The position numbers and the translations under genes were made by a program. The notes beneath the pieces were generated by a model. That model searched no databases, was not told where the DNA came from, and worked only from the letters and a program-made list of their open reading frames with translations. This document shows positions 1 through 64,000 of a DNA stretch of 64,000 nucleotides, one piece after another. The stretch is taken from the NCBI GenBank assembly GCA_025454875.1, contig JALONP010000010.1, positions 1-64,000 of the forward strand, in the 5' to 3' direction. Position 1 is the first letter of the stretch. Each line of letters begins with the position of its first letter. The stretch is from Bacteroidia bacterium (GTDB taxonomy: Bacteria; Bacteroidota; Bacteroidia; UKL13-3).

Positions 1-48
1 ATGCAGCTTTAAGTTTTAAAACTCCAATTCAATTATTGGAAAATATGT

Positions 49-297
49 ATGTTTGAAATTATACTTTTAACTGGCCCAGAAAACGGGGAAGCTTACAATG
101 TCAAAGAGTTTTTTGGAGGAAAAGCAGATGCAGAAGTATCAAGGCAAATCAGAAAACTGATTGACAAAAAAATGCTTGTCCCTGAAAAGGAAGGAACAAG
201 AAAATATGTCCTACGATTTGATAATAGCTACTTGCTAAAAAGTATAATCAAGTCTTTGGATGAAAAAGGATTTCTACCAGTCCGAGATGAAGTTTAA
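49..297 (+). CDS. Small winged-helix-like protein, possibly a Fic-type C-terminal domain; overlaps the end of a truncated upstream frame
   Basis: 82-aa ORF; 'LLTGPENGEAYNVKEFF...VSRQIRKLIDKKMLVPEKEGTRKYVL' reads like a wHTH module; ATG overlaps by 8 nt a frame that enters from the left edge and stops at 56. Confidence 0.45.
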   Translation: MFEIILLTGPENGEAYNVKEFFGGKADAEVSRQIRKLIDKKMLVPEKEGTRKYVLRFDNSYLLKSIIKSLDEKGFLPVRDEV

Positions 298-752
298 AAA
301 TTGCAATGCTTGTCTGAGTCTCAAAATGCTTGTAGCTAATTTATAAATCCACGCAATACAAAAGCCTACAATGGCATGTAAATACAACCATCAACAAAAA
401 GAATGGGTTAAGTAATTGCTAAGTTATTTTGACTTGGTGGGTTAGTGGGCTCCACATGGTGGTATATTTGGGTTAACGGTTTGTAGTTGGTTACATGGAG
501 TAGTTTGTATTATCCTGTATGTGTATTGTTTGAAGTTGGCTAAGGTTAGGTTACCCTACCCATTATTACTCAGCAAAATAGCAGTAATTTTTGAAATACC
601 AAACAGTAAAATATGCAACTGCATTTACTGCAAAAAAAGAGCCGCAATATTACAAACCACTGTGTTAGTAGGTTAAGTGCATTTCGTATTAGGTAACCAA
701 TAATATCTGTGCTAACGGCTCGATTAATCGGGGCGCGAGAATGTGGCGGCAG

Positions 753-1223
753 CTAGAAAAGTTCTCCTTTAAAAACGTTTAAAGGAATTTCCATATCAAG
801 TAGTTCTATCGAAAAACCTTTGGATGCGTGAATTGGTGCAAAAAACTTACTGAATGACTGACGGTCTTTAGTAATATAACCTTGTATACCCCTATTAAAT
901 ATCTGTGCTATCAATTTACAATCATCTTTAACTATATCTCGGCCAATTTCTTTTACTAGTTCCTTATTCTCCAGTAGAACAGAATGAAACTCTCCCGCTG
1001 TTTTACCATCGAAAAAGTCAAACGGAATAATTTTTACAAACTCCAATGGCAAATTTGCAGGGGTGTCTTTTACGGAATATTCAGCAATCACTATAGTGGA
1101 TAGATAAATTTCAATTTTCTTCTCTAAAAAGTACTTGAAATAGTCTTTCGCATTTTGATGTAAATCGTCATTGCTTTTCAGTAGCCGAATACAAAAGGAT
1201 GTGTCTAGTAAAATACTATTCAT
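753..1223 (-). CDS. PIN-domain protein (VapC-like putative RNase)
   Basis: N-terminal 'MNSILLDTSFCIRLL', internal 'VIAEYSV', later 'DDCKLIAQIF...GYITKDRQSF', matching the spaced acidic residues of PIN domains; starts directly after the upstream stop (TAAATG). Confidence 0.8.
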   Translation of the reverse strand: MNSILLDTSFCIRLLKSNDDLHQNAKDYFKYFLEKKIEIYLSTIVIAEYSVKDTPANLPLEFVKIIPFDFFDGKTAGEFHSVLLENKELVKEIGRDIVKDDCKLIAQIFNRGIQGYITKDRQSFSKFFAPIHASKGFSIELLDMEIPLNVFKGELF

Positions 1224-1991
1224 TTACAAGCCTCTTATTTGTTGTAGCCAACTATCTACTTTAGCTATTTTATTCCAATTGGCAGATGCTCTTTGTATGA
1301 GCAAATCCAATTTATGCTCATCATAGTTTGGATTATAAGTGATATAATCAATTAACTTAAGGTCGTAAGGTTTCCCATCAGTGAGGTTTTGTTTGCCTCT
1401 TGCTCTAACTCCATAAACTTTGAACAAGCGTTTTTCGCCCTCCAAAAGTTGTTCTTCTGTTGCGCTAATAATTAACTTTCCATACTCTTTCGTTAACAAA
1501 TGAAAATTTGGATTATTTCCCCCTTCTTCATTCACTTTGCCATACAATACAAACTCTGTTTCGATGAATGTAGCTACAACTTTGAAGTACTCAGTGTCTT
1601 TACTTATCTTTAAAATCGGTTCTTTTGTAGTTGAACTGTAAAATGAAATATCAAGATTCTTTTCTGCTGCTCTTCGCTGAAACTTATCAATAATTTCTGC
1701 TCGCTTGTTGTCTAGAAAGTCAATGTTCCCTCTGTTCTTAATTTCAGTACTCAAGCCATTAAAAAGAAGAACCCCTGAAATAGGAAGGTAAAATATGTTG
1801 CGGGCAGAACCCTCTTCAATTTTGTAGGAGATATGAGGACGTTCAGCCTTTTTATCCCTAGTTGGGTACAAAAATGTTTCCACATCACTAATGATTTCTT
1901 TAATCTCAGCAATGTCTATATCAATTGGCTTTAGCGGCTTATTGCCAACTGTTCCATCAATTTTAACCTCTATATACCCTTGTTCTTCCAC
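1224..1991 (-). CDS. Uncharacterised 255-aa protein, partner of the PIN protein
   Basis: Long ORF immediately abutting the PIN ORF; no family recognised. Confidence 0.75.
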   Translation of the reverse strand: MEEQGYIEVKIDGTVGNKPLKPIDIDIAEIKEIISDVETFLYPTRDKKAERPHISYKIEEGSARNIFYLPISGVLLFNGLSTEIKNRGNIDFLDNKRAEIIDKFQRRAAEKNLDISFYSSTTKEPILKISKDTEYFKVVATFIETEFVLYGKVNEEGGNNPNFHLLTKEYGKLIISATEEQLLEGEKRLFKVYGVRARGKQNLTDGKPYDLKLIDYITYNPNYDEHKLDLLIQRASANWNKIAKVDSWLQQIRGL

Positions 1992-2154
1992 TTTCCAAAT
2001 TTAAAGATTTAAATGTCAGTTTCAACTTCCACTTTCTAAAAGTCCTTCTATTCCATCGTTTCTTTGGCTTCTGTCATGTCTACAAATAATCTATTTTGAT
2101 TTTTTGTTCTTGTGGCTTCATAAATCACTGAGAGAAGGTAAATACTTAAAATTT

Positions 2155-2403
2155 TTACTCACGCTTTTTAGCCCTCAACAATAGCACAAACGCGATGCTG
2201 CCAATGGCCAAAAAAGCGATATAGCCATACTTTTCGCGCATGTAAAAATCGTAGGCCAAATAACCCATCATGGCAAAAAAGAGCACTGCACGCAGCCACA
2301 ATCCATTTTGCTGTGCCAATTTAAGCTTGGTTAAGATTACATAAAACACAAGCACAATGGCTACCACTGCACCTATTAATACAATTGCTTGGGTTGCTTT
2401 CAT
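2155..2403 (-). CDS. Small membrane protein
   Basis: 82 aa with two or three hydrophobic segments; abuts the phosphatase ORF. Confidence 0.65.
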   Translation of the reverse strand: MKATQAIVLIGAVVAIVLVFYVILTKLKLAQQNGLWLRAVLFFAMMGYLAYDFYMREKYGYIAFLAIGSIAFVLLLRAKKRE

Positions 2404-3512
2404 TAGGGTAAATTTAATAGTGAGGTTAACTTGTAAAACACCTCCGTGTTTTCATATATACCCGAAAACTGCTCTGCGCCCGGGCCATAAGCAAATACAG
2501 GAACCATTACCCCTGTATGTTTATTGTACGTGTATTTGGGTACAAATTGCTTGCGGTTTTCTTTGTTTACAGCCAAGGCCAATCCGCCAGTTTCGTGATC
2601 GGCTGTTACAATAACCAATACATCTTTTTCTTTTTGCGCATAATCCAATACGGCATTCATGGTTTCGTTTAAATCCCATAACTCGGTTTTCATGTATTCA
2701 TAATCCATTGCATGTCCGCCCCAATCTATTTGCGAACCTTCAATCATAAGCATGTATCCATTTTTGTTTTGTCCCAAAAGTTCAATTGCATTGAGCGAAG
2801 CTTGTTTTAAAAAATCGCCACGTCCGTCTAATATGCGCTTCATGCCATCGGTAGCAAGGGTATACACCAGCTTGGTTGCCGTTTGCCGCTTAAATGCATT
2901 GATGGTATCAGCGACAGTTACAAAACCTTTTTGCTGCAACTCTTGGTATAGGTTGCGGCCATCTTTGCGCATGGCAAAATATTCGTTTCCGCCTCCAATG
3001 GCTATATCACAATTTCCGTTAAGCAAGTAAGCCGCTATTTCGTCTTCGCTGCTGCGGCTGCCCACATGCGCATAAAACGCAGCTGGGGTAGCGTGTGTAA
3101 TGGATGATGTTGCAACCACGCCTGTGGCACGCTGTTGCTTTTTTAACTTTTCAAATAAATTTTCAGATGGCAACGAATCAGCACCTACACCAATGGCTCC
3201 GTTGTATGTTTTTTTCCCGATCGAAAATACAGTGGCACCGGCACCACTATCGGTTACATAATCGTCAGCCGATTGGGTTTTGCTTAAACCAATAATGGGA
3301 AAACGTTCAAACGCATTTTGCCCTGCGTACTCGCTCATGGCTCCTGATATTTGGGTAAGTCCCATTCCATCGCCAATAATCAAAATTACCTTTTTGGGCT
3401 TTTTAACTTTGGCTGTTGTAAACGAAAAAAAGATTGCCGAGGCAGTAATCAATGCAAAAGAAATTGCAAACCATTTTTTTACCATGTGCCAAAAATAACA
3501 AAGTTTACCCAC
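2403..3512 (-). CDS. phoA: Alkaline phosphatase
   Basis: 'VILIIGDGMGLTQISGA', 'VTDSGAGATVFSIGKKTYNGAIGV', 'MIEGSQIDWGGHAMD', 'VTADHETGGLAL' metal/active-site motifs; N-terminal signal-like segment. Confidence 0.9.
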   Translation of the reverse strand: MGKLCYFWHMVKKWFAISFALITASAIFFSFTTAKVKKPKKVILIIGDGMGLTQISGAMSEYAGQNAFERFPIIGLSKTQSADDYVTDSGAGATVFSIGKKTYNGAIGVGADSLPSENLFEKLKKQQRATGVVATSSITHATPAAFYAHVGSRSSEDEIAAYLLNGNCDIAIGGGNEYFAMRKDGRNLYQELQQKGFVTVADTINAFKRQTATKLVYTLATDGMKRILDGRGDFLKQASLNAIELLGQNKNGYMLMIEGSQIDWGGHAMDYEYMKTELWDLNETMNAVLDYAQKEKDVLVIVTADHETGGLALAVNKENRKQFVPKYTYNKHTGVMVPVFAYGPGAEQFSGIYENTEVFYKLTSLLNLP

Positions 3513-3593
3513 GATTGGGTTATGTTATGGTTACACGGGCAAATACCTTTTTAGCCAGAGATTTACTTATTTGATAATTTGATGATGAGATGA

Positions 3594-3685
3594 TTTGATG
3601 ATGCAACCGTCACTTCGAGTAGAGACGAAGTCTCGTATCGAGAAGTGGTGGTTGGGCGGATAGCCACTCCCGATTGCTATTGGGA
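3594..3685. repeat. Composite REP-like element, copy 1 (hairpin core 3611-3647 plus CCCGATTGCTATTGGG at 3668-3685)
   Basis: gatgatgcaaccgtCACTTCGAGTAGAGACGAAGTCTCGTATCGAGAAGTGgtggttgg; inner stem GAGAC/GTCTC, outer stem CACTTC/GAAGTG. Confidence 0.8.
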
Positions 3686-4033
3686 TACGCTGATGTTCGC
3701 AGAAAATATTAGCCGCTCCGAATATATCGGAACCGCACTTTGTCTCACGAAGAGATCTTTACTAATTACTTCCTTTGCCTTAGATGCTTTAGTGTAACAA
3801 ACAAAGCGTTTATTTTAGCGGTGGCCTTTGGTAAGCAACCCACGAACGCAGTGGCTTGGGTTGCGGGTAAAATAAATGATGTAGTTTGTAACAAAAGCAT
3901 CTACAGCTTGAACTTTTTGCTTACTTTTTCTTTCGCAGAGAAAAAGTAAGGCGGGTTTGGGGCGGCTAGCCCCAAGAGTACATCAAATAAGGTATAAATC
4001 ATTTCACTAGTAAGGTAACAGATATACCTTTAA

Positions 4034-4172
4034 TTTGATGATGCAACCGTCACTTCGAGTAGAGACGAAGGCTCATATCGAGAAGTGGTAGTTGGATAAT
4101 GTGCAGTGGGCAGTGGTGATATTGTTTATGATAAAAACATAACCCTGTGACTTTTCCCGATAGCTATCGGGA
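4034..4172. repeat. Composite REP-like element, copy 2 (hairpin core 4051-4087 plus perfect 18-bp palindrome TCCCGATAGCTATCGGGA at 4155-4172)
   Basis: Near-identical to copy 1; perfect palindrome seen directly. Confidence 0.8.
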
Positions 4173-4223
4173 TTTGCGGTTAAATCTTCTCCATCTTCAT
4201 TTACGTATCTGTGGCATCACTCA

Positions 4224-5351
4224 TTACAACAACTCATACATTTTGCCGGGCAAGGTTCGAATCAATCCTTTAAACTCCATTTCGAGTAATTGCAGTGATA
4301 AGTTTCCGGGATCGAGTTGCAGTGCAAACGCAATCTCATCAATATTGGCTTTGGTTTTTGATTTAACCAATTCGTAAATACCCAATTCGGTTTGTGATAA
4401 ATCGAGCGGAAGCACTTGTTGTGCGGTGCGTTTAGGAGCAGGCTGGTTCCATCCCATTAAGTAGCATACATCATCGGCACCTGTTACCAGAGTGGCTTTG
4501 TTTTGTTTGATTAACTTGTTGCAACCTATGCTCCATTCATCATTTACCTTACCCGGAAAAGCCGCCACATCTTTGTTGTAACCATTGGCCAACTCAGCCG
4601 TAATCATGGCACCTCCCCGTTCGGCTGTTTCAATCACGACCAATACATCGCACAAGCCGGCTACAATTCGGTTTCGTTTCGGAAAATTTTCGCGATCGGG
4701 AATGGTTCCACTCGGAAAATCGGTTAGCAACCCTCCGTTTTCCAACATCATTTTAGCTGTTGCACGGTGCTGAAACGGATACAATTTATCCAACCCATGC
4801 GCCACAACCGCTACAGTTGGTAAGTTTGCTTTAATGGCATCACGGTGCGCTTGAATATCTACACCAAAAGCGAGTCCGCTTAAGATTAAGCACCCTGTAT
4901 CTTTGAGTCCTTCAATTAAACGTGACGCACACGTTTGGCCATATGCAGTCATTTTTCGTGTACCAACCACACCCACAATTTTGGGATTGTTTAAATCGGC
5001 ATTGCCTTTATAATACAACAGCACGGGCGCATCATCAATTTGCTTTAACCGTGATGGATAGTTGTTATCAAGGTAAAACAAAGGTTGAATATTGTTTTGG
5101 TTGATAAATGCAACTTCGGCTTCGGCACGATCAAATGCTGCAAACGAAACAATGGATTGGGCAATTTTTTCGCCAATACCAGGTATGCGCAACAGGTGTG
5201 TTTTTTTTGCTTTAAAAACAGCTTCAACGCTGCCACAATATGCAATTAGGTTTTTGGCGAGTACATCACCTACTCCTGGAATAAGTGTAAGGGCTATTTG
5301 GTATACTAAGTTGGAGTATTGCATCATAAGGGTAACGGCAATATAACACAT
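4224..5351 (-). CDS. dprA: DNA-processing protein DprA
   Basis: 'VGVVGTRKMTAYG', 'LSGLAFGVDIQAHRDAIKANLPTVAVVAHGLDKLYPFQHR', 'NRIVAGL...AERGGAMITAELANGYNKDVAAFPG' DprA Rossmann motifs; N-terminal HhH. Confidence 0.93.
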   Translation of the reverse strand: MCYIAVTLMMQYSNLVYQIALTLIPGVGDVLAKNLIAYCGSVEAVFKAKKTHLLRIPGIGEKIAQSIVSFAAFDRAEAEVAFINQNNIQPLFYLDNNYPSRLKQIDDAPVLLYYKGNADLNNPKIVGVVGTRKMTAYGQTCASRLIEGLKDTGCLILSGLAFGVDIQAHRDAIKANLPTVAVVAHGLDKLYPFQHRATAKMMLENGGLLTDFPSGTIPDRENFPKRNRIVAGLCDVLVVIETAERGGAMITAELANGYNKDVAAFPGKVNDEWSIGCNKLIKQNKATLVTGADDVCYLMGWNQPAPKRTAQQVLPLDLSQTELGIYELVKSKTKANIDEIAFALQLDPGNLSLQLLEMEFKGLIRTLPGKMYELL

Positions 5352-5372
5352 TCACCCCAACCCAAACAACCA

Positions 5373-5501
5373 TTACCAAAAGTTTTTCGTAACCAAATAG
5401 GGAACGATAATCCACAACAATCCTTTGATTAAAAAGAACAGGAAACCGATGAGACCCATTCTTTTAAACCACGATTTGAGCGTGCTTTTTTGTATAGCCA
5501 T
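5373..5501 (-). CDS. Short membrane microprotein (42 aa), below the ORF-track size cutoff
   Basis: Own reading: MAIQKSTLKSWFKRMGLIGFLFFLIKGLLWIIVPYLVTKNFW*; basic N-terminus and one strong TM segment; sits between dprA and the next ORF on the same strand. Confidence 0.6.
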   Translation of the reverse strand: MAIQKSTLKSWFKRMGLIGFLFFLIKGLLWIIVPYLVTKNFW

Positions 5502-5512
5502 CGTTTGCCAAC

Positions 5513-5842
5513 TTAGTTTGAAATAACTTGGTACACTTTAAAGTCGCTGGTCATTGGAGGGGTTTTTCCTTCTTCTTTTGCTTTCCTGATATCTTCAAAC
5601 CCACGTTTGTGTCCTTCAATAAATGCAGGTGATGTAGTCCATGTTTTAAATGCTTCTTCACTTGTCCAATGGCTTACAATTAAATACGCTTCGCCTGCTT
5701 TGCTTGGTTTTAATACTTGCATGTCAATAAAACCGGGCATTGTATCAATGGCATGCGCACGGGTAGCAAATAGTTGTTCAAAACGCTCAGCATAATCAGG
5801 TTGGCAGTTGATGTAGTTAATGGCAACGAATTTTTTTTCCAT
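5513..5842 (-). CDS. Antibiotic biosynthesis monooxygenase (ABM)/haem-degrading monooxygenase-like protein
   Basis: 'FVAINYINCQPDYAERFEQLFATRAHAIDTMPGFIDMQVLKPS...YLIVSHWTSEEAFKTWTTSPAF'. Confidence 0.85.
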   Translation of the reverse strand: MEKKFVAINYINCQPDYAERFEQLFATRAHAIDTMPGFIDMQVLKPSKAGEAYLIVSHWTSEEAFKTWTTSPAFIEGHKRGFEDIRKAKEEGKTPPMTSDFKVYQVISN

Positions 5843-5924
5843 AAGGTTTTGCGGTTAAAAGTATGGGGCAAATATATGATTATTTATATTTAGTCTAAAT
5901 AAATATTGTAAAATAATCAAAAAA

Positions 5925-5952
5925 AATCCCGCTCTGTTTCCAAAGCGGGATT
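5925..5952 (-). terminator. Intrinsic terminator downstream of rplT
   Basis: ATCCCGCT ctgtttccaa AGCGGGAT hairpin with a T-tract on the minus strand. Confidence 0.75.
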
Positions 5953-5972
5953 CCGTACGTTAAATGATTTAG

Positions 5973-6317
5973 TTATTTTACTTTCTCAACAACTGCTTTG
6001 AAAGTTTCAGGATGGTTCATGGCTAAGTCGGCAAGCACTTTACGGTTTAGTCCTAAGTTTTTACCATTTACTTTACCAATGAATTGTGAATACGACATGC
6101 CATGCGGGCGAACGCCAGCATTGATACGCATAATCCAAAGCGAGCGGAAATTGCGCTTTTTGGTTCTGCGATCGCGGTAAGCATACCCCAAACCTTTGTC
6201 GATGGTATGCTTGGCAATGGTTAATACATTTTTACGTTTACCCCAGTATCCTTTTGCAAGGCCTAGGAGTTTTTTTCTACGTCTGCGAGACGCTACTGAA
6301 TTGACACTACGTGGCAT
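5973..6317 (-). CDS. rplT: 50S ribosomal protein L20
   Basis: '[31 protein letters not shown]...[20 protein letters not shown]'. Confidence 0.97.
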
Positions 6318-6443
6318 AATTTTTAAGTTTTTTTGGACTGGAGCGTTCCAATGAGTCGGAAACTTTTAATAGGCTCGTATCCTGGTTTTACATTGTAAAC
6401 TTTAAACCTGCTCCAACTTCATTTTACTGAAGCTGTGCAAATT

Positions 6444-6644
6444 TTACTTACCAATGGTAAGTAGGTTTTTTACCAATCCCATATCAGGATCAGATACCAC
6501 AACCATTTTGGTTAAACCACGTTTTTGTTTGGTGGTTTTCTTTGTTAGGATGTGGTTTTTGAACGCTTGCGCACGTTTAATTTTACCACTTGGGGTAACT
6601 TTAAAGCGTTTTTTGGCAGCGCTGTTGGTTTTCATTTTTGGCAT
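6444..6644 (-). CDS. rpmI: 50S ribosomal protein L35
   Basis: '[44 protein letters not shown]'. Confidence 0.97.
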
Positions 6645-6698
6645 GTTCTGTCTCTCCTTTTTATATTAAATCTAACGTACGTTTCTGTTTACTTGTTC

Positions 6699-7331
6699 TT
6701 ATTTATTTCCCTTAGGGCTCATCAACAAGAACATTTTTTTTCCTTCCAAACGTGGCAGCTGCTCTACCTTGCCGAGTTCTTGCAACTTTTGAGCAAACTG
6801 CAACAACAATACTTCACCACGCTCTTTGTACACAATTGCACGGCCTTTAAAAAATACAAAAGCACGTACCTTGTTTCCATCTTTTAAAAACTTCTCAGCA
6901 TGTTTTACTTTAAAGTCAAAATCATGCTCATCTGTATTGGGGCCAAAACGAATCTCTTTTACCTCTTGCTTAACAGTATTGGCCTTTAGTTCTTTTTTCT
7001 TCTTTTTTTGCTCGTACAAAAACTTTTTATAGTCTACAATACGGCAAACTGGCGGATCTGCATTTGGCGAAATTTCGACCAAATCCAACTCCTGTTGTTC
7101 TGCAAAACGAAGTGCTTCTTGTAGTGAATACACTCCAACTTCTACGTTTTCACCAACCAAACGAACCTGCATGGCTCTAATTCGCTCGTTGATTTTGTGC
7201 TCAGGCTCTCTTGCCGTCCGCATTCCGCGTCCGTAACGATTTGCTCCTGGATCATATGGCCTAGGGCCTGAAGGTTTGTTAGCGCTATTGGTAGTATTAC
7301 CTGCGTTAAATGGTTTGTTTGGTGCTGCCAA
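6699..7331 (-). CDS. infC: Translation initiation factor IF-3
   Basis: '[64 protein letters not shown]'. Confidence 0.96.
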
Positions 7332-7351
7332 GTATTTGTTTAATTGGTTAT

Positions 7352-9304
7352 TTAATTTAAGTTTTTGGCTTGCTGCTCTTTAAAAAATACAATAAAGTCG
7401 TTCAGCGTAAACTTGCCCACATCTCCTTCTCCGTGTTTGCGTACCGAAACGGTTCCTTCTGCTTCTTCCTGCTCACCGATAATTAACATGAATGGAACTT
7501 TTTGGGTTTCCGCATCACGTATTTTCTTACCGATTTTTTCACTCCGGTCATCAAACGGCCCGCGAATATCTGCTTTATTTAGCACATCCACAACTTTTTG
7601 CGCATAGCCATGATATTTTTCACTGATTGGCAAAATAGCCACCGGCTCGGGGGTTAGCCACAGTGGGAAATTGCCCGCACAGTGCTCAATCAGTACGGCT
7701 ACAAATCGCTCAAGTGAGCCAAATGGAGCGCGGTGTATCATTACTGGGCGGTGTTTTTGGTTATCGCTACCAGTGTATTCAAGCTCAAAGCGTTCGGGTA
7801 AATTATAGTCTACTTGGATGGTTCCCAATTGCCATTTACGGCCAATGGCATCTTTTACCATAAAGTCTAACTTGGGTCCATAAAATGCTGCTTCGCCAAG
7901 CTCCACAACCGTTTGCAAGCCTTTTTCGGCTGCCGATTCGATGATGGCTTGTTCGGCTAGGTTCCAATTTTCATCGCTGCCAATATACTTTGAAGTATTG
8001 TTTGGATCGCGTAGCGAAATTTGAGCTGTAAAATCTTTAAAGTCAAGCGCTTTAAATACGTACAATACCAAGTCAATTACCTTGCAAAACTCTTCCTTTA
8101 CTTGGTCGGGGCGGCAAAACAAATGTGCATCATCTTGGGTAAATCCCCTTACACGGGTAAGCCCATGCAACTCACCAGCTTGCTCATACCTGTATACGGT
8201 TCCAAACTCCGCGTAACGTACGGGCAAATCTTTGTATGATTTAGGTGATGATTTATAAATTTCGCAATGGTGCGGACAGTTCATGGGTTTTAAAAAGAAC
8301 TGCTCCCCTTCTTTGGGCGTAGAGATAGGCTGAAACGAATCGGCTCCATATTTTTCATAATGCCCTGATGTAACATACAGGTTTTTATTGCCAATATGCG
8401 GAGTTACCACGGGTAAATAACCAGCGGCCACTTGTGCCTTTTGTAAAAATTGAACTAAACGCTCACGCAGCATGGCACCTTTAGGCAACCACAATGGCAA
8501 GCCCATTCCAACTTTTTCACTAAACGTAAACAACTCCAACTCTTTTCCTAATTTTCGGTGGTCACGTTTTTTGGCTTCTTCAAGCAATACGAGGTACTCA
8601 TCCAATTCGGATTTTTTAGGAAACGTAACTGCATAAATACGGGTTAGTTGTTTGTTGTTTTCATCGCCACGCCAGTACGCTCCAGCAACGCTCATGAGCT
8701 TAATGGCCTTGATAAATCCAGTATTGGGAATATGCGGACCACGGCATAAATCGGTAAAGTTACCTTGGCTATAAAAAGTGATGTTCCCATCTTCGAGCCC
8801 TTGTAACAAATCCAATTTGTATTCATCGCCTTTTTGCTCAAAATAGGCAATCGCATCAGCCTTCGATATTTCGGAACGGTTGTAGGGATTGGCTTGTTTG
8901 GCCAACTCAGTCATTTTCTCTTCGATTTTTTTAAAATCGGCACTCGAAAATTCTTTGCCTCCAAAATCCACATCGTAATAAAATCCAGTTTCGATGGCAG
9001 GGCCAATTCCAAATTTGGTTCCAGGGTATAGTGCTTCGATGGCCTCGGCCATTAAATGCGCAGATGAGTGCCAAAGGGTTTGTTTTCCTTCAGCATCGTT
9101 CCAGGTAAGCAAGGTTAAGCTGCAATCTTCTGTTAAAGGCCGCGTAGCGTCTTGAACATTTCCATTTACTTTGGCGGCTAAAACATTGCGCGCCAAACCT
9201 TCACTTATTGATTTGGCGACATCCAAAGCGGTTGCACCCCGTTCATACGAGCGAACGGAACCGTCTGGTAAGGTGATGTTAATTTGACTCATAAAGGCTT
9301 GCAA
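7352..9304 (-). CDS. thrS: Threonyl-tRNA synthetase
   Basis: TGS domain, '[11 protein letters not shown]', '[12 protein letters not shown]', '[39 protein letters not shown]'; start probably at the internal MSQINITL (5th codon). Confidence 0.97.
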
Positions 9305-9406
9305 AATAGTGTATCATCTACAATTTGTAAAATCTTTTACCATGAGTTTTGCATGCAAACAAAATTGGTGGTACAATCGTCTATTAGTTAAATTGATTTA
9401 AAGCTC

Positions 9407-9874
9407 ATGGCAAAAGCAAGTTTTATCTTAGTAGATGCACTTCGCAAAACGGCTAAAAACATTCGCAACGGTAAGCCTTACCAGTGGGGACATATGGGAA
9501 GCTGCAATTGTGGCAATTTGGCCCAAACTTTACTCAATATTTCAAAAGGTGATATCCACCGCTATGCGATGGATAAACCTGGTGATTGGAGCGAACAACT
9601 CAATGATTATTGCCCAACCAGCGGTTTGCCAATGGACCAACTTATTTTTGGGTTGCTTGAAAAAGGGTTATCGACTGACGACCTTAAACACCTCGAATAC
9701 TTGAGCGACTCGGCAGTATTGCAAAAAGTTGGCAGAGGGTATTTGCAAAACAACAACCTAGTTGATGTAGTCGACTATATGTTGGCTTGGGCTGATTTAT
9801 TGGAAACGGAATTGTTGGCAAACATTACTGTGAATCCGATTGATGAATCAATGCCGCTTAGTATTGCTCAATAG
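9407..9874 (+). CDS. Conserved hypothetical protein
   Basis: 155-aa ORF with 'HMGSCNCGNLAQTLL' and a soluble, well-formed sequence. Confidence 0.7.
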   Translation: MAKASFILVDALRKTAKNIRNGKPYQWGHMGSCNCGNLAQTLLNISKGDIHRYAMDKPGDWSEQLNDYCPTSGLPMDQLIFGLLEKGLSTDDLKHLEYLSDSAVLQKVGRGYLQNNNLVDVVDYMLAWADLLETELLANITVNPIDESMPLSIAQ

Positions 9875-9909
9875 AGCAGTTTGAAAGAGCGCAATCCTTT
9901 TAAATAATG

Positions 9910-10929
9910 TTACTGTACCCTTTGCAATGCCTCCTTGGCTAATGCATACTTGGGGTCAGCATCTACCACATATTGGTAATTAATGCGTGCCGACTCTTTG
10001 TTTCCTTTGTATTCATACACCAAGCCGCGCATATAATAAGCTGGTAAATAATCAGGGTTCATGCGAACGCAAATATCGAAACTGCGTAAAGCTTCATCCA
10101 TTTTTACCGCATCAAAATTGATAACCCCAACATTGTAATATGCCGTATAACTTGAGGGATTAATATCAATTACTTTTCTGTAATCCATTAATGCCTTTTT
10201 GTATTCTTTTTGCAATTGGTAAAAATAGGCTCGGGCAAAATACACTTCCTCACTTTTAGGTTGAATGCGCAAGGCTGCATTAAAATACTCAAGTGCGAGG
10301 CGGTCTTTTTTACTTGCAAAAAGCAACCCCAGTTGCACAGCAGCATCATAATATGTTGGATCTAAATCGAGCGCTTTTTGAAATGACGCAACTGCACGAG
10401 CAGTATCTCCAGTTTCTTTTTGGTTCATTGCCTTAAAAAACTGTGCATCGGGATTTTGTGGATTGGCAGCAATAACGGTGTTTAATAAATTAACTGACTT
10501 TTCGTGCTCCTTGGTAACAAAATAGAGTTCAGCCAAACGCATTTGCGCTTCTTCATATTTACCATCGAGCGCAATGGCTTGTTCATATGCCTTGCTAGCC
10601 TCAAGGGTACGGTTCATTGCATATAAAATTTTACCCTTGTAAAAATAATACAAGGGGAATTGTGGATTGTACCTGATTGCATCTTCAATATCTGCCAATG
10701 CACGATCGAGGTATTTTTGGTTAAAGTAAACACGGGCACGCAAGTAGTAGTTTTCAGCGTTTTCGGGGTTGGCATCGATTAACTTGCTTAGCTCTTTTGC
10801 GTCCTCCGGAATAACTTGTGTGCTATCAGCGGCATTTTGGGTAATGGTCCCACTTTGGCCACCACAACTTACCAATAGGGTAATGGCCGTGATGTAAATC
10901 AGTTTTATAACGTGTGTTTTCAAATACAT
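9910..10929 (-). CDS. TPR-repeat lipoprotein
   Basis: Lipobox-like 'TLLVSCGGQ' and multiple TPR units. Confidence 0.88.
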   Translation of the reverse strand: MYLKTHVIKLIYITAITLLVSCGGQSGTITQNAADSTQVIPEDAKELSKLIDANPENAENYYLRARVYFNQKYLDRALADIEDAIRYNPQFPLYYFYKGKILYAMNRTLEASKAYEQAIALDGKYEEAQMRLAELYFVTKEHEKSVNLLNTVIAANPQNPDAQFFKAMNQKETGDTARAVASFQKALDLDPTYYDAAVQLGLLFASKKDRLALEYFNAALRIQPKSEEVYFARAYFYQLQKEYKKALMDYRKVIDINPSSYTAYYNVGVINFDAVKMDEALRSFDICVRMNPDYLPAYYMRGLVYEYKGNKESARINYQYVVDADPKYALAKEALQRVQ

Positions 10930-11066
10930 TTGTTTTTACAACCGCATTGGATAGAATGCTTATTGTACAAGTCACAAAAAAACTAAATTTGATTGCATTA
11001 TCTAAAAAACAATTGATAATAAACCCAAATTACGAAAATCATTAACAACACAATTGATAAATCACT

Positions 11067-12224
11067 ATGCCATACTACCATAAACTAGGGCAAATACCTC
11101 CAAAACGTCATACACAGTTTCGCAAGGCAGACGGAACCTTATACCAAGAAGAGTTGGTATCTACCGAAGGTTTTTCAAGTTTGTACTCATTGGTATACCA
11201 TACCAATCCACCAACCATGGTGAAACAGATTGAGCAAGCATATGCTTTTGGTCCGGTAGCAGCATTGGAAAAAAACATGCAAAACCGCAGTTTTTTAACC
11301 TTTAAAACAAAACCTGCAGCCGACTATTTAAAGAGCAGAGCGTATTTGTTGTTTAATAATGATGTGTATTTGGCATCGGCTGCACCTCAACAGAGCATGA
11401 CCGATTATTTTTATAAAAATTCGGATGCAGATGAAGTGGTATTTGTGCATGAAGGAAGCGGAGTGCTTAAAACCATTTATGGCCAAATTCCATTTGAGTA
11501 TGGCGATTACTTAGTAATACCAAGAGGAACCATACACCAATTTCATTTTAACGACTCCAACAACAGGTTGTTCATTACTGAAAGCCATTCGCCTATCAGA
11601 GCACCTAAACGTTACTTGAATCAATATGGACAATTTTTGGAACACTCGCCATATTGTGAACGTGATTTAAAATTGCCGCAAGACTTAGAGACACATGATA
11701 CGTTAGGTGATTACAAGGTGATGATTAAAAAACAGGATATGATTTACCCATACACTTATGCTGCACATCCATTTAGTGCCATTGGGTGGGATGGTTACCA
11801 ATATCCTTATGGATTTAGCATTCACAATTACGAGCCGATTACCGGAAGGGTGCATATGCCACCTCCAATTCACCAAACATTTGAAGGCCATAATTTTGTA
11901 ATTTGTTCTTTTGTGCCGCGTATGTATGATTACCATCCACTGGCAATACCTGCACCGTATGCGCATAGCAATGTAGATAGTGATGAAGTATTGTATTATG
12001 TTGATGGTGATTTTATGAGCCGCAAGCATGTAGAACGCGGCATGATTAGTTTGCACCCAAAAGGCATTCCACATGGACCGCATCCGGGTACGGTTGAAAA
12101 ATCAATTGGGAAAGCTGAAACCAAAGAATTGGCTGTAATGATTGATCCTTTTTACCCACTCAAAATTACGAAAGAAGCAATGGAGATGGAAGATCCAGGA
12201 TATTACAAAACATGGATAGATTAA
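11067..12224 (+). CDS. hmgA: Homogentisate 1,2-dioxygenase
   Basis: Cupin-type protein with 'IPRGTIHQFHF', 'SDEVLYYVDGDFMSRKHVERGMISLHPKGIPHGPHPG'; paired with HppD downstream. Confidence 0.9.
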   Translation: MPYYHKLGQIPPKRHTQFRKADGTLYQEELVSTEGFSSLYSLVYHTNPPTMVKQIEQAYAFGPVAALEKNMQNRSFLTFKTKPAADYLKSRAYLLFNNDVYLASAAPQQSMTDYFYKNSDADEVVFVHEGSGVLKTIYGQIPFEYGDYLVIPRGTIHQFHFNDSNNRLFITESHSPIRAPKRYLNQYGQFLEHSPYCERDLKLPQDLETHDTLGDYKVMIKKQDMIYPYTYAAHPFSAIGWDGYQYPYGFSIHNYEPITGRVHMPPPIHQTFEGHNFVICSFVPRMYDYHPLAIPAPYAHSNVDSDEVLYYVDGDFMSRKHVERGMISLHPKGIPHGPHPGTVEKSIGKAETKELAVMIDPFYPLKITKEAMEMEDPGYYKTWID

Positions 12225-12228
12225 AAAA

Positions 12229-12252
12229 GAGCAGCTTAGGCTGCTCTTTTTT
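12229..12252 (+). terminator. Intrinsic terminator after hmgA
   Basis: GAGCAGC ttag GCTGCTC followed by T-tract. Confidence 0.85.
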
Positions 12253-12266
12253 TTGTATGTTGCAGC

Positions 12267-13271
12267 ATGTCGGCCGCTTACTACTCCCTACTCGGACTAA
12301 CTCCTCAAGCAAATATTGCTGAAATTAAAAAAGCATACCGGGCCAAGGCTATGCAACTGCATCCCGATAAGAATCCATCACCCGAGGCCCAAGCATTGTT
12401 TATTGAACTTACCGAAGCGTATGAGTATTTACTTGCCGAAAAAAGTGGGCGGTTTAAACAATACATTTCACCATTTACCCAAGCCGAACAAGCAGCCCAT
12501 GCAAGGCGCGAAGCCGCTAAACAAAAAGCCCGAGAATATGCGCAAATGCGGTATGAAGCATTTGAACAATCGCAAGCTGGCAAAACCATCAATTCGTTAA
12601 ATAGCTTACTTGATGTTTTCTTAGCCATATTTTTATCTATTGTTTACTTCGGTATCGGTATTACCATTACGTATCTTTTCTCCTTTTCAGGTTTCATCCT
12701 TAGCCTTATTTTTTTACTCGCCACATTTAAGCACTATTGGGCATTTGTAAAGCCATACCTTCAGTTCGATACTTGGTGGAATTCTTTGAACACCTTAGTT
12801 GAAACCTTATTTTTTCGAATTTCAATCTTATCAATTGCGAACCTCTTTTTGATTTTTAAAGTTGTATTCAATACCCTTTGCCCAATTTGGGTTATTCCAA
12901 TTTTATTCTTAGGCATTCCTATTCTTGTTTACACAATCGTGCTCAAACATTCAAACCAATCAAAAAGATTGTGGATTGCACTTGCCATTGTTCCGATTAT
13001 AATCAATGGATTGTTTGCGCTTAACTTCTATTTTAGCTCCAATACAGTTATTGAAGAATACGATTTTACACATGGCTACAACCAGTCTCGTAGAGGGAAA
13101 GTGATGAACACCATGATTTACTTAGAAAACAACCAATATGATGCTTACTTGGGAATTCGTGTGTTTGCAAGTTTGGAAAAATTGGCTCAAAGCAACCACG
13201 TGATTTACCAATTTGAAGACGGACTCTTAGGCATGCGGGTAATGAAGCATTATGCCTTTACCTACGAATGA
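12267..13271 (+). CDS. J-domain membrane protein
   Basis: 'AYYSLLGLTPQANIAEIKKAYRAKAMQLHPDKNPSPEAQALFIELTEAYEYL' (HPD motif) then several hydrophobic segments. Confidence 0.85.
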   Translation: MSAAYYSLLGLTPQANIAEIKKAYRAKAMQLHPDKNPSPEAQALFIELTEAYEYLLAEKSGRFKQYISPFTQAEQAAHARREAAKQKAREYAQMRYEAFEQSQAGKTINSLNSLLDVFLAIFLSIVYFGIGITITYLFSFSGFILSLIFLLATFKHYWAFVKPYLQFDTWWNSLNTLVETLFFRISILSIANLFLIFKVVFNTLCPIWVIPILFLGIPILVYTIVLKHSNQSKRLWIALAIVPIIINGLFALNFYFSSNTVIEEYDFTHGYNQSRRGKVMNTMIYLENNQYDAYLGIRVFASLEKLAQSNHVIYQFEDGLLGMRVMKHYAFTYE

Positions 13272-13357
13272 CTTTTGTCAAAGCCAAATGTTCGGTGATA
13301 ATTGTCATAACACTGTTTAGGTAAAATACCCCACATTCGTAAAATAGATTACCTGAA

Positions 13358-14482
13358 ATGGAAACAGCAGAACACGTTGTAAAAGAAACAGCACAAGACT
13401 TTTTGCCATTAAATGGCACCGACTATATTGAATTGTGGGTAGGCAATGCCAAGCAGGCGGCACATTATTATAAAACCGCATTTGGATTTCAATCGCTTGC
13501 CTATGCAGGACCCGAAACTGGTGTAAAAGACCGCGTATCTTATGTTTTGATTCAAAACAAAATGCGCTTGATTTTAACTTCACCCTTAAAAAGTGATAGT
13601 CCAATTGCAGCGCACCACCGTAAACACGGTGATGGGGTAAAGTACTTAGCCTTGTGGGTTGACGATGCCTATGAAGCATACGAAAAAACAACCTCGCGTG
13701 GAGGTGTGGGTACACAAGCTCCTACTACTTTAACCGACAAACACGGTGAGGTTAGGGTGAGTGGTATCAAAACCTATGGAGAGGTGGAACATTTATTCAT
13801 TGAGCGTAAAAACTACAATGGTGTGTTTATGCCGGGTTATGTTGAATGGAAGTCGACCTACAACCCAGAACCTACAGGATTATTGTACGTAGACCATTGT
13901 GTTGGCAATGTTGGTTGGAACCAGATGAATCCTTGGGTGAAGTTTTATGAAGAAGTAATGGGTTTTAAAAATATCCTCTCATTTGATGACAAAGACATTA
14001 GCACTGAATACTCTGCATTGATGAGCAAGGTAATGAGCAATGGAAATGGGTATGTTAAGTTCCCAATTAACGAACCAGCTGAAGGCAAGAAAAAATCGCA
14101 AGTAGAAGAATACCTCGATTTTTATGAAGGAGAAGGCGTGCAACATATTGCCATTGCCACCAAAGATATTGTTTCAACCGTTCGTCAATTAATGGCGCGT
14201 GGTGTTGACTTTTTAAAAGTACCTGATAGCTATTACGATGATTTGTTTGACCGTGTTGGCCAGATAGATGAAGATATTGCCCCGTTGAGAGAGTTGGGTA
14301 TTTTGGTAGACCGCGATGATGAAGGTTATTTGTTGCAATTGTTTACCAAACCTGTAGAAGACAGGCCAACCATGTTCTTCGAAATTATCCAACGCAAGGG
14401 CGCTAAAAGTTTCGGAAAAGGAAATTTCAAAGCCTTGTTTGAAGCGCTCGAAAGAGAACAAGCAAACCGAGGAAATTTATAA
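13358..14482 (+). CDS. hppD: 4-hydroxyphenylpyruvate dioxygenase
   Basis: 'VDHCVGNVGWNQMNPWVKFYEEVMGF', 'GEGVQHIAIATKDI', 'GYLLQLFTKPVEDRPTMFFEIIQRKGAKSFGKGNFKALFEALEREQ'. Confidence 0.95.
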   Translation: METAEHVVKETAQDFLPLNGTDYIELWVGNAKQAAHYYKTAFGFQSLAYAGPETGVKDRVSYVLIQNKMRLILTSPLKSDSPIAAHHRKHGDGVKYLALWVDDAYEAYEKTTSRGGVGTQAPTTLTDKHGEVRVSGIKTYGEVEHLFIERKNYNGVFMPGYVEWKSTYNPEPTGLLYVDHCVGNVGWNQMNPWVKFYEEVMGFKNILSFDDKDISTEYSALMSKVMSNGNGYVKFPINEPAEGKKKSQVEEYLDFYEGEGVQHIAIATKDIVSTVRQLMARGVDFLKVPDSYYDDLFDRVGQIDEDIAPLRELGILVDRDDEGYLLQLFTKPVEDRPTMFFEIIQRKGAKSFGKGNFKALFEALEREQANRGNL

Positions 14483-14488
14483 TACAAG

Positions 14489-14512
14489 AAGCCCGAATGA
14501 TTCGGGCTTTTT
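14489..14512. terminator. Bidirectional intrinsic terminator between convergent genes
   Basis: AAGCCCGAA tga TTCGGGCTT followed by T-tract. Confidence 0.8.
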
Positions 14513-15429
14513 TATTGGTATTGATTTGCCGTAGCGGTAATGGCTTCGTGTATTGGTGTTGGCCGAAGACCAAATGTTTGTTCAATTTTTGCTGAGCTAA
14601 ACTCATAATCAGCATCATATTGGTACATCATTTCAATGCTTTCTTTGAGCACTGGAATAAACAAACCAATAATATGCATCATCCAAATGGGCAATGGCAT
14701 GATACCTGGTTTTGCTTTAAATGCTCTGGCGGCAATTGCTACGAACTCATTGCCAGTAATTGGCGCATCTGTTGGTAAATGCCAACTTTGATTGTAGGCT
14801 TCTGGTGTGTTTCCTAAAAAAGCAGTTGCCTTCCCTGCATCGGGTATAAACGTGAATGAATGCTTAAAATCAGGATTAATAAACCATTGTGCTTTTTTGC
14901 CTGCTTTCAAATTTTTAAACACCATACTATCTAAAAATGACATTGGCGTATAACCTATAAAATCAGCCGAACGAGCAATCAATACATCAATTTCTCCTTT
15001 GGCCATTTCGCTCTCAAGCATTTGTACCAAAATTTTTCGCACTTCTCCTTTTTTACTGCAAGGTGCAAGTGGGCTTTGCTCTGTCATTACGCCATTCACT
15101 CTTCCATAAGAATAAACGTTATCAAAAAAAACCAGTTTAGCTTTATAAACTTTACATGCCTCAATTGTATTTTGCATTAACACAGGCCATTGCTTTTGCC
15201 ATAATTTAGTTTGGTATGGCAAGCCGGCTGTTAGGTAAACAATGCTGCTTCCTTCTACTGCTTTTAATGTTTGTTCTCTATTGAGTAAATCGGCAACAAC
15301 CAATTCATCCTGCTCGTTTACCTTTTTAGGATTGCGGCTAACCAAGCGAACTTTTGCACCATATGGAGGTAGTGCTTTGGCGATTTCGGTTCCAATGGCA
15401 CCATTAGCGCCTAAAATGGTTTGTATCAT
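14512..15429 (-). CDS. NAD(P)-dependent epimerase/reductase-like protein
   Basis: 'QTILGANGAIGTEIAKALPPYGAKVRLVSRNP' Rossmann motif, 'FFDNVYSYG'. Confidence 0.85.
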   Translation of the reverse strand: MIQTILGANGAIGTEIAKALPPYGAKVRLVSRNPKKVNEQDELVVADLLNREQTLKAVEGSSIVYLTAGLPYQTKLWQKQWPVLMQNTIEACKVYKAKLVFFDNVYSYGRVNGVMTEQSPLAPCSKKGEVRKILVQMLESEMAKGEIDVLIARSADFIGYTPMSFLDSMVFKNLKAGKKAQWFINPDFKHSFTFIPDAGKATAFLGNTPEAYNQSWHLPTDAPITGNEFVAIAARAFKAKPGIMPLPIWMMHIIGLFIPVLKESIEMMYQYDADYEFSSAKIEQTFGLRPTPIHEAITATANQYQ

Positions 15430-15568
15430 GATTTCGTAATTTGGTATTCAAAATTAAAGTGTTTGAACACAATCATGTTTCATTTAACGTTAATAAGAAT
15501 GTATGAACTGTGAACCGAAACAAGCAATCGGTGAATGGCAAATTTTATGTAACATTGTAATTGAAACT

Positions 15569-16336
15569 ATGGCAAACAATATCAAATCACTCCGTGAAAA
15601 AGTTGCCCACTCTGAAAGGCGATTTTTAGAAGGTCCGCGTTCAAGAACACGAGAATTTTTGTTCGCATTTAAAGTCCTTAAAGAATTTATTCACGCATTT
15701 AGAAAGCTTCATTTTATCGGACCAAGCGTTACAGTATTTGGCAGTGCACGATTTAAAGAGGATCATCCTTATTATATTAAAGCAAGGGAGCTTGGAGCAG
15801 CAATTAGTAAGCTTGGATTTACGGTTATTACTGGCGGAGGACCAGGAATTATGGAAGCTGCGAATAGAGGTGCGTTTGAAGTTGGCGGACGTTCAATTGG
15901 GTGTAATATTGTATTGCCTCATGAGCAAAAAGAAAATCCATATGTACAACAATCTGTTGAGTTTAAGTATTTTTTTGTGCGAAAAACTATTTTGCTCAAG
16001 TACTCATATGCTTTTGTAATTATGCCAGGTGGTTGGGGAACAATGGATGAAATGTTTGAAGCCTTAACACTAATTCAAACCGGAAAAATCAAAGAATTTC
16101 CTGTAGTGCTTCTTGGCAAAGAGTATTGGAAAAACTTGATTGAGTTAACCCAAGACATGATTGAAAACAAAACCGTTTCAGCTGAAGAGATAAAAGAATA
16201 CTTGCTTGTTACCGACTCGATCGAAGAAACGATTGCACATTTACAAAAACACTCCATTGATAAGTTTGGCCTCAAGAAAAGCAAACGCATTAAACCAAGC
16301 AGATGGCTCGGAGAGTTTTTCTTTTCGAAAAAGTAA
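15569..16336 (+). CDS. LOG family (TIGR00730) Rossmann-fold protein
   Basis: 'GGGPGIMEAANRGAFEVGG', 'MPGGWGTMDEMFEALTLIQTGK' (PGGxGTxxE); start taken at MANNIKS rather than the longer ORF start at 15503. Confidence 0.92.
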   Translation: MANNIKSLREKVAHSERRFLEGPRSRTREFLFAFKVLKEFIHAFRKLHFIGPSVTVFGSARFKEDHPYYIKARELGAAISKLGFTVITGGGPGIMEAANRGAFEVGGRSIGCNIVLPHEQKENPYVQQSVEFKYFFVRKTILLKYSYAFVIMPGGWGTMDEMFEALTLIQTGKIKEFPVVLLGKEYWKNLIELTQDMIENKTVSAEEIKEYLLVTDSIEETIAHLQKHSIDKFGLKKSKRIKPSRWLGEFFFSKK

Positions 16337-16340
16337 TTAG

Positions 16341-16565
16341 ATGCAACCCAACAATCCTTTACATGGCATTACCTTAGAGCGCATGTTGCGTGAAATGGTT
16401 GAACGTTATTGCTGGGAATTTTTGGCGGATGAAATCAATATCAATTGTTTCAAAAACAACCCAAGCATTCAGTCAAGTTTAACGTTTTTGCGTAAAACGC
16501 CATGGGCACGAACTAAGGTTGAGCAGTTATACCTACGAACCATTATTCAAGCCAATATCAAATGA
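16341..16565 (+). CDS. VF530 family DNA-binding protein
   Basis: '[62 protein letters not shown]'. Confidence 0.85.
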
Positions 16566-17023
16566 CACCCCTTTTTAAAAAATTAAACTTCAAAAACCAA
16601 AACGATATTACGGTACTCAACAATCCGCCATCGTTTGAAGTAGAACTTACACTCATGAAAAAGGAGTGTCCTGTTTTTGTTGAAATAAATCCAAAGGCCA
16701 GCGGTGATTTTATGATGGCTTTTGCCACTACACAGTTGCAAGTTGATGAACTAGCGGAATTAATTACTCCGAAATTAACCGAAAATGGTGTTTTGTGGTT
16801 TTGTTACCCCAAAGCAAGTTCCAAAAAGTACAAATGCGATTTTAACCGCGACACAGGTTGGGCCATATTGGGCAAGTTGGGTTTTGAACCTGTAAGGCAA
16901 GTTGCTATTGATGAAGATTGGAGTGCCTTGCGTTTTAAACGCGCGGAACAAATTCAAAAAATGACCAGAAGTTTTGCAATGACAGCGGAAGGCAAACGCA
17001 AAGTGAGCGCTGCTAAAAAATAG
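16562..17023 (+). CDS. Conserved hypothetical protein (DUF3052-like)
   Basis: 153 aa, overlaps the preceding ORF by 4 nt. Confidence 0.65.
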
Positions 17024-17024
17024 T

Positions 17025-19064
17025 TTATAAACTTAAGCGCAATTGCAATCGAATATCGGCTAACGATTGTCCTTTAACTTGGGTAAGCCCTGACCCAACT
17101 GCCTCTTGTTGGTAATATTTGGTGATGCTTGTTTTAAGCCAACAGTCTATTTTACGTGATGCTCGGTAATGTATGAGTGCGTAATACCGAACACCATTTC
17201 CTTGAAAAGCGGGAACAGCATATTGAAACAACACATCTTGTTCGGCTGCATAAATACGTGCTTGGTAATCGTCAATGGTGAACAGTGCCATCCTTGCCGC
17301 AAACGAAAATCCAGATGTGCGAGCCGTGTATTGCAAGTCTTGAAAAACCAATACACCCGTGTACTTCGCAGATTGTTGTTCGTACCTACTGCATTCCATT
17401 CGGCTTTTACCTTGCCATACGGGCGATAACGCATAGGTAGCATGGATACGCCATTGGGTTCGTGCCACAGTGGTTACAAATTGCATCTGTTCATTTAACA
17501 AAGACGCATTACGCATGGATGTTTCGTTGCGCAAACGAAAATACACCTGGGTATTTTTATTGCGATTCCATTGGCACTCGGCCAAAAAATCAGACCCACG
17601 TGATGGAGCGCTGATTGCGTATCTTAACCATGGCGACTGGTATAAATCCATATACAAGTTAAGTGCCCATCGTTTGTTTAATCCAATCATACAACCCGTA
17701 TACCATCCCTTTTCATTGCGCCCATCACTGTACTCTCCAAAAGGCTGAGCGTAAATTGCGGTGTATTGTTTACTGTAATTTCGGAGCACGCTTACCAAAC
17801 TTAGCTTTTGGTGTAAAGTGATGTTTGCACCCGCAATAACTGCTGTAGCCAAATATTGGTTCACTGCGCACTCACCAAAAAACTGAATACGCGATCGGAT
17901 ATAATTCCAATGGATGCCAGCATTGGATAATTGATTACCCCTAAAAGCATAACGCTGATAGGCTGCTGTTGCAGGTTCCATTCTTGCATCATAACGCGAA
18001 TGGGTAGCAGTAAATCCAATAGTTCCCATTTTATAAGAACGAACTGCATGCATACCCACAATGGTTTCCCACACATTTTTTCGGTTATCCCATTCATTCA
18101 AGGTTCGGTGTAATCCACTTGTTTGAATAGATGAAAAAGTAGATTCCGTGAACGGGTAACCTTGGCTGCGGTTTGTGGTCATGCGTTTATGCGATACCCA
18201 CGATGTGAGTGCTGCCTTGCGCCAAGCGTAGGTGGCAGCCATTCCGCGCAAAAAATCATTTTCATTTACCGAACGGTAAGGACGAACCGTTTGAAACGAC
18301 CGTTGCACATCCAGCACGTACGCACTTTTGCGAGGAGCCAATCCACTTGCAAATGTAAGTCCTTGGCCTGTGCTCACTTGGTAATCGCCAATAGCAATAT
18401 GCTTCCAATTACGCCATTGTTGCACATACAAATGAGCTGATTGAAAATCGTACAATACCTTTTGAGCAGAATTAAACCAAATCTCACCAGCATCCTTCTC
18501 ACCTGTAAATCCATAACTCATGCCTCCAGGATGTTGGTAGCGATACCGGGTTACTTGCCTATAGGATGGCCCTAAAAATCCATTTGCCGTTTGATAGCCT
18601 TTTGCCTGCTGCAAGTCGCGGTCGTAAGTTACAATAAGGTGATGTTTACCCGTATAAAAACGCTCTCGCAAAAGGGTGTATTTTGTGTTGCGGTCGTTGG
18701 CTGTTTCAACAAAAAAAGAAAGGTAATATACCGTTCGCTCGTCAATATTTTCAACCGCTTGCAATTCATATACTGATAAAAAATCGCCATACAGTTCACG
18801 GTGTTTGAGCAAGGCACCAATTACTTGATCGGAAAGCCAAAACAGCTGTTTCCAATCAGATTGGGTTGCACTGTTTAAATCCAATTTGTACTGCATAAAG
18901 TACGAAAGCTGATCTTGCAAATCGGTGTAATCAACAGTGGCTTCGGTATTTTCAATATACCGCTCTAGAATTTCGGCAAGTACTTTTTCTTTGCTACTTG
19001 ATTGGTTTTGCGCTTGTAATCCATAAACGCAACAACAAATGCCAATGAGTAAATAGCGTTTCAT
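17025..19064 (-). CDS. Helix-hairpin-helix (ComEA-like) N-terminus with a large beta-rich, barrel-like C-terminal region
   Basis: 'DLNSATQSDWKQLFWLSDQVIGALLKHRELYGDFLSVYELQAVENIDERT' HhH followed by aromatic alternating strands; start taken at MKRYLLIGICCCVYG, overlapping the upstream gene stop (ATGA), not the longer ORF start. Confidence 0.75.
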   Translation of the reverse strand: MKRYLLIGICCCVYGLQAQNQSSSKEKVLAEILERYIENTEATVDYTDLQDQLSYFMQYKLDLNSATQSDWKQLFWLSDQVIGALLKHRELYGDFLSVYELQAVENIDERTVYYLSFFVETANDRNTKYTLLRERFYTGKHHLIVTYDRDLQQAKGYQTANGFLGPSYRQVTRYRYQHPGGMSYGFTGEKDAGEIWFNSAQKVLYDFQSAHLYVQQWRNWKHIAIGDYQVSTGQGLTFASGLAPRKSAYVLDVQRSFQTVRPYRSVNENDFLRGMAATYAWRKAALTSWVSHKRMTTNRSQGYPFTESTFSSIQTSGLHRTLNEWDNRKNVWETIVGMHAVRSYKMGTIGFTATHSRYDARMEPATAAYQRYAFRGNQLSNAGIHWNYIRSRIQFFGECAVNQYLATAVIAGANITLHQKLSLVSVLRNYSKQYTAIYAQPFGEYSDGRNEKGWYTGCMIGLNKRWALNLYMDLYQSPWLRYAISAPSRGSDFLAECQWNRNKNTQVYFRLRNETSMRNASLLNEQMQFVTTVARTQWRIHATYALSPVWQGKSRMECSRYEQQSAKYTGVLVFQDLQYTARTSGFSFAARMALFTIDDYQARIYAAEQDVLFQYAVPAFQGNGVRYYALIHYRASRKIDCWLKTSITKYYQQEAVGSGLTQVKGQSLADIRLQLRLSL

Positions 19065-19888
19065 AAGCCTGCCGGAAATGAGAGTGCGATATGAGGAGTG
19101 ACTCCTAATATTGGATGAACCACAGAAGCCATGTCGATATGCAAATTGTGGTAAACAATACGCGCACCAAAGGTATAGGACAATGGATAGGAACGTGCGC
19201 CCAAAGCAAGCTGAATCTGAGGATGCGCTTTGTAATACAAACCGCCACAATAACCTGCCCTTCGGCCTAACATCGGTTGTGTTTCGGCCAATACTTGAAC
19301 CTTATCTGATAGTTCGTATACAACCCCTAAACGCGCATGCGTTGCAATAGGTTCATTTGATTGTCCTACGTACGTACTCAACAATGGATTAACCAATACA
19401 AAACCAATTTGCAACTCTTTAACAGGAGCGTACCACGTTCCGACAGCAGGCACCAAAGCATGTGTAGCTCCATATCCTTCAATAGCCAGAACAGTATAAT
19501 TGGCTTGCACCCCTAAACGCCATTTGGGAGTAAGCAACTTAGCAACCGATAAAATCCACCGTTGTTGGTTGTACAACGCAAAGCCATTGTAACAAAAGCC
19601 CCCTCCAATTTGTACTTTTTTAAAGGGGACTTGCGCAAGTATAAAACTCTGTTGCAGTTTTGATTCGAGAAAAGGTTGAGCATGGCCGGCAGTAAATTGC
19701 CATCCTATATTGTGAGGCATAGCAGCAGGATTGTTGGCTATGGCAAACACCGAAGTGGTTGTTGCACAAGCACCTCCCGCCATCCAACTGTAGGCTCCTT
19801 GAGGCAGATCTGTTTGTTGAGCGAAGGAAATGCACTGCAATTGCACTAGCGCAAATCCACTAATAATGAGCTTATTAATGCGGCACAT
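19061..19888 (-). CDS. PorV/PorQ-like outer membrane protein (putative)
   Basis: Signal peptide, 'SVFAIANNPAAM' motif, repeated beta strands. Confidence 0.6.
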   Translation of the reverse strand: MCRINKLIISGFALVQLQCISFAQQTDLPQGAYSWMAGGACATTTSVFAIANNPAAMPHNIGWQFTAGHAQPFLESKLQQSFILAQVPFKKVQIGGGFCYNGFALYNQQRWILSVAKLLTPKWRLGVQANYTVLAIEGYGATHALVPAVGTWYAPVKELQIGFVLVNPLLSTYVGQSNEPIATHARLGVVYELSDKVQVLAETQPMLGRRAGYCGGLYYKAHPQIQLALGARSYPLSYTFGARIVYHNLHIDMASVVHPILGVTPHIALSFPAGL

Positions 19889-19984
19889 GGGGTATTGGGG
19901 TTTGGTACTGTAAATGTAAGTTTCTAAATTGATATTTTAGTGTATTTTTGCCGACCTTAGAAAAAATAACTTTTAAACTAAATT

Positions 19985-22531
19985 ATGGAGAACGTAATCT
20001 ACTTAATTCCTGCACTTGGCTTAGTTGGATTGGCAATCATGGCGGTAAAAAGCGCATGGGTTAACAAACAAGAGTCGGGCGATGCAAAAATGACCGAGTT
20101 GGCTGGATACATTGCCAACGGAGCCATGGCTTTCTTAAAAGCTGAATGGAAAATTCTATCGTATTTTGTGGTGGTAGCCGCGCTTTTATTAGCGTATAGC
20201 GGCACCTTGGTTGAAACTTCAAGTCCAATTATTGCGATATCATTTATTATTGGTGCTGTATTTTCGGCACTTGCCGGATATATAGGCATGAACGTGGCAA
20301 CTAAAGCCAATGTTCGCACAACCCAAGCTGCTCGTACCAGTTTGGCTCAAGCGCTTAAAGTATCATTTACCGGAGGTTCGGTAATGGGTCTTGGCGTAGC
20401 TGGGCTGGCCGTTTTGGGCTTGGGATCGTTGTTTATTGTTTTTTACAATATGTATGTGGTAAGCACGGGTGCTTCGGTAAATGGTGTTGAAATGGAAAAA
20501 GCGCTTGAAGTATTAGCGGGCTTTTCATTAGGTGCCGAATCCATTGCTTTGTTTGCGCGTGTGGGTGGTGGTATATATACCAAAGCAGCCGATGTGGGTG
20601 CTGACTTGGTAGGAAAAGTAGAAGCCGGAATTCCTGAGGATGATGTGCGCAACCCTGCAACCATTGCTGATAATGTAGGCGATAACGTAGGTGATGTGGC
20701 CGGTATGGGTGCCGACTTATTTGGTTCATATGTAGCTACTATTTTGGCTACCATGGTATTGGGACGTGAAATTGTTTCGGCTGATAATTTTGGTGGGATT
20801 GCTCCAGTTTTATTGCCAATGTTAATTGCTGGTTTGGGAATCATTTTCTCGGTAATCGGGATGTGGTTTGTAAAAGTAAAAGACGATAAAGGAGATGTTC
20901 AAGGTGCTTTAAACTTAGGAAACTGGAGCTCAATTGTAATCACAGGTGTGGTTTCTTTCTTTTTAGTGAAATGGATGTTGCCAGAAACAATGGAAATTAG
21001 AGGTGTTGCATTTAGCAATATGGATGTGTTTTATGCGATTATTCTTGGCTTGGTAGTAGGTACATTAATGAGCATTATTACCGAGTATTATACGGCAATG
21101 GGCAAGCGCCCGGTACTATCTATTGTGAAACAATCAGGTACAGGTCATGCTACCAACATCATTGGTGGTTTATCTGTAGGGATGGAAAGTACCGTATTGC
21201 CAATTTTGGTTTTGGCTGCAGGTATTTACGGGTCGTTTGAATTTGCAGGATTGTATGGTGTGGCAATTGCTGCTGCAGGTATGATGGCTACTACTGCGAT
21301 GCAGTTGGCCATTGACGCATTTGGACCAATTGCGGATAATGCAGGAGGTATTGCAGAGATGAGCCAATTGCCTGAAGAGGTTCGTGGACGCACCGATAAT
21401 TTGGACGCTGTAGGAAACACAACAGCTGCTACGGGTAAAGGATTTGCGATTGCATCCGCGGCACTTACCTCACTTGCATTGTTTGCTGCGTTTGTTGGAG
21501 TTGCGGGAATCAATGCAATTGATATTTACAAAGCAAACGTATTAGCTGGGTTATTCGTAGGTGGAATGATTCCATTTATTTTCTCTTCATTGGCTATTGC
21601 AGCGGTGGGTAGAGCAGCGATGGATATGGTTAACGAAGTCCGCAGACAGTTTCGTGAAATTCCAGGAATTATGGAGTACAAAGCCAAACCTGAATACGAA
21701 AAATGTGTAGCTATTTCAACCAAAGCTTCTATTCGTGAAATGATTGCTCCAGGAGCCATTGCATTGGTAGTTCCAATTATTGTGGGTTTTGCTTTTGGAC
21801 CAGAAGTATTAGGTGGTTTACTTGCAGGCGTAACTGTAAGTGGAGTGTTAATGGGAATGTTCCAAAGCAACGCTGGTGGTGCATGGGACAATGCTAAAAA
21901 ATCGTTTGAGAAAGGGGTAGTGATTAATGGCGAAACATTCTACAAAAAATCAGAACCGCACAAAGCTTCTGTAACTGGAGATACCGTTGGTGATCCATTT
22001 AAAGATACTTCAGGACCCTCAATGAATATCTTGATTAAATTGATGTCGATTGTGTCGTTAATTATAGCACCACATATTGCTGTGGAAGGTGGACACCATG
22101 GAGACAAAATGATGCATGGCGAAAAAATGGAATGCTGCACCCCTGGAGGAGACATGAGCATGGAAGGCTGCGAGATGATGATGGGCAAATGCGAAATGTC
22201 AAAATGCAAAACCATGACCAAAGAAGAGTGTGCTGCTTATTGCGATGAAATGGGATGCACTCCTGAGGAGAAAGCAAAATGCTTAAGCATGTATGGTGCT
22301 GATGGAAAAATAGATGAAGCCAAAATCAAAGAGCTTTGTGAAAAAGAAATGTGCAAGGCTAATAAAATACCAGGCGCAAATGCACAATCTGAAAACTGTG
22401 ACAAAGGATGCAAAACCGCTGAAGAGTGCGCCAAAACCTGTGACGATAAATGTGTAGCTTCACACAATGAAGGCAAAGGATGCTGCACAACTGGCGAAAG
22501 CAATCATTGCGAACCAAAAAAGGAAATGTAG
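19985..22531 (+). CDS. hppA: Membrane-bound pyrophosphatase, K+-dependent type, with a Cys/Met-rich C-terminal extension
   Basis: 'GGGIYTKAADVGADLVGKVEAGIPEDDVRNPATIADNVGDNVGDVAGMGADLFGSY', 'GRTDNLDAVGNTTAATGKGFAIASAALTSLALFAAF'; Ala in GNTTAA fits the K+-dependent class. Confidence 0.96.
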   Translation: MENVIYLIPALGLVGLAIMAVKSAWVNKQESGDAKMTELAGYIANGAMAFLKAEWKILSYFVVVAALLLAYSGTLVETSSPIIAISFIIGAVFSALAGYIGMNVATKANVRTTQAARTSLAQALKVSFTGGSVMGLGVAGLAVLGLGSLFIVFYNMYVVSTGASVNGVEMEKALEVLAGFSLGAESIALFARVGGGIYTKAADVGADLVGKVEAGIPEDDVRNPATIADNVGDNVGDVAGMGADLFGSYVATILATMVLGREIVSADNFGGIAPVLLPMLIAGLGIIFSVIGMWFVKVKDDKGDVQGALNLGNWSSIVITGVVSFFLVKWMLPETMEIRGVAFSNMDVFYAIILGLVVGTLMSIITEYYTAMGKRPVLSIVKQSGTGHATNIIGGLSVGMESTVLPILVLAAGIYGSFEFAGLYGVAIAAAGMMATTAMQLAIDAFGPIADNAGGIAEMSQLPEEVRGRTDNLDAVGNTTAATGKGFAIASAALTSLALFAAFVGVAGINAIDIYKANVLAGLFVGGMIPFIFSSLAIAAVGRAAMDMVNEVRRQFREIPGIMEYKAKPEYEKCVAISTKASIREMIAPGAIALVVPIIVGFAFGPEVLGGLLAGVTVSGVLMGMFQSNAGGAWDNAKKSFEKGVVINGETFYKKSEPHKASVTGDTVGDPFKDTSGPSMNILIKLMSIVSLIIAPHIAVEGGHHGDKMMHGEKMECCTPGGDMSMEGCEMMMGKCEMSKCKTMTKEECAAYCDEMGCTPEEKAKCLSMYGADGKIDEAKIKELCEKEMCKANKIPGANAQSENCDKGCKTAEECAKTCDDKCVASHNEGKGCCTTGESNHCEPKKEM

Positions 22532-22551
22532 TAACAGTATCAATATTTAAA

Positions 22552-22585
22552 AAATCCTGCTTCAACCATGAAGCAGGATTTTTTT
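22552..22585. terminator. Intrinsic terminator after hppA
   Basis: AATCCTGCTTC aaccat GAAGCAGGATT followed by T-tract. Confidence 0.85.
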
Positions 22586-22641
22586 TGTTCATATCCTAAC
22601 CCCTAAACGAGTCTTTTGAAATTTATGAGTAAACCAGAGAG

Positions 22642-23262
22642 CTAAAACAACTCCGTAATATAAACACCCCCGTGGTTATAGTAAATCAAACCAACTGAAT
22701 CATTGACGTATGCTTCAAAATAGTTGTTCACTTGGCATTTGTGAACATGCGTATACGTCTTATTGTTTAAGGTATAATTACCAATATAGGTTTTGGCGTT
22801 TGGATCTCTAAAATCCTTTAATGCAATTTTCACATAACCCCATACTGGCATTTGGAATTCTAGTGAATCATGAATATAGTCATAGGTAATAAAATAATTA
22901 AACCTACTATACGGACTCGAAAGACTCGCAACTACGATTTTATAATAGTTCACTGTATAAGTACACAAACCATCTTTTGATTTTTTCAAACATTTAGAGT
23001 GTATAACACTACCTTTTTGCGGTTGACTGAAATTTAAATAAGATTCGCGTGCGCCTGGGTACTCAGTAACACGAATTGAGTCTCCTCTTCTTTCTGAGAA
23101 ATACCTATAACGATTCAATTGTTCGTCTGTAGGATCTAAGGTAATGGTAATTGGCTCTTCTATGTCTGCAATTTTATCCTTGCAAGCGTGCAGCGCCAAT
23201 GCAAATACATTGAATAATAAAATAGGAGCAATTTGTTTTACAAGAATGATAGGAGTTTTCAT
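22642..23262 (-). CDS. Hypothetical exported protein (possible lipoprotein)
   Basis: 206 aa, N-terminal 'LLFNVFALALHACKDK' lipobox-like. Confidence 0.65.
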   Translation of the reverse strand: MKTPIILVKQIAPILLFNVFALALHACKDKIADIEEPITITLDPTDEQLNRYRYFSERRGDSIRVTEYPGARESYLNFSQPQKGSVIHSKCLKKSKDGLCTYTVNYYKIVVASLSSPYSRFNYFITYDYIHDSLEFQMPVWGYVKIALKDFRDPNAKTYIGNYTLNNKTYTHVHKCQVNNYFEAYVNDSVGLIYYNHGGVYITELF

Positions 23263-23336
23263 AAGGGTAGTAGGTTAAAGTATTAAACGATTGTGCAGAA
23301 AATCATATGAGTAAAGATAACCACAATTATTCAAAA

Positions 23337-24101
23337 CTAAAACATGGCCCGCCAATACAATTTACCGGCATAATCTTCCCAATCTTTAAATGCTTCGAGC
23401 AATTCCTTGGTGTACTCGTTAACGGGAATGGGCTTTGACTTGCGTTTTGCGGCAGGTACCTGCAACTCTATTGGTGTTACAACCGTATTTTGTACCGAAG
23501 TGGCGAACAAGGTATAATGGATTCGTGGAATCACAATTCCCAAAATCATTCCTGGTAATCCATTAAACAATTCGGGACCACTGCTCACTGGAATTTCATT
23601 GGTATAAAAAGCAATCACATAAATGGAGTCGAACAAAATAGTGGTTGCCTTGCGGCAATTTTTACCAGCAATCTCGCGGTACTCGTTGGTGAGTTTCCAC
23701 TTTAAACTTGGAAGCGAATCTTCAATGCGGTAATCTTTTTCAAATACATTCTTCTCGGCAACAAATGTGCGTTGGTTCAGTGAAGTATACACCGTATTCT
23801 TGTAGGCTACCCTAAACCAACGTTGGTTAAATGGCGCCTCATCCTCTAGGGTCATTTTATACATTGTTTGGGTGGTGTTAAATGCCAATTCAAACTGATC
23901 AATTCGGTATTTAGGTGCTATCTTAAGCATTTCTTCGTACCATGTACTCGGTTCGTCTTCGGCCTTTTGCTCATCTTGAATTAACTTATGCATATTCTCT
24001 TTGCGCTCAAACACAATTTTACCTTGCAATACAAGTTGTTGGGCTAATGTTAGTTGCGCAAGCCCTAACATGAGTAGCAACGATAATAAACGCTTATTCA
24101 T
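23337..24101 (-). CDS. GLPGLI family protein
   Basis: 'ELFNGLPGMILGIVIP' motif, signal peptide; start taken at MNKRLLSLLL. Confidence 0.87.
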   Translation of the reverse strand: MNKRLLSLLLMLGLAQLTLAQQLVLQGKIVFERKENMHKLIQDEQKAEDEPSTWYEEMLKIAPKYRIDQFELAFNTTQTMYKMTLEDEAPFNQRWFRVAYKNTVYTSLNQRTFVAEKNVFEKDYRIEDSLPSLKWKLTNEYREIAGKNCRKATTILFDSIYVIAFYTNEIPVSSGPELFNGLPGMILGIVIPRIHYTLFATSVQNTVVTPIELQVPAAKRKSKPIPVNEYTKELLEAFKDWEDYAGKLYWRAMF

Positions 24102-26862
24102 CTTGACCTCCTCCTGATGCGCCACCTTTACTAAAATTCCAAGTTAAACTCACCATAAAATAACGCTTTAAAATGGTGTATGTATTTTCATTGATAAAGT
24201 TGCTTTGCGCGTTTCTCCTAAATCCTATATTTTGATTTAAAATATCATTGCAAGCTACTTTTACCTCTAGGTTTTTCTTTTCCAAAAGCTTGGCTTTTAC
24301 GTAGGCGTTCCAAATAACCGTATTCAGGTTCTGGGTAAATGTTTCGGTTTGCTGGCGGTAATTGTAAGTTACATCCGAACCTATATCGTAACGTTTGGCA
24401 ATGGTGTAGGTAGCATCTAAGCTTACCGTAGTAACCCAAAACTGTGTGACCACATCGGGTCTAATACTTGACTTAGATTGATTGTAATCAAAATCAACAC
24501 TGGTATACGCACTTAACCGTTCTTCTTTATCGTAATACACATTAAAACCTGGCCCAAGAGAGTAGTTGGTATTGGTATTGCGTAAATTGTTTAACTCATT
24601 GTTGTTGCGCGAATAATTGGTGCTTAAATTGGTTCCAATTCCAAAATCAGTGCCTTTAATATCTGACCAATAATTGAGGTAGGCATACGCATTTTGATTT
24701 CCAGATACATTGATTGTTTGGTTGATACTTTGACCAAACTCATTCACAATTGTTCGATTGGCAAAATCATTTTGAACCATCGAAAAATTTGCATACGCAT
24801 AAATACCTGATCCGCTTACAGGCTTGTAATTATTGTAGTTCAGCGAAAAGTTATTGGTAAAACTTTGAGCCAAATTGGGATTGCCAATGGTTAAACTAAG
24901 TGGATTGATATTATCAATAATGGGTTGTATTTGTTGCAACGATGGCTGCCGTGTTCGTCCTGAATAGTTAATACTTAAGCTTGTATTGTTTCGAATCTTG
25001 TATTGAAAATTAGCAGAAGGAAACAGATTTAAAAAGTACTGATTGAATACTTGATTGGTTTCAACATCTTTTTGCCTCAAATCTGTATACGACACCTTGC
25101 CTCCAAACGAATACACAATTTTTTTGGTATTGTATTTAATGGCCAATCCTCCCCTATTTACGGATATATCATACCTGAGAGCATTGCTCAGTGAATCCAC
25201 TTCGCTTGTATAATTGCCATTGGCATCTTTGTCCAATGAAAAACGTTCCGAAGTATTTACATTAATCTTAGAGTTAAAATCAGCTACCACAAACCATTTA
25301 GAACTCAGTGGCTCAGTATAATTCACATTGGCCACAAAGGTGTTCACTCTGCTCGAAGAAGTCCGCTTTTGGTCAATAGACGTTTTAGATAGCAACTGTC
25401 CCCCCTCGTAAAAATTGGCAGTCGACACCAAAAAACCTTCTGAACTTCCATATTCCCAAGTTTGGTCCAAGTCAATTGCAAGGCTACGTCCTTTGGTTTT
25501 GAATTTATGTCCCAAATACAATCCGACATTATACGTTTGATTCACATTGGTATTGTTTTCTGTTCGCTGGTTATCGTTTACTTTAATATTGTTGCTGTTT
25601 AGGTTTTCTGTAACGTAATCGTTGTTGTTTTGAGTGTTGAGTTGTGTACCTGTTGCATCAACCTTAAGTGTGGTGAGCGAGTCCAATTTCCAAGCGTATT
25701 TTCCACTTCCTTTAATGAGTTGCTTTGCATTGTTAAACCGATTGAGTTGGTTGTTAAAATAGAGTGTATCAGGTAAAATAAACTTTGTGTAATTGTTGTT
25801 AAATCCATTCACATCCATCAGTTGGTATTTGATATTGGTATTTACACTGTGAGTATCGGTTTTAGATTTATCAGCATATACACCACCAGCATAAAATGTA
25901 CGCGGAATTCCCACTCCATCAAAATTCTCGTCACCCCTGCTGTAGTAAGAATACACGTTTCCTGACTCTTCATCTACATAAGTATTTTCGCCTGCACCAA
26001 AGCGTTGCTGGTCGTCCCAGTTAAGGCCAGTTTTATTGGTATTGGAAACTGCTGCAAAGGCCGAAATTTTTTGTTTGTTGCGAAACTTATTAAACATGGC
26101 ATCGTGTTCAAATCGGTTTTGCGTACCAAAGCCAGCGCTCAGTTTTCCGAAGTAGCCCTTTTTGGCATCTTCTTTTAATTTAAGGTTTATGGTTTTATCT
26201 TTTTGTCCATCTTCTATTCCAGTAAAAGCAGCTTCATCGCTTTTTTTGTCAAATACCTGCACAGACTCTACATTGGTTGCCTTGATGTTCTTAGTGGCTA
26301 CTGTTGGATCATCTCCAAAAAACTCTTCGCCATCTACCAATACCTTTTTAACCTCTTGTCCTTGTGCTTTGATTTTTCCATTTTTATCAACCTGAATACC
26401 TGGAAGTCTTTTTAACAAATCTTCCACGTTTGATTCTTTGTTTACCAAAAAACTATCCACCAAGTACTCAGTGGTATCACCTTTAATAGAAATGGCATTG
26501 CGCTTTTCTTTAATGATTACTTCGCGAAGCAAATTGGCCTTGGATACCATGTAAATTGGAGGCAAAACCTTGGTTTCGTTTTCAATTAAACTCAAATCCT
26601 CTTCGTAATCAGCAAATGTTGGTCGAGATACCAATAAGGTATAAGAGCCAGGGGTGATATTGTTAAATGTGAAAGAACCGTTTTCACTTGCCCAAAGGTG
26701 AGCCACCAAAATAGAATCGCTTTTTCGAATAAGGGATACGCTCGAATAGGCCATGGGCTTATAATTGACTGTATCAGCCAAGGAGCCCGAAAGCGATGCT
26801 TGCTGCGCGTTTGCATGCGCAAACAATGCACAAAAGGTGAGTAACGTAAGTAAGTATCTCAT
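24094..26862 (-). CDS. TonB-dependent receptor-like outer membrane beta-barrel protein with carboxypeptidase-regulatory-like N-terminus
   Basis: 'LSGSLADTVNYKPMAYSSVSLI', plug 'VEDLLKRLPGIQVDKNGKIKAQGQEVKKVLVDGEEFFGDDP', long beta-barrel. Confidence 0.9.
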   Translation of the reverse strand: MRYLLTLLTFCALFAHANAQQASLSGSLADTVNYKPMAYSSVSLIRKSDSILVAHLWASENGSFTFNNITPGSYTLLVSRPTFADYEEDLSLIENETKVLPPIYMVSKANLLREVIIKEKRNAISIKGDTTEYLVDSFLVNKESNVEDLLKRLPGIQVDKNGKIKAQGQEVKKVLVDGEEFFGDDPTVATKNIKATNVESVQVFDKKSDEAAFTGIEDGQKDKTINLKLKEDAKKGYFGKLSAGFGTQNRFEHDAMFNKFRNKQKISAFAAVSNTNKTGLNWDDQQRFGAGENTYVDEESGNVYSYYSRGDENFDGVGIPRTFYAGGVYADKSKTDTHSVNTNIKYQLMDVNGFNNNYTKFILPDTLYFNNQLNRFNNAKQLIKGSGKYAWKLDSLTTLKVDATGTQLNTQNNNDYVTENLNSNNIKVNDNQRTENNTNVNQTYNVGLYLGHKFKTKGRSLAIDLDQTWEYGSSEGFLVSTANFYEGGQLLSKTSIDQKRTSSSRVNTFVANVNYTEPLSSKWFVVADFNSKINVNTSERFSLDKDANGNYTSEVDSLSNALRYDISVNRGGLAIKYNTKKIVYSFGGKVSYTDLRQKDVETNQVFNQYFLNLFPSANFQYKIRNNTSLSINYSGRTRQPSLQQIQPIIDNINPLSLTIGNPNLAQSFTNNFSLNYNNYKPVSGSGIYAYANFSMVQNDFANRTIVNEFGQSINQTINVSGNQNAYAYLNYWSDIKGTDFGIGTNLSTNYSRNNNELNNLRNTNTNYSLGPGFNVYYDKEERLSAYTSVDFDYNQSKSSIRPDVVTQFWVTTVSLDATYTIAKRYDIGSDVTYNYRQQTETFTQNLNTVIWNAYVKAKLLEKKNLEVKVACNDILNQNIGFRRNAQSNFINENTYTILKRYFMVSLTWNFSKGGASGGGQDE

Positions 26863-27047
26863 TAGGAGTAAACTCGAATATGCGGTAATTCGTGTTAAAA
26901 ACCTATATCCCGTTTCTTAAAATTTGATAAACGGTACATGTCTGATCATATCGGCAATGTTCGTTTGAAGATGATGGTAGGGGTTTATGAACAAGAACAC
27001 ATGCTATAACAAAATACCACAACGCATTTTATCATATCCTCCTTGTT

Positions 27048-28169
27048 CTACTGGATAACCAAAGTAGGCGCACTGCCATATAACACTTTTGGAACAAAAA
27101 CCAACAAACCACTATCGCTAAAAAAAGGAAACCTAGCGAGATCTCTAAGTGTATATAAGTCTAATTTCGTTTGGCTGATCAAACGGTAGTTAACCCTTGA
27201 ATATACGTTCATCCAAAAAACATCCTTTTTTCGCGTGATGACTTTTATTTGAATTGAATCCACATGAAAATCACAAATGCTAAAGTTAATATCAAAAACC
27301 TCATTCTTCTCAACTCCGGCATAATTTCGACTATCAGACTGTTCCGATGCTAACTGAATCATGCTATCGGTAACAAGATTATATAAAGTAGCGGAAGCAT
27401 AAGGCATTAGAAAAGGTTTATTGTAAATAAAATCTAGTAAACCATAACCGAGTCCACTCTTTTGGTGATAAGTTGATACTTGCGCTTTGCAAAAGCCATC
27501 AAATAACAATTCGTTTCCCACTTCCTTCCACTTTCCTAAAAAGTAATTAGGTTCAGCATCACTTACCATTGGCTTTGCTATGGAAAACACCCATGTTTGT
27601 TTGTCTTTAAAAAAATCAATCTCGCCATTTAAGTAATAACCAAGCGTTTCATTTATTCCCCTAATTGGACGGTAAATAACTTTTTGACTATCTGTTATTT
27701 CAAGCAATACATGAAATGGTGCCAACACAAAGTCCTTTTGCGGATCATATTTCTGACCAGGCAAATTCCTTGGCAACGCTTTAATTTCATAAGCCTCGAC
27801 TATCGTATACAATTTATTGTCATGAACATAACACCTTCCAATTTTTGATGGATCGCTCACATCATTTGCTGCATACATCTTGATAGCGTTGTTATAAGTT
27901 ACTCCATTATCACCGAAAGCAGATTCATATACCTTTTGTAGAATAGAACCATCTACCTTAAAATTTAAAAGAGTAACAGAATCATGAATTCGGTAACGCC
28001 ATATTTGCTTATTTTTATTATTTACCAGATTCACTATACCGTCTTGGATAGCAAGCACCTGAGCATCGTTGAATGCACTTGGAAGACCAATTTTAGAATA
28101 GAATTTGGACTGGACATCGATTGTCAATCCTGAAACAAATATTGTAATTACTATTCTAACAATCTTCAT
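27048..28169 (-). CDS. Uncharacterised exported protein, possibly beta-propeller-like
   Basis: Signal-like N-terminus; repeated short beta-strand pattern; start taken at MKIVRIV. Confidence 0.6.
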   Translation of the reverse strand: MKIVRIVITIFVSGLTIDVQSKFYSKIGLPSAFNDAQVLAIQDGIVNLVNNKNKQIWRYRIHDSVTLLNFKVDGSILQKVYESAFGDNGVTYNNAIKMYAANDVSDPSKIGRCYVHDNKLYTIVEAYEIKALPRNLPGQKYDPQKDFVLAPFHVLLEITDSQKVIYRPIRGINETLGYYLNGEIDFFKDKQTWVFSIAKPMVSDAEPNYFLGKWKEVGNELLFDGFCKAQVSTYHQKSGLGYGLLDFIYNKPFLMPYASATLYNLVTDSMIQLASEQSDSRNYAGVEKNEVFDINFSICDFHVDSIQIKVITRKKDVFWMNVYSRVNYRLISQTKLDLYTLRDLARFPFFSDSGLLVFVPKVLYGSAPTLVIQ

Positions 28170-28334
28170 GCTGAAGATAAACCTAGAGTATGTCATACTT
28201 TTATATGGTACTAATTCCTAATATAATGAAATCTGTACTAATTTATGTAAGCTAAAAAAAATGTGTAGTTGGTAGTTAGGTCATTTTAATCCCCAAAAGA
28301 GTGAATGTGAAGATAGCCCGCTGTGTCATTTCAT

Positions 28335-29759
28335 TTACTTTATCCTTTGCCTAATAATTGAATTACTACCTGAAGGAAAGAGCAATATAAAATTTGATGT
28401 ATGAAATAAGGGTATAGACCTAAACATATCTGTATTCTTACCAAAGTACAATAGCGATTTAGCTTCAATCAAACTCTTGCCAGCTATGTTGAAACTTTGG
28501 TAATAGAGTGTACCCTTCAATGCGAACAGTAGATGGATAATTTCACCTTCAATTATAAAATCATGTACCATATAATTGACTGACTTAGGTTCGTACGGGT
28601 CGTCTGATGGTTCAACCAAGTTGTTAAGATTGTCAATTTTCAATGTAATGGCATCATCAGGTTTTAGAAAACTGTCTACAGTATTAGAAAAGCGATGCAT
28701 CAGGTAATCTCCTTTAATGACATAATCGTTTAAATCATAAATCACATTATAGCTATAACTTAATCTAGGTAAATCAGGACCAATGGGATATCTAAAAACG
28801 AAGTCTTCCTGTATACGACCCCAATATCCAATGTATTGGTTGGTTTTAGCAGTATTTGTCCTATTAATATTTATACGCAATCCTGAGTCTAAAACATCCA
28901 ATTTCGAACCATTAAGCTGATAATCTTGATAATAATAGATAAGGGTGGTGTCTTCAACGGTATTTCGAACACAATTCGACCCAGCATATCTCCCATTAAC
29001 AAATTTGACTAGATTATACATAAGGAAAAAACAGGTATCAGCCTTTTGCTTATAATTGCAAACTTTCGGATACAAACTCTCCATCAACACGTACACGGTA
29101 TCGCCTCTTACATCAAAAGAAATAAATTGATTTAATTTTATAAAAGGGGGCACCTTCATTCTTTTAACAAACGTATCCAATTTGTAATACGAAAAGCTAT
29201 CTTTAAAATAATTTGAATATGCGTCTTTGAGAATAGAAGTTTTAATATCCATCTTTTTAACAGAATATTTATTATTCAAATCAAACAATTCAATCCTACT
29301 GTTGACCATATCAAAAACGTATAACCTATATCCGTATATTTTATAATCAAATGTAGAGGGCAACTTGTCAATCAAATATGTAGTGTCTTCTAAGAAAAGA
29401 GAAGGTAAATGGTTCGTTAGGTTCCTTAAAGTAAACTCGTCCCTAATGTTTCCATACCTATTAGTAACAACTACAGATGTTGCCTTGAATTTATCAAAAA
29501 CCGTGTATAATGAATCAGAAAAAACGATTGACTGGTTTATGGAATCATTTATAAAAATAGAATCAAGTTCATCTTGATCAACAATGAAATCTTCTTTAAA
29601 AACGAAAACAATTTTTGACTTACTAGAAAATTGGGTTAACAGTTTAAGTTGGGTTAAGCAACTAAAACAATCATTTCTATTAACTTTAACATAGTTAATT
29701 TGGGAAAATGAGTTGAGGTAAAACTGAATGAATACATAAAATAACAACAACAATTTCAT
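28335..29759 (-). CDS. Uncharacterised exported protein with a CxxC N-terminal segment and a propeller-like remainder
   Basis: 'YVKVNRNDCFSCLTQLKLLTQFSSKSKIVFVF' resembles a thioredoxin-like CxxC start; remainder has repeated beta segments. Confidence 0.6.
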   Translation of the reverse strand: MKLLLLFYVFIQFYLNSFSQINYVKVNRNDCFSCLTQLKLLTQFSSKSKIVFVFKEDFIVDQDELDSIFINDSINQSIVFSDSLYTVFDKFKATSVVVTNRYGNIRDEFTLRNLTNHLPSLFLEDTTYLIDKLPSTFDYKIYGYRLYVFDMVNSRIELFDLNNKYSVKKMDIKTSILKDAYSNYFKDSFSYYKLDTFVKRMKVPPFIKLNQFISFDVRGDTVYVLMESLYPKVCNYKQKADTCFFLMYNLVKFVNGRYAGSNCVRNTVEDTTLIYYYQDYQLNGSKLDVLDSGLRININRTNTAKTNQYIGYWGRIQEDFVFRYPIGPDLPRLSYSYNVIYDLNDYVIKGDYLMHRFSNTVDSFLKPDDAITLKIDNLNNLVEPSDDPYEPKSVNYMVHDFIIEGEIIHLLFALKGTLYYQSFNIAGKSLIEAKSLLYFGKNTDMFRSIPLFHTSNFILLFPSGSNSIIRQRIK

Positions 29760-29783
29760 ATACAGAGGGATTAAGCGAAAAAG

Positions 29784-29808
29784 GCTCCGGTAAAAAAATC
29801 ACCGGAGC
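29784..29808 (-). terminator. Strong hairpin between the small secreted peptide gene and the downstream genes
   Basis: Minus strand GCTCCGGT gattttttt ACCGGAGC then CTTTTT. Confidence 0.8.
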
Positions 29809-29814
29809 TTAAAA

Positions 29815-30099
29815 TTAATCATTTGAGACTTCTTGCACATTTGTAATGAAGTATTGTGCATCATTCACTTCGTCAAGAATTCGATCATAATTCCAGTTCC
29901 CTTGCCACCTTGAAAAGTAAATAACCCCATCAATAACCTCAGCACAAACACCACCACCTCTGCATGATAATGTACCAGATGAACTTGAACTCCATCTAAA
30001 TCCATCGTACTTTCTTGGCAGAGGCCAAGCATTTACGGTTTGAATCAACAATGTGATCATTAAGACCAATAAACATTTGATTTTAAAATTGTTTCTCAT
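29815..30099 (-). CDS. Small secreted peptide precursor-like protein
   Basis: 94 aa; Sec signal 'CLLVLMITLLIQTVNA|WPLPRKY', mature part with 'SCRGGGVCAEV' Cys pair. Confidence 0.55.
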   Translation of the reverse strand: MRNNFKIKCLLVLMITLLIQTVNAWPLPRKYDGFRWSSSSSGTLSCRGGGVCAEVIDGVIYFSRWQGNWNYDRILDEVNDAQYFITNVQEVSND

Positions 30100-30378
30100 A
30101 AAAGTTAAAAATAAAAAGTTAAAAATTCTCTCTACAAATTCGAGAGTTGGGGTTGGGTTAAGCGCTTATTAAACAACCAATACAAATTTCTAAGAAAAAA
30201 AAAACGATGAAAGCAAATTCGAATTGTAAAAATATTGAATCGCCTTGTTTTACTAATGAAGAAAATATTCTTCTATACAACTATTTAATTGCAATCTTGT
30301 TTAAACCACCCTCTTTCAAACAAGAGTATACTCGAAATTATAGTTTTATCAAGTTCGTTTTCAATTTATCTTCGCCCA

Positions 30379-30948
30379 ATGATTATCCATGAGCAAACGC
30401 TTATTTCTGAAGACCTATTTGAACGAAACTTCATTTGCAATTTAAGCAAATGCAAGGGTGCATGCTGTATTGAAGGCGAGCAGGGTGCCCCTTTAAACCC
30501 TGGTGAAATAACCCAGCTTGAACAAGACCTTGAAGCCATTAAACCCTACCTTACGCCACAATCACTTGAAGTCATTAACCAAAATGGATTTTGGGAAACG
30601 GATCCCGAAGGTGATTTGGTAACTACTTGCTTACCTACGGGTGAATGCAATTTCTCAAGGTACGAAAATGGCGTTTTAAGTTGTGGCATTGAGCAGGCGT
30701 GGAAAGATGGTAAAACCCAATTTCGAAAACCCATTTCTTGTCATTTATACCCCATTCGCATTTCGCAAGTAGGCGAATACGATGCTCTCAACTACCACCG
30801 TTGGGACATTTGCAAACCAGCTTGTTCATTAGGCGACCAACATCAATTGCCTGTATACCGATTTTTAAAAGATGCCCTTATCCGCAAGTATGGTGAAGAT
30901 TGGTACCAAACCTTGGATGAAATAGGTCAAGCGTATTTGGCGCAATAA
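30379..30948 (+). CDS. DUF3109 family protein (Cys-rich, putative metal binding)
   Basis: 'MIIHEQTLISEDLFERNFICNLSKCKGACCIEGEQGAPL...SCHLYPIRI'; start at MIIHEQ rather than the longer ORF. Confidence 0.88.
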   Translation: MIIHEQTLISEDLFERNFICNLSKCKGACCIEGEQGAPLNPGEITQLEQDLEAIKPYLTPQSLEVINQNGFWETDPEGDLVTTCLPTGECNFSRYENGVLSCGIEQAWKDGKTQFRKPISCHLYPIRISQVGEYDALNYHRWDICKPACSLGDQHQLPVYRFLKDALIRKYGEDWYQTLDEIGQAYLAQ

Positions 30949-30952
30949 CAAA

Positions 30953-30984
30953 AAAGCCCTTGCCAATTGGCAAGGGCTTTTTTG
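30953..30984. terminator. Bidirectional intrinsic terminator
   Basis: Perfect palindrome AAAGCCCTTGCCAATTGGCAAGGGCTTT. Confidence 0.88.
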
Positions 30985-31002
30985 TGTTAGACTCATTCGG
31001 AA

Positions 31003-33933
31003 TTAGTAACCAAATATTTCTTCCAAACTCACCTCCACAACAGCACCATATTGTTTGAGCACATCCTTACTTACTTTCTCGTTTGAGCCAATGATGGCAT
31101 ATGTATAAGGTTTGCCTTTGTAATGCGTATTGTAAAAACGTTCAATATCCGAAAACGTTAATGACGGCAGGGCTGCATAAATATCTGAGCGCACATCGTG
31201 GTTTAAACCCAAACGTTGAGCTGATTGCATTCTGAAAATAATATCTTCTTTGTTAATACGTTCTGTTTCCAATTGGCTGCTGATGTTTTCTTTAGCCGCT
31301 GAAAATGCCAACTCAGCCTTAGGCAGGGTGGTTAACAATTCATTCATTGCAGGTATTGCATCTTGTAATTTATCGGCCTGAGTGCCTACATACGCAATAA
31401 TGTACATAGGATCTTCTTTTTTATTAGGCAATTGAAAACGCGAGTACGTTGAGTATGCCAATGCCTTGCTTTCGCGAATGGTTTGAAACACAATGCTCGA
31501 CATTCCTCCACCAAAATACTCGTTAAACATTGTTGCTTGTGGATGAATTAACGTATCGTAAGGAGCGGTTTGTTTGTTAATCCACATAATCTCAGCTTGT
31601 ACCATTTTATAGTTGGTAAAGTACACTGTATTGGTTGCGGTTTCATTGCGTTTAAACGAAACTGGTGTTGGATAGTTTAATGGTTGTTTAGCCATTCGGT
31701 GCGATTTGGTTAAAAAAGATACAACAGCATCGGCACTGCGTGGGCCATAATAATAAATCTTATGCTTGTATGAAGTTAGCGATTTCACCATTTCAACCAA
31801 CTCAGCCGAAGTAAGTTTTTGAAGTTCTTCTGCTGACAGGATATACGTTGTTGGATTTTGTTTACCATATATAGCAAACTGACGCAATGCACTAAATACA
31901 GCTTGCTTGTTCAACTTTGCATCAGCACGACCTTTTAACGTACGCTCGATAAATGTTTTCAATGCTGCCTCATCTGGTTTTGCATTGGCCAACAAATGTT
32001 CAAATAACTTAGTTGCCGCTTCATAATTTTCGTCAAGTCCTGTTAGTGAAACATACACCTGATCATCACTTGCAAAAACATTAAAATCACAAGCCAATTT
32101 GAAAAATTCTTTACTCAATTGCTCAGCGGTGTATTTATCTGTACCCAAATACTGCAACATATTAACTGCCACAGGAAGTTTTATATTGTGAAACTTACCC
32201 ATATCCAATACGTAATACATCGAAAACAATCCATTGTCTTTATTTGCAACATAATACAAGGTATTGTCTTTACCCACTGGCTTCTGTAAAACATCTTTGG
32301 TAAAATCAATAAACACCGGTTTAATTTTTTCTACTTTGGTTTCGGTAAGTTGTTTTACAAATGGCGACATGTCATCGCGGTTAACTGATACTGGAGTAAT
32401 CTCAGGCTTTTCAATCTTTTTAACCGACTTATCTTCACCAACACGTTTGTTCACCACCACAAAATCATTTGTGTAATATTGATTAGCAAAAGCAACAAGT
32501 TCTGCTTTGGTTACTTTTGAGAGCTCATTAAGCATATTTACTTGATCAGACCAAGGCATGCCTGTAATAAACGCATCAAGCATGGTGTATGCCCTGCCAC
32601 CATTTGATTCGTTATTACGTATTTGATCCACCTTAAAATTATTGATAATGGCTTTGAGGGTTGCTTCGTCAAAATCACCACGTTTAATCAACGCAATTTG
32701 ATCGAGCAAAAGTTGCTTTACATCTTCCAATGATTGGCCTTGTTTAGGTTTGCCTGTTAAAAAGTGAATACTGTAATCTTTATTAATCCACGTTGAAGAA
32801 CTTGCCGAAAGTACTGCTTGTTTTTTCACCAAGTTCAGGTCAATTAAACCCGCTTTGGAATTAGCCAATACATAATCCATCAATACCAAATACCTAGCCT
32901 CTTTGGTTAAAGCACCTGGTAGCCTAAAACCAATCATGATGTTTTCAGCATCTGGTCCGTAAACATTTACCGTGGTAGGTTCGGTACGTTTAGGTTCGGG
33001 ACCAAAGTTGTAAGCTGGAACATCTTTGCTTTTCATGTAACTGAACTTTTGTGCAATCAATTGAATCGTTTTATCAGGATCCAAATCGCCAGCCATAATA
33101 ATGGCCATATTGTTCGGAACATAGTATGTATTGTAGTAGTTACGAATTTTAAGCAAAGAAGGATTTTTGAGGTGCTCAACGGTTCCAATCGTTGTTTGGG
33201 TTCCGTAGGCATGTTTGGTAAATAAGTTGCTCATCAATGCCTCAAAAACTTTGCGTTGATCATTGTCGAGTGATATGTTCTTTTCTTCGTATACCGCCTC
33301 CAACTCTGTATGAAACAAACGTAAGATTGGGTTGCGAAAACGCTCTGCTTCGATGCTGAGCCAATTGTTCACTTGGTTTTGTGGAATATCATTTACATAA
33401 ACGGTTTGTTCAAGTGAGGTAAATGCATTGGTACCCGTAGCCCCAATTGCCGAAACCATTTTGTCATACTCATTGGCAATGGCGAATTGTGAAGCAACTC
33501 CAGATACCGAATCTATTTGGCGGTAAATGGCTTTGCGTTGCGCTTCATCAGTTGTTTTATTGTAGCGTTCGTACAATGCATCAATTTTATCCAACTGCTC
33601 TTTTTCTTTGGCCCAATCTCTTGTCCCGTAAACATCTGTTCCTTTAAACAACATATGTTCTAAGTAATGCGCCAATCCTGTATTGTCAGAAGGATCATTT
33701 TTACTACCGGCTTTGGTTGCGATAAATGTTTGGATCCGAGGTTCGCTTTTATTCACCGAGAGCATTACTGTTAATCCGTTGCTTAAGGTGTAAATGCGCA
33801 CCCCAAGTGGATCGCCCGGCACGGTTAAATAGGTAAATTGCCCATCGGGTGAAGTACGTTTTTCAAAATTTGCTTGTGCCCATGCTGCCACTGAAACAAC
33901 AACGGCTATGATACTGAGAATTGCTTTTTTCAT
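31003..33933 (-). CDS. M16 family zinc metallopeptidase (secreted)
   Basis: 'GLAHYLEHMLFKGTDVYGT' inverted zinc motif HxxEH; signal peptide; start taken at MKKAILSIIAVV. Confidence 0.92.
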   Translation of the reverse strand: MKKAILSIIAVVVSVAAWAQANFEKRTSPDGQFTYLTVPGDPLGVRIYTLSNGLTVMLSVNKSEPRIQTFIATKAGSKNDPSDNTGLAHYLEHMLFKGTDVYGTRDWAKEKEQLDKIDALYERYNKTTDEAQRKAIYRQIDSVSGVASQFAIANEYDKMVSAIGATGTNAFTSLEQTVYVNDIPQNQVNNWLSIEAERFRNPILRLFHTELEAVYEEKNISLDNDQRKVFEALMSNLFTKHAYGTQTTIGTVEHLKNPSLLKIRNYYNTYYVPNNMAIIMAGDLDPDKTIQLIAQKFSYMKSKDVPAYNFGPEPKRTEPTTVNVYGPDAENIMIGFRLPGALTKEARYLVLMDYVLANSKAGLIDLNLVKKQAVLSASSSTWINKDYSIHFLTGKPKQGQSLEDVKQLLLDQIALIKRGDFDEATLKAIINNFKVDQIRNNESNGGRAYTMLDAFITGMPWSDQVNMLNELSKVTKAELVAFANQYYTNDFVVVNKRVGEDKSVKKIEKPEITPVSVNRDDMSPFVKQLTETKVEKIKPVFIDFTKDVLQKPVGKDNTLYYVANKDNGLFSMYYVLDMGKFHNIKLPVAVNMLQYLGTDKYTAEQLSKEFFKLACDFNVFASDDQVYVSLTGLDENYEAATKLFEHLLANAKPDEAALKTFIERTLKGRADAKLNKQAVFSALRQFAIYGKQNPTTYILSAEELQKLTSAELVEMVKSLTSYKHKIYYYGPRSADAVVSFLTKSHRMAKQPLNYPTPVSFKRNETATNTVYFTNYKMVQAEIMWINKQTAPYDTLIHPQATMFNEYFGGGMSSIVFQTIRESKALAYSTYSRFQLPNKKEDPMYIIAYVGTQADKLQDAIPAMNELLTTLPKAELAFSAAKENISSQLETERINKEDIIFRMQSAQRLGLNHDVRSDIYAALPSLTFSDIERFYNTHYKGKPYTYAIIGSNEKVSKDVLKQYGAVVEVSLEEIFGY

Positions 33934-34029
33934 GCATGCAATTTTAACATTTAAATACAATTACCTTATACCGATTGTAAAAAATCTCAATTTATTTAGG
34001 ATATTGCATTAGCTAACCTTTAAATCCTT

Positions 34030-34752
34030 ATGAAAAAATACACCTTCACCCTATGCTTTTTAGCTTTAACCTTTTTAGCATTTTCACAAAGCGATACTTT
34101 ATTTGGCAATCGCAGTTTCAGGATTCAAGGACAAGTAGGAATCAATGCAACTTCTTTTATCAAAAACTTTATTGTGCTTAACTCAAGCAATATTCCGGAT
34201 GTATCGCCCTATTCGATAAACGTAAAAGGTTTGGTTGGTTTTAAAGCAATACCATCTTTTATGTTCGGTCCTCGTTTTGGAGTAGGTTATCTTCAACGTG
34301 AGAGTTCATCTAATAATGAAGCACAAGACAATGAACGCAGTGATAAAGAAAAATCAAGAGACTACAGATTAGGACTTGAAGTACAACAAATCATCAGCAA
34401 ACGTTTCACCTTATTATATGGAATTGATTATGTGTATGGTATGAACGAATCGAGCACTATAACCACTACTTTAAGACCTTCACCTAACCCACCATTTAAC
34501 GGAATTCCAACACGTACTGAAACAAAATCTGATTTTAAAACCAACGGCTTTGGTCCTTTTCTCGGAATTCAATTTGCAATTAACAAGTACTTGGTATTAT
34601 CAACCGAGGCTGCGTTAATTAAACAAGAAGGACGCGGAGGAAGCCGCACCATTTCTGATAATCCCAACAATACCATTGCACCCACTTTTTTTCAGAGTAA
34701 AAGCACCGAAATTACCCTACCGTTTTTTATCAATTGCAATTTTGTATTTTAG
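34030..34752 (+). CDS. Outer membrane beta-barrel protein
   Basis: Signal peptide, alternating beta strands, C-terminal 'FINCNFVF'. Confidence 0.75.
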   Translation: MKKYTFTLCFLALTFLAFSQSDTLFGNRSFRIQGQVGINATSFIKNFIVLNSSNIPDVSPYSINVKGLVGFKAIPSFMFGPRFGVGYLQRESSSNNEAQDNERSDKEKSRDYRLGLEVQQIISKRFTLLYGIDYVYGMNESSTITTTLRPSPNPPFNGIPTRTETKSDFKTNGFGPFLGIQFAINKYLVLSTEAALIKQEGRGGSRTISDNPNNTIAPTFFQSKSTEITLPFFINCNFVF

Positions 34753-34814
34753 ACATTTTCAATACCTTAGCGTAAGATTTCCGTAACCCAATAAACCCTT
34801 TAACCATTGATCCC

Positions 34815-35981
34815 ATGAAAACACTTAAAATTTTGTTGGCCATTGTCATTGTTGTTTCGATTGCCGCTTCATGTTCACGTGAAGATAAAAACAAACAAGG
34901 ATCCAATTTGGTGATGATGGAACCAGTTTTACCTACAACTCCCTACCGTTACCAAAACGGGAATGCACCCTCTGATGTAACAGGCAGTTTAAATCTTGAT
35001 GACGATATGGCCACCTTAGGCCGGGTATTGTTTTACGATAAAGCATTATCGATTAACAACTCAATTGCATGTGCAAGTTGCCATTTGCAACATTTGGGTT
35101 TTGCAGATGGGAAAGCAACAAGTGGTGGGGTATCTATTTCCAAAACTTCACGGAACTCAATGGCTATTTCAAACCTTGGGCGGCAGTTTGCCTATTTTTG
35201 GGACGAACGTGAAACTGATTTAGAGGTGATGTCAGTAAAGCCCATACAAAACCACGTGGAAATGGGATTTGACAACCTAGATAAGGTGATTAACAATTTG
35301 AATGAAATCCCTTATTACAAACCGCTTTTTGCCAAAGCATTTAACAATGCACAAACCATCGATAAAGAACAACTTGCCACTGCATTGCAACAATTTTTAC
35401 TTTCCATTCAAAGCTACCAATCAAAGTATGATATTGGACGTACAATTGATTTTGTAAACTATACCAACGAAGAAAAGCTTGGAATGGAATTGTTCACCGA
35501 AAAATTGCATTGCGCAAGTTGTCACAACGAACCAACCTTTGCCGGTAATTGGGGTAGTGGCGCCAATATCGGTTTAGAATTGGAGTATAAAGACAATGGG
35601 ATTGGCGCATGGTTGAGGAATAACCCAAATAATCCTTCGGGGCCTATTTTTAATCCTGATTTTGTTGCCTCTATGGATGGCGCGTTTAAAATCCCTTCGT
35701 TACGAAACATTGAGTTTACAGCACCTTACATGCATGATGGTAGATTCAAGACCCTTGAAGAAGTTGTAGAGCATTACAATAGTGGCGTTAAACAACATCA
35801 AAACTTGGATTGGCGCATACAATTTATTTTTGACCCTAAAACCAACCAAAGCAAAAGTGGGATGAAGCTCAATTTAACCCCAACTGAAAAACGTGCATTG
35901 GTAGCCTTTATGAGAACCCTATCCGATTATGAAATGCTATCTGATCCAAAATTTTCTAATCCATTTAAACCTGTAAATTAG
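34815..35981 (+). CDS. Di-haem cytochrome-c peroxidase (MauG/CCP family)
   Basis: Two CxxCH sites 'CASCHLQHLGFADGK' and 'CASCHNEPTF'; 'PYMHDGRFKTLEEVVEHYNSG'; lipoprotein signal. Confidence 0.93.
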   Translation: MKTLKILLAIVIVVSIAASCSREDKNKQGSNLVMMEPVLPTTPYRYQNGNAPSDVTGSLNLDDDMATLGRVLFYDKALSINNSIACASCHLQHLGFADGKATSGGVSISKTSRNSMAISNLGRQFAYFWDERETDLEVMSVKPIQNHVEMGFDNLDKVINNLNEIPYYKPLFAKAFNNAQTIDKEQLATALQQFLLSIQSYQSKYDIGRTIDFVNYTNEEKLGMELFTEKLHCASCHNEPTFAGNWGSGANIGLELEYKDNGIGAWLRNNPNNPSGPIFNPDFVASMDGAFKIPSLRNIEFTAPYMHDGRFKTLEEVVEHYNSGVKQHQNLDWRIQFIFDPKTNQSKSGMKLNLTPTEKRALVAFMRTLSDYEMLSDPKFSNPFKPVN

Positions 35982-36820
35982 TTGTCTCGAGCAGGCTTTT
36001 GTCCGTGAACCATTCGGTTATTACCCTGCATATCTTTCACAACTTGAACGTTGGTGTAGCCGTGTTGCATCATATATGCTGCAACCTCATTGGCATAAGT
36101 AACATGTGTTTCAAAAAATAACAACCCGTTGGAAGTTAAATGGCTTGAAGCAAAGTGCAAGATGGCCTTGTAAAACTGAAGCGGATCATTATTGGTTACA
36201 AACAACGCGGGCGTTGGTTCATATGACCAAACCGTTGGACTCATCTCCTTTTTTTCATTAAGTAATATATATGGCGGATTGCTCACAATCACATCAAATA
36301 TTGGCAATGGTAATTGGACTTCACTTAAAATATCAACTTGACTAAACCTAATATTTACCTTATGCAATTCAGCATTGTGTTGTGCAACTTGCAGTGCATT
36401 GGTCGAAATATCGATACCATGCAAGCTCCACAATGGGGCATTTTTGGCCAAGCTTATCGGAATACATCCCGAACCTGTCCCAATATCTAAAAGATGCAAC
36501 TTGTTGTTTACCGGTAACTGTTTTAACATTAAGTCGACCAACTCTTCAGTTTCTGGTCTTGGGATGAGTACGTGTTGGTTAACTAAAAACTTGAGCCCAT
36601 AAAACCATGCTTCGCCCAAAATGTATTGAAGCGGTTCGTGCTTGGACAATCGTTGAATGACCTCTTTGATAAATGCAACCTCTTGTTCAGCAACTTCGGT
36701 TCGCAGCAAATCTATTTTTAAAAAATCAAATACAATACGAATGATTGACGATAACTCGCCCTCATCAATAGTGCTTTTTAAGGCATCACGCATCAATGCC
36801 CTCGCTTCAGTTGGTTTCAC
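35978..36820 (-). CDS. prmC: Peptide chain release factor N5-glutamine methyltransferase
   Basis: 'YILGEAWFYGLKFLVNQHVLIPRPETEELVDLML', 'LDIGTGSGCIPISLAK', 'DVIVSNPPYI'. Confidence 0.95.
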   Translation of the reverse strand: MKPTEARALMRDALKSTIDEGELSSIIRIVFDFLKIDLLRTEVAEQEVAFIKEVIQRLSKHEPLQYILGEAWFYGLKFLVNQHVLIPRPETEELVDLMLKQLPVNNKLHLLDIGTGSGCIPISLAKNAPLWSLHGIDISTNALQVAQHNAELHKVNIRFSQVDILSEVQLPLPIFDVIVSNPPYILLNEKKEMSPTVWSYEPTPALFVTNNDPLQFYKAILHFASSHLTSNGLLFFETHVTYANEVAAYMMQHGYTNVQVVKDMQGNNRMVHGQKPARDN

Positions 36821-36893
36821 CCTTGCAAGGTAATTTGAATATTGCTATTTAAACAGTGTATTTGTTAACTTGCAAATCCCTTAACTTCATTTT

Positions 36894-37640
36894 ATGTTAA
36901 ATCAAATCGACCTTTCGAAGGTATTGGTATTGGATATTGAAACCGTATCGCAACAACCACAATATGAAAACTTAGATGATCGGTGGCAGCAACTTTGGAA
37001 TAAAAAATCCAATACGCTCTATCCCAAAAACGACCAAGCACCTGATGCGCTCTATAATCGAGCAGCTATATACGCAGAGTTTGGTAAAATTATTTGCATT
37101 TCGGCAGGGTATTTCCAAAGGAGTGGCAATCACTGGAATTTCAGGGTAAAATCGTTTTATGGTGACGATGAAAAAATAGTATTGGACGAATTTTGCACCA
37201 TGCTTAACCGCAATTATGATGAACCATTTAGCCAGCGTAATTATGAAGGTAAGTTCTTGTGTGGACATAATATCATGGAATTTGATGTGCCTTATATTTG
37301 CCGCAGGTTGCTTATTAACCAACTAGATTTACCTACAATGCTAGATGTGGCTGGTAAAAAACCATGGGAGATATTACACTTGATTGATACAATGGAAAAA
37401 TGGAAGTTTGGCGATTACAAAGCGTATACTTCACTTGATTTACTGGCCGCAGCATTTAATATACCAACACCCAAAGATGATATAGACGGCAGTATGGTAG
37501 GTGACGTGTATTGGAAAGAACAAAACTTGGAACGCATTAAAGATTATTGCCAAAAAGATGTTGTAACAGTTGCCCAAATTTTGCTAAGTCTGCGTAAAGA
37601 AAATTTACTTGAGGAACATGATATAATCCTCGCACAATAA
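36894..37640 (+). CDS. Predicted 3'-5' exonuclease (PolB-like, DnaQ superfamily)
   Basis: '[11 protein letters not shown]', '[19 protein letters not shown]', '[14 protein letters not shown]'. Confidence 0.9.
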
Positions 37641-37648
37641 ATATTAGC

Positions 37649-38371
37649 ATGAATACAAAACTCTCAGTCAATATTAATAAAATAGCTACGTTGCGAAATG
37701 CACGTGGCGGCAATATTCCTGATGTGCTCCTAGCGGCACTGTTAATAACGGAATATGGAGCCGATGGTATAACCGTGCACCCACGACCTGATGAAAGGCA
37801 TATTCGGTACGCTGATGTTAGAGACCTGAAGCGTAAACTAACAACTGAGTTAAACATTGAAGGCAATCCTAAAGAAAAAGCATTTGTAGAGTTAGTGCTT
37901 GAAACAAAACCCGCACAGGTAACGCTTGTGCCCGATGCAAGCGGCCAATTAACTTCCGATCATGGATGGGACACGGTTGCACATCAAGGATATTTAACAG
38001 AAATCATTGCGGTGTTCAAGCGAGCTGGTATTCGTACATCTATATTTGTAGATGCAAAAACCGAAATGGTAGAAGGCGCCTACCAAGCAGGTGCCGATCG
38101 CATTGAGCTTTATACTGAAGCCTATGCAAGAGCAGCATCTCCGCATCGGGCAGAGGCGATTGCCCCATTTATAGTGGCTGCAAAAAGAGCTTCGGAACTT
38201 GGTTTGGGTATTAATGCCGGACACGATTTAAGTCTTGAAAACCTTCGCTATTTCGCCAAATCAATACCGAACTTATTGGAAGTAAGCATTGGCCATGCAC
38301 TTATTAGTGATGCTTTGTATTTTGGACTCGAACAAACGGTTCATCTGTATAAGGAGCAATTGCAATTCTAA
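37649..38371 (+). CDS. pdxJ: Pyridoxine 5'-phosphate synthase
   Basis: '[22 protein letters not shown]', '[17 protein letters not shown]', '[13 protein letters not shown]', '[13 protein letters not shown]'. Confidence 0.96.
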
Positions 38372-38688
38372 GGATTGCGTTGAATAGCCTCCATGTAATC
38401 TTTTCCAAATTTGGCAAGTTGATCCAGCAAAGGAAGCGCCATTTGCCCTAAGGGAGTGAGTTGGTAAATAGGTTTACCCGAATCTGTTTTAAAAACCAAA
38501 TTGCTTTCCACCAAGTCTTTTAACTCTTCGTTAAGCACCTTCTCACTCACCTCAGGTAGTTGTTTGGTAATTTCAGAAAAACGCTTGCCACCATCTGCCA
38601 ATATTTTAATGAGCAATAACTTCCATTTGCCGCCAAGCATTTCGAGGGTTGTTCTAACAGGACATTGGTTACTTACTGAAGTATCCAT
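38368..38688 (-). CDS. HxlR family transcriptional regulator
   Basis: '[51 protein letters not shown]'. Confidence 0.93.
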
Positions 38689-38760
38689 AGCTTACTTCGA
38701 GGTTAGTGTTTGCAATTGATTGTTCATTTTTATTTGCACGCACAAACCTAATTATTTAAG

Positions 38761-39387
38761 ATGAAAACAATCGCACTTTTTGGCGCCTCAGGAAAAACTG
38801 GAAAAATTTACTTACAAAAAGCATTGGCACAAGGATACCAAGTAAAAGCATTGGTACGCAATCCAGAATCACTCAACCCACATCCAAACTTGTTAAGTAT
38901 CAAAGGCGATATTCTAAATGCAGAAGATGTAACAAAAACAATTGATGGTGCAGCAATAGTTGTGAGTTTGTTTGGGCGGGTAAAAGACTCTCCAAAATGG
39001 CTTCAAACCAATGGTACCAAAAACATCGTGAGTGCAATTCGAAACAAACCCGTTCCAGTAATTTCATTGTCGGGCGGAGGTTTGCCCTTTAGATTAGATG
39101 AACCAAAATGGGTAGATAAACTGATACGAGGTATTATGAAACTGCTGGTTGGTCATTTACTTGAAGACGCTGCCGGACACGCTGCCGTATTGCAAAATAG
39201 TAATTTAGATTGGACCATTGTGAGAGCGGGTCGCCTTACACTTAAACCTGAAAAAGGAAACTACCGTATTGGATGGGTTGGGGTAAATTCAGGAACACAA
39301 ATTGGGAGGGAAGATTTGGCCTCATTTATTTTAGGCCAAACAAAAAACTTCACGTACAATAAACAAATGCCCTTTATTTCTTATTGA
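38761..39387 (+). CDS. NAD(P)H-binding SDR-like protein
   Basis: 'IALFGASGKTGKIYLQKALAQGYQVKALVRNP'. Confidence 0.9.
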   Translation: MKTIALFGASGKTGKIYLQKALAQGYQVKALVRNPESLNPHPNLLSIKGDILNAEDVTKTIDGAAIVVSLFGRVKDSPKWLQTNGTKNIVSAIRNKPVPVISLSGGGLPFRLDEPKWVDKLIRGIMKLLVGHLLEDAAGHAAVLQNSNLDWTIVRAGRLTLKPEKGNYRIGWVGVNSGTQIGREDLASFILGQTKNFTYNKQMPFISY

Positions 39388-39829
39388 TAAGTGATACCAC
39401 ATGTTGGTCTACAGGGAAGGTGAGCATTGTTGGTTGAAGTTGAGTTAATGGAACCCAAAGAAATTGTTGTTGTTCAATTCTACCATTGTTTTCAATATCA
39501 AATTGATCCAATCTAATTGCACTTGTTGGGGCTTGGGTATACACTTGGTAATAAACAGCAATCAGTTGGTCATTGGCTTTAAACGCACTCGGTTGAAAGA
39601 AATCCGTTGTGTACACATGCGGCCCAACTTCAATATCAATGTTTACTTCTTCTTTGAATTCGCGAACCAAACAGTCTTTGAGGCCTTCGCCAAATTCGAG
39701 TCCTCCACCCGGAAACTTTGTAAAGCCAAAGGAACCTATCTGTTCTTTTGACAATAAAATAGATTGGGTTTGTTCGTCAATAAGCAATCCATATACACGA
39801 ATAGTGAACCGATTAATGGTATTATTCAT
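39374..39829 (-). CDS. NUDIX hydrolase
   Basis: 'GGGLEFGEGLKDCLVREFKEEVNIDIEV' Nudix box; start taken at MNNTINRF. Confidence 0.9.
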   Translation of the reverse strand: MNNTINRFTIRVYGLLIDEQTQSILLSKEQIGSFGFTKFPGGGLEFGEGLKDCLVREFKEEVNIDIEVGPHVYTTDFFQPSAFKANDQLIAVYYQVYTQAPTSAIRLDQFDIENNGRIEQQQFLWVPLTQLQPTMLTFPVDQHVVSLINKK

Positions 39830-40631
39830 CGTCTTTGGTAATGGCATATTGAACACCAATATTGAGTTGTGCTCCCCAAATTCGGTTTTGGAGAGGCGCA
39901 TTACTCACCGAAAATGGAAAAATGGTAAACATTGGTTGTGCGTATGCACTCCACTCCTTATCTATTTTGTATTCAAATCGTGCGCCTACAAATGCATTCA
40001 TTGTAAACGATTTTGGATCATATCCAGTTGAGTCGATATGATGCACATTCACTCCATCCACAGCAAACTGGTATAATCTTGCTTTCATCTCGTGTTTAAC
40101 CAAAATATTGGCAGCAACACCAACCATTAAATAGGTATTCCATAAATAATCTTTACTACGGCTCACCAAATAATTAACTTGGATAGGTACCTGCAAATAT
40201 TGATAACGGTAACGGTACTCAATCTTTTTCTCCGCTCCGGTATTAGAATTTTCCAACACAATTCCATTGCCTATTCCCGGATAAAGAGAATCGAGGTATT
40301 GAATATTGTTTTGCTCACGCACAAAGCCTACCTCATTGTAACCAATACCCACTTGCAATTGCAAACTGTTATTTACATTGTAACTTCCATTTAAGGAAAA
40401 ACCCAAATTACGCTTATAGCGCTCAAATTGGTGTGTTGAATCGATGTATTGAGGATAGGTTTGGTTAAGCCACGAATTTGCAATTCGGTTTGAACTGGAA
40501 TACGGATTATGCCAGGTTATTGAAGGGTTGGCCGAAAAACCAATACCAAACTTAGTTCTTGATTGTGCAGTTGTAGAAAAAACAACAATTACCCAAAGGG
40601 CAATAATAAAAAGTAAACGCTTGGTTAACAT
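39822..40631 (-). CDS. Outer membrane beta-barrel protein (PorT-like)
   Basis: Signal peptide and beta-barrel pattern. Confidence 0.78.
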   Translation of the reverse strand: MLTKRLLFIIALWVIVVFSTTAQSRTKFGIGFSANPSITWHNPYSSSNRIANSWLNQTYPQYIDSTHQFERYKRNLGFSLNGSYNVNNSLQLQVGIGYNEVGFVREQNNIQYLDSLYPGIGNGIVLENSNTGAEKKIEYRYRYQYLQVPIQVNYLVSRSKDYLWNTYLMVGVAANILVKHEMKARLYQFAVDGVNVHHIDSTGYDPKSFTMNAFVGARFEYKIDKEWSAYAQPMFTIFPFSVSNAPLQNRIWGAQLNIGVQYAITKDDE

Positions 40632-40655
40632 GGGGCCAAGGTAGTAAAAATAAAT

Positions 40656-41735
40656 CTATTGCTCGCGTTTGTTAATTCCGAGCCTTAATGAAATGATATT
40701 GGAATATGGCAAGTTGGCCGCTCCACCAAAATTTGAAAGGGCATAATCAATACTTAATCGATTTATTTGTAAGCCCACACCAACCGATGGCATAAAGGTT
40801 CGTTCAGTTTCCCCGTTGATTTGTTTTACTTCCTGAAAATTCATCATACCACCTCTTAAAAAAACAAGGTTACGGTATCCTAATTCGAGTCCAATTCTTG
40901 GGTCAACATTAAAATATGCGCTTTGAATAAGGTTGTTTTTTTGTCCATCAAAAGTAACTTCGGCATTTACCTCTGGCATTACTGATAAGCGCTTGTTAAA
41001 AAAGAGAAACTTGCGCGCGGCACCCAAAATGGTGCGAGGTGCTGTTAACTCAAGCCGATTCGATGGCAATGCATTATTGGTTTGGAGCAATACTTGACGT
41101 TCTTCAGGGGTGAAGGTAAAATTCCAGACATTAAAGGTAGTTGTAATATCTCGAACAGTAGCTCCGAATTGCCATCCATTTCGTTGGTACTGCGCCCCGA
41201 TATCAAAACCAAAACCCCAAGCGTTTGCGAATGATCCAACAATCCTACGAATTACTTTCACATTGGCACCAACAGTTAATCCTTCAATACGAGTGGTTCG
41301 TGCATAGGAACCCAAAAAGCCATAATCAACCGAAGAAAAGTTCTTAATACGTGAATAGTCCAACTGTCCATTTTGGAAAAGATTAAGTGTATTCGGAATA
41401 TCATCGACCCCTACCCTAATCATGGTTACAGCAAGATGACTGTTTTGATTGAGTTTAAAAGCTACCGTTCCATAATCTTGTTTCACAATTCCGGCAAACT
41501 GTTCATTGTGCATTAAACTTACCTGTAAGTTGTCTTTAATTTGCGTAAGGCCAGCCGGATTCCAATAAGCAGCGGTTGCATCATTCACTCCCGCAACTAC
41601 TGAACTGCCCATTGCTGCAGCTCGCGCACCAACACCAATAGCTAAAAACTCATTGCTATACTTTAAAAATTGTGCACTGGCCATTGATCCCAAGCCAATA
41701 AAACAACCAAGCAGAAATAACCTCATCTTATTCAA
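40656..41735 (-). CDS. PorV/PorQ family protein
   Basis: 'FLAIGVGARAAAMGSSVVAGVNDATAAYWNPAGLTQI'. Confidence 0.88.
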   Translation of the reverse strand: MNKMRLFLLGCFIGLGSMASAQFLKYSNEFLAIGVGARAAAMGSSVVAGVNDATAAYWNPAGLTQIKDNLQVSLMHNEQFAGIVKQDYGTVAFKLNQNSHLAVTMIRVGVDDIPNTLNLFQNGQLDYSRIKNFSSVDYGFLGSYARTTRIEGLTVGANVKVIRRIVGSFANAWGFGFDIGAQYQRNGWQFGATVRDITTTFNVWNFTFTPEERQVLLQTNNALPSNRLELTAPRTILGAARKFLFFNKRLSVMPEVNAEVTFDGQKNNLIQSAYFNVDPRIGLELGYRNLVFLRGGMMNFQEVKQINGETERTFMPSVGVGLQINRLSIDYALSNFGGAANLPYSNIISLRLGINKREQ

Positions 41736-42393
41736 AAACCTTTTTCAATTGCGTGTAGAGCGCTTCTTTATCAGGAAACAAGTCCAATTCCAACATTGGA
41801 ATTGCATTTAAAAGCAACTCGCTATCGTGCTGGTTCGGTTCCTTAAGTCCCACGCGCATCATAATTCTACTTAACGAATATAACAACTTCCTATTATCTG
41901 TGTAATAATAAATATACTTAACTGTTTTAAAGTGGTTCCAGAAATCGAGAAAAGACTGGGTATCTTGTAATCCGTAATGCTTCAAATAGTCAATTAGTTC
42001 GCCCTCATCTATGGTTGTAATACTTTCGTAAAAAGCGTCCAATTCATGTGGCAAATGCGCAACCCATTGCCGATCGAGCAATAACTCAAAAAGTACGTGT
42101 GACACAAACCAGATTCTGGTAAATTCTTCCGAAAAAGGTATTCGTTTTAAAGCCTCAAGGGTTTGTGTATTGTAGTGATGAAAAAACGAAGATTGGTGAA
42201 ACCGCTTATCAGCTTGGTAATGCTTTATGCATCCAAGAAGCATGTCATTTTGGTTAGCAGTAAATAAGGGAGATGGTGGTGGCTTGTGAAAAGAAGCAAT
42301 CCAACGTTTGCAAACATCAGGAAAAAATAATGCTGCATTGTGGGCAAACCTACCAGGAATTCGATCTACAACAAAATGCGAAAAATAATTCAC
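41728..42393 (-). CDS. Acyl carrier protein phosphodiesterase-like protein
   Basis: 'MNYFSHFVVDR', 'LLGCIKHYQADKRFHQSSFF' resembles AcpH-type proteins. Confidence 0.55.
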   Translation of the reverse strand: MNYFSHFVVDRIPGRFAHNAALFFPDVCKRWIASFHKPPPSPLFTANQNDMLLGCIKHYQADKRFHQSSFFHHYNTQTLEALKRIPFSEEFTRIWFVSHVLFELLLDRQWVAHLPHELDAFYESITTIDEGELIDYLKHYGLQDTQSFLDFWNHFKTVKYIYYYTDNRKLLYSLSRIMMRVGLKEPNQHDSELLLNAIPMLELDLFPDKEALYTQLKKVFE

Positions 42394-42396
42394 ACG

Positions 42397-42594
42397 CTAG
42401 CGGTTTGACCAATTAGAGCGGTTTTTATTTTTGCTTTTAACCAACCCTTTCTTATCATATTTAACATGATAACTGTTGCGAGGGTCATCAAACCTTTTAC
42501 ATTGTTGGGGTTTACATGCATTTGCCGAAACCAATACTGCCAAAATAATAAATGCTGAAATTGCTTTTTTCATATTGAATAGGTTAGGTTTCAT
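42397..42594 (-). CDS. Small lipoprotein-like protein
   Basis: 65 aa, 'AFIILAVLVSANACKPQQCKRF' lipobox-like. Confidence 0.5.
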   Translation of the reverse strand: MKPNLFNMKKAISAFIILAVLVSANACKPQQCKRFDDPRNSYHVKYDKKGLVKSKNKNRSNWSNR

Positions 42595-42615
42595 TCTTTA
42601 ATAATGGGTAATAAA

Positions 42616-42647
42616 AAAGTCCTGCACAAAAGTAATGCAGGACTTTT
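42616..42647. terminator. Intrinsic terminator after the histone-like gene
   Basis: GTCCTGCA caaaagtaa TGCAGGAC with A/T tracts. Confidence 0.8.
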
Positions 42648-42669
42648 AACATTGTTCACTAAAAGCTGA

Positions 42670-42933
42670 TTACTTTTTAGTAGCGGCTTTCTTTGGAGCA
42701 GCTTTCTTAGTAGCGGCTTTTTTAGGAGCAGCTTTCTTAGGAGCAGCTTTTTTAGGAGCGGCTTTTTTAGGAGCAGCTTTCTTAGCGGCTTTTTTAGGAG
42801 CAGCTTTCTTAGCAGCTTTTTTAGGAGCAGCTTTCTTAGCGGCTTTTTTAGGAGCAGCTTTCTTAGTTGCTGCTTTTTTAGGAGCAGCTGATTTTGTAGG
42901 AGCTGCTTTTTTGGTTGCTTTTTTAGTTGCCAT
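42670..42933 (-). CDS. Histone H1-like Lys/Ala-rich repeat protein
   Basis: MATKKATKKAAPTKSAAPKKAATKKAAPKKAAKKAAPKK...; start taken at MATKK (87 aa); the ORF track extends further upstream through non-repeat sequence. Confidence 0.82.
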   Translation of the reverse strand: MATKKATKKAAPTKSAAPKKAATKKAAPKKAAKKAAPKKAAKKAAPKKAAKKAAPKKAAPKKAAPKKAAPKKAATKKAAPKKAATKK

Positions 42934-43440
42934 GTTTTTAAAAATTTGATTGATTACAGAAACAAAGTTATAAGAGTGTTTATAATATTCAAGTACTTGT
43001 TCAGTATCAGGCAAAAAAAATTGCAACACAAAACTGTTGATAACTGTATACAAGCATCGCGAAGCATTGATTTTACTAATTGTTTCACGAATTGAGTAAT
43101 TCACAAAATTGTGATTATTTTCTTTTTACTGAGTTGCAAGTAATTAGCAAAAATTTGAACACAAATAGAAAAACACATACAAAGCAAATACGATGCATTG
43201 CTGCGAGAGCCTTATTTTACTATAATTCACAGCGAATACTGTATCAAAAATCAATTTACGTTGCAAATTTGAAGATTCAATTCTTGAACGGAATATTTTT
43301 TTAAAACTGCTGAACGGTTCAAGATAAATCAGTATATTTTTTTATACATCTACATTCTCCTTTTTTAAAATCTTGATTCCAATTAAACGCTATTAAGCAT
43401 ACAAACAAATGCATATACTTGAATAGAATATTCAAACAAC

Positions 43441-44682
43441 ATGAAAGCAGAAATCATAACCATTGGTGATGAAATTTTAATCGGACAAATTATTGATACC
43501 AACTCATCATGGCTTGGACAAGAACTTAGCAAACTTGGCATTGCAGTGGTTCACCGCACCTCTGTTTCTGACAACCGCAAAGCAATTGTAGATGCACTTA
43601 ATGCTGCAAAGCAACGCGCTGATATCATTATCATGACAGGAGGTTTGGGTCCAACAAAAGATGATATTACCAAGCATACCCTAGCTGAGTATTTCGGATC
43701 AGAGTTAACCTTAAACCAAGAAGTATTGGATTGGGTAACGAAGATTTTCCGAATGCGTAAACTTCCAATGATTGATACAAACCGAAACCAAGCTCTGGTT
43801 CCGTCAAATTGTGAAGTATTGTTTAACAAAACAGGAACTGCACCTGGAATGTGGTTTGATATTGATGGAAAGATTTTCATTAGCATGCCTGGTGTTCCGT
43901 TCGAAATGAAATCCATTTTTGAAACACATTGCATTCCTAAATTGCAAAAACGCTTTGAACTTCCGGTCATTATTCACCGCACGATTCTTACATGCAATAT
44001 TGGTGAATCATTTTTAGCAAAAAAAATTGAGCAACTCGAAAACGATTTGCCACCTCACATCAAACTAGCCTATTTACCAAGTGTTGGAATGGTTAGATTG
44101 CGGTTTAGTGGGAGCCATACTCATTATGCAACACTTAAAAATGAAATCGATGTGATTATCGAACACCTCTACGAAATAGTTGGTGAATATATTTACGGTG
44201 AAGAGAATGATACGCTCGAAAAAAATATTGGCTTGTTACTAAAAGGAAAAAACAAAACTGTTTCAACCGCTGAAAGTTGTACTGGCGGATACATCGCTCA
44301 CCTGATTACTTCTGTTCCAGGAAGCAGCGCTTATTATCATGGCAGTATTATTTGTTATGCCAATGATGTAAAAATAAATGAACTTGGAGTTTCTCCTGAA
44401 GTATTAAATACAGTTGGAGCAGTGAGCGAAGCTTGTGTATTGCAAATGGCGCAGGGTGTTCGCGCCAAACTCAAAACAGATTACGCGATTGCCACAAGCG
44501 GTATTGCAGGACCAGATGGTGGCACTGCGGAAAAACCAGTAGGCACCGTTTGGATTGCGGTTAGTGGACCTAGCCAAACCATTGCCCAACAATTTAATAT
44601 GGGCGATAACCGTGAACGTACAATTCAACGAAGCGCCATTCAAGGATTGGATATGCTGAGGAAAATGTTGTTGGCGGAATAA
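43441..44682 (+). CDS. cinA: CinA family nicotinamide-nucleotide amidohydrolase/competence-damage protein
   Basis: 'AEIITIGDEILIGQIIDTNSSWL', 'MTGGLGPTKDDITKHTLA', 'VSTAESCTGGYIAHLIT', 'ATSGIAGPDGGTAEKPVGTVWIAV'. Confidence 0.95.
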   Translation: MKAEIITIGDEILIGQIIDTNSSWLGQELSKLGIAVVHRTSVSDNRKAIVDALNAAKQRADIIIMTGGLGPTKDDITKHTLAEYFGSELTLNQEVLDWVTKIFRMRKLPMIDTNRNQALVPSNCEVLFNKTGTAPGMWFDIDGKIFISMPGVPFEMKSIFETHCIPKLQKRFELPVIIHRTILTCNIGESFLAKKIEQLENDLPPHIKLAYLPSVGMVRLRFSGSHTHYATLKNEIDVIIEHLYEIVGEYIYGEENDTLEKNIGLLLKGKNKTVSTAESCTGGYIAHLITSVPGSSAYYHGSIICYANDVKINELGVSPEVLNTVGAVSEACVLQMAQGVRAKLKTDYAIATSGIAGPDGGTAEKPVGTVWIAVSGPSQTIAQQFNMGDNRERTIQRSAIQGLDMLRKMLLAE

Positions 44683-44742
44683 AGCAGGATTTCGAATTGG
44701 GAATTCGCTGAATAGAATTTCAACTCCTTATAGTTTTAGAGA

Positions 44743-45009
44743 TTAATCATAAATGTCTTTGCGATGTCCTACATCTTGAACATCAATAATACGTATTGTA
44801 TCATCAATTAAATATAAAACTCTATAATGACCAATTCTGATACGATAAAGATTGTTTAGTTTTCCGTGTAATTTCTTGCATCCATTTGGCCTTGGATTTT
44901 TGGGCAAATCAAGTATTGCTTCAATAATTGGTTTAGCGGCTTTTGCAGGTAATGATTCAAGGGATTTAGCTGCTGATTTTTTGATGGTAAGCTTATACAA
45001 ACCACTCAT
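44743..45009 (-). CDS. RelE/ParE family toxin
   Basis: 'YKLTIKKSAAKSLESLPAKAAKPIIEAILDLPKNPRPNGCKKLHGKLNNLYRIRIGHYRVLYLIDD'. Confidence 0.9.
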   Translation of the reverse strand: MSGLYKLTIKKSAAKSLESLPAKAAKPIIEAILDLPKNPRPNGCKKLHGKLNNLYRIRIGHYRVLYLIDDTIRIIDVQDVGHRKDIYD

Positions 45010-45200
45010 ATTTTTCCTTTAGCTTTCAAGCTTTTTACAACTGTTGAAAAAGATATACTTTCTTCTGCTTGTTTAGACTCCGCAATTAATATATCCAACA
45101 AGTCTTCAATTTCTTCTTCATGCTTTTTAAAGGCTTTTAAGTCTATAACAACTGCCTTACGCTTATTATTTTCATCCGTTAAATAGCTAATTCCTTTCAT
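45006..45200 (-). CDS. Cognate antitoxin (RelB/Phd-like)
   Basis: 64 aa upstream of the toxin, 4-nt overlap; 'ISYLTDENNKRKAVVIDLKAFKKHEEEIEDLLD'. Confidence 0.8.
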   Translation of the reverse strand: MKGISYLTDENNKRKAVVIDLKAFKKHEEEIEDLLDILIAESKQAEESISFSTVVKSLKAKGKI

Positions 45201-45292
45201 AAAAGTAATTTTTCTTTACACTCAAATATACAAAAAATCAACATTGATATCTCATAAGATTGTGATATCAATCTAATTAATTAACCAATACT

Positions 45293-48200
45293 CTAATTAT
45301 CCTCAATAAATCTAACTATATCCTCCAACACTCCCTTGGCATGGCCAATTCCAGAAACATGTTGAATACCTAAAATCAGATTCTTGGGCGTTTGTTTCAT
45401 CTTGCAACGTTGCGCGTTTTGTTGCACAAACTGCAGTATTTTGCTAAACTGGTTGCTTTGGTAATACGCCTGCTTTTTTTCATCTGGGAAGTAAGCTGCC
45501 ATTGATGCATTCTTTAAAACAACTTTCTCAAAACCAATTTTTTTAGCGACTGTTCTTAACTTAATTAATTCAAATAAATCCAATACTTGCTGAGGTAATG
45601 GGCCAAAGCGATCCTGAAGTTGATCTCCAAATTGCGCAATTTGCTGATTGGTTTCCAAACGCGATAACTCACCATATAGGCTTACACGCTCACTTACACT
45701 GCGTACATATTCATCAGGTATCAATGCTTCAAAATCCGTTTCGATGGTGCAATCTTTCGATTCGAGTTTATGCATTTGCTCTTCCTTAAAAAGCTCCGTA
45801 AACTCATCCTCTTTTAATTCCTGAATGGCTTCATCCAATATTTTATGATACATTTCAAATCCAATCTCTGAAATAAATCCACTTTGTTCACCACCTAATA
45901 AATTTCCAGCACCGCGTATATCTAAATCGCGCATTGCCACATTAAACCCACTTCCCAGATCACTAAATTCTTCGATGGCTTGTAATCTTCTGCGTGCTTC
46001 GGTAGTTAGCATTTGCATACTTGGTACCATCAAATAACAAAATGCCTTGCGATTGGTTCGCCCAACCCTACCACGCATTTGGTGCATATCACTAAGCCCA
46101 AACATATGTGCGTTGTTTATGATAATGGTATTTGCATTTGGAATGTCCAATCCACTCTCAATAATCGTGGTCGCTACCAGCACATCATAATCACCTTCAA
46201 TGAATTTAATCATTACATCCTCCAATTTATCCCCTTCTAATTGCCCATGGGCAACTCCAACTTTAACTCCAGGACAAATTTTAACAATACGATCGGCTAT
46301 TTCATAAATATCCTTCACCCGATGGTGCACAAAAAATACCTGCCCGCCACGTTCAATTTCATTCATCACAATTTCACGCAACAACTCATCATTGTATGCA
46401 TGCAATTCTGTTGTCACAGGTTGCCTGTTTGCCGGTGGGGTGTTGATAATGGATAAATCACGCGCACCCATTAGCGAAAAATGAAGCGTTCGCGGAATAG
46501 GTGTTGCCGTTAACGTTAACGTATCTACGTTGGTTTTAATGGCTTTCAGTTTTTCTTTGGCTGCTACCCCAAATTTCTGTTCTTCATCAATAATCAGCAA
46601 GCCTAAATCTTTATACTTAATTTCTTTACCCAATAATTTATGGGTACCGATTAATATATCAATTTTACCTTGCTTTACTTTTTCAAGAATGGCTTTTTGT
46701 TCGCCAGCTGTTCTAAACCGATTGATATAGTCAACTGTGCAAGGAAAATCTTTTAAGCGCTCTTTAAAAGTTCTATAATGCTGATTCGCCAAAATAGTTG
46801 TAGGCACTAAAACAGCTACTTGTTTGCTGTCACATACAGATTTAAATGCAGCACGGATAGCAACTTCTGTTTTGCCAAATCCTACATCACCACAAACCAA
46901 CCTGTCCATTGGATTGTCACTTTCCATATCCTTTTTTACATCAGCAGTTGCTTTGCTTTGATCTGGGGTGTCTTCGTACATGAAAGATGCTTCCAACTCT
47001 ACCTGCATATAATTATCGGGGGTAAATTGAAATCCCTTTTGTGCCTTGCGTTTGGCATATAACTTAATCAGGTCACGGGCAATATCTTTTACTTTTTTCT
47101 TTGTACTTGTTTTGAGCTTTTCCCAGGCATCGCTACCTAACTTATTTACCCTAGGTTCTGTTCCATCTTTACCAACATACTTCGATATTTTGTGAAGTGA
47201 GTTAATACTTACATACAACAAATCATTATCGCGGTACACTAATCGTACTGCCTCTTGGATATGTCCGTTCACTTCCATTTTTTCAAGACCTGCAAATTTT
47301 CCAACACCATGATCAATATGGGTAACATAATCGCCTGGCTTTAAATCTTTGAGTTCTTTGAGTGTAATAATGCGGCTTTTGCTGTAGCTATTTTTGGTAT
47401 GCCCACGGTAAAAACGGTCGAAAATTTGATGCTCAGTATAACAAGCCAATTTTAAATCTTTATCAATAAATCCTTTGGAGATACCGTGGTATATTGGCTT
47501 AAATTCTACCTCCTTATCCAAGTCATCAAAAATGGTATACAATCGCTCTATTTGCCTGCTACTTTCCGAAAAAATCAAGTTCAACAAATCAGCTTGCTGG
47601 TTGTCCTTTAAATTTGAAATCAGGAGCTTGAAGTTTTTATGAAATAACGGTTGCGGCACCGTTTGAAATACAATGGTATCATCTGCCTTAAAATGTGCTC
47701 GCATGCCAAACTCGATACATTTATATTGCATCAACTTTTCAGCTATGCTTTTTTCTGTTTCGTAAATTTGATCAATAGGAACCAAAGGCTCTTGTTCAGG
47801 TGTAGGTTCGAATTTTTCGAAAATAGTTTGTGCTTTTTCCCTGCCTTTTTCAATTTGCTCCAAACTCAGCGAAGTATCTTTTATCCAAAAAACAGCATCG
47901 GATGGTAGATAGGTAAAAAAGTGTTGTCGTTGCTTATCGTCAATACCCTTTTGTACATTTGGAATGATGAAAAACCGGTCAACCTTTTTAACCGACAACT
48001 GTGTATTCGGATCAAAAATGCGTATGCTTTCAATCATCTCTCCATCCAACTCCAACCGATAAGGCATATCGTTGCTAAAAGAGAATACATCCACTATTCC
48101 ACCGCGTATTGAAAATTGACCTGCTTCATACACGAAGTCGCTTCGTTCAAAATGATGTTCGGTTAAAAAATCAATAAAAAATTCAAGATCAAAAGGATGA

Positions 48201-48649
48201 CCCACTTTCAATTCATACGTGTTGGCTGTCAAATCCTTTTCAGTAATCACCAATTCGGCCAATGCTTCGGCTGTTGTTACAACCAATTCGCCATTAAGTG
48301 AATGTTGGTTAAGCCTGTTGAGCACTTCGGCCCGTTCCAAAACCAACCCATTATCTAGTCCAGTAATTTGAAATGGCCTGCGATACGATGAAGGAAAAAA
48401 CAAAATGGTTTTGCCCTCGAGCAGGTTTTCCAAATCAGAGAAAAAGTACCGTGCCTCGTCAATATCATTGAACACAAAAACGTTGGTTCTTGGTAATTGC
48501 TGGTAAATGGTGGCCGCAATAACCGCATCAATAGAACCCACCAATCCCGTTAAGCGGAGCTTTACCGGGGAGGGTAATGCCAGCTTTGATAATACATTTC
48601 GAATTCGGGAGCTTTCGGCATAGGCTCCCAGTAACTGTTGTAAATTCAA
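45293..48649 (-). CDS. mfd: Transcription-repair coupling factor
   Basis: 'GDYVTHIDHGVGKFAGLE', 'DRLVCGDVGFGKTEVAIRAAFK', 'LTLTATPIPRTLHFSLMGARDLSIINTPPANRQPV', 'QMRGRVGRTNRKAFCYL'. Confidence 0.97.
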   Translation of the reverse strand: MNLQQLLGAYAESSRIRNVLSKLALPSPVKLRLTGLVGSIDAVIAATIYQQLPRTNVFVFNDIDEARYFFSDLENLLEGKTILFFPSSYRRPFQITGLDNGLVLERAEVLNRLNQHSLNGELVVTTAEALAELVITEKDLTANTYELKVGHPFDLEFFIDFLTEHHFERSDFVYEAGQFSIRGGIVDVFSFSNDMPYRLELDGEMIESIRIFDPNTQLSVKKVDRFFIIPNVQKGIDDKQRQHFFTYLPSDAVFWIKDTSLSLEQIEKGREKAQTIFEKFEPTPEQEPLVPIDQIYETEKSIAEKLMQYKCIEFGMRAHFKADDTIVFQTVPQPLFHKNFKLLISNLKDNQQADLLNLIFSESSRQIERLYTIFDDLDKEVEFKPIYHGISKGFIDKDLKLACYTEHQIFDRFYRGHTKNSYSKSRIITLKELKDLKPGDYVTHIDHGVGKFAGLEKMEVNGHIQEAVRLVYRDNDLLYVSINSLHKISKYVGKDGTEPRVNKLGSDAWEKLKTSTKKKVKDIARDLIKLYAKRKAQKGFQFTPDNYMQVELEASFMYEDTPDQSKATADVKKDMESDNPMDRLVCGDVGFGKTEVAIRAAFKSVCDSKQVAVLVPTTILANQHYRTFKERLKDFPCTVDYINRFRTAGEQKAILEKVKQGKIDILIGTHKLLGKEIKYKDLGLLIIDEEQKFGVAAKEKLKAIKTNVDTLTLTATPIPRTLHFSLMGARDLSIINTPPANRQPVTTELHAYNDELLREIVMNEIERGGQVFFVHHRVKDIYEIADRIVKICPGVKVGVAHGQLEGDKLEDVMIKFIEGDYDVLVATTIIESGLDIPNANTIIINNAHMFGLSDMHQMRGRVGRTNRKAFCYLMVPSMQMLTTEARRRLQAIEEFSDLGSGFNVAMRDLDIRGAGNLLGGEQSGFISEIGFEMYHKILDEAIQELKEDEFTELFKEEQMHKLESKDCTIETDFEALIPDEYVRSVSERVSLYGELSRLETNQQIAQFGDQLQDRFGPLPQQVLDLFELIKLRTVAKKIGFEKVVLKNASMAAYFPDEKKQAYYQSNQFSKILQFVQQNAQRCKMKQTPKNLILGIQHVSGIGHAKGVLEDIVRFIEDN

Positions 48650-48929
48650 CTACACTAAAATTAGCGTGGCAAAGATAATAGGTGAATTGGGAATTACGAA
48701 CTGGGAGTTTGGAATTCTGATTGCTGCATTAGCAAACGTTAAACGCTGCAAGCACGTTACAAAAAATCAATTCGTTTATGTTAGTAGCTTATGCTAGCAA
48801 GAAATTTTCTACCCCATATTCCGGTGAACATCGTTATTTTCTTTAACCACAAAGACTCAAATCTCGATTTGTATCAGGATTAAGGAATTGATAAGAACAT
48901 TTGAGATAATAGGTGGCATTATATTTTCT

Positions 48930-49256
48930 GCGAACATCTGCGTATTCCTATCGCTATCGGTTGTCATCAAACCAACCACCCAATGCCCAATGCCCAATGC
49001 CTAATGCCCAATGCCTAATTACCCAACTATCACTTCTCGATACGCGACTTTGTCTCTACTCGAAGTGACGGCTGCATCATCAAATAAATCAATCTGCGAA
49101 ATCTGCGGCTTAAAATACTTAGAATATCTGCGTATCCCAATAGCTATCGGTAGTCATCAAACCAACCACCCAATGTCCAATGCCCACTGCCCAATACCTT
49201 ATCCGTTACTTCTACGATACGAGAATTCGTCTTTACTCGAAGTGACGGTTGCATGA
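48930..49256. repeat. Two tandem composite REP-like units (copies 3 and 4) with a heptamer array
   Basis: Hairpin cores 49031-49067 and about 49207-49244; palindrome remnants 48945-48961 and 49135-49152; six heptamers CCCAATG/CCTAATG at 48979-49020. Confidence 0.8.
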
Positions 49257-49327
49257 TTAAATTAACCAATCACCTGTGCCAAATAAGCAATACCTAATAA
49301 CCACCCTATCAAGTAATGCATAAAAAA

Positions 49328-49353
49328 GGGCGACTAGAAAAATCTAGCCGCCC
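49328..49353 (-). terminator. Intrinsic terminator after the T9SS-secreted protein gene
   Basis: GGGCGACTAGA aaaa TCTAGCCGCCC; T-tract on the minus strand. Confidence 0.78.
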
Positions 49354-49377
49354 AATTAACAATTCAAAAAAACGAAA

Positions 49378-51207
49378 TTATTCTTTAATGATTTTGGTGA
49401 ATGTATCGTTGCCATTTATACCCACCTTAACAGTGTAAATACCCATTGGCAATGACATGATATTGAGATTTACATTATTTGAGTTTGGTTCGCTTGCTAA
49501 AACAACTTGACCCAATGCATTGTAAATGGTAATATTTTGTACGTTGCTTGCTGTTTGAATATAAAGAACATTGCTAGTAGGATTAGGATAGATTCCTACC
49601 AACTCTTTCGTACTCGATTTTACACTCGTAGTAGGATTCTTGCTGAACAACACATTATCAATGTAAGCGGTTGAAGAACCAGCAGGTGAACTTGCAAAAA
49701 TCAATTGTGCAATATTCGATTTGGTGGTAAGGCCTGTCATAGCAGAAACTGCCACAGTAACGTGATTCCACCCATTCAATGTTGGCGTAATTGTTACTTC
49801 ATGTTCTACATCATCTCCACCAGCAAAAGCTGAGTCAGCTCCGAAATCAACTAATTTTGTTCTGAAAGATGTAGAGTTTGGCGTCCATACGTCAAATTCA
49901 AACGTATCCATGGTGGTAATATCAAGTTGATTTGCAACCATTTCAATTCCTACAAAATCTAATCCAGTATATTTTTTTACATCGTTTCCAGCAACTTGGG
50001 TTTCGGTAAGTGTTGCGGCAGACCATGATGTTCTCCACGTATCAACAGGCACGTTGGTATATGCATTGCTAAACAATGAAATAACATTAGCTGCTGCTTT
50101 GGTTGGAGTTGGCGCAGCTACGGTTGGCTCAGCAACTACAGCATTTTTGCTAAACATCACATTATCTATGTATACAACAGATGATCCTGCTGGTGAACTT
50201 GCAAAAATCAGTTGCGCAATATTCGATTTAGTAACAAGACCAGTCATGCTAGCTATAGGCACTGCTACATGGTTCCAACCATTTAAAGTTGGGGTAATGA
50301 TCGTTTCATGCTCTACATCATCACCACCTCCAAATGCACCATTTGCACCGAAGTCAACCACCTTAAATCTAAATGAAGTAGAATTTGGCGTCCATAAGTC
50401 AAACTCAAACATCTCCATTGAATCAATATCAAGTTGGTTGGCTACCATTTCAATACCAACAAAATCCAATCCTGAATATCTTTTAACATCGTCTGTTGCA
50501 ACTTGAATATCGGTAAGAGTTCCTTGAGACCATGAGGTTCTCCAAGTGTCTACTGGCACGTTGGTATAAGCATTGCTGAACAATGAAATGACATCTGCAG
50601 CAGGTTTGGTTGGCGTTGTAGCTGCCGCAGTAGGTTCTGCTAGTGCACTGCCTGACGTGAATCGAATATTATCAAAATAACAAATATTATCTGCTCCTCT
50701 ACCTGCTAAATTAAAATCAGGAAAAATTGCGATTTGAACAATATCTGTCATTTGAGGATTGCCAATGAGTGGAGCAAAGTTGAAAGTTAATTCTTCCCAC
50801 TCATTAATTTTGGTATTGGCTACTTTAATTTCACCCGTAGAACCGTTGTCAGCTCGAATAAACTTGATTCCAACATCACTGATAGCGGGTTTGTAAACCA
50901 TGATTTTGACAGTTGCATTTGAAGCCGATAATGTAAACGTACCAAGGTCCACGGTCTTTTGAGACTCACATCCTGCCCATGGCTGACCCGCTTGAAGTGC
51001 AGTAAATTTTGCAACTTTAGCAGAAGTGTTTGGAGCTACTGAACTCGGATTGTTCACAATTTCCACTGCCGGATTGGTAGCGTTCTCAAAAGTTGTCCAT
51101 GTCCAAGTTGCACCATTACCTCCCGTTTCAAAATCAATTGGCGCGTTTTGAGAGAATCCTATACTTACAATAAGTAAGGATAACGTTAAAGTAATAATTT
51201 TTTTCAT
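49378..51207 (-). CDS. T9SS type A sorting domain protein with tandem carbohydrate-binding-like modules
   Basis: Signal peptide; two near-identical ~169-aa modules ('SLFSNAYTNVPVDTWRTSW...YIDNV'); C-terminal 'VGIYPNPTSNVLYI...YNALGQVV...LPMGIYTVKV'. Confidence 0.9.
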   Translation of the reverse strand: MKKIITLTLSLLIVSIGFSQNAPIDFETGGNGATWTWTTFENATNPAVEIVNNPSSVAPNTSAKVAKFTALQAGQPWAGCESQKTVDLGTFTLSASNATVKIMVYKPAISDVGIKFIRADNGSTGEIKVANTKINEWEELTFNFAPLIGNPQMTDIVQIAIFPDFNLAGRGADNICYFDNIRFTSGSALAEPTAAATTPTKPAADVISLFSNAYTNVPVDTWRTSWSQGTLTDIQVATDDVKRYSGLDFVGIEMVANQLDIDSMEMFEFDLWTPNSTSFRFKVVDFGANGAFGGGDDVEHETIITPTLNGWNHVAVPIASMTGLVTKSNIAQLIFASSPAGSSVVYIDNVMFSKNAVVAEPTVAAPTPTKAAANVISLFSNAYTNVPVDTWRTSWSAATLTETQVAGNDVKKYTGLDFVGIEMVANQLDITTMDTFEFDVWTPNSTSFRTKLVDFGADSAFAGGDDVEHEVTITPTLNGWNHVTVAVSAMTGLTTKSNIAQLIFASSPAGSSTAYIDNVLFSKNPTTSVKSSTKELVGIYPNPTSNVLYIQTASNVQNITIYNALGQVVLASEPNSNNVNLNIMSLPMGIYTVKVGINGNDTFTKIIKE

Positions 51208-51313
51208 TTTAGTTTAATTAAAGATTGTTAATGCAATTAAAGCAAAAATACTTAAAGTAAAAAGTACTATAAGTAAATTTTATTTATATCGATTAGGATG
51301 CTTATTTTGCAGT

Positions 51314-52039
51314 ATGAAAATACCCAGTTCATACTATATATCTGACTATAAACTACCACTTGAAGAATATTTCGTTTTTGGCTTATCGGTTGATTGCGTA
51401 GTATTTGGATACCATGAAGGAGAAATCAAGGTATTACTCGTACAACGTGATGCTGAGCCCTTCAAAGGCCATTGGGCTTTAATCGGTGATTTGGTAGAGC
51501 CAGATCAAAACTTGCGTGACGCAGCCAACAATGTATTGGAAAAACTTACTGGCCTCAAGAATATTTACATGAAGCAATTTTTCACCTTTGGAAGCGTGGA
51601 TAGGCATCCTGTTGGAAGGGTTGTAACGGTTGGTTATTTTTCATTGGTTAACAGCATCGATTATCATCCCATTGCCTCATCATGGGCTAAATCAGCCGAA
51701 TGGTTTAATATTAATGATTTACCTGAGCTGGCATTTGACCACCAAAATATTTTGTCAAAAGGGATTGAAACGCTTAAAAATGAGGTACGACATAAACCCA
51801 CAGGATTTGAACTACTCCCAAGCAAGTTCACCCTTTTAGAACTCCAACAATTGTATGAAGCTCTTTTGGGGTATAAATTTGACAAATCTAATTTTAGGAA
51901 AAAAATTCTGGAGATGAATATTCTAAAACCACTAAATGAGGTAAAGGAAAAAGTATCACACCGACCCGCTAAACTATTCAAGTTTGACGAAAAAAGATAC
52001 CGAGCGCTCGAAAAGGAAGGATTCTCTTTTGAACTATGA
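51314..52039 (+). CDS. NrtR/AraR-type regulator: Nudix-like N-domain plus wHTH
   Basis: 'VDCVVFGYHEGEIKVLLVQRDAEPFKGHWALIGDLVEPDQNLRDAANNVLEKLTGL' with a degenerate Nudix box; C-terminal winged helix. Confidence 0.82.
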   Translation: MKIPSSYYISDYKLPLEEYFVFGLSVDCVVFGYHEGEIKVLLVQRDAEPFKGHWALIGDLVEPDQNLRDAANNVLEKLTGLKNIYMKQFFTFGSVDRHPVGRVVTVGYFSLVNSIDYHPIASSWAKSAEWFNINDLPELAFDHQNILSKGIETLKNEVRHKPTGFELLPSKFTLLELQQLYEALLGYKFDKSNFRKKILEMNILKPLNEVKEKVSHRPAKLFKFDEKRYRALEKEGFSFEL

Positions 52040-52081
52040 GTAGCTGTTTACGTATGAACAATTCCTACCTTTACTTTTGAT

Positions 52082-53023
52082 TTAAATTTTGGGTTGTCCT
52101 CTTTGCTGAAAAACCAATTTAGGTGTTCTGTCTGTTTTAAAAACACCCCAATGCTTTTCAGGTTCCATCGGGTCAGCAGAGCCTTTCCATTTTTCGTCAA
52201 ATGCTTCAAAAAAGAATGTCAGAATATTGTTTTGAATAGACCATGCCATTAAATCTTCGTAATATATTCTTTGATTCTCTTCATTTACATGCTCAGTATT
52301 GATGCCAACCCCATGCGAATTGGTTGCCCATCCCGCTTCAGTTATTACTACCGGAATATGGGGATACTGTTTAGCTACTACCTGATAGTTTGCGATTGTA
52401 TAATCAACCGCCTCATGAATATGCTTGTACTCCCAAACCGGATAAGTATGTATTGAAATAAAATCGATATGAGGAACTAATGGTGCTAAATAATTTAACC
52501 AAGGCACATAGTTCTCACAAAAAGTAACAGGTTGCTTCACCTGCTGTTTAACGCGTTTAGCAAACTCAATCACACGATCCACCGGAACAAAATGATCTGT
52601 CCAATCCACACATGCTTCGTTGCCTAATGATACTGTGGAAATAATTTCAGGGTATACATTTGCCCAGTCTATTAACCGTTGAATTTTGATGTCATTGTTT
52701 TTTTTATTTTCAATCAATTGTTCCTCCTCATATACGCCACCACCCCAAGGACACCCATGATTGTTCATTTCTGCTACAATATAAGCTCCGAGCATCAGTT
52801 TAAAACTCAACTTTTCTTGCTCAATTACTTTTATCACAGTTAATGCATGCTCGTCACAATCGTACAAGCGCAAGTAGTTCCAATGTGGTTGTAAAAGCAA
52901 CAAATCTTCCTTTATTTCTTCGTAAGATGGCGTGATGCCTCCGGGTTGTTGCCCATCTCTAAAACCCGAATAACAAATTGCCTTGGCATAAGGCAAATTA
53001 AATCGTTTAAAAAAATCGTTCAT
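52082..53023 (-). CDS. GH17-like glycoside hydrolase (no signal peptide seen)
   Basis: 'AICYSGFRDGQQPGG', 'VSLGNEACV', 'VVITEAGWATNS' (putative acid/base and nucleophile Glu). Confidence 0.82.
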   Translation of the reverse strand: MNDFFKRFNLPYAKAICYSGFRDGQQPGGITPSYEEIKEDLLLLQPHWNYLRLYDCDEHALTVIKVIEQEKLSFKLMLGAYIVAEMNNHGCPWGGGVYEEEQLIENKKNNDIKIQRLIDWANVYPEIISTVSLGNEACVDWTDHFVPVDRVIEFAKRVKQQVKQPVTFCENYVPWLNYLAPLVPHIDFISIHTYPVWEYKHIHEAVDYTIANYQVVAKQYPHIPVVITEAGWATNSHGVGINTEHVNEENQRIYYEDLMAWSIQNNILTFFFEAFDEKWKGSADPMEPEKHWGVFKTDRTPKLVFQQRGQPKI

Positions 53024-53952
53024 TAAAATTTCAATCGTTCATTTTTATCCCATAATCCCCAATAAGCACCAACGTCTCCTTCTGGACCCACTTTCCATGA
53101 TTCATCAAAAGACGCAAAATAGAAACTTTCAATTCCGTTCAAGTGACACCAATTTTGACAATCAATAAAATACCGCATGGCATTTTCAGGAGTTGCAACG
53201 GATGCCTTAAATGCTCCACCTTCGCTAGGCCAACCAGTTTCTGTTATAATCACACGTTTGCCTTGGCCTGCATTTTTTGCAGACTCATACATGCTTCTCA
53301 TGTGTTCAAAAGAATATTCGATAGGACATCCTTCCCAATAAGGATAACAATTGGTTAAAATAACATCACATATTTCTGTGATTCGTGGCCTATGTGAAAA
53401 CTCATAATAGGCATCCACATAACCAACTGGAATATGTGGAATTGCATCTTTAACTCGTTGAATATAACTAAGCAATTGTTCTTCGGTTAACTCCTTTCGG
53501 TACATTACTTCATTGCCAACCGCTGCTACATCAACCAACCCTTCCTTTGCCATTGCAATGAGGGCTTCTATTTCTTGCTCATTTAATTCCAAATCATCCC
53601 CAAGCCAAGCACCCACAAGTGTTTTCATTCCATGTTTTTTGGCCATCCTCGCTACATGTTCATTGCCTTCGATACACGAAAAAGAACGTATCCATTTGGC
53701 ATGCGGCTTGAGTATTCGAATGCGTCTTTCCACTTGCGCTTCTGTAATGATGGAACCTGGCTTTTGTCCATCTTCATAAATGCTAAAGCAAATGCCATGC
53801 ATTCCCCTTTGGAGTGTTTGTTGCCACAACGCTCGTAAATCACTTGACGAAAGTTCGGCATACTGTATTGGAACATACGATTGATGCTGATGCCCATGAG
53901 TAAAATTGGCTTGCTGTTCGTTGGTAAAAAAATGACCTTCTCTATATGACAT
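53023..53952 (-). CDS. GH17-like glycoside hydrolase (no signal peptide seen)
   Basis: 'GICFSIYEDGQKPGS', 'AAVGNEVMYR', 'VIITETGWPSEGG', 'FYFASFDESWK'. Confidence 0.85.
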   Translation of the reverse strand: MSYREGHFFTNEQQANFTHGHQHQSYVPIQYAELSSSDLRALWQQTLQRGMHGICFSIYEDGQKPGSIITEAQVERRIRILKPHAKWIRSFSCIEGNEHVARMAKKHGMKTLVGAWLGDDLELNEQEIEALIAMAKEGLVDVAAVGNEVMYRKELTEEQLLSYIQRVKDAIPHIPVGYVDAYYEFSHRPRITEICDVILTNCYPYWEGCPIEYSFEHMRSMYESAKNAGQGKRVIITETGWPSEGGAFKASVATPENAMRYFIDCQNWCHLNGIESFYFASFDESWKVGPEGDVGAYWGLWDKNERLKF

Positions 53953-53962
53953 GACCTAACAA

Positions 53963-56317
53963 TTATTTTTTAAACTTAAACTGTTCATTCTTATCCCACA
54001 ATCCCCAAGAGGTTCCCACTTTGCCCTCTTGTACCACTTTCCAAGATTCGTCAAATGATGAAAAATGAAAAAGCTCAATATTGCCTTTTCTTGCCCATTC
54101 ATGTGAATCGATAAAATAACGCATTGCATTTACCCTTGATGGAACGGCATTGTCCACAATCTCACCAAAACTTGGCCAGCCCGATTCTGTTACAATAACT
54201 TTCTTACCCTTACTAGCAGCTTGGGTTATTTCAAACATGTTTGAAAGATAAGAAACGGAATAATCAATAGATGCCCCTTCCCAAAAAGGATAAAAATTAC
54301 ATAAAAGTAAATCGCATGCATCAACCAAGTTAGGCCTGTCTAAAAACTGATAGTACGCATCTACATAACCTACTTTGATTGAACTCGGAATGGATTTTCG
54401 AACCCGTGTGATATAATCTATCAATTCCGCTTCGGTAATTTCGCCCCTATGCAGCACCTCATTTCCAACAGCTGCAATAGCCACCAATCCTCTGTTCGCA
54501 AGCTGAATCAATGAATTGATTTCACGTTCGTTTCGTTCTTTATCATTACTAATCCAGGCGCCCACCATTGTTTTAATACCTTTATTACTTGCAATTTCAG
54601 GCACCAATTCATTTCCTGCTGTACAAGAAAATGTTCTAATCCATTTGGTATGTGGTGCAATAATTTCTATCCTTCTTTGAATTTGTTCTGCTGATAAAAT
54701 ATCACTTTCCTTTTGCCCTTCAACGTAAGGGCTGAAACACAATCCATTCATCCCTAAATTAAATTGCGTTGAGAATAATGCTTCTATTTCCGCTTCACTT
54801 TTTTGGCTATAGTCGATTCCTATTATTTGATTCAAGTTATTGTTGTGCAGTAATGAACTTAATTTACCTGATAAATAGCCAGAAGATTGTATCTTCATAG
54901 GTGACTTTCTTTTATCAAGTATACTTCTTACCTCCTTTGCTTTGGCTTCATCAATATCATAATCTTTCATTGCCCATAATGCTGTTAAGGTTCCCAATAT
55001 GGGGATTCCAACAAAGAAAATCCGCAACCAGAACATTGTTTCATCTGTTTGTGTAGGCGCATTGGATTGAAAGCTTACCAACGAAAGAATTAACCCGCTT
55101 ATTAAGCCAGCTACTGCTGTACCAAATTTTACCATCCACCAATAAATAGCCCCCAAGCTTCCTTCCCTTCTTTTACCCGAATTTAACTCATCAATATCGA
55201 TTACATCTGATGTCATCGACATCATTAATGTAAACAGACTTCCAATACCAAAAGAAAAGAATGGGAGTGCGAATAGAAATAGGTAAGGTTTACCCGGAAC
55301 AAATAGCAAAAAGAGTAAAATATAACCCACTATTGAAATACCCTGCGAAAGTAAAAATGCCTTCTTTTTTCCCATTGCTTTAGACATTCGCGCTACAATG
55401 GGTATTACCAGTACTGTTGTGATAATAGCACCTATGCTCCCAAACAATGTTGGCCATAATCCAAAACCCTCTTCATTTCCTTTAAACAAATAATATTTGA
55501 TAATAAAGTAAGAGAAGCCCGCAGTTGTTTGAAAAGCATTAAAAATTAAAAACGTTGCAATGCAAATTTTCCTGAACGGTTCAATTTCAACCGATGCCTT
55601 TAATCCTTCTTTGATCTCACCAAAGCTGTTTAAGATTCCTTTTAAATCAATCGGACTGTAATTTTCATTAACCGTAGACTTGCTCGGTATAAAAAATGCT
55701 GGAATAGCAGCCAAAATAGCACAACCAATGGCAACATACACAGCTAACGTTCTAACGGCAACTTCACTCGATGGAAACAGTGTTTGATCTCCCATAATTA
55801 CCCAAAACCATGGTGCAATTACCCACGCTAACTGACCAATGAGTTGAGAGGTAGCCATAATATTTGTTCGCTCATGAAAATCATCACTCATTTCATAACC
55901 CATGGCTACATAAGGAATACTAAATATGGTGAGTCCCGAATAAAAGATTAATGAAATTCCTAAAAAGTAAATAAAATTATACGTTACACCATCTTCAACA
56001 TAGAGTTGCCACATCAATGCAAACGAAATTCCCAAGATAATCGCTCCGATTAACACGTATTGTCTTCTTCTGCCCCATTTTGACTTGGTGTTATCGCTAA
56101 CGTAGCCCATCACAAGATCAAACAATGCATCATAAAACTTTGGAATGAAATAGGTTAAGCCAAGCAGTAACCCACTAAACCCGAGTTTTTCTACCAGTAC
56201 AACAGTAAAAATTCCCAACGCAGCAGGAAACATTTGATTGGCTAACATTCCGAGTCCAAATGCAACCTTTTGCCCCATTGGAACTTTGTGTGATAACGCT
56301 TGACTGGCCATATTCAT
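53963..56317 (-). CDS. GPH/MFS-type sugar transporter fused to a C-terminal GH17-like domain
   Basis: Residues ~1-473 polytopic with 'DALFDLVMGYVSDNTKSKWGRRRQYVLIGA'; residues ~474-784 'GLCFSPYVEGQKESD...AAVGNEVLHR...VIVTESGWPS...FDESWK'. Confidence 0.87.
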   Translation of the reverse strand: MNMASQALSHKVPMGQKVAFGLGMLANQMFPAALGIFTVVLVEKLGFSGLLLGLTYFIPKFYDALFDLVMGYVSDNTKSKWGRRRQYVLIGAIILGISFALMWQLYVEDGVTYNFIYFLGISLIFYSGLTIFSIPYVAMGYEMSDDFHERTNIMATSQLIGQLAWVIAPWFWVIMGDQTLFPSSEVAVRTLAVYVAIGCAILAAIPAFFIPSKSTVNENYSPIDLKGILNSFGEIKEGLKASVEIEPFRKICIATFLIFNAFQTTAGFSYFIIKYYLFKGNEEGFGLWPTLFGSIGAIITTVLVIPIVARMSKAMGKKKAFLLSQGISIVGYILLFLLFVPGKPYLFLFALPFFSFGIGSLFTLMMSMTSDVIDIDELNSGKRREGSLGAIYWWMVKFGTAVAGLISGLILSLVSFQSNAPTQTDETMFWLRIFFVGIPILGTLTALWAMKDYDIDEAKAKEVRSILDKRKSPMKIQSSGYLSGKLSSLLHNNNLNQIIGIDYSQKSEAEIEALFSTQFNLGMNGLCFSPYVEGQKESDILSAEQIQRRIEIIAPHTKWIRTFSCTAGNELVPEIASNKGIKTMVGAWISNDKERNEREINSLIQLANRGLVAIAAVGNEVLHRGEITEAELIDYITRVRKSIPSSIKVGYVDAYYQFLDRPNLVDACDLLLCNFYPFWEGASIDYSVSYLSNMFEITQAASKGKKVIVTESGWPSFGEIVDNAVPSRVNAMRYFIDSHEWARKGNIELFHFSSFDESWKVVQEGKVGTSWGLWDKNEQFKFKK

Positions 56318-56321
56318 TTAT

Positions 56322-57833
56322 TTAATGTTTTAGAATAATTGTTTGCAAAGCCTTTGAATCAATTGCAATACGTTTAACCTCATTATTGATATTGATTGAA
56401 ACAGCAAATCGTTCACTTGTTGGGTTGAACAACGCTATCACAATGCTTCCATCTGGATTCTGTACGGCTGTTGCCATTACCTCCTCATGGTTAATATCAC
56501 ACCCAATTCTTACAGCTCCCGGACGCATGAACTTGCTAAAATGTGCCATTACATAATACAGGGGCGTGTAGTAAACTTCGTCCTTTTCTGTATCAACAAT
56601 TACTGGAGCAACACACCAGTTTTTAAACCAGTTTGGCCCTCCTTGCCTATCTAATACCATATTCCAATCAATCCAACCATGCACATAATTGTTTAAACAC
56701 CCAATAATATCCGTTGCGTATCGGTTAACTGGAGCATACTTGGGATGCAAATGTTTGTCTTGTTCACTTGCCCAATCCCAACCCCAATCTGTTGCTTCCT
56801 TTTTCCAATACCAAGCATCATCGTTCCATTTTGGAACTTCAGAATCGATGCACCCTTCCGTTTCAATGAGGTACTTGTTAGGTGCTTTTGTATGCGCATA
56901 TTGCAATGCTTCTGGAAAATAATCGTAGGTACTTTCATACCAATGTATGGCGGTTCCTGCAAAATATGTTGACGACTTTTCATCTCTGTACATTTCATCA
57001 ACCCACTCCTTTAAACCTGCTCTGTTTTGATCATAACCCAAAATATGAACATTACCCCACCCATCGTTTGCTAGTTTTGGACCTAAATGGTTTTGAACAA
57101 AATCAGTCATTTCCTTAGGAGAAAACAAGGTGCTTTCCCAATTATTTCCATTCCCGTGGGGTTCATTTATTACGGTAACACCCCAAATATTGATGCCTTC
57201 TTTTTGGTATGCAGTTAAGTATTTTGAAAAATACAATGCAAATGCATCATTGTACTGCGGTAATAATTTACCTCCAACAAAACTTTTGTTGTCTTTCATC
57301 CACGGTGGAGCAGTCCATGGTGACGAGATGATTTTAAAGCCTTCCTTCGAAATCTTTTGTGCATCGTTAATCATTGGAATCAAATCTTGCAGATCTTCTG
57401 CAATAGAAAAGTGGGTAAGTTCCAAATCATTTTCAGCTTTAGCATAGGTATAATTGTCCAGCGAAAAATCACATGAAGCGATATGTGTTCGGGTTAAAGA
57501 ATACCTTGCGCCCTCATCGCTAAAATAAGCTTCTAATACTTTTCTTCGGTTTTCAACGCTTAACTTGTTAAGCACGTAGGCAGAAGCTTCGGTAAAAGAT
57601 CCTCCAAATCCAACAATTTTTTGAAATTGCTCATCCGGGTTAATTTGAATGATTAATGATTTGTCAGCAGGATTAAAATCTTGGATTAAGGTTAATGCAT
57701 TTCCCCTTTCGGAGGTTTCATATACATCCATCGTCATTTTTTTTGCATCATTACATTGAACACAAACAGCACATATCATCCCAATGATAATAGTATTTAA
57801 AGAATGTAAATGCCGTTTAGTCTTCATCATCAT
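56322..57833 (-). CDS. GH30 family glycoside hydrolase (endo-beta-1,6-glucanase/glucosylceramidase-like)
   Basis: 'QKIVGFGGSFTEASAYVLNKLS', 'SPWTAPPWMKDNKSFVGG', 'GVTVINEPHGNGNNWEST', 'IETEGCID'. Confidence 0.9.
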   Translation of the reverse strand: MMMKTKRHLHSLNTIIIGMICAVCVQCNDAKKMTMDVYETSERGNALTLIQDFNPADKSLIIQINPDEQFQKIVGFGGSFTEASAYVLNKLSVENRRKVLEAYFSDEGARYSLTRTHIASCDFSLDNYTYAKAENDLELTHFSIAEDLQDLIPMINDAQKISKEGFKIISSPWTAPPWMKDNKSFVGGKLLPQYNDAFALYFSKYLTAYQKEGINIWGVTVINEPHGNGNNWESTLFSPKEMTDFVQNHLGPKLANDGWGNVHILGYDQNRAGLKEWVDEMYRDEKSSTYFAGTAIHWYESTYDYFPEALQYAHTKAPNKYLIETEGCIDSEVPKWNDDAWYWKKEATDWGWDWASEQDKHLHPKYAPVNRYATDIIGCLNNYVHGWIDWNMVLDRQGGPNWFKNWCVAPVIVDTEKDEVYYTPLYYVMAHFSKFMRPGAVRIGCDINHEEVMATAVQNPDGSIVIALFNPTSERFAVSININNEVKRIAIDSKALQTIILKH

Positions 57834-59096
57834 TTATCTTTTAAGAGGGAGTTCAACATTTTTTAATAACTCTACTTCATTGCCGTCATGCGTCTTTACA
57901 ACGGGATTTCCATCTCTTGTTAAGTTGTTAAAAACACCTTGGTCCACTTTTCCCCATAACGCATATTTGGCTTTACCCTTAAGGGTAAATAAACCAAAAT
58001 GATTTTCGGAGCCCCGCGGATTACGGGCATCTTTCCATTGCTCATCAAATGCTTCAAAATAAAAGCAAGTAATTTTTTCTTTATTGGTCCATGCCCTCAT
58101 TAATTGGTAATACCTTGCTGATTTAAACTCATCACACGCTTTTGATCCTTCATTACCATAAAAGCCATCGGATTGGGTTGCCCAACCTGTTTCGCCAATA
58201 TGAATGGGCTTGTTGATTCCAATTGACTTCATGTAATTTTTTACATTTAAATACTGGCTTTTAGCATAATTGAGTGAACGCACCATTAAGCTGTCTATCT
58301 GTACTTCTTTTGATAAACTTTCTTCATTGCTATCCACGTACCAAAACGATGGATTATAGTGTGTATCGTGCATTGGGTACGTATGTATCGAAACGTAATC
58401 AACTGCTTGGTATAATTTGGTTAAATCTTCTACATGGTATGATGAATCACCTCCCCCCCAAGATGCAAAATTATCAGAAGATGTGATCCAAATGTCTTTT
58501 GGTAACCCATTCGCTTTTTTGAGTTTCTGTAAATAATTTACCCATTTTAATATAAATGCAGGTGTCACGTAATAGCTAGTTGCCCACTTTACCATGGCTT
58601 CATTACCTACCGAAATTATTATAACAATATGGGGATACTGATTTGCCAATTCAACTGCTCTGCGAATTTCTGCAGCATTCGCTTGTTCATTCTCTCGTTG
58701 ATGATTTGGTTGGTTTTGGGTCCAAGCATTTTCACAATCAATCCATGCTCCCAGCATAACATACATTTCAAAACCCGGTTTTAACTGCTGCAATTGGGTA
58801 ATCGCTTTTAATACATTACGCACTTCATCAAACTGTGTATTGTATGTACGAATGAGTTTAATGCCCATTGCATTCAAAATCATGAGGTCTTCCCTAATTT
58901 GCTCAATGCTTGGTTGAGAGTCGCGCGTGATTGTACGATAACCTCCATAACAAATGGCCAAATAATTTGAGTCACCCAAAATTTCAGAAGCTGTTTTAGA
59001 CTGAGTAGGTGAATGCGGGTTTGTGTTCGGCCCACAACAAGTTAGCACAACCAAGAAGAATAGAATCAAATGATATGGTAAGCCGACCTTTTGCAT
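57834..59096 (-). CDS. GH17-like lipoprotein
   Basis: Lipobox 'LVVLTCCGPN'; 'AICYGGYRTITRDSQPS', 'ISVGNEAMVKW', 'HIGETGWATQSDG', 'YFEAFDEQWK'. Confidence 0.83.
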   Translation of the reverse strand: MQKVGLPYHLILFFLVVLTCCGPNTNPHSPTQSKTASEILGDSNYLAICYGGYRTITRDSQPSIEQIREDLMILNAMGIKLIRTYNTQFDEVRNVLKAITQLQQLKPGFEMYVMLGAWIDCENAWTQNQPNHQRENEQANAAEIRRAVELANQYPHIVIIISVGNEAMVKWATSYYVTPAFILKWVNYLQKLKKANGLPKDIWITSSDNFASWGGGDSSYHVEDLTKLYQAVDYVSIHTYPMHDTHYNPSFWYVDSNEESLSKEVQIDSLMVRSLNYAKSQYLNVKNYMKSIGINKPIHIGETGWATQSDGFYGNEGSKACDEFKSARYYQLMRAWTNKEKITCFYFEAFDEQWKDARNPRGSENHFGLFTLKGKAKYALWGKVDQGVFNNLTRDGNPVVKTHDGNEVELLKNVELPLKR

Positions 59097-59100
59097 GGTG

Positions 59101-62100
59101 TTACTTCAACATTGATTGGTTTACGTATACAGTAATTTTAACAACGTCTCCTGTTCGGTTAAAAATTTGCATACTCACTTTAACGTCTAACTCAAAAGCA
59201 GGTTGCTTGATGATTGTACCATCTTGTTTTTCAATTTCCATATAATGCTCATTGGCTAAACGGTATACGATTGGTACTTGGCAAAATGTAAAACAGAGTG
59301 ACCCAATTGGAGGTTCGAATATTTTGTGTTCTTTATGAATCGTAACATAACGGAATACGCGATCGCTTGTTGTAAACTCATCTTTACGTAATAAGCATGG
59401 GTTAAAATGCAAACGTCCATCCAGTACAAAAACACCCAACTCACCAAACCTACTTAAAATATCTTCTTTCACTTGGCCAGTCATGCCCGGTTGTTGCGCA
59501 CCTTTGTTGCTTGGTGTATGTGAATAAGGGTCTGTAGGAAATGCTCCGTACAATTCAGGCGATTTATGTACTCCAACTCCCGCATTGATTTCATAATAAT
59601 GCTCCAATAGTCTACCGATTACTTCTGCAGATTCGTTAGCTTCGATAGCATGTAAACAAACCTCCTGAACGGCCAGCTGTAGTTTGGAAACCATATGCCA
59701 ATAAATAGACCCAAGACCTTCGTATCCATAAAAAGTTCCCGAGCGACCTGTAAATGATTTATGATCAAAAACCATTTCAAATGCATCCAAAAGATGCTGT
59801 TTTTCTTCTTTGCCTATTATTCCATATTGCGCTTGGTCTAACCCATTTAATGCTGCACTTAGGTCAGCAGCATTTTTGAAATTTCCACTAAAGTGGTAAT
59901 CGCCCAATACGTCTTTTTCCACAATTGACTTATCACGGGCGTCAAGCATTTTTTGGATGAGTGTAGACTGCTTGATTATGGATTGTGGAATTTTATTTTT
60001 CTCTAAAAACTTCGGGAGCTGTTTGTTCGGATAAAGCAAATAACTGTATTGATCCTCTCGGAAAAGTGCACTTTGTTTCATACTATCCAGCAACTTGAGT
60101 GCCTCTTTGGGTGCCAGATAACCAGAGCTCAGCACTGCAACTTGCCCTTCCAACATTTCACTTAAATGGGTAATGCGAATTTGGTTATTGTGCTCAATAC
60201 TCATCAAATTGTACGCGTGGTACATGTGATCGTTACGCTTGTTGGTGTGAATGGTATGCTCAATAAATGCCAGGCTTGACTTGATAAATGCCTTCAGCCT
60301 ACGATAGGAGATGGTTCTTTTTTCGCCCCAAAAAGTTTGCTTATAAATATGTTCCCTGTAATCACTACCTGCTTGCCCAAGGCGGTCAACAATTTCTTTT
60401 CGTTGAGAGTTATTCACTTCCCCTTTTAACAAAAATGCATATTCATCAAAAATGGCATGTATCTTTTTAAAGAAGATGATTAACTCATTTGACAACGGAA
60501 TACGTTCGTCATCGTTTTGGTTGATGAGTTTATCAAAAAACACCATAAACCTTCTAAGGTAATAGAGTGTTACCATCGAAACGCCATTTCCAACAAGGGC
60601 ATTGTTAGCGTCATTCCATTCAGGTCTTTGTGTATTCATCCAAATACCACCACCCGGAATAAAATTAGAAAGTTTAGATAAGACCGTTGCCAATATCTTT
60701 TCGATGAAATTAACGGTATAAATTTCATTGTTTTGCGCTGTGAGTAAGGCAGCATCTGAGCCAATAGCTTCACGCTTTTTGCGAATTTCTCTATCCAGCT
60801 TTTCGTCAAACTCGATTGTATCTTTTGCGTTATGTACAATTTGGCTGTATGTTTTAATTTTGTATGGAACATTGGCATACACAAAAAGGTCTTTGTGAAA
60901 TTGGCTTTGCAATTGACCAGGATAATACCTTTCATTAATCTCCAATAATTTGAGCAGGTAAATAATTTGGTGATCGCCCCAGTAACCAATATACGACCAT
61001 GGATTGTCTGGCTCTACCGTTTCCCAATCAAATCCGCCTTTGGTTAAACGATAGGGATTGTATCCTTCAAAAGTTGATGCATTTAAAAACTTATGAATCA
61101 TGCTTTGGGTAAAAGCTGGGTATGAAATGGCAAGCGCTTCCCAATTTTGAAAAATATCTCTCCAGTTTCCTTCGTAATCTAAAATTTTAGAATGGTCGAC
61201 TGCACTTCGTGTATTGATAGAAAACTTATTCCATGGCCTACTTGGATCACCATGCCTGCGGCTAAATTTGAGTGGCATGTACTCGATGCAGAGCCTTTTG
61301 AAGTGACTATCATTGACTTTGCTGTAAATATCAGACAACTCAAAAACAGTTAAGGTATCGTTCAAACCGGCTAACAATGCTTGGTGCTTTTGGTATACTT
61401 TTCTGTTTGAAGCAGCGATGAATTTAATTAAATCTCCTTTTTCAATTTGATAATTAAAGTCAAAAATCCCACCGCGCATAATATTGAAAAGGGTATTGGA
61501 AAAATGACGTGTGTCTCGGTATACATCAGCTGATAATTGAATTCCATCAGATGATGCATTTAGTTCCATTAGCCTTTGAGAACCTAGTTGAATATCAGCT
61601 TCAATTTGATTGGCTAGTTGCTTATTGCTTTTGATTTCCTGAATAAGTGCAACAATATTTGCCTGACTCTGGTTTACATCTGCTACAATCACCCATTTTT
61701 GTTGGCCTCCGGGAGCAAGTGCAATTTCCTTGTTTACAAAATATGCTCCGCGTTCGGCTTTAACATCCTCTTCTTGGGTAATCGGTTGCTTTTTTCGAAA
61801 CGCATCAAGTTGCAAAGAAGAAAGTAAATAAGCAGGATTATCCAATCCCATACTCCAAGCAATATTAGCCATTAGTGCTTCACTTGGTTCCGCTTTGTCT
61901 ACTATAATGGCGCTGAGTGCAAAAATTCCCAAACCCGAGTCAGCGTCTAATTCATTGCGTTTATATGCATCAACTAAAATACTTGTTGAGTTTTGCAAAT
62001 CGCTACTTACACCATCGGGCATGATGTTTTGGATACCATCAAGAATATTAACTTGGAGGGTAGTATTGCCTTTATTTTCTAAAGACGATTTACGAACAAA

Positions 62101-62553
62101 CCCATAAATATTACTTGAATTCCACTCATACCTGAAAGTGAGCGCAAAATTGTGATTGATTTCTTCGAAGATGATTTTATTGCCAATCGCACTTTTGTAA
62201 AGATTTCTGGTGATATTGTATGCACCTTGGTTGCGTTCCGAAAATGGCTCCCAAACCTGTACTTCACCATTTTGGATAATTTGAAAAATGGATTTGGAAC
62301 CCGTAACATCAAAAGATTCTGTAATCTTATCTGCCGTATAATATGGAAAAAGTGCATACTCTGCACTTTTACGACCAGCCGAAATACCGCCATTGCTTGA
62401 TATGAACATCCAATGATGAGAATCACTAACAATGCTCATAAAAAATGGACGAATCTGATCATGGTTTGTTATGCAAAAGAAGTTTTCTCCTTCAATTTTG
62501 AGTCGCTTAATTTCTACTAACGATTCTTGTTTCACTTGTTTTTGAGCTGACAT
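59101..62553 (-). CDS. GH94-like large phosphorylase, probable GH149 beta-1,3-oligoglucan phosphorylase
   Basis: 1150 aa, no signal peptide; 'GNWRDIFQNWEALAISYP', 'NPWSYIGYWGDHQIIYLLKLLE', 'RPEWNDANNALVGNGVSMVTLYYLRRF' (compare the GH94 'WNDGxN' acid motif); laminarin-locus context. Confidence 0.68.
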   Translation of the reverse strand: MSAQKQVKQESLVEIKRLKIEGENFFCITNHDQIRPFFMSIVSDSHHWMFISSNGGISAGRKSAEYALFPYYTADKITESFDVTGSKSIFQIIQNGEVQVWEPFSERNQGAYNITRNLYKSAIGNKIIFEEINHNFALTFRYEWNSSNIYGFVRKSSLENKGNTTLQVNILDGIQNIMPDGVSSDLQNSTSILVDAYKRNELDADSGLGIFALSAIIVDKAEPSEALMANIAWSMGLDNPAYLLSSLQLDAFRKKQPITQEEDVKAERGAYFVNKEIALAPGGQQKWVIVADVNQSQANIVALIQEIKSNKQLANQIEADIQLGSQRLMELNASSDGIQLSADVYRDTRHFSNTLFNIMRGGIFDFNYQIEKGDLIKFIAASNRKVYQKHQALLAGLNDTLTVFELSDIYSKVNDSHFKRLCIEYMPLKFSRRHGDPSRPWNKFSINTRSAVDHSKILDYEGNWRDIFQNWEALAISYPAFTQSMIHKFLNASTFEGYNPYRLTKGGFDWETVEPDNPWSYIGYWGDHQIIYLLKLLEINERYYPGQLQSQFHKDLFVYANVPYKIKTYSQIVHNAKDTIEFDEKLDREIRKKREAIGSDAALLTAQNNEIYTVNFIEKILATVLSKLSNFIPGGGIWMNTQRPEWNDANNALVGNGVSMVTLYYLRRFMVFFDKLINQNDDERIPLSNELIIFFKKIHAIFDEYAFLLKGEVNNSQRKEIVDRLGQAGSDYREHIYKQTFWGEKRTISYRRLKAFIKSSLAFIEHTIHTNKRNDHMYHAYNLMSIEHNNQIRITHLSEMLEGQVAVLSSGYLAPKEALKLLDSMKQSALFREDQYSYLLYPNKQLPKFLEKNKIPQSIIKQSTLIQKMLDARDKSIVEKDVLGDYHFSGNFKNAADLSAALNGLDQAQYGIIGKEEKQHLLDAFEMVFDHKSFTGRSGTFYGYEGLGSIYWHMVSKLQLAVQEVCLHAIEANESAEVIGRLLEHYYEINAGVGVHKSPELYGAFPTDPYSHTPSNKGAQQPGMTGQVKEDILSRFGELGVFVLDGRLHFNPCLLRKDEFTTSDRVFRYVTIHKEHKIFEPPIGSLCFTFCQVPIVYRLANEHYMEIEKQDGTIIKQPAFELDVKVSMQIFNRTGDVVKITVYVNQSMLK

Positions 62554-62659
62554 GAATGGGTACTTAATTTACCTTATTATTTTTTGAGAGTTAATTTTTG
62601 TAGCGTAATTATTTATGCAAATGGGTACTTGTTTTTTCATGATTACGCTTTACGCATCA

Positions 62660-63472
62660 TTATTTAAACTTGTATACCCTAACATAATCAATAGACATGG
62701 TACCTGGAAATGGGGTATTGTCATTGGGTGGGCCTCCAAAATTTCCACCAACTGCAACATTGAGAATCATAAAAAATGGTTGGTTAAATACCCATTCACC
62801 TTTAACTTCTGAAGGAGTGATTCTTCTATACAAATAACCATTTACAAAAAAGTCAATTTGACTTTCGTTCCATTCCACAGCATAAACATAAAAATCAGTA
62901 TCGAATCGGCTGTTTTGAAGTGCATAAGGTGTAGAGATAGCTTCACCACCTGAGTATCCAGGTCCGTGAATTGTACCATATGTAATATTGGAAAACTTCC
63001 CTTTTTGCTCCATGATATCAATTTCACCGCACTGAGGCCAGCTCACACTGGTAATATTGTTTCCCAACATCCAAAACGCAGGCCACATACCCGCTCCGGT
63101 TGGTGTTTTAATGCGCGCTTCTATTTTACCATATTGTTGGGTAAATATTCCCTGTGTTTTTATTCGTGCAGAGGTATAACCCGAACCTGTTTTTCTTGCC
63201 GTGATTAGTAAATTACCTTTACCATCTAAGGATACATTCTGAGCATTGTTCGTGTACGTTTGAAGTTCATTGTTTCCCCAGCCGTTTTGGCCTGTACCCA
63301 AATCATAGGTCCATTTTTCAGCATTAGGTGCAATTCCAGAGTCACCTTCAAACTCATCACTCCAAACCAATTCGAAATTTCGTTTAGGTAAGGTTTGTAC
63401 CGGCTCAACCTCGCAACTTACAAACACGGTAACTGCGATTGCCATCAATGTTATTTTATTTATATGCTTCAT
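62660..63472 (-). CDS. GH16 family beta-glucanase (laminarinase-like), probable lipoprotein
   Basis: 'LVWSDEFEGD', 'WTYDLGTGQNGWGNNELQTYT', catalytic 'CGEIDIMEQKG'; 'TVFVSCEVEP' lipobox. Confidence 0.93.
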   Translation of the reverse strand: MKHINKITLMAIAVTVFVSCEVEPVQTLPKRNFELVWSDEFEGDSGIAPNAEKWTYDLGTGQNGWGNNELQTYTNNAQNVSLDGKGNLLITARKTGSGYTSARIKTQGIFTQQYGKIEARIKTPTGAGMWPAFWMLGNNITSVSWPQCGEIDIMEQKGKFSNITYGTIHGPGYSGGEAISTPYALQNSRFDTDFYVYAVEWNESQIDFFVNGYLYRRITPSEVKGEWVFNQPFFMILNVAVGGNFGGPPNDNTPFPGTMSIDYVRVYKFK

Positions 63473-63506
63473 ACATTCAATTTTTAATCACTAATACACC
63501 TGCTTT

Positions 63507-64000
63507 TTACTTGTAGAAATAAATATTGTCGAGAATAAAATTAGGCCCGCCTGTTATAATAATTGCGCCAATATTGCCCTTCTGATTTAAGATTGCTCCA
63601 TTGAGCGGTATATCAAAAGATTTCCAAACTCCAGTTTGAAATCCAGACAATGTTGTTCGTAAATCTTTATCATCACCTTGCGGATTACCTGTATTTACAT
63701 CTGTTTCAATAATTCCGTTTGCACCAATATCTCTTATTTGGATACCAATACTTGCTGCAGCATTTTCTACGTATGCGTCAATATGCAAAAATCCAAGCGT
63801 TGAGGCATCAATTGGATTTTCTGTGAACATGATTCCTGTATAATTATTGGTACTGTATTGCAGCACATTTCCAGTACTTGTGGTCAGTACTTCGGTTACC
63901 GTAGTAGAACCTCCGAACCCAGGAGTAAAATTGCTTTCGGTAGCATTCACATAGGCATCGCTAAAAATTGATTTCACGTCAACTTGCGGTCTGGTAGGCA
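63507..64000 (-). CDS. C-terminal part of a modular carbohydrate-binding-like protein running off the right edge
   Basis: ORF begins at an internal GTG; the frame stays open to the edge (PTRPQVDVKSIFSDAYVNATESNF), matching the module start in the 49378-51207 protein ('PTKPAADVISLFSNAYTNVPVDTW'). Confidence 0.75.
   Translation of the reverse strand, partial: PTRPQVDVKSIFSDAYVNATESNFTPGFGGSTTVTEVLTTSTGNVLQYSTNNYTGIMFTENPIDASTLGFLHIDAYVENAAASIGIQIRDIGANGIIETDVNTGNPQGDDKDLRTTLSGFQTGVWKSFDIPLNGAILNQKGNIGAIIITGGPNFILDNIYFYK

Follow-up and report, generated by a model that had tools for sequence, protein, structure and literature searches.

A single open reading frame in the window, a stretch of 64,000 nucleotides from a Bacteroidia bacterium, joins a GPH/MFS-type transporter to a GH17 glucanase domain. 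The gene belongs to the published MFS-GH17 family of laminarin utilization loci and is of a kind already described. What seems to be new is that the importer and enzyme halves have differing histories that meet at the linker between them. The additions made here to the published work are this apparent domain swapping, a tyrosine split between fused and free GH17 domains, and an MFS::GH3 fusion. The fusion frame starts with the ATG at 56317, runs for 784 codons without an internal stop, and is divided as follows.

53963-56317, minus strand: MFS::GH17 fusion gene, 784 amino acids, a single open frame with Pfam matches to MFS_2 and Glyco_hydro_17.
54905-56284, minus strand: GPH/MFS transporter half, residues 12-471, with 12 transmembrane helices and both ends predicted to be cytosolic (PF13347, AlphaFold, Foldseek, and Lys+Arg distribution).
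54797-54904, minus strand: linker, residues 472-507, with the non-conserved Met474 (ATG at 54898), recognized from pLDDT, a drop in identity, and an apparent recombination break.
53972-54796, minus strand: GH17 core, residues 508-782, with acid/base E620, nucleophile E711, and His623 in place of Tyr136 (alignments and Foldseek).

The original prediction of one 784-residue protein with a transporter and a GH17 domain in frame is thus borne out, on the minus strand, the strand not having been named at the time. MFS_2 (PF13347) matched residues 20-457 with an E-value of 4.6e-64 (217 bits against a cut-off of 27), and Glyco_hydro_17 (PF00332) matched residues 699-782 with an E-value of 1.7e-9 (38.2 bits against a cut-off of 28.2). 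The transporter spans about residues 12-471. The GH17 domain does not begin at residue 474 as had been proposed, because the linker spans about residues 472-507; its core begins near residue 508.

An AlphaFold model built from 49 fusion sequences had a mean pLDDT of 84.8 and a pTM of 0.63, so that it does not fix the placing of the transporter and GH17 domains relative to each other. The transporter has the fold of MelB (Foldseek TM-score of 0.85 by target) and shares with the GPH sugar:cation symporters 12 transmembrane helices and cytosolic ends. It differs from MelB in sequence, with 17% identity in the structural alignment, and in carrying an enzyme domain. With the NCBIfam gph model (TIGR00792) the transporter half scored 160.4 bits, below the cut-off of 231.35, and the transported substrate and coupling ion are therefore uncertain. 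When the helices of the model are threaded with the N-terminus inside, the cytosolic loops contain 23 Lys and Arg residues and the periplasmic loops 4. No segment within the GH17 part is convincingly hydrophobic. The C-terminus is predicted to be cytosolic and so, therefore, is the GH17 domain, in agreement with the topology originally proposed.

The fusion gene is part of a cluster transcribed from one strand in the order GH16-like, GH149, GH17A, GH30, fusion, GH17B, GH17C. The genes around the fusion, and a regulator on the other strand, are listed below.

62660-63472, minus strand: lipoprotein, which we take to be GH16-like, the family being recognized from the sequence of the open reading frame; homologues in 57 of 80 related loci.
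59101-62553, minus strand: GH149 β-1,3-glucan phosphorylase (NF058639, 1753.8 bits against a cut-off of 1150).
57834-59096, minus strand: GH17A, with a lipoprotein-like N-terminus (PF00332, 30.9 bits).
56322-57833, minus strand: GH30 of the β-1,6-glucanase/glucosidase type (PF02055; NF053856 below cut-off), with an N-terminal hydrophobic segment containing a Cys.
53023-53952, minus strand: standalone cytosolic GH17B paralogue of the MlGH17B type, with the Tyr at 151 kept.
52082-53023, minus strand: GH17C, a third and more distant GH17 without a signal peptide (Pfam and locus comparison).
51314-52039, plus strand: divergent NrtR/AraR-type Nudix regulator (PF21906, PF19368).

Across the 80 related loci the fusion is accompanied by GH17B (as a neighbor) in 75, GH149 in 72, GH17A in 72, and GH30 in 69. 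No SusC/SusD-like gene was recognized among the open reading frames from 45.3 kb to contig position 79.9 kb, and the locus therefore looks like a CAZyme cluster and not a classical polysaccharide utilization locus (PUL). The regulator stands beside the cluster in 5 of the 80 loci, the closest relatives only, and regulation therefore differs between lineages.

The fusion is probably a member of its family that imports debranched laminari-oligosaccharides, its GH17 domain trimming them to glucose in the cytosol. Outside the cytoplasm, the lipoprotein GH16 together with GH30 and GH17A would cleave laminarin and remove its branches, and the GPH/MFS half would import the debranched oligosaccharides. 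The GH17 half, attached through a flexible linker to the cytosolic end of the transporter, would trim the arriving chains to glucose, alongside the GH149 phosphorylase, also cytosolic, and the standalone GH17B and GH17C. The single frame, its domains and catalytic residues, the cluster, the conservation, and the loss of the tyrosine are seen directly in the sequences; we infer the cytosolic side, the substrate, the direction of import, hydrolase over transferase activity, and any benefit of the tether. Processing of oligosaccharides during entry, the role originally suggested, is plausible and was proposed already in 2018.

A fusion of this architecture, FORMB_24740 (FbGH17B) of Formosa sp. 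Hel1_33_131, with an N-terminal MFS and a GH17 domain, has been described and assayed (Unfried et al. 2018, PMC6246565). FbGH17B is an exo-β-1,3-glucosidase that acts only on debranched laminarin, releasing glucose. The same authors found the fusion by BLAST to be common among marine Flavobacteriia; they took two of the three enzymes as periplasmic and left the side of the GH17 domain unfixed. FORMB_24740 has, like the protein described here, a 12-helix MFS followed by a C-terminal GH17 domain in one polypeptide, and lies next to GH17A and GH30, in a laminarin cluster that also encodes GH149. The present fusion differs in its host, a non-Formosa member of the Bacteroidota, in that no SusC/D-like gene was seen beside its cluster, and in having His where Formosa has Met at the Tyr136 position. 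Laminarin is a main algal storage sugar, and Sidhu et al. 2023 (PMC10108472) report a GH17-MFS fusion in the majority of the variant-1 laminarin PULs that were expressed during a bloom, and such fusions in gammaproteobacterial MAGs too. These fusions have the architecture and PUL type seen here and come from marine bloom genomes; the passages that describe them make no mention of domain swapping. The best gammaproteobacterial plasmid match in our searches, from Vibrio fortis, has an unfused transporter and a neighbor without a Pfam GH17 match.

The junction was originally read as fitting two neighboring genes joined by loss of a stop codon. The phylogenies of the two halves conflict, with the break in the linker, and the open reading frame is therefore a chimaera of an old fusion and not simply the product of such a loss. 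Transporter halves 88-93% identical to that of the window occur in loci of Flavobacterium, Chryseobacterium, and Sphingobacteriales; in their other cluster genes these loci reach only about 50-75% identity. In three loci that are near relatives by their other genes (L017, L024, and L030), GH17B is 82-84% identical and the transporter halves are 63-73% identical. Over 4371 pairs, the rank correlation of pairwise identities was 0.89 within the MFS half and 0.64 within the GH17 half, against 0.22 between the two. In sliding windows of 30 residues, identity to L021, L023, L020, and L031 fell from about 0.9 to 0.2 between the windows starting at residues 431 and 476. On the MFS data, the clade indicated by the GH17 domain and the remaining genes is rejected (AU test, p = 5e-52), as is the MFS grouping on the GH17 data (p = 4.5e-5). 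We take the two halves to have recombined within the linker. Recent horizontal transfer of the MFS half was rejected, as fourfold sites are saturated (identity of 0.36-0.44 for close MFS sequences, much as in other genes); the exchanges are therefore old. Because each half appears to have been exchanged at the linker without the other, a loose tether is favored over a rigid co-evolved channel.

Fusions of other kinds were found among the loci compared. An MFS::GH17 fusion of 820 amino acids with a long acidic linker is located at L148:3381-5843 (G042:C1). Its GH17 domain (L106/L148) groups within the clade of standalone GH17B proteins and has retained Tyr136, its linker is longer, and no separate GH17B occupies the next gene position. 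G042 is likely a second, independent origin of the fusion, although a single clade of all fusions is compatible with the AU test (p = 0.157), and a second origin is therefore no more than likely. Two in-frame MFS::GH3 fusions were also found, at L114:2131-5454 (G393:C9:26130-29450; 1107 amino acids) and L130:1501-4806 (G404:C455:14948-18250; 1101 amino acids). They are 72% identical, come from two genera of one family, and combine a broadly similar transporter with a complete GH3 domain of the β-glucosidase type. Their genes stand between those for GH16 and GH17A. The nearest transporters (L119 and L120) are unfused, one of them in the same arrangement without GH3; a close unfused relative with this gene arrangement is located at L149. 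No description of an MFS::GH3 fusion was found in the papers searched. The fused transporters at L108:256-2835 and L109:1501-3999 belong to a different MFS lineage and have about 50 extra residues around query residue 340; their GH17 domains still fall in the main fused clade. Long frames around MFS matches in G377 and G014 were considered as further fusions and rejected, being ordinary separate transporters.

It is possible, though on balance unlikely, that the fusion brings no kinetic coupling and is close to neutral, fixing 1:1 expression or localization. The exchange of the halves fits such a fusion, as does the linker, which is long (about 36 residues here, 33-70 across fusions) and evolves fast, with a mean identity of 35% against 70% for the MFS and 60% for the GH17 half. 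Four close relatives (L042, L071, L094, and L101) lost or lack the fused domain. Against near-neutrality, the fusion is retained broadly across many families, and transporter-glucosidase fusions, MFS::GH3 included, appear to have arisen repeatedly. Counting the main MFS::GH17 clade, probably G042, and MFS::GH3 in two genera, we put forward tentatively, at slightly less than even chances, that transporters were joined repeatedly to cytosolic β-glucan enzymes and that halves were swapped at the linker between distant Bacteroidota. If so, tethering of an exo-enzyme to an importer would be a selected trait and the modules would be interchangeable.

The GH17 half is a TIM barrel with both the acid/base and the nucleophile Glu. 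Both catalytic residues had been predicted, and they are E620 (VGNEV) and E711 (TESGW), which 95/95 and 94/95 of the fused homologues share, respectively. The closest solved structure is the β-1,3-glucanosyltransferase RmBgt17A of Rhizomucor miehei (4wtr; Foldseek TM-score of 0.87 by target), and residues 481-782 align with the 309-residue standalone GH17 neighbor at 49% identity. That neighbor (53023-53952) belongs to the same GH17 group, and occupies the same cluster position, as MlGH17B of Muricauda lutaonensis, a β-1,3-glucanosyltransglycosylase whose authors proposed Tyr136, Trp191, and Glu192 as a transglycosylation platform and noted Met in place of Tyr136 in FbGH17B (PMC11005184). The fusion keeps W679 and E680, equivalent to Trp191 and Glu192, but has His623 at the tyrosine position. 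MlGH17B thus differs from the fused domain in being free, in being a transglycosylase, and in keeping Tyr136. The pattern is general: this position is Tyr in 90 of 97 standalone GH17B proteins against 2 of 95 fused domains, where Leu (46), His (28), Gln (8), Met (7), and Phe (4) are found, whereas Trp191 and Glu192 are kept in both kinds alike. Since fused and standalone domains fall mostly into separate old groups in the GH17 tree, loss of the tyrosine represents a few events and not 95 independent ones. The loss is consistent with the fused half acting as a hydrolase and suits a division of labor in which the hydrolase would be fused and the transglycosylase free. Proteobacterial membrane proteins of the Glt/NdvB type also join GH17 to another domain; in contrast to the fusion, their GH17 is N-terminal, the partner is a GT2 glycosyltransferase, and the role is glucan synthesis (PMC11005184).

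A GH17 half that is mainly a transglycosylase, lengthening or branching imported oligosaccharides for GH149 or for storage, is distinctly unlikely. It would accord with the paralogy to the MlGH17B-type neighbor, with the fungal glucanosyltransferase structure, and with retention of two residues of the proposed platform for the acceptor, Trp679 and Glu680, and the authors of the MlGH17B study allowed that FbGH17B might have a transferase activity that had escaped detection (PMC11005184). These points are outweighed by the absence of the tyrosine from 93/95 fused domains and by the glucose released by the assayed fused domain, FbGH17B (PMC6246565). Hydrolysis of incoming oligosaccharides is therefore the activity that we prefer. 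The tyrosine difference between fused and free GH17 domains, the exchange of halves, and the separate GH3 fusion provide constructs and natural comparisons for the question of whether a tether speeds uptake.

Residues 474-479 of the linker have pLDDT values below 50, the lowest confidence in the model apart from the N-terminus. Met474 does lie at the junction, with its ATG at 54898 as originally noted, but the idea that it once started a second gene, joined to the first in recent times, is not supported. Its position is Met in 2/95 aligned fusions, and the bases that precede the ATG are Lys/Arg-rich codons of the C-terminal helix. A recent fusion by stop-codon loss that left a relic start was rejected because the junction Met is unconserved. 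Initiation at Met474, giving a free GH17 domain besides or in place of the fusion, would use an in-frame ATG near the domain boundary. It is most improbable given how rarely that Met occurs, given that any Met within the first 20 linker residues is found in just 16/95 fusions, and given that the adjoining gene already encodes a free cytosolic GH17B.

The chance that an assembly or sequencing error joined two genes is negligible, and an artefact is excluded even without raw reads, because independent assemblies at 85, 84, 83, 83, and 81% identity and more than 70 further loci share the single-frame fusion. It is present in 78 of the 80 loci that matched best, which come from isolates and MAGs, a figure that is not a prevalence since the locus list favors full-length matches; in an even draw across the phylum, about 17 of 397 genomes carry a single-frame fusion. 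Other Flavobacteriaceae fusions match that of the window at about 60% or more.

The cluster extends beyond the window. The frame at 63507-64000 continues as L113:3508-4929, encoding a lipoprotein-like protein of 473 residues with a Big_2 match, and is followed, past the window, by a 1073-residue protein (L113:4949-8170) with a weak match to a GH2 barrel. On the other side of the cluster, 49378-51207 on the minus strand encodes a secreted protein that has a T9SS tail and repeated modules ('GGNGATWTWTTFEN...', 'LFSNAYTNVPVDTW...'). Its Pfam matches cover the sorting tail only, and it is possibly a glucan-binding surface protein. Proteins with similar starts are encoded at L148:1946-3247 and L149:5243-7999, beside laminarin clusters of different families.
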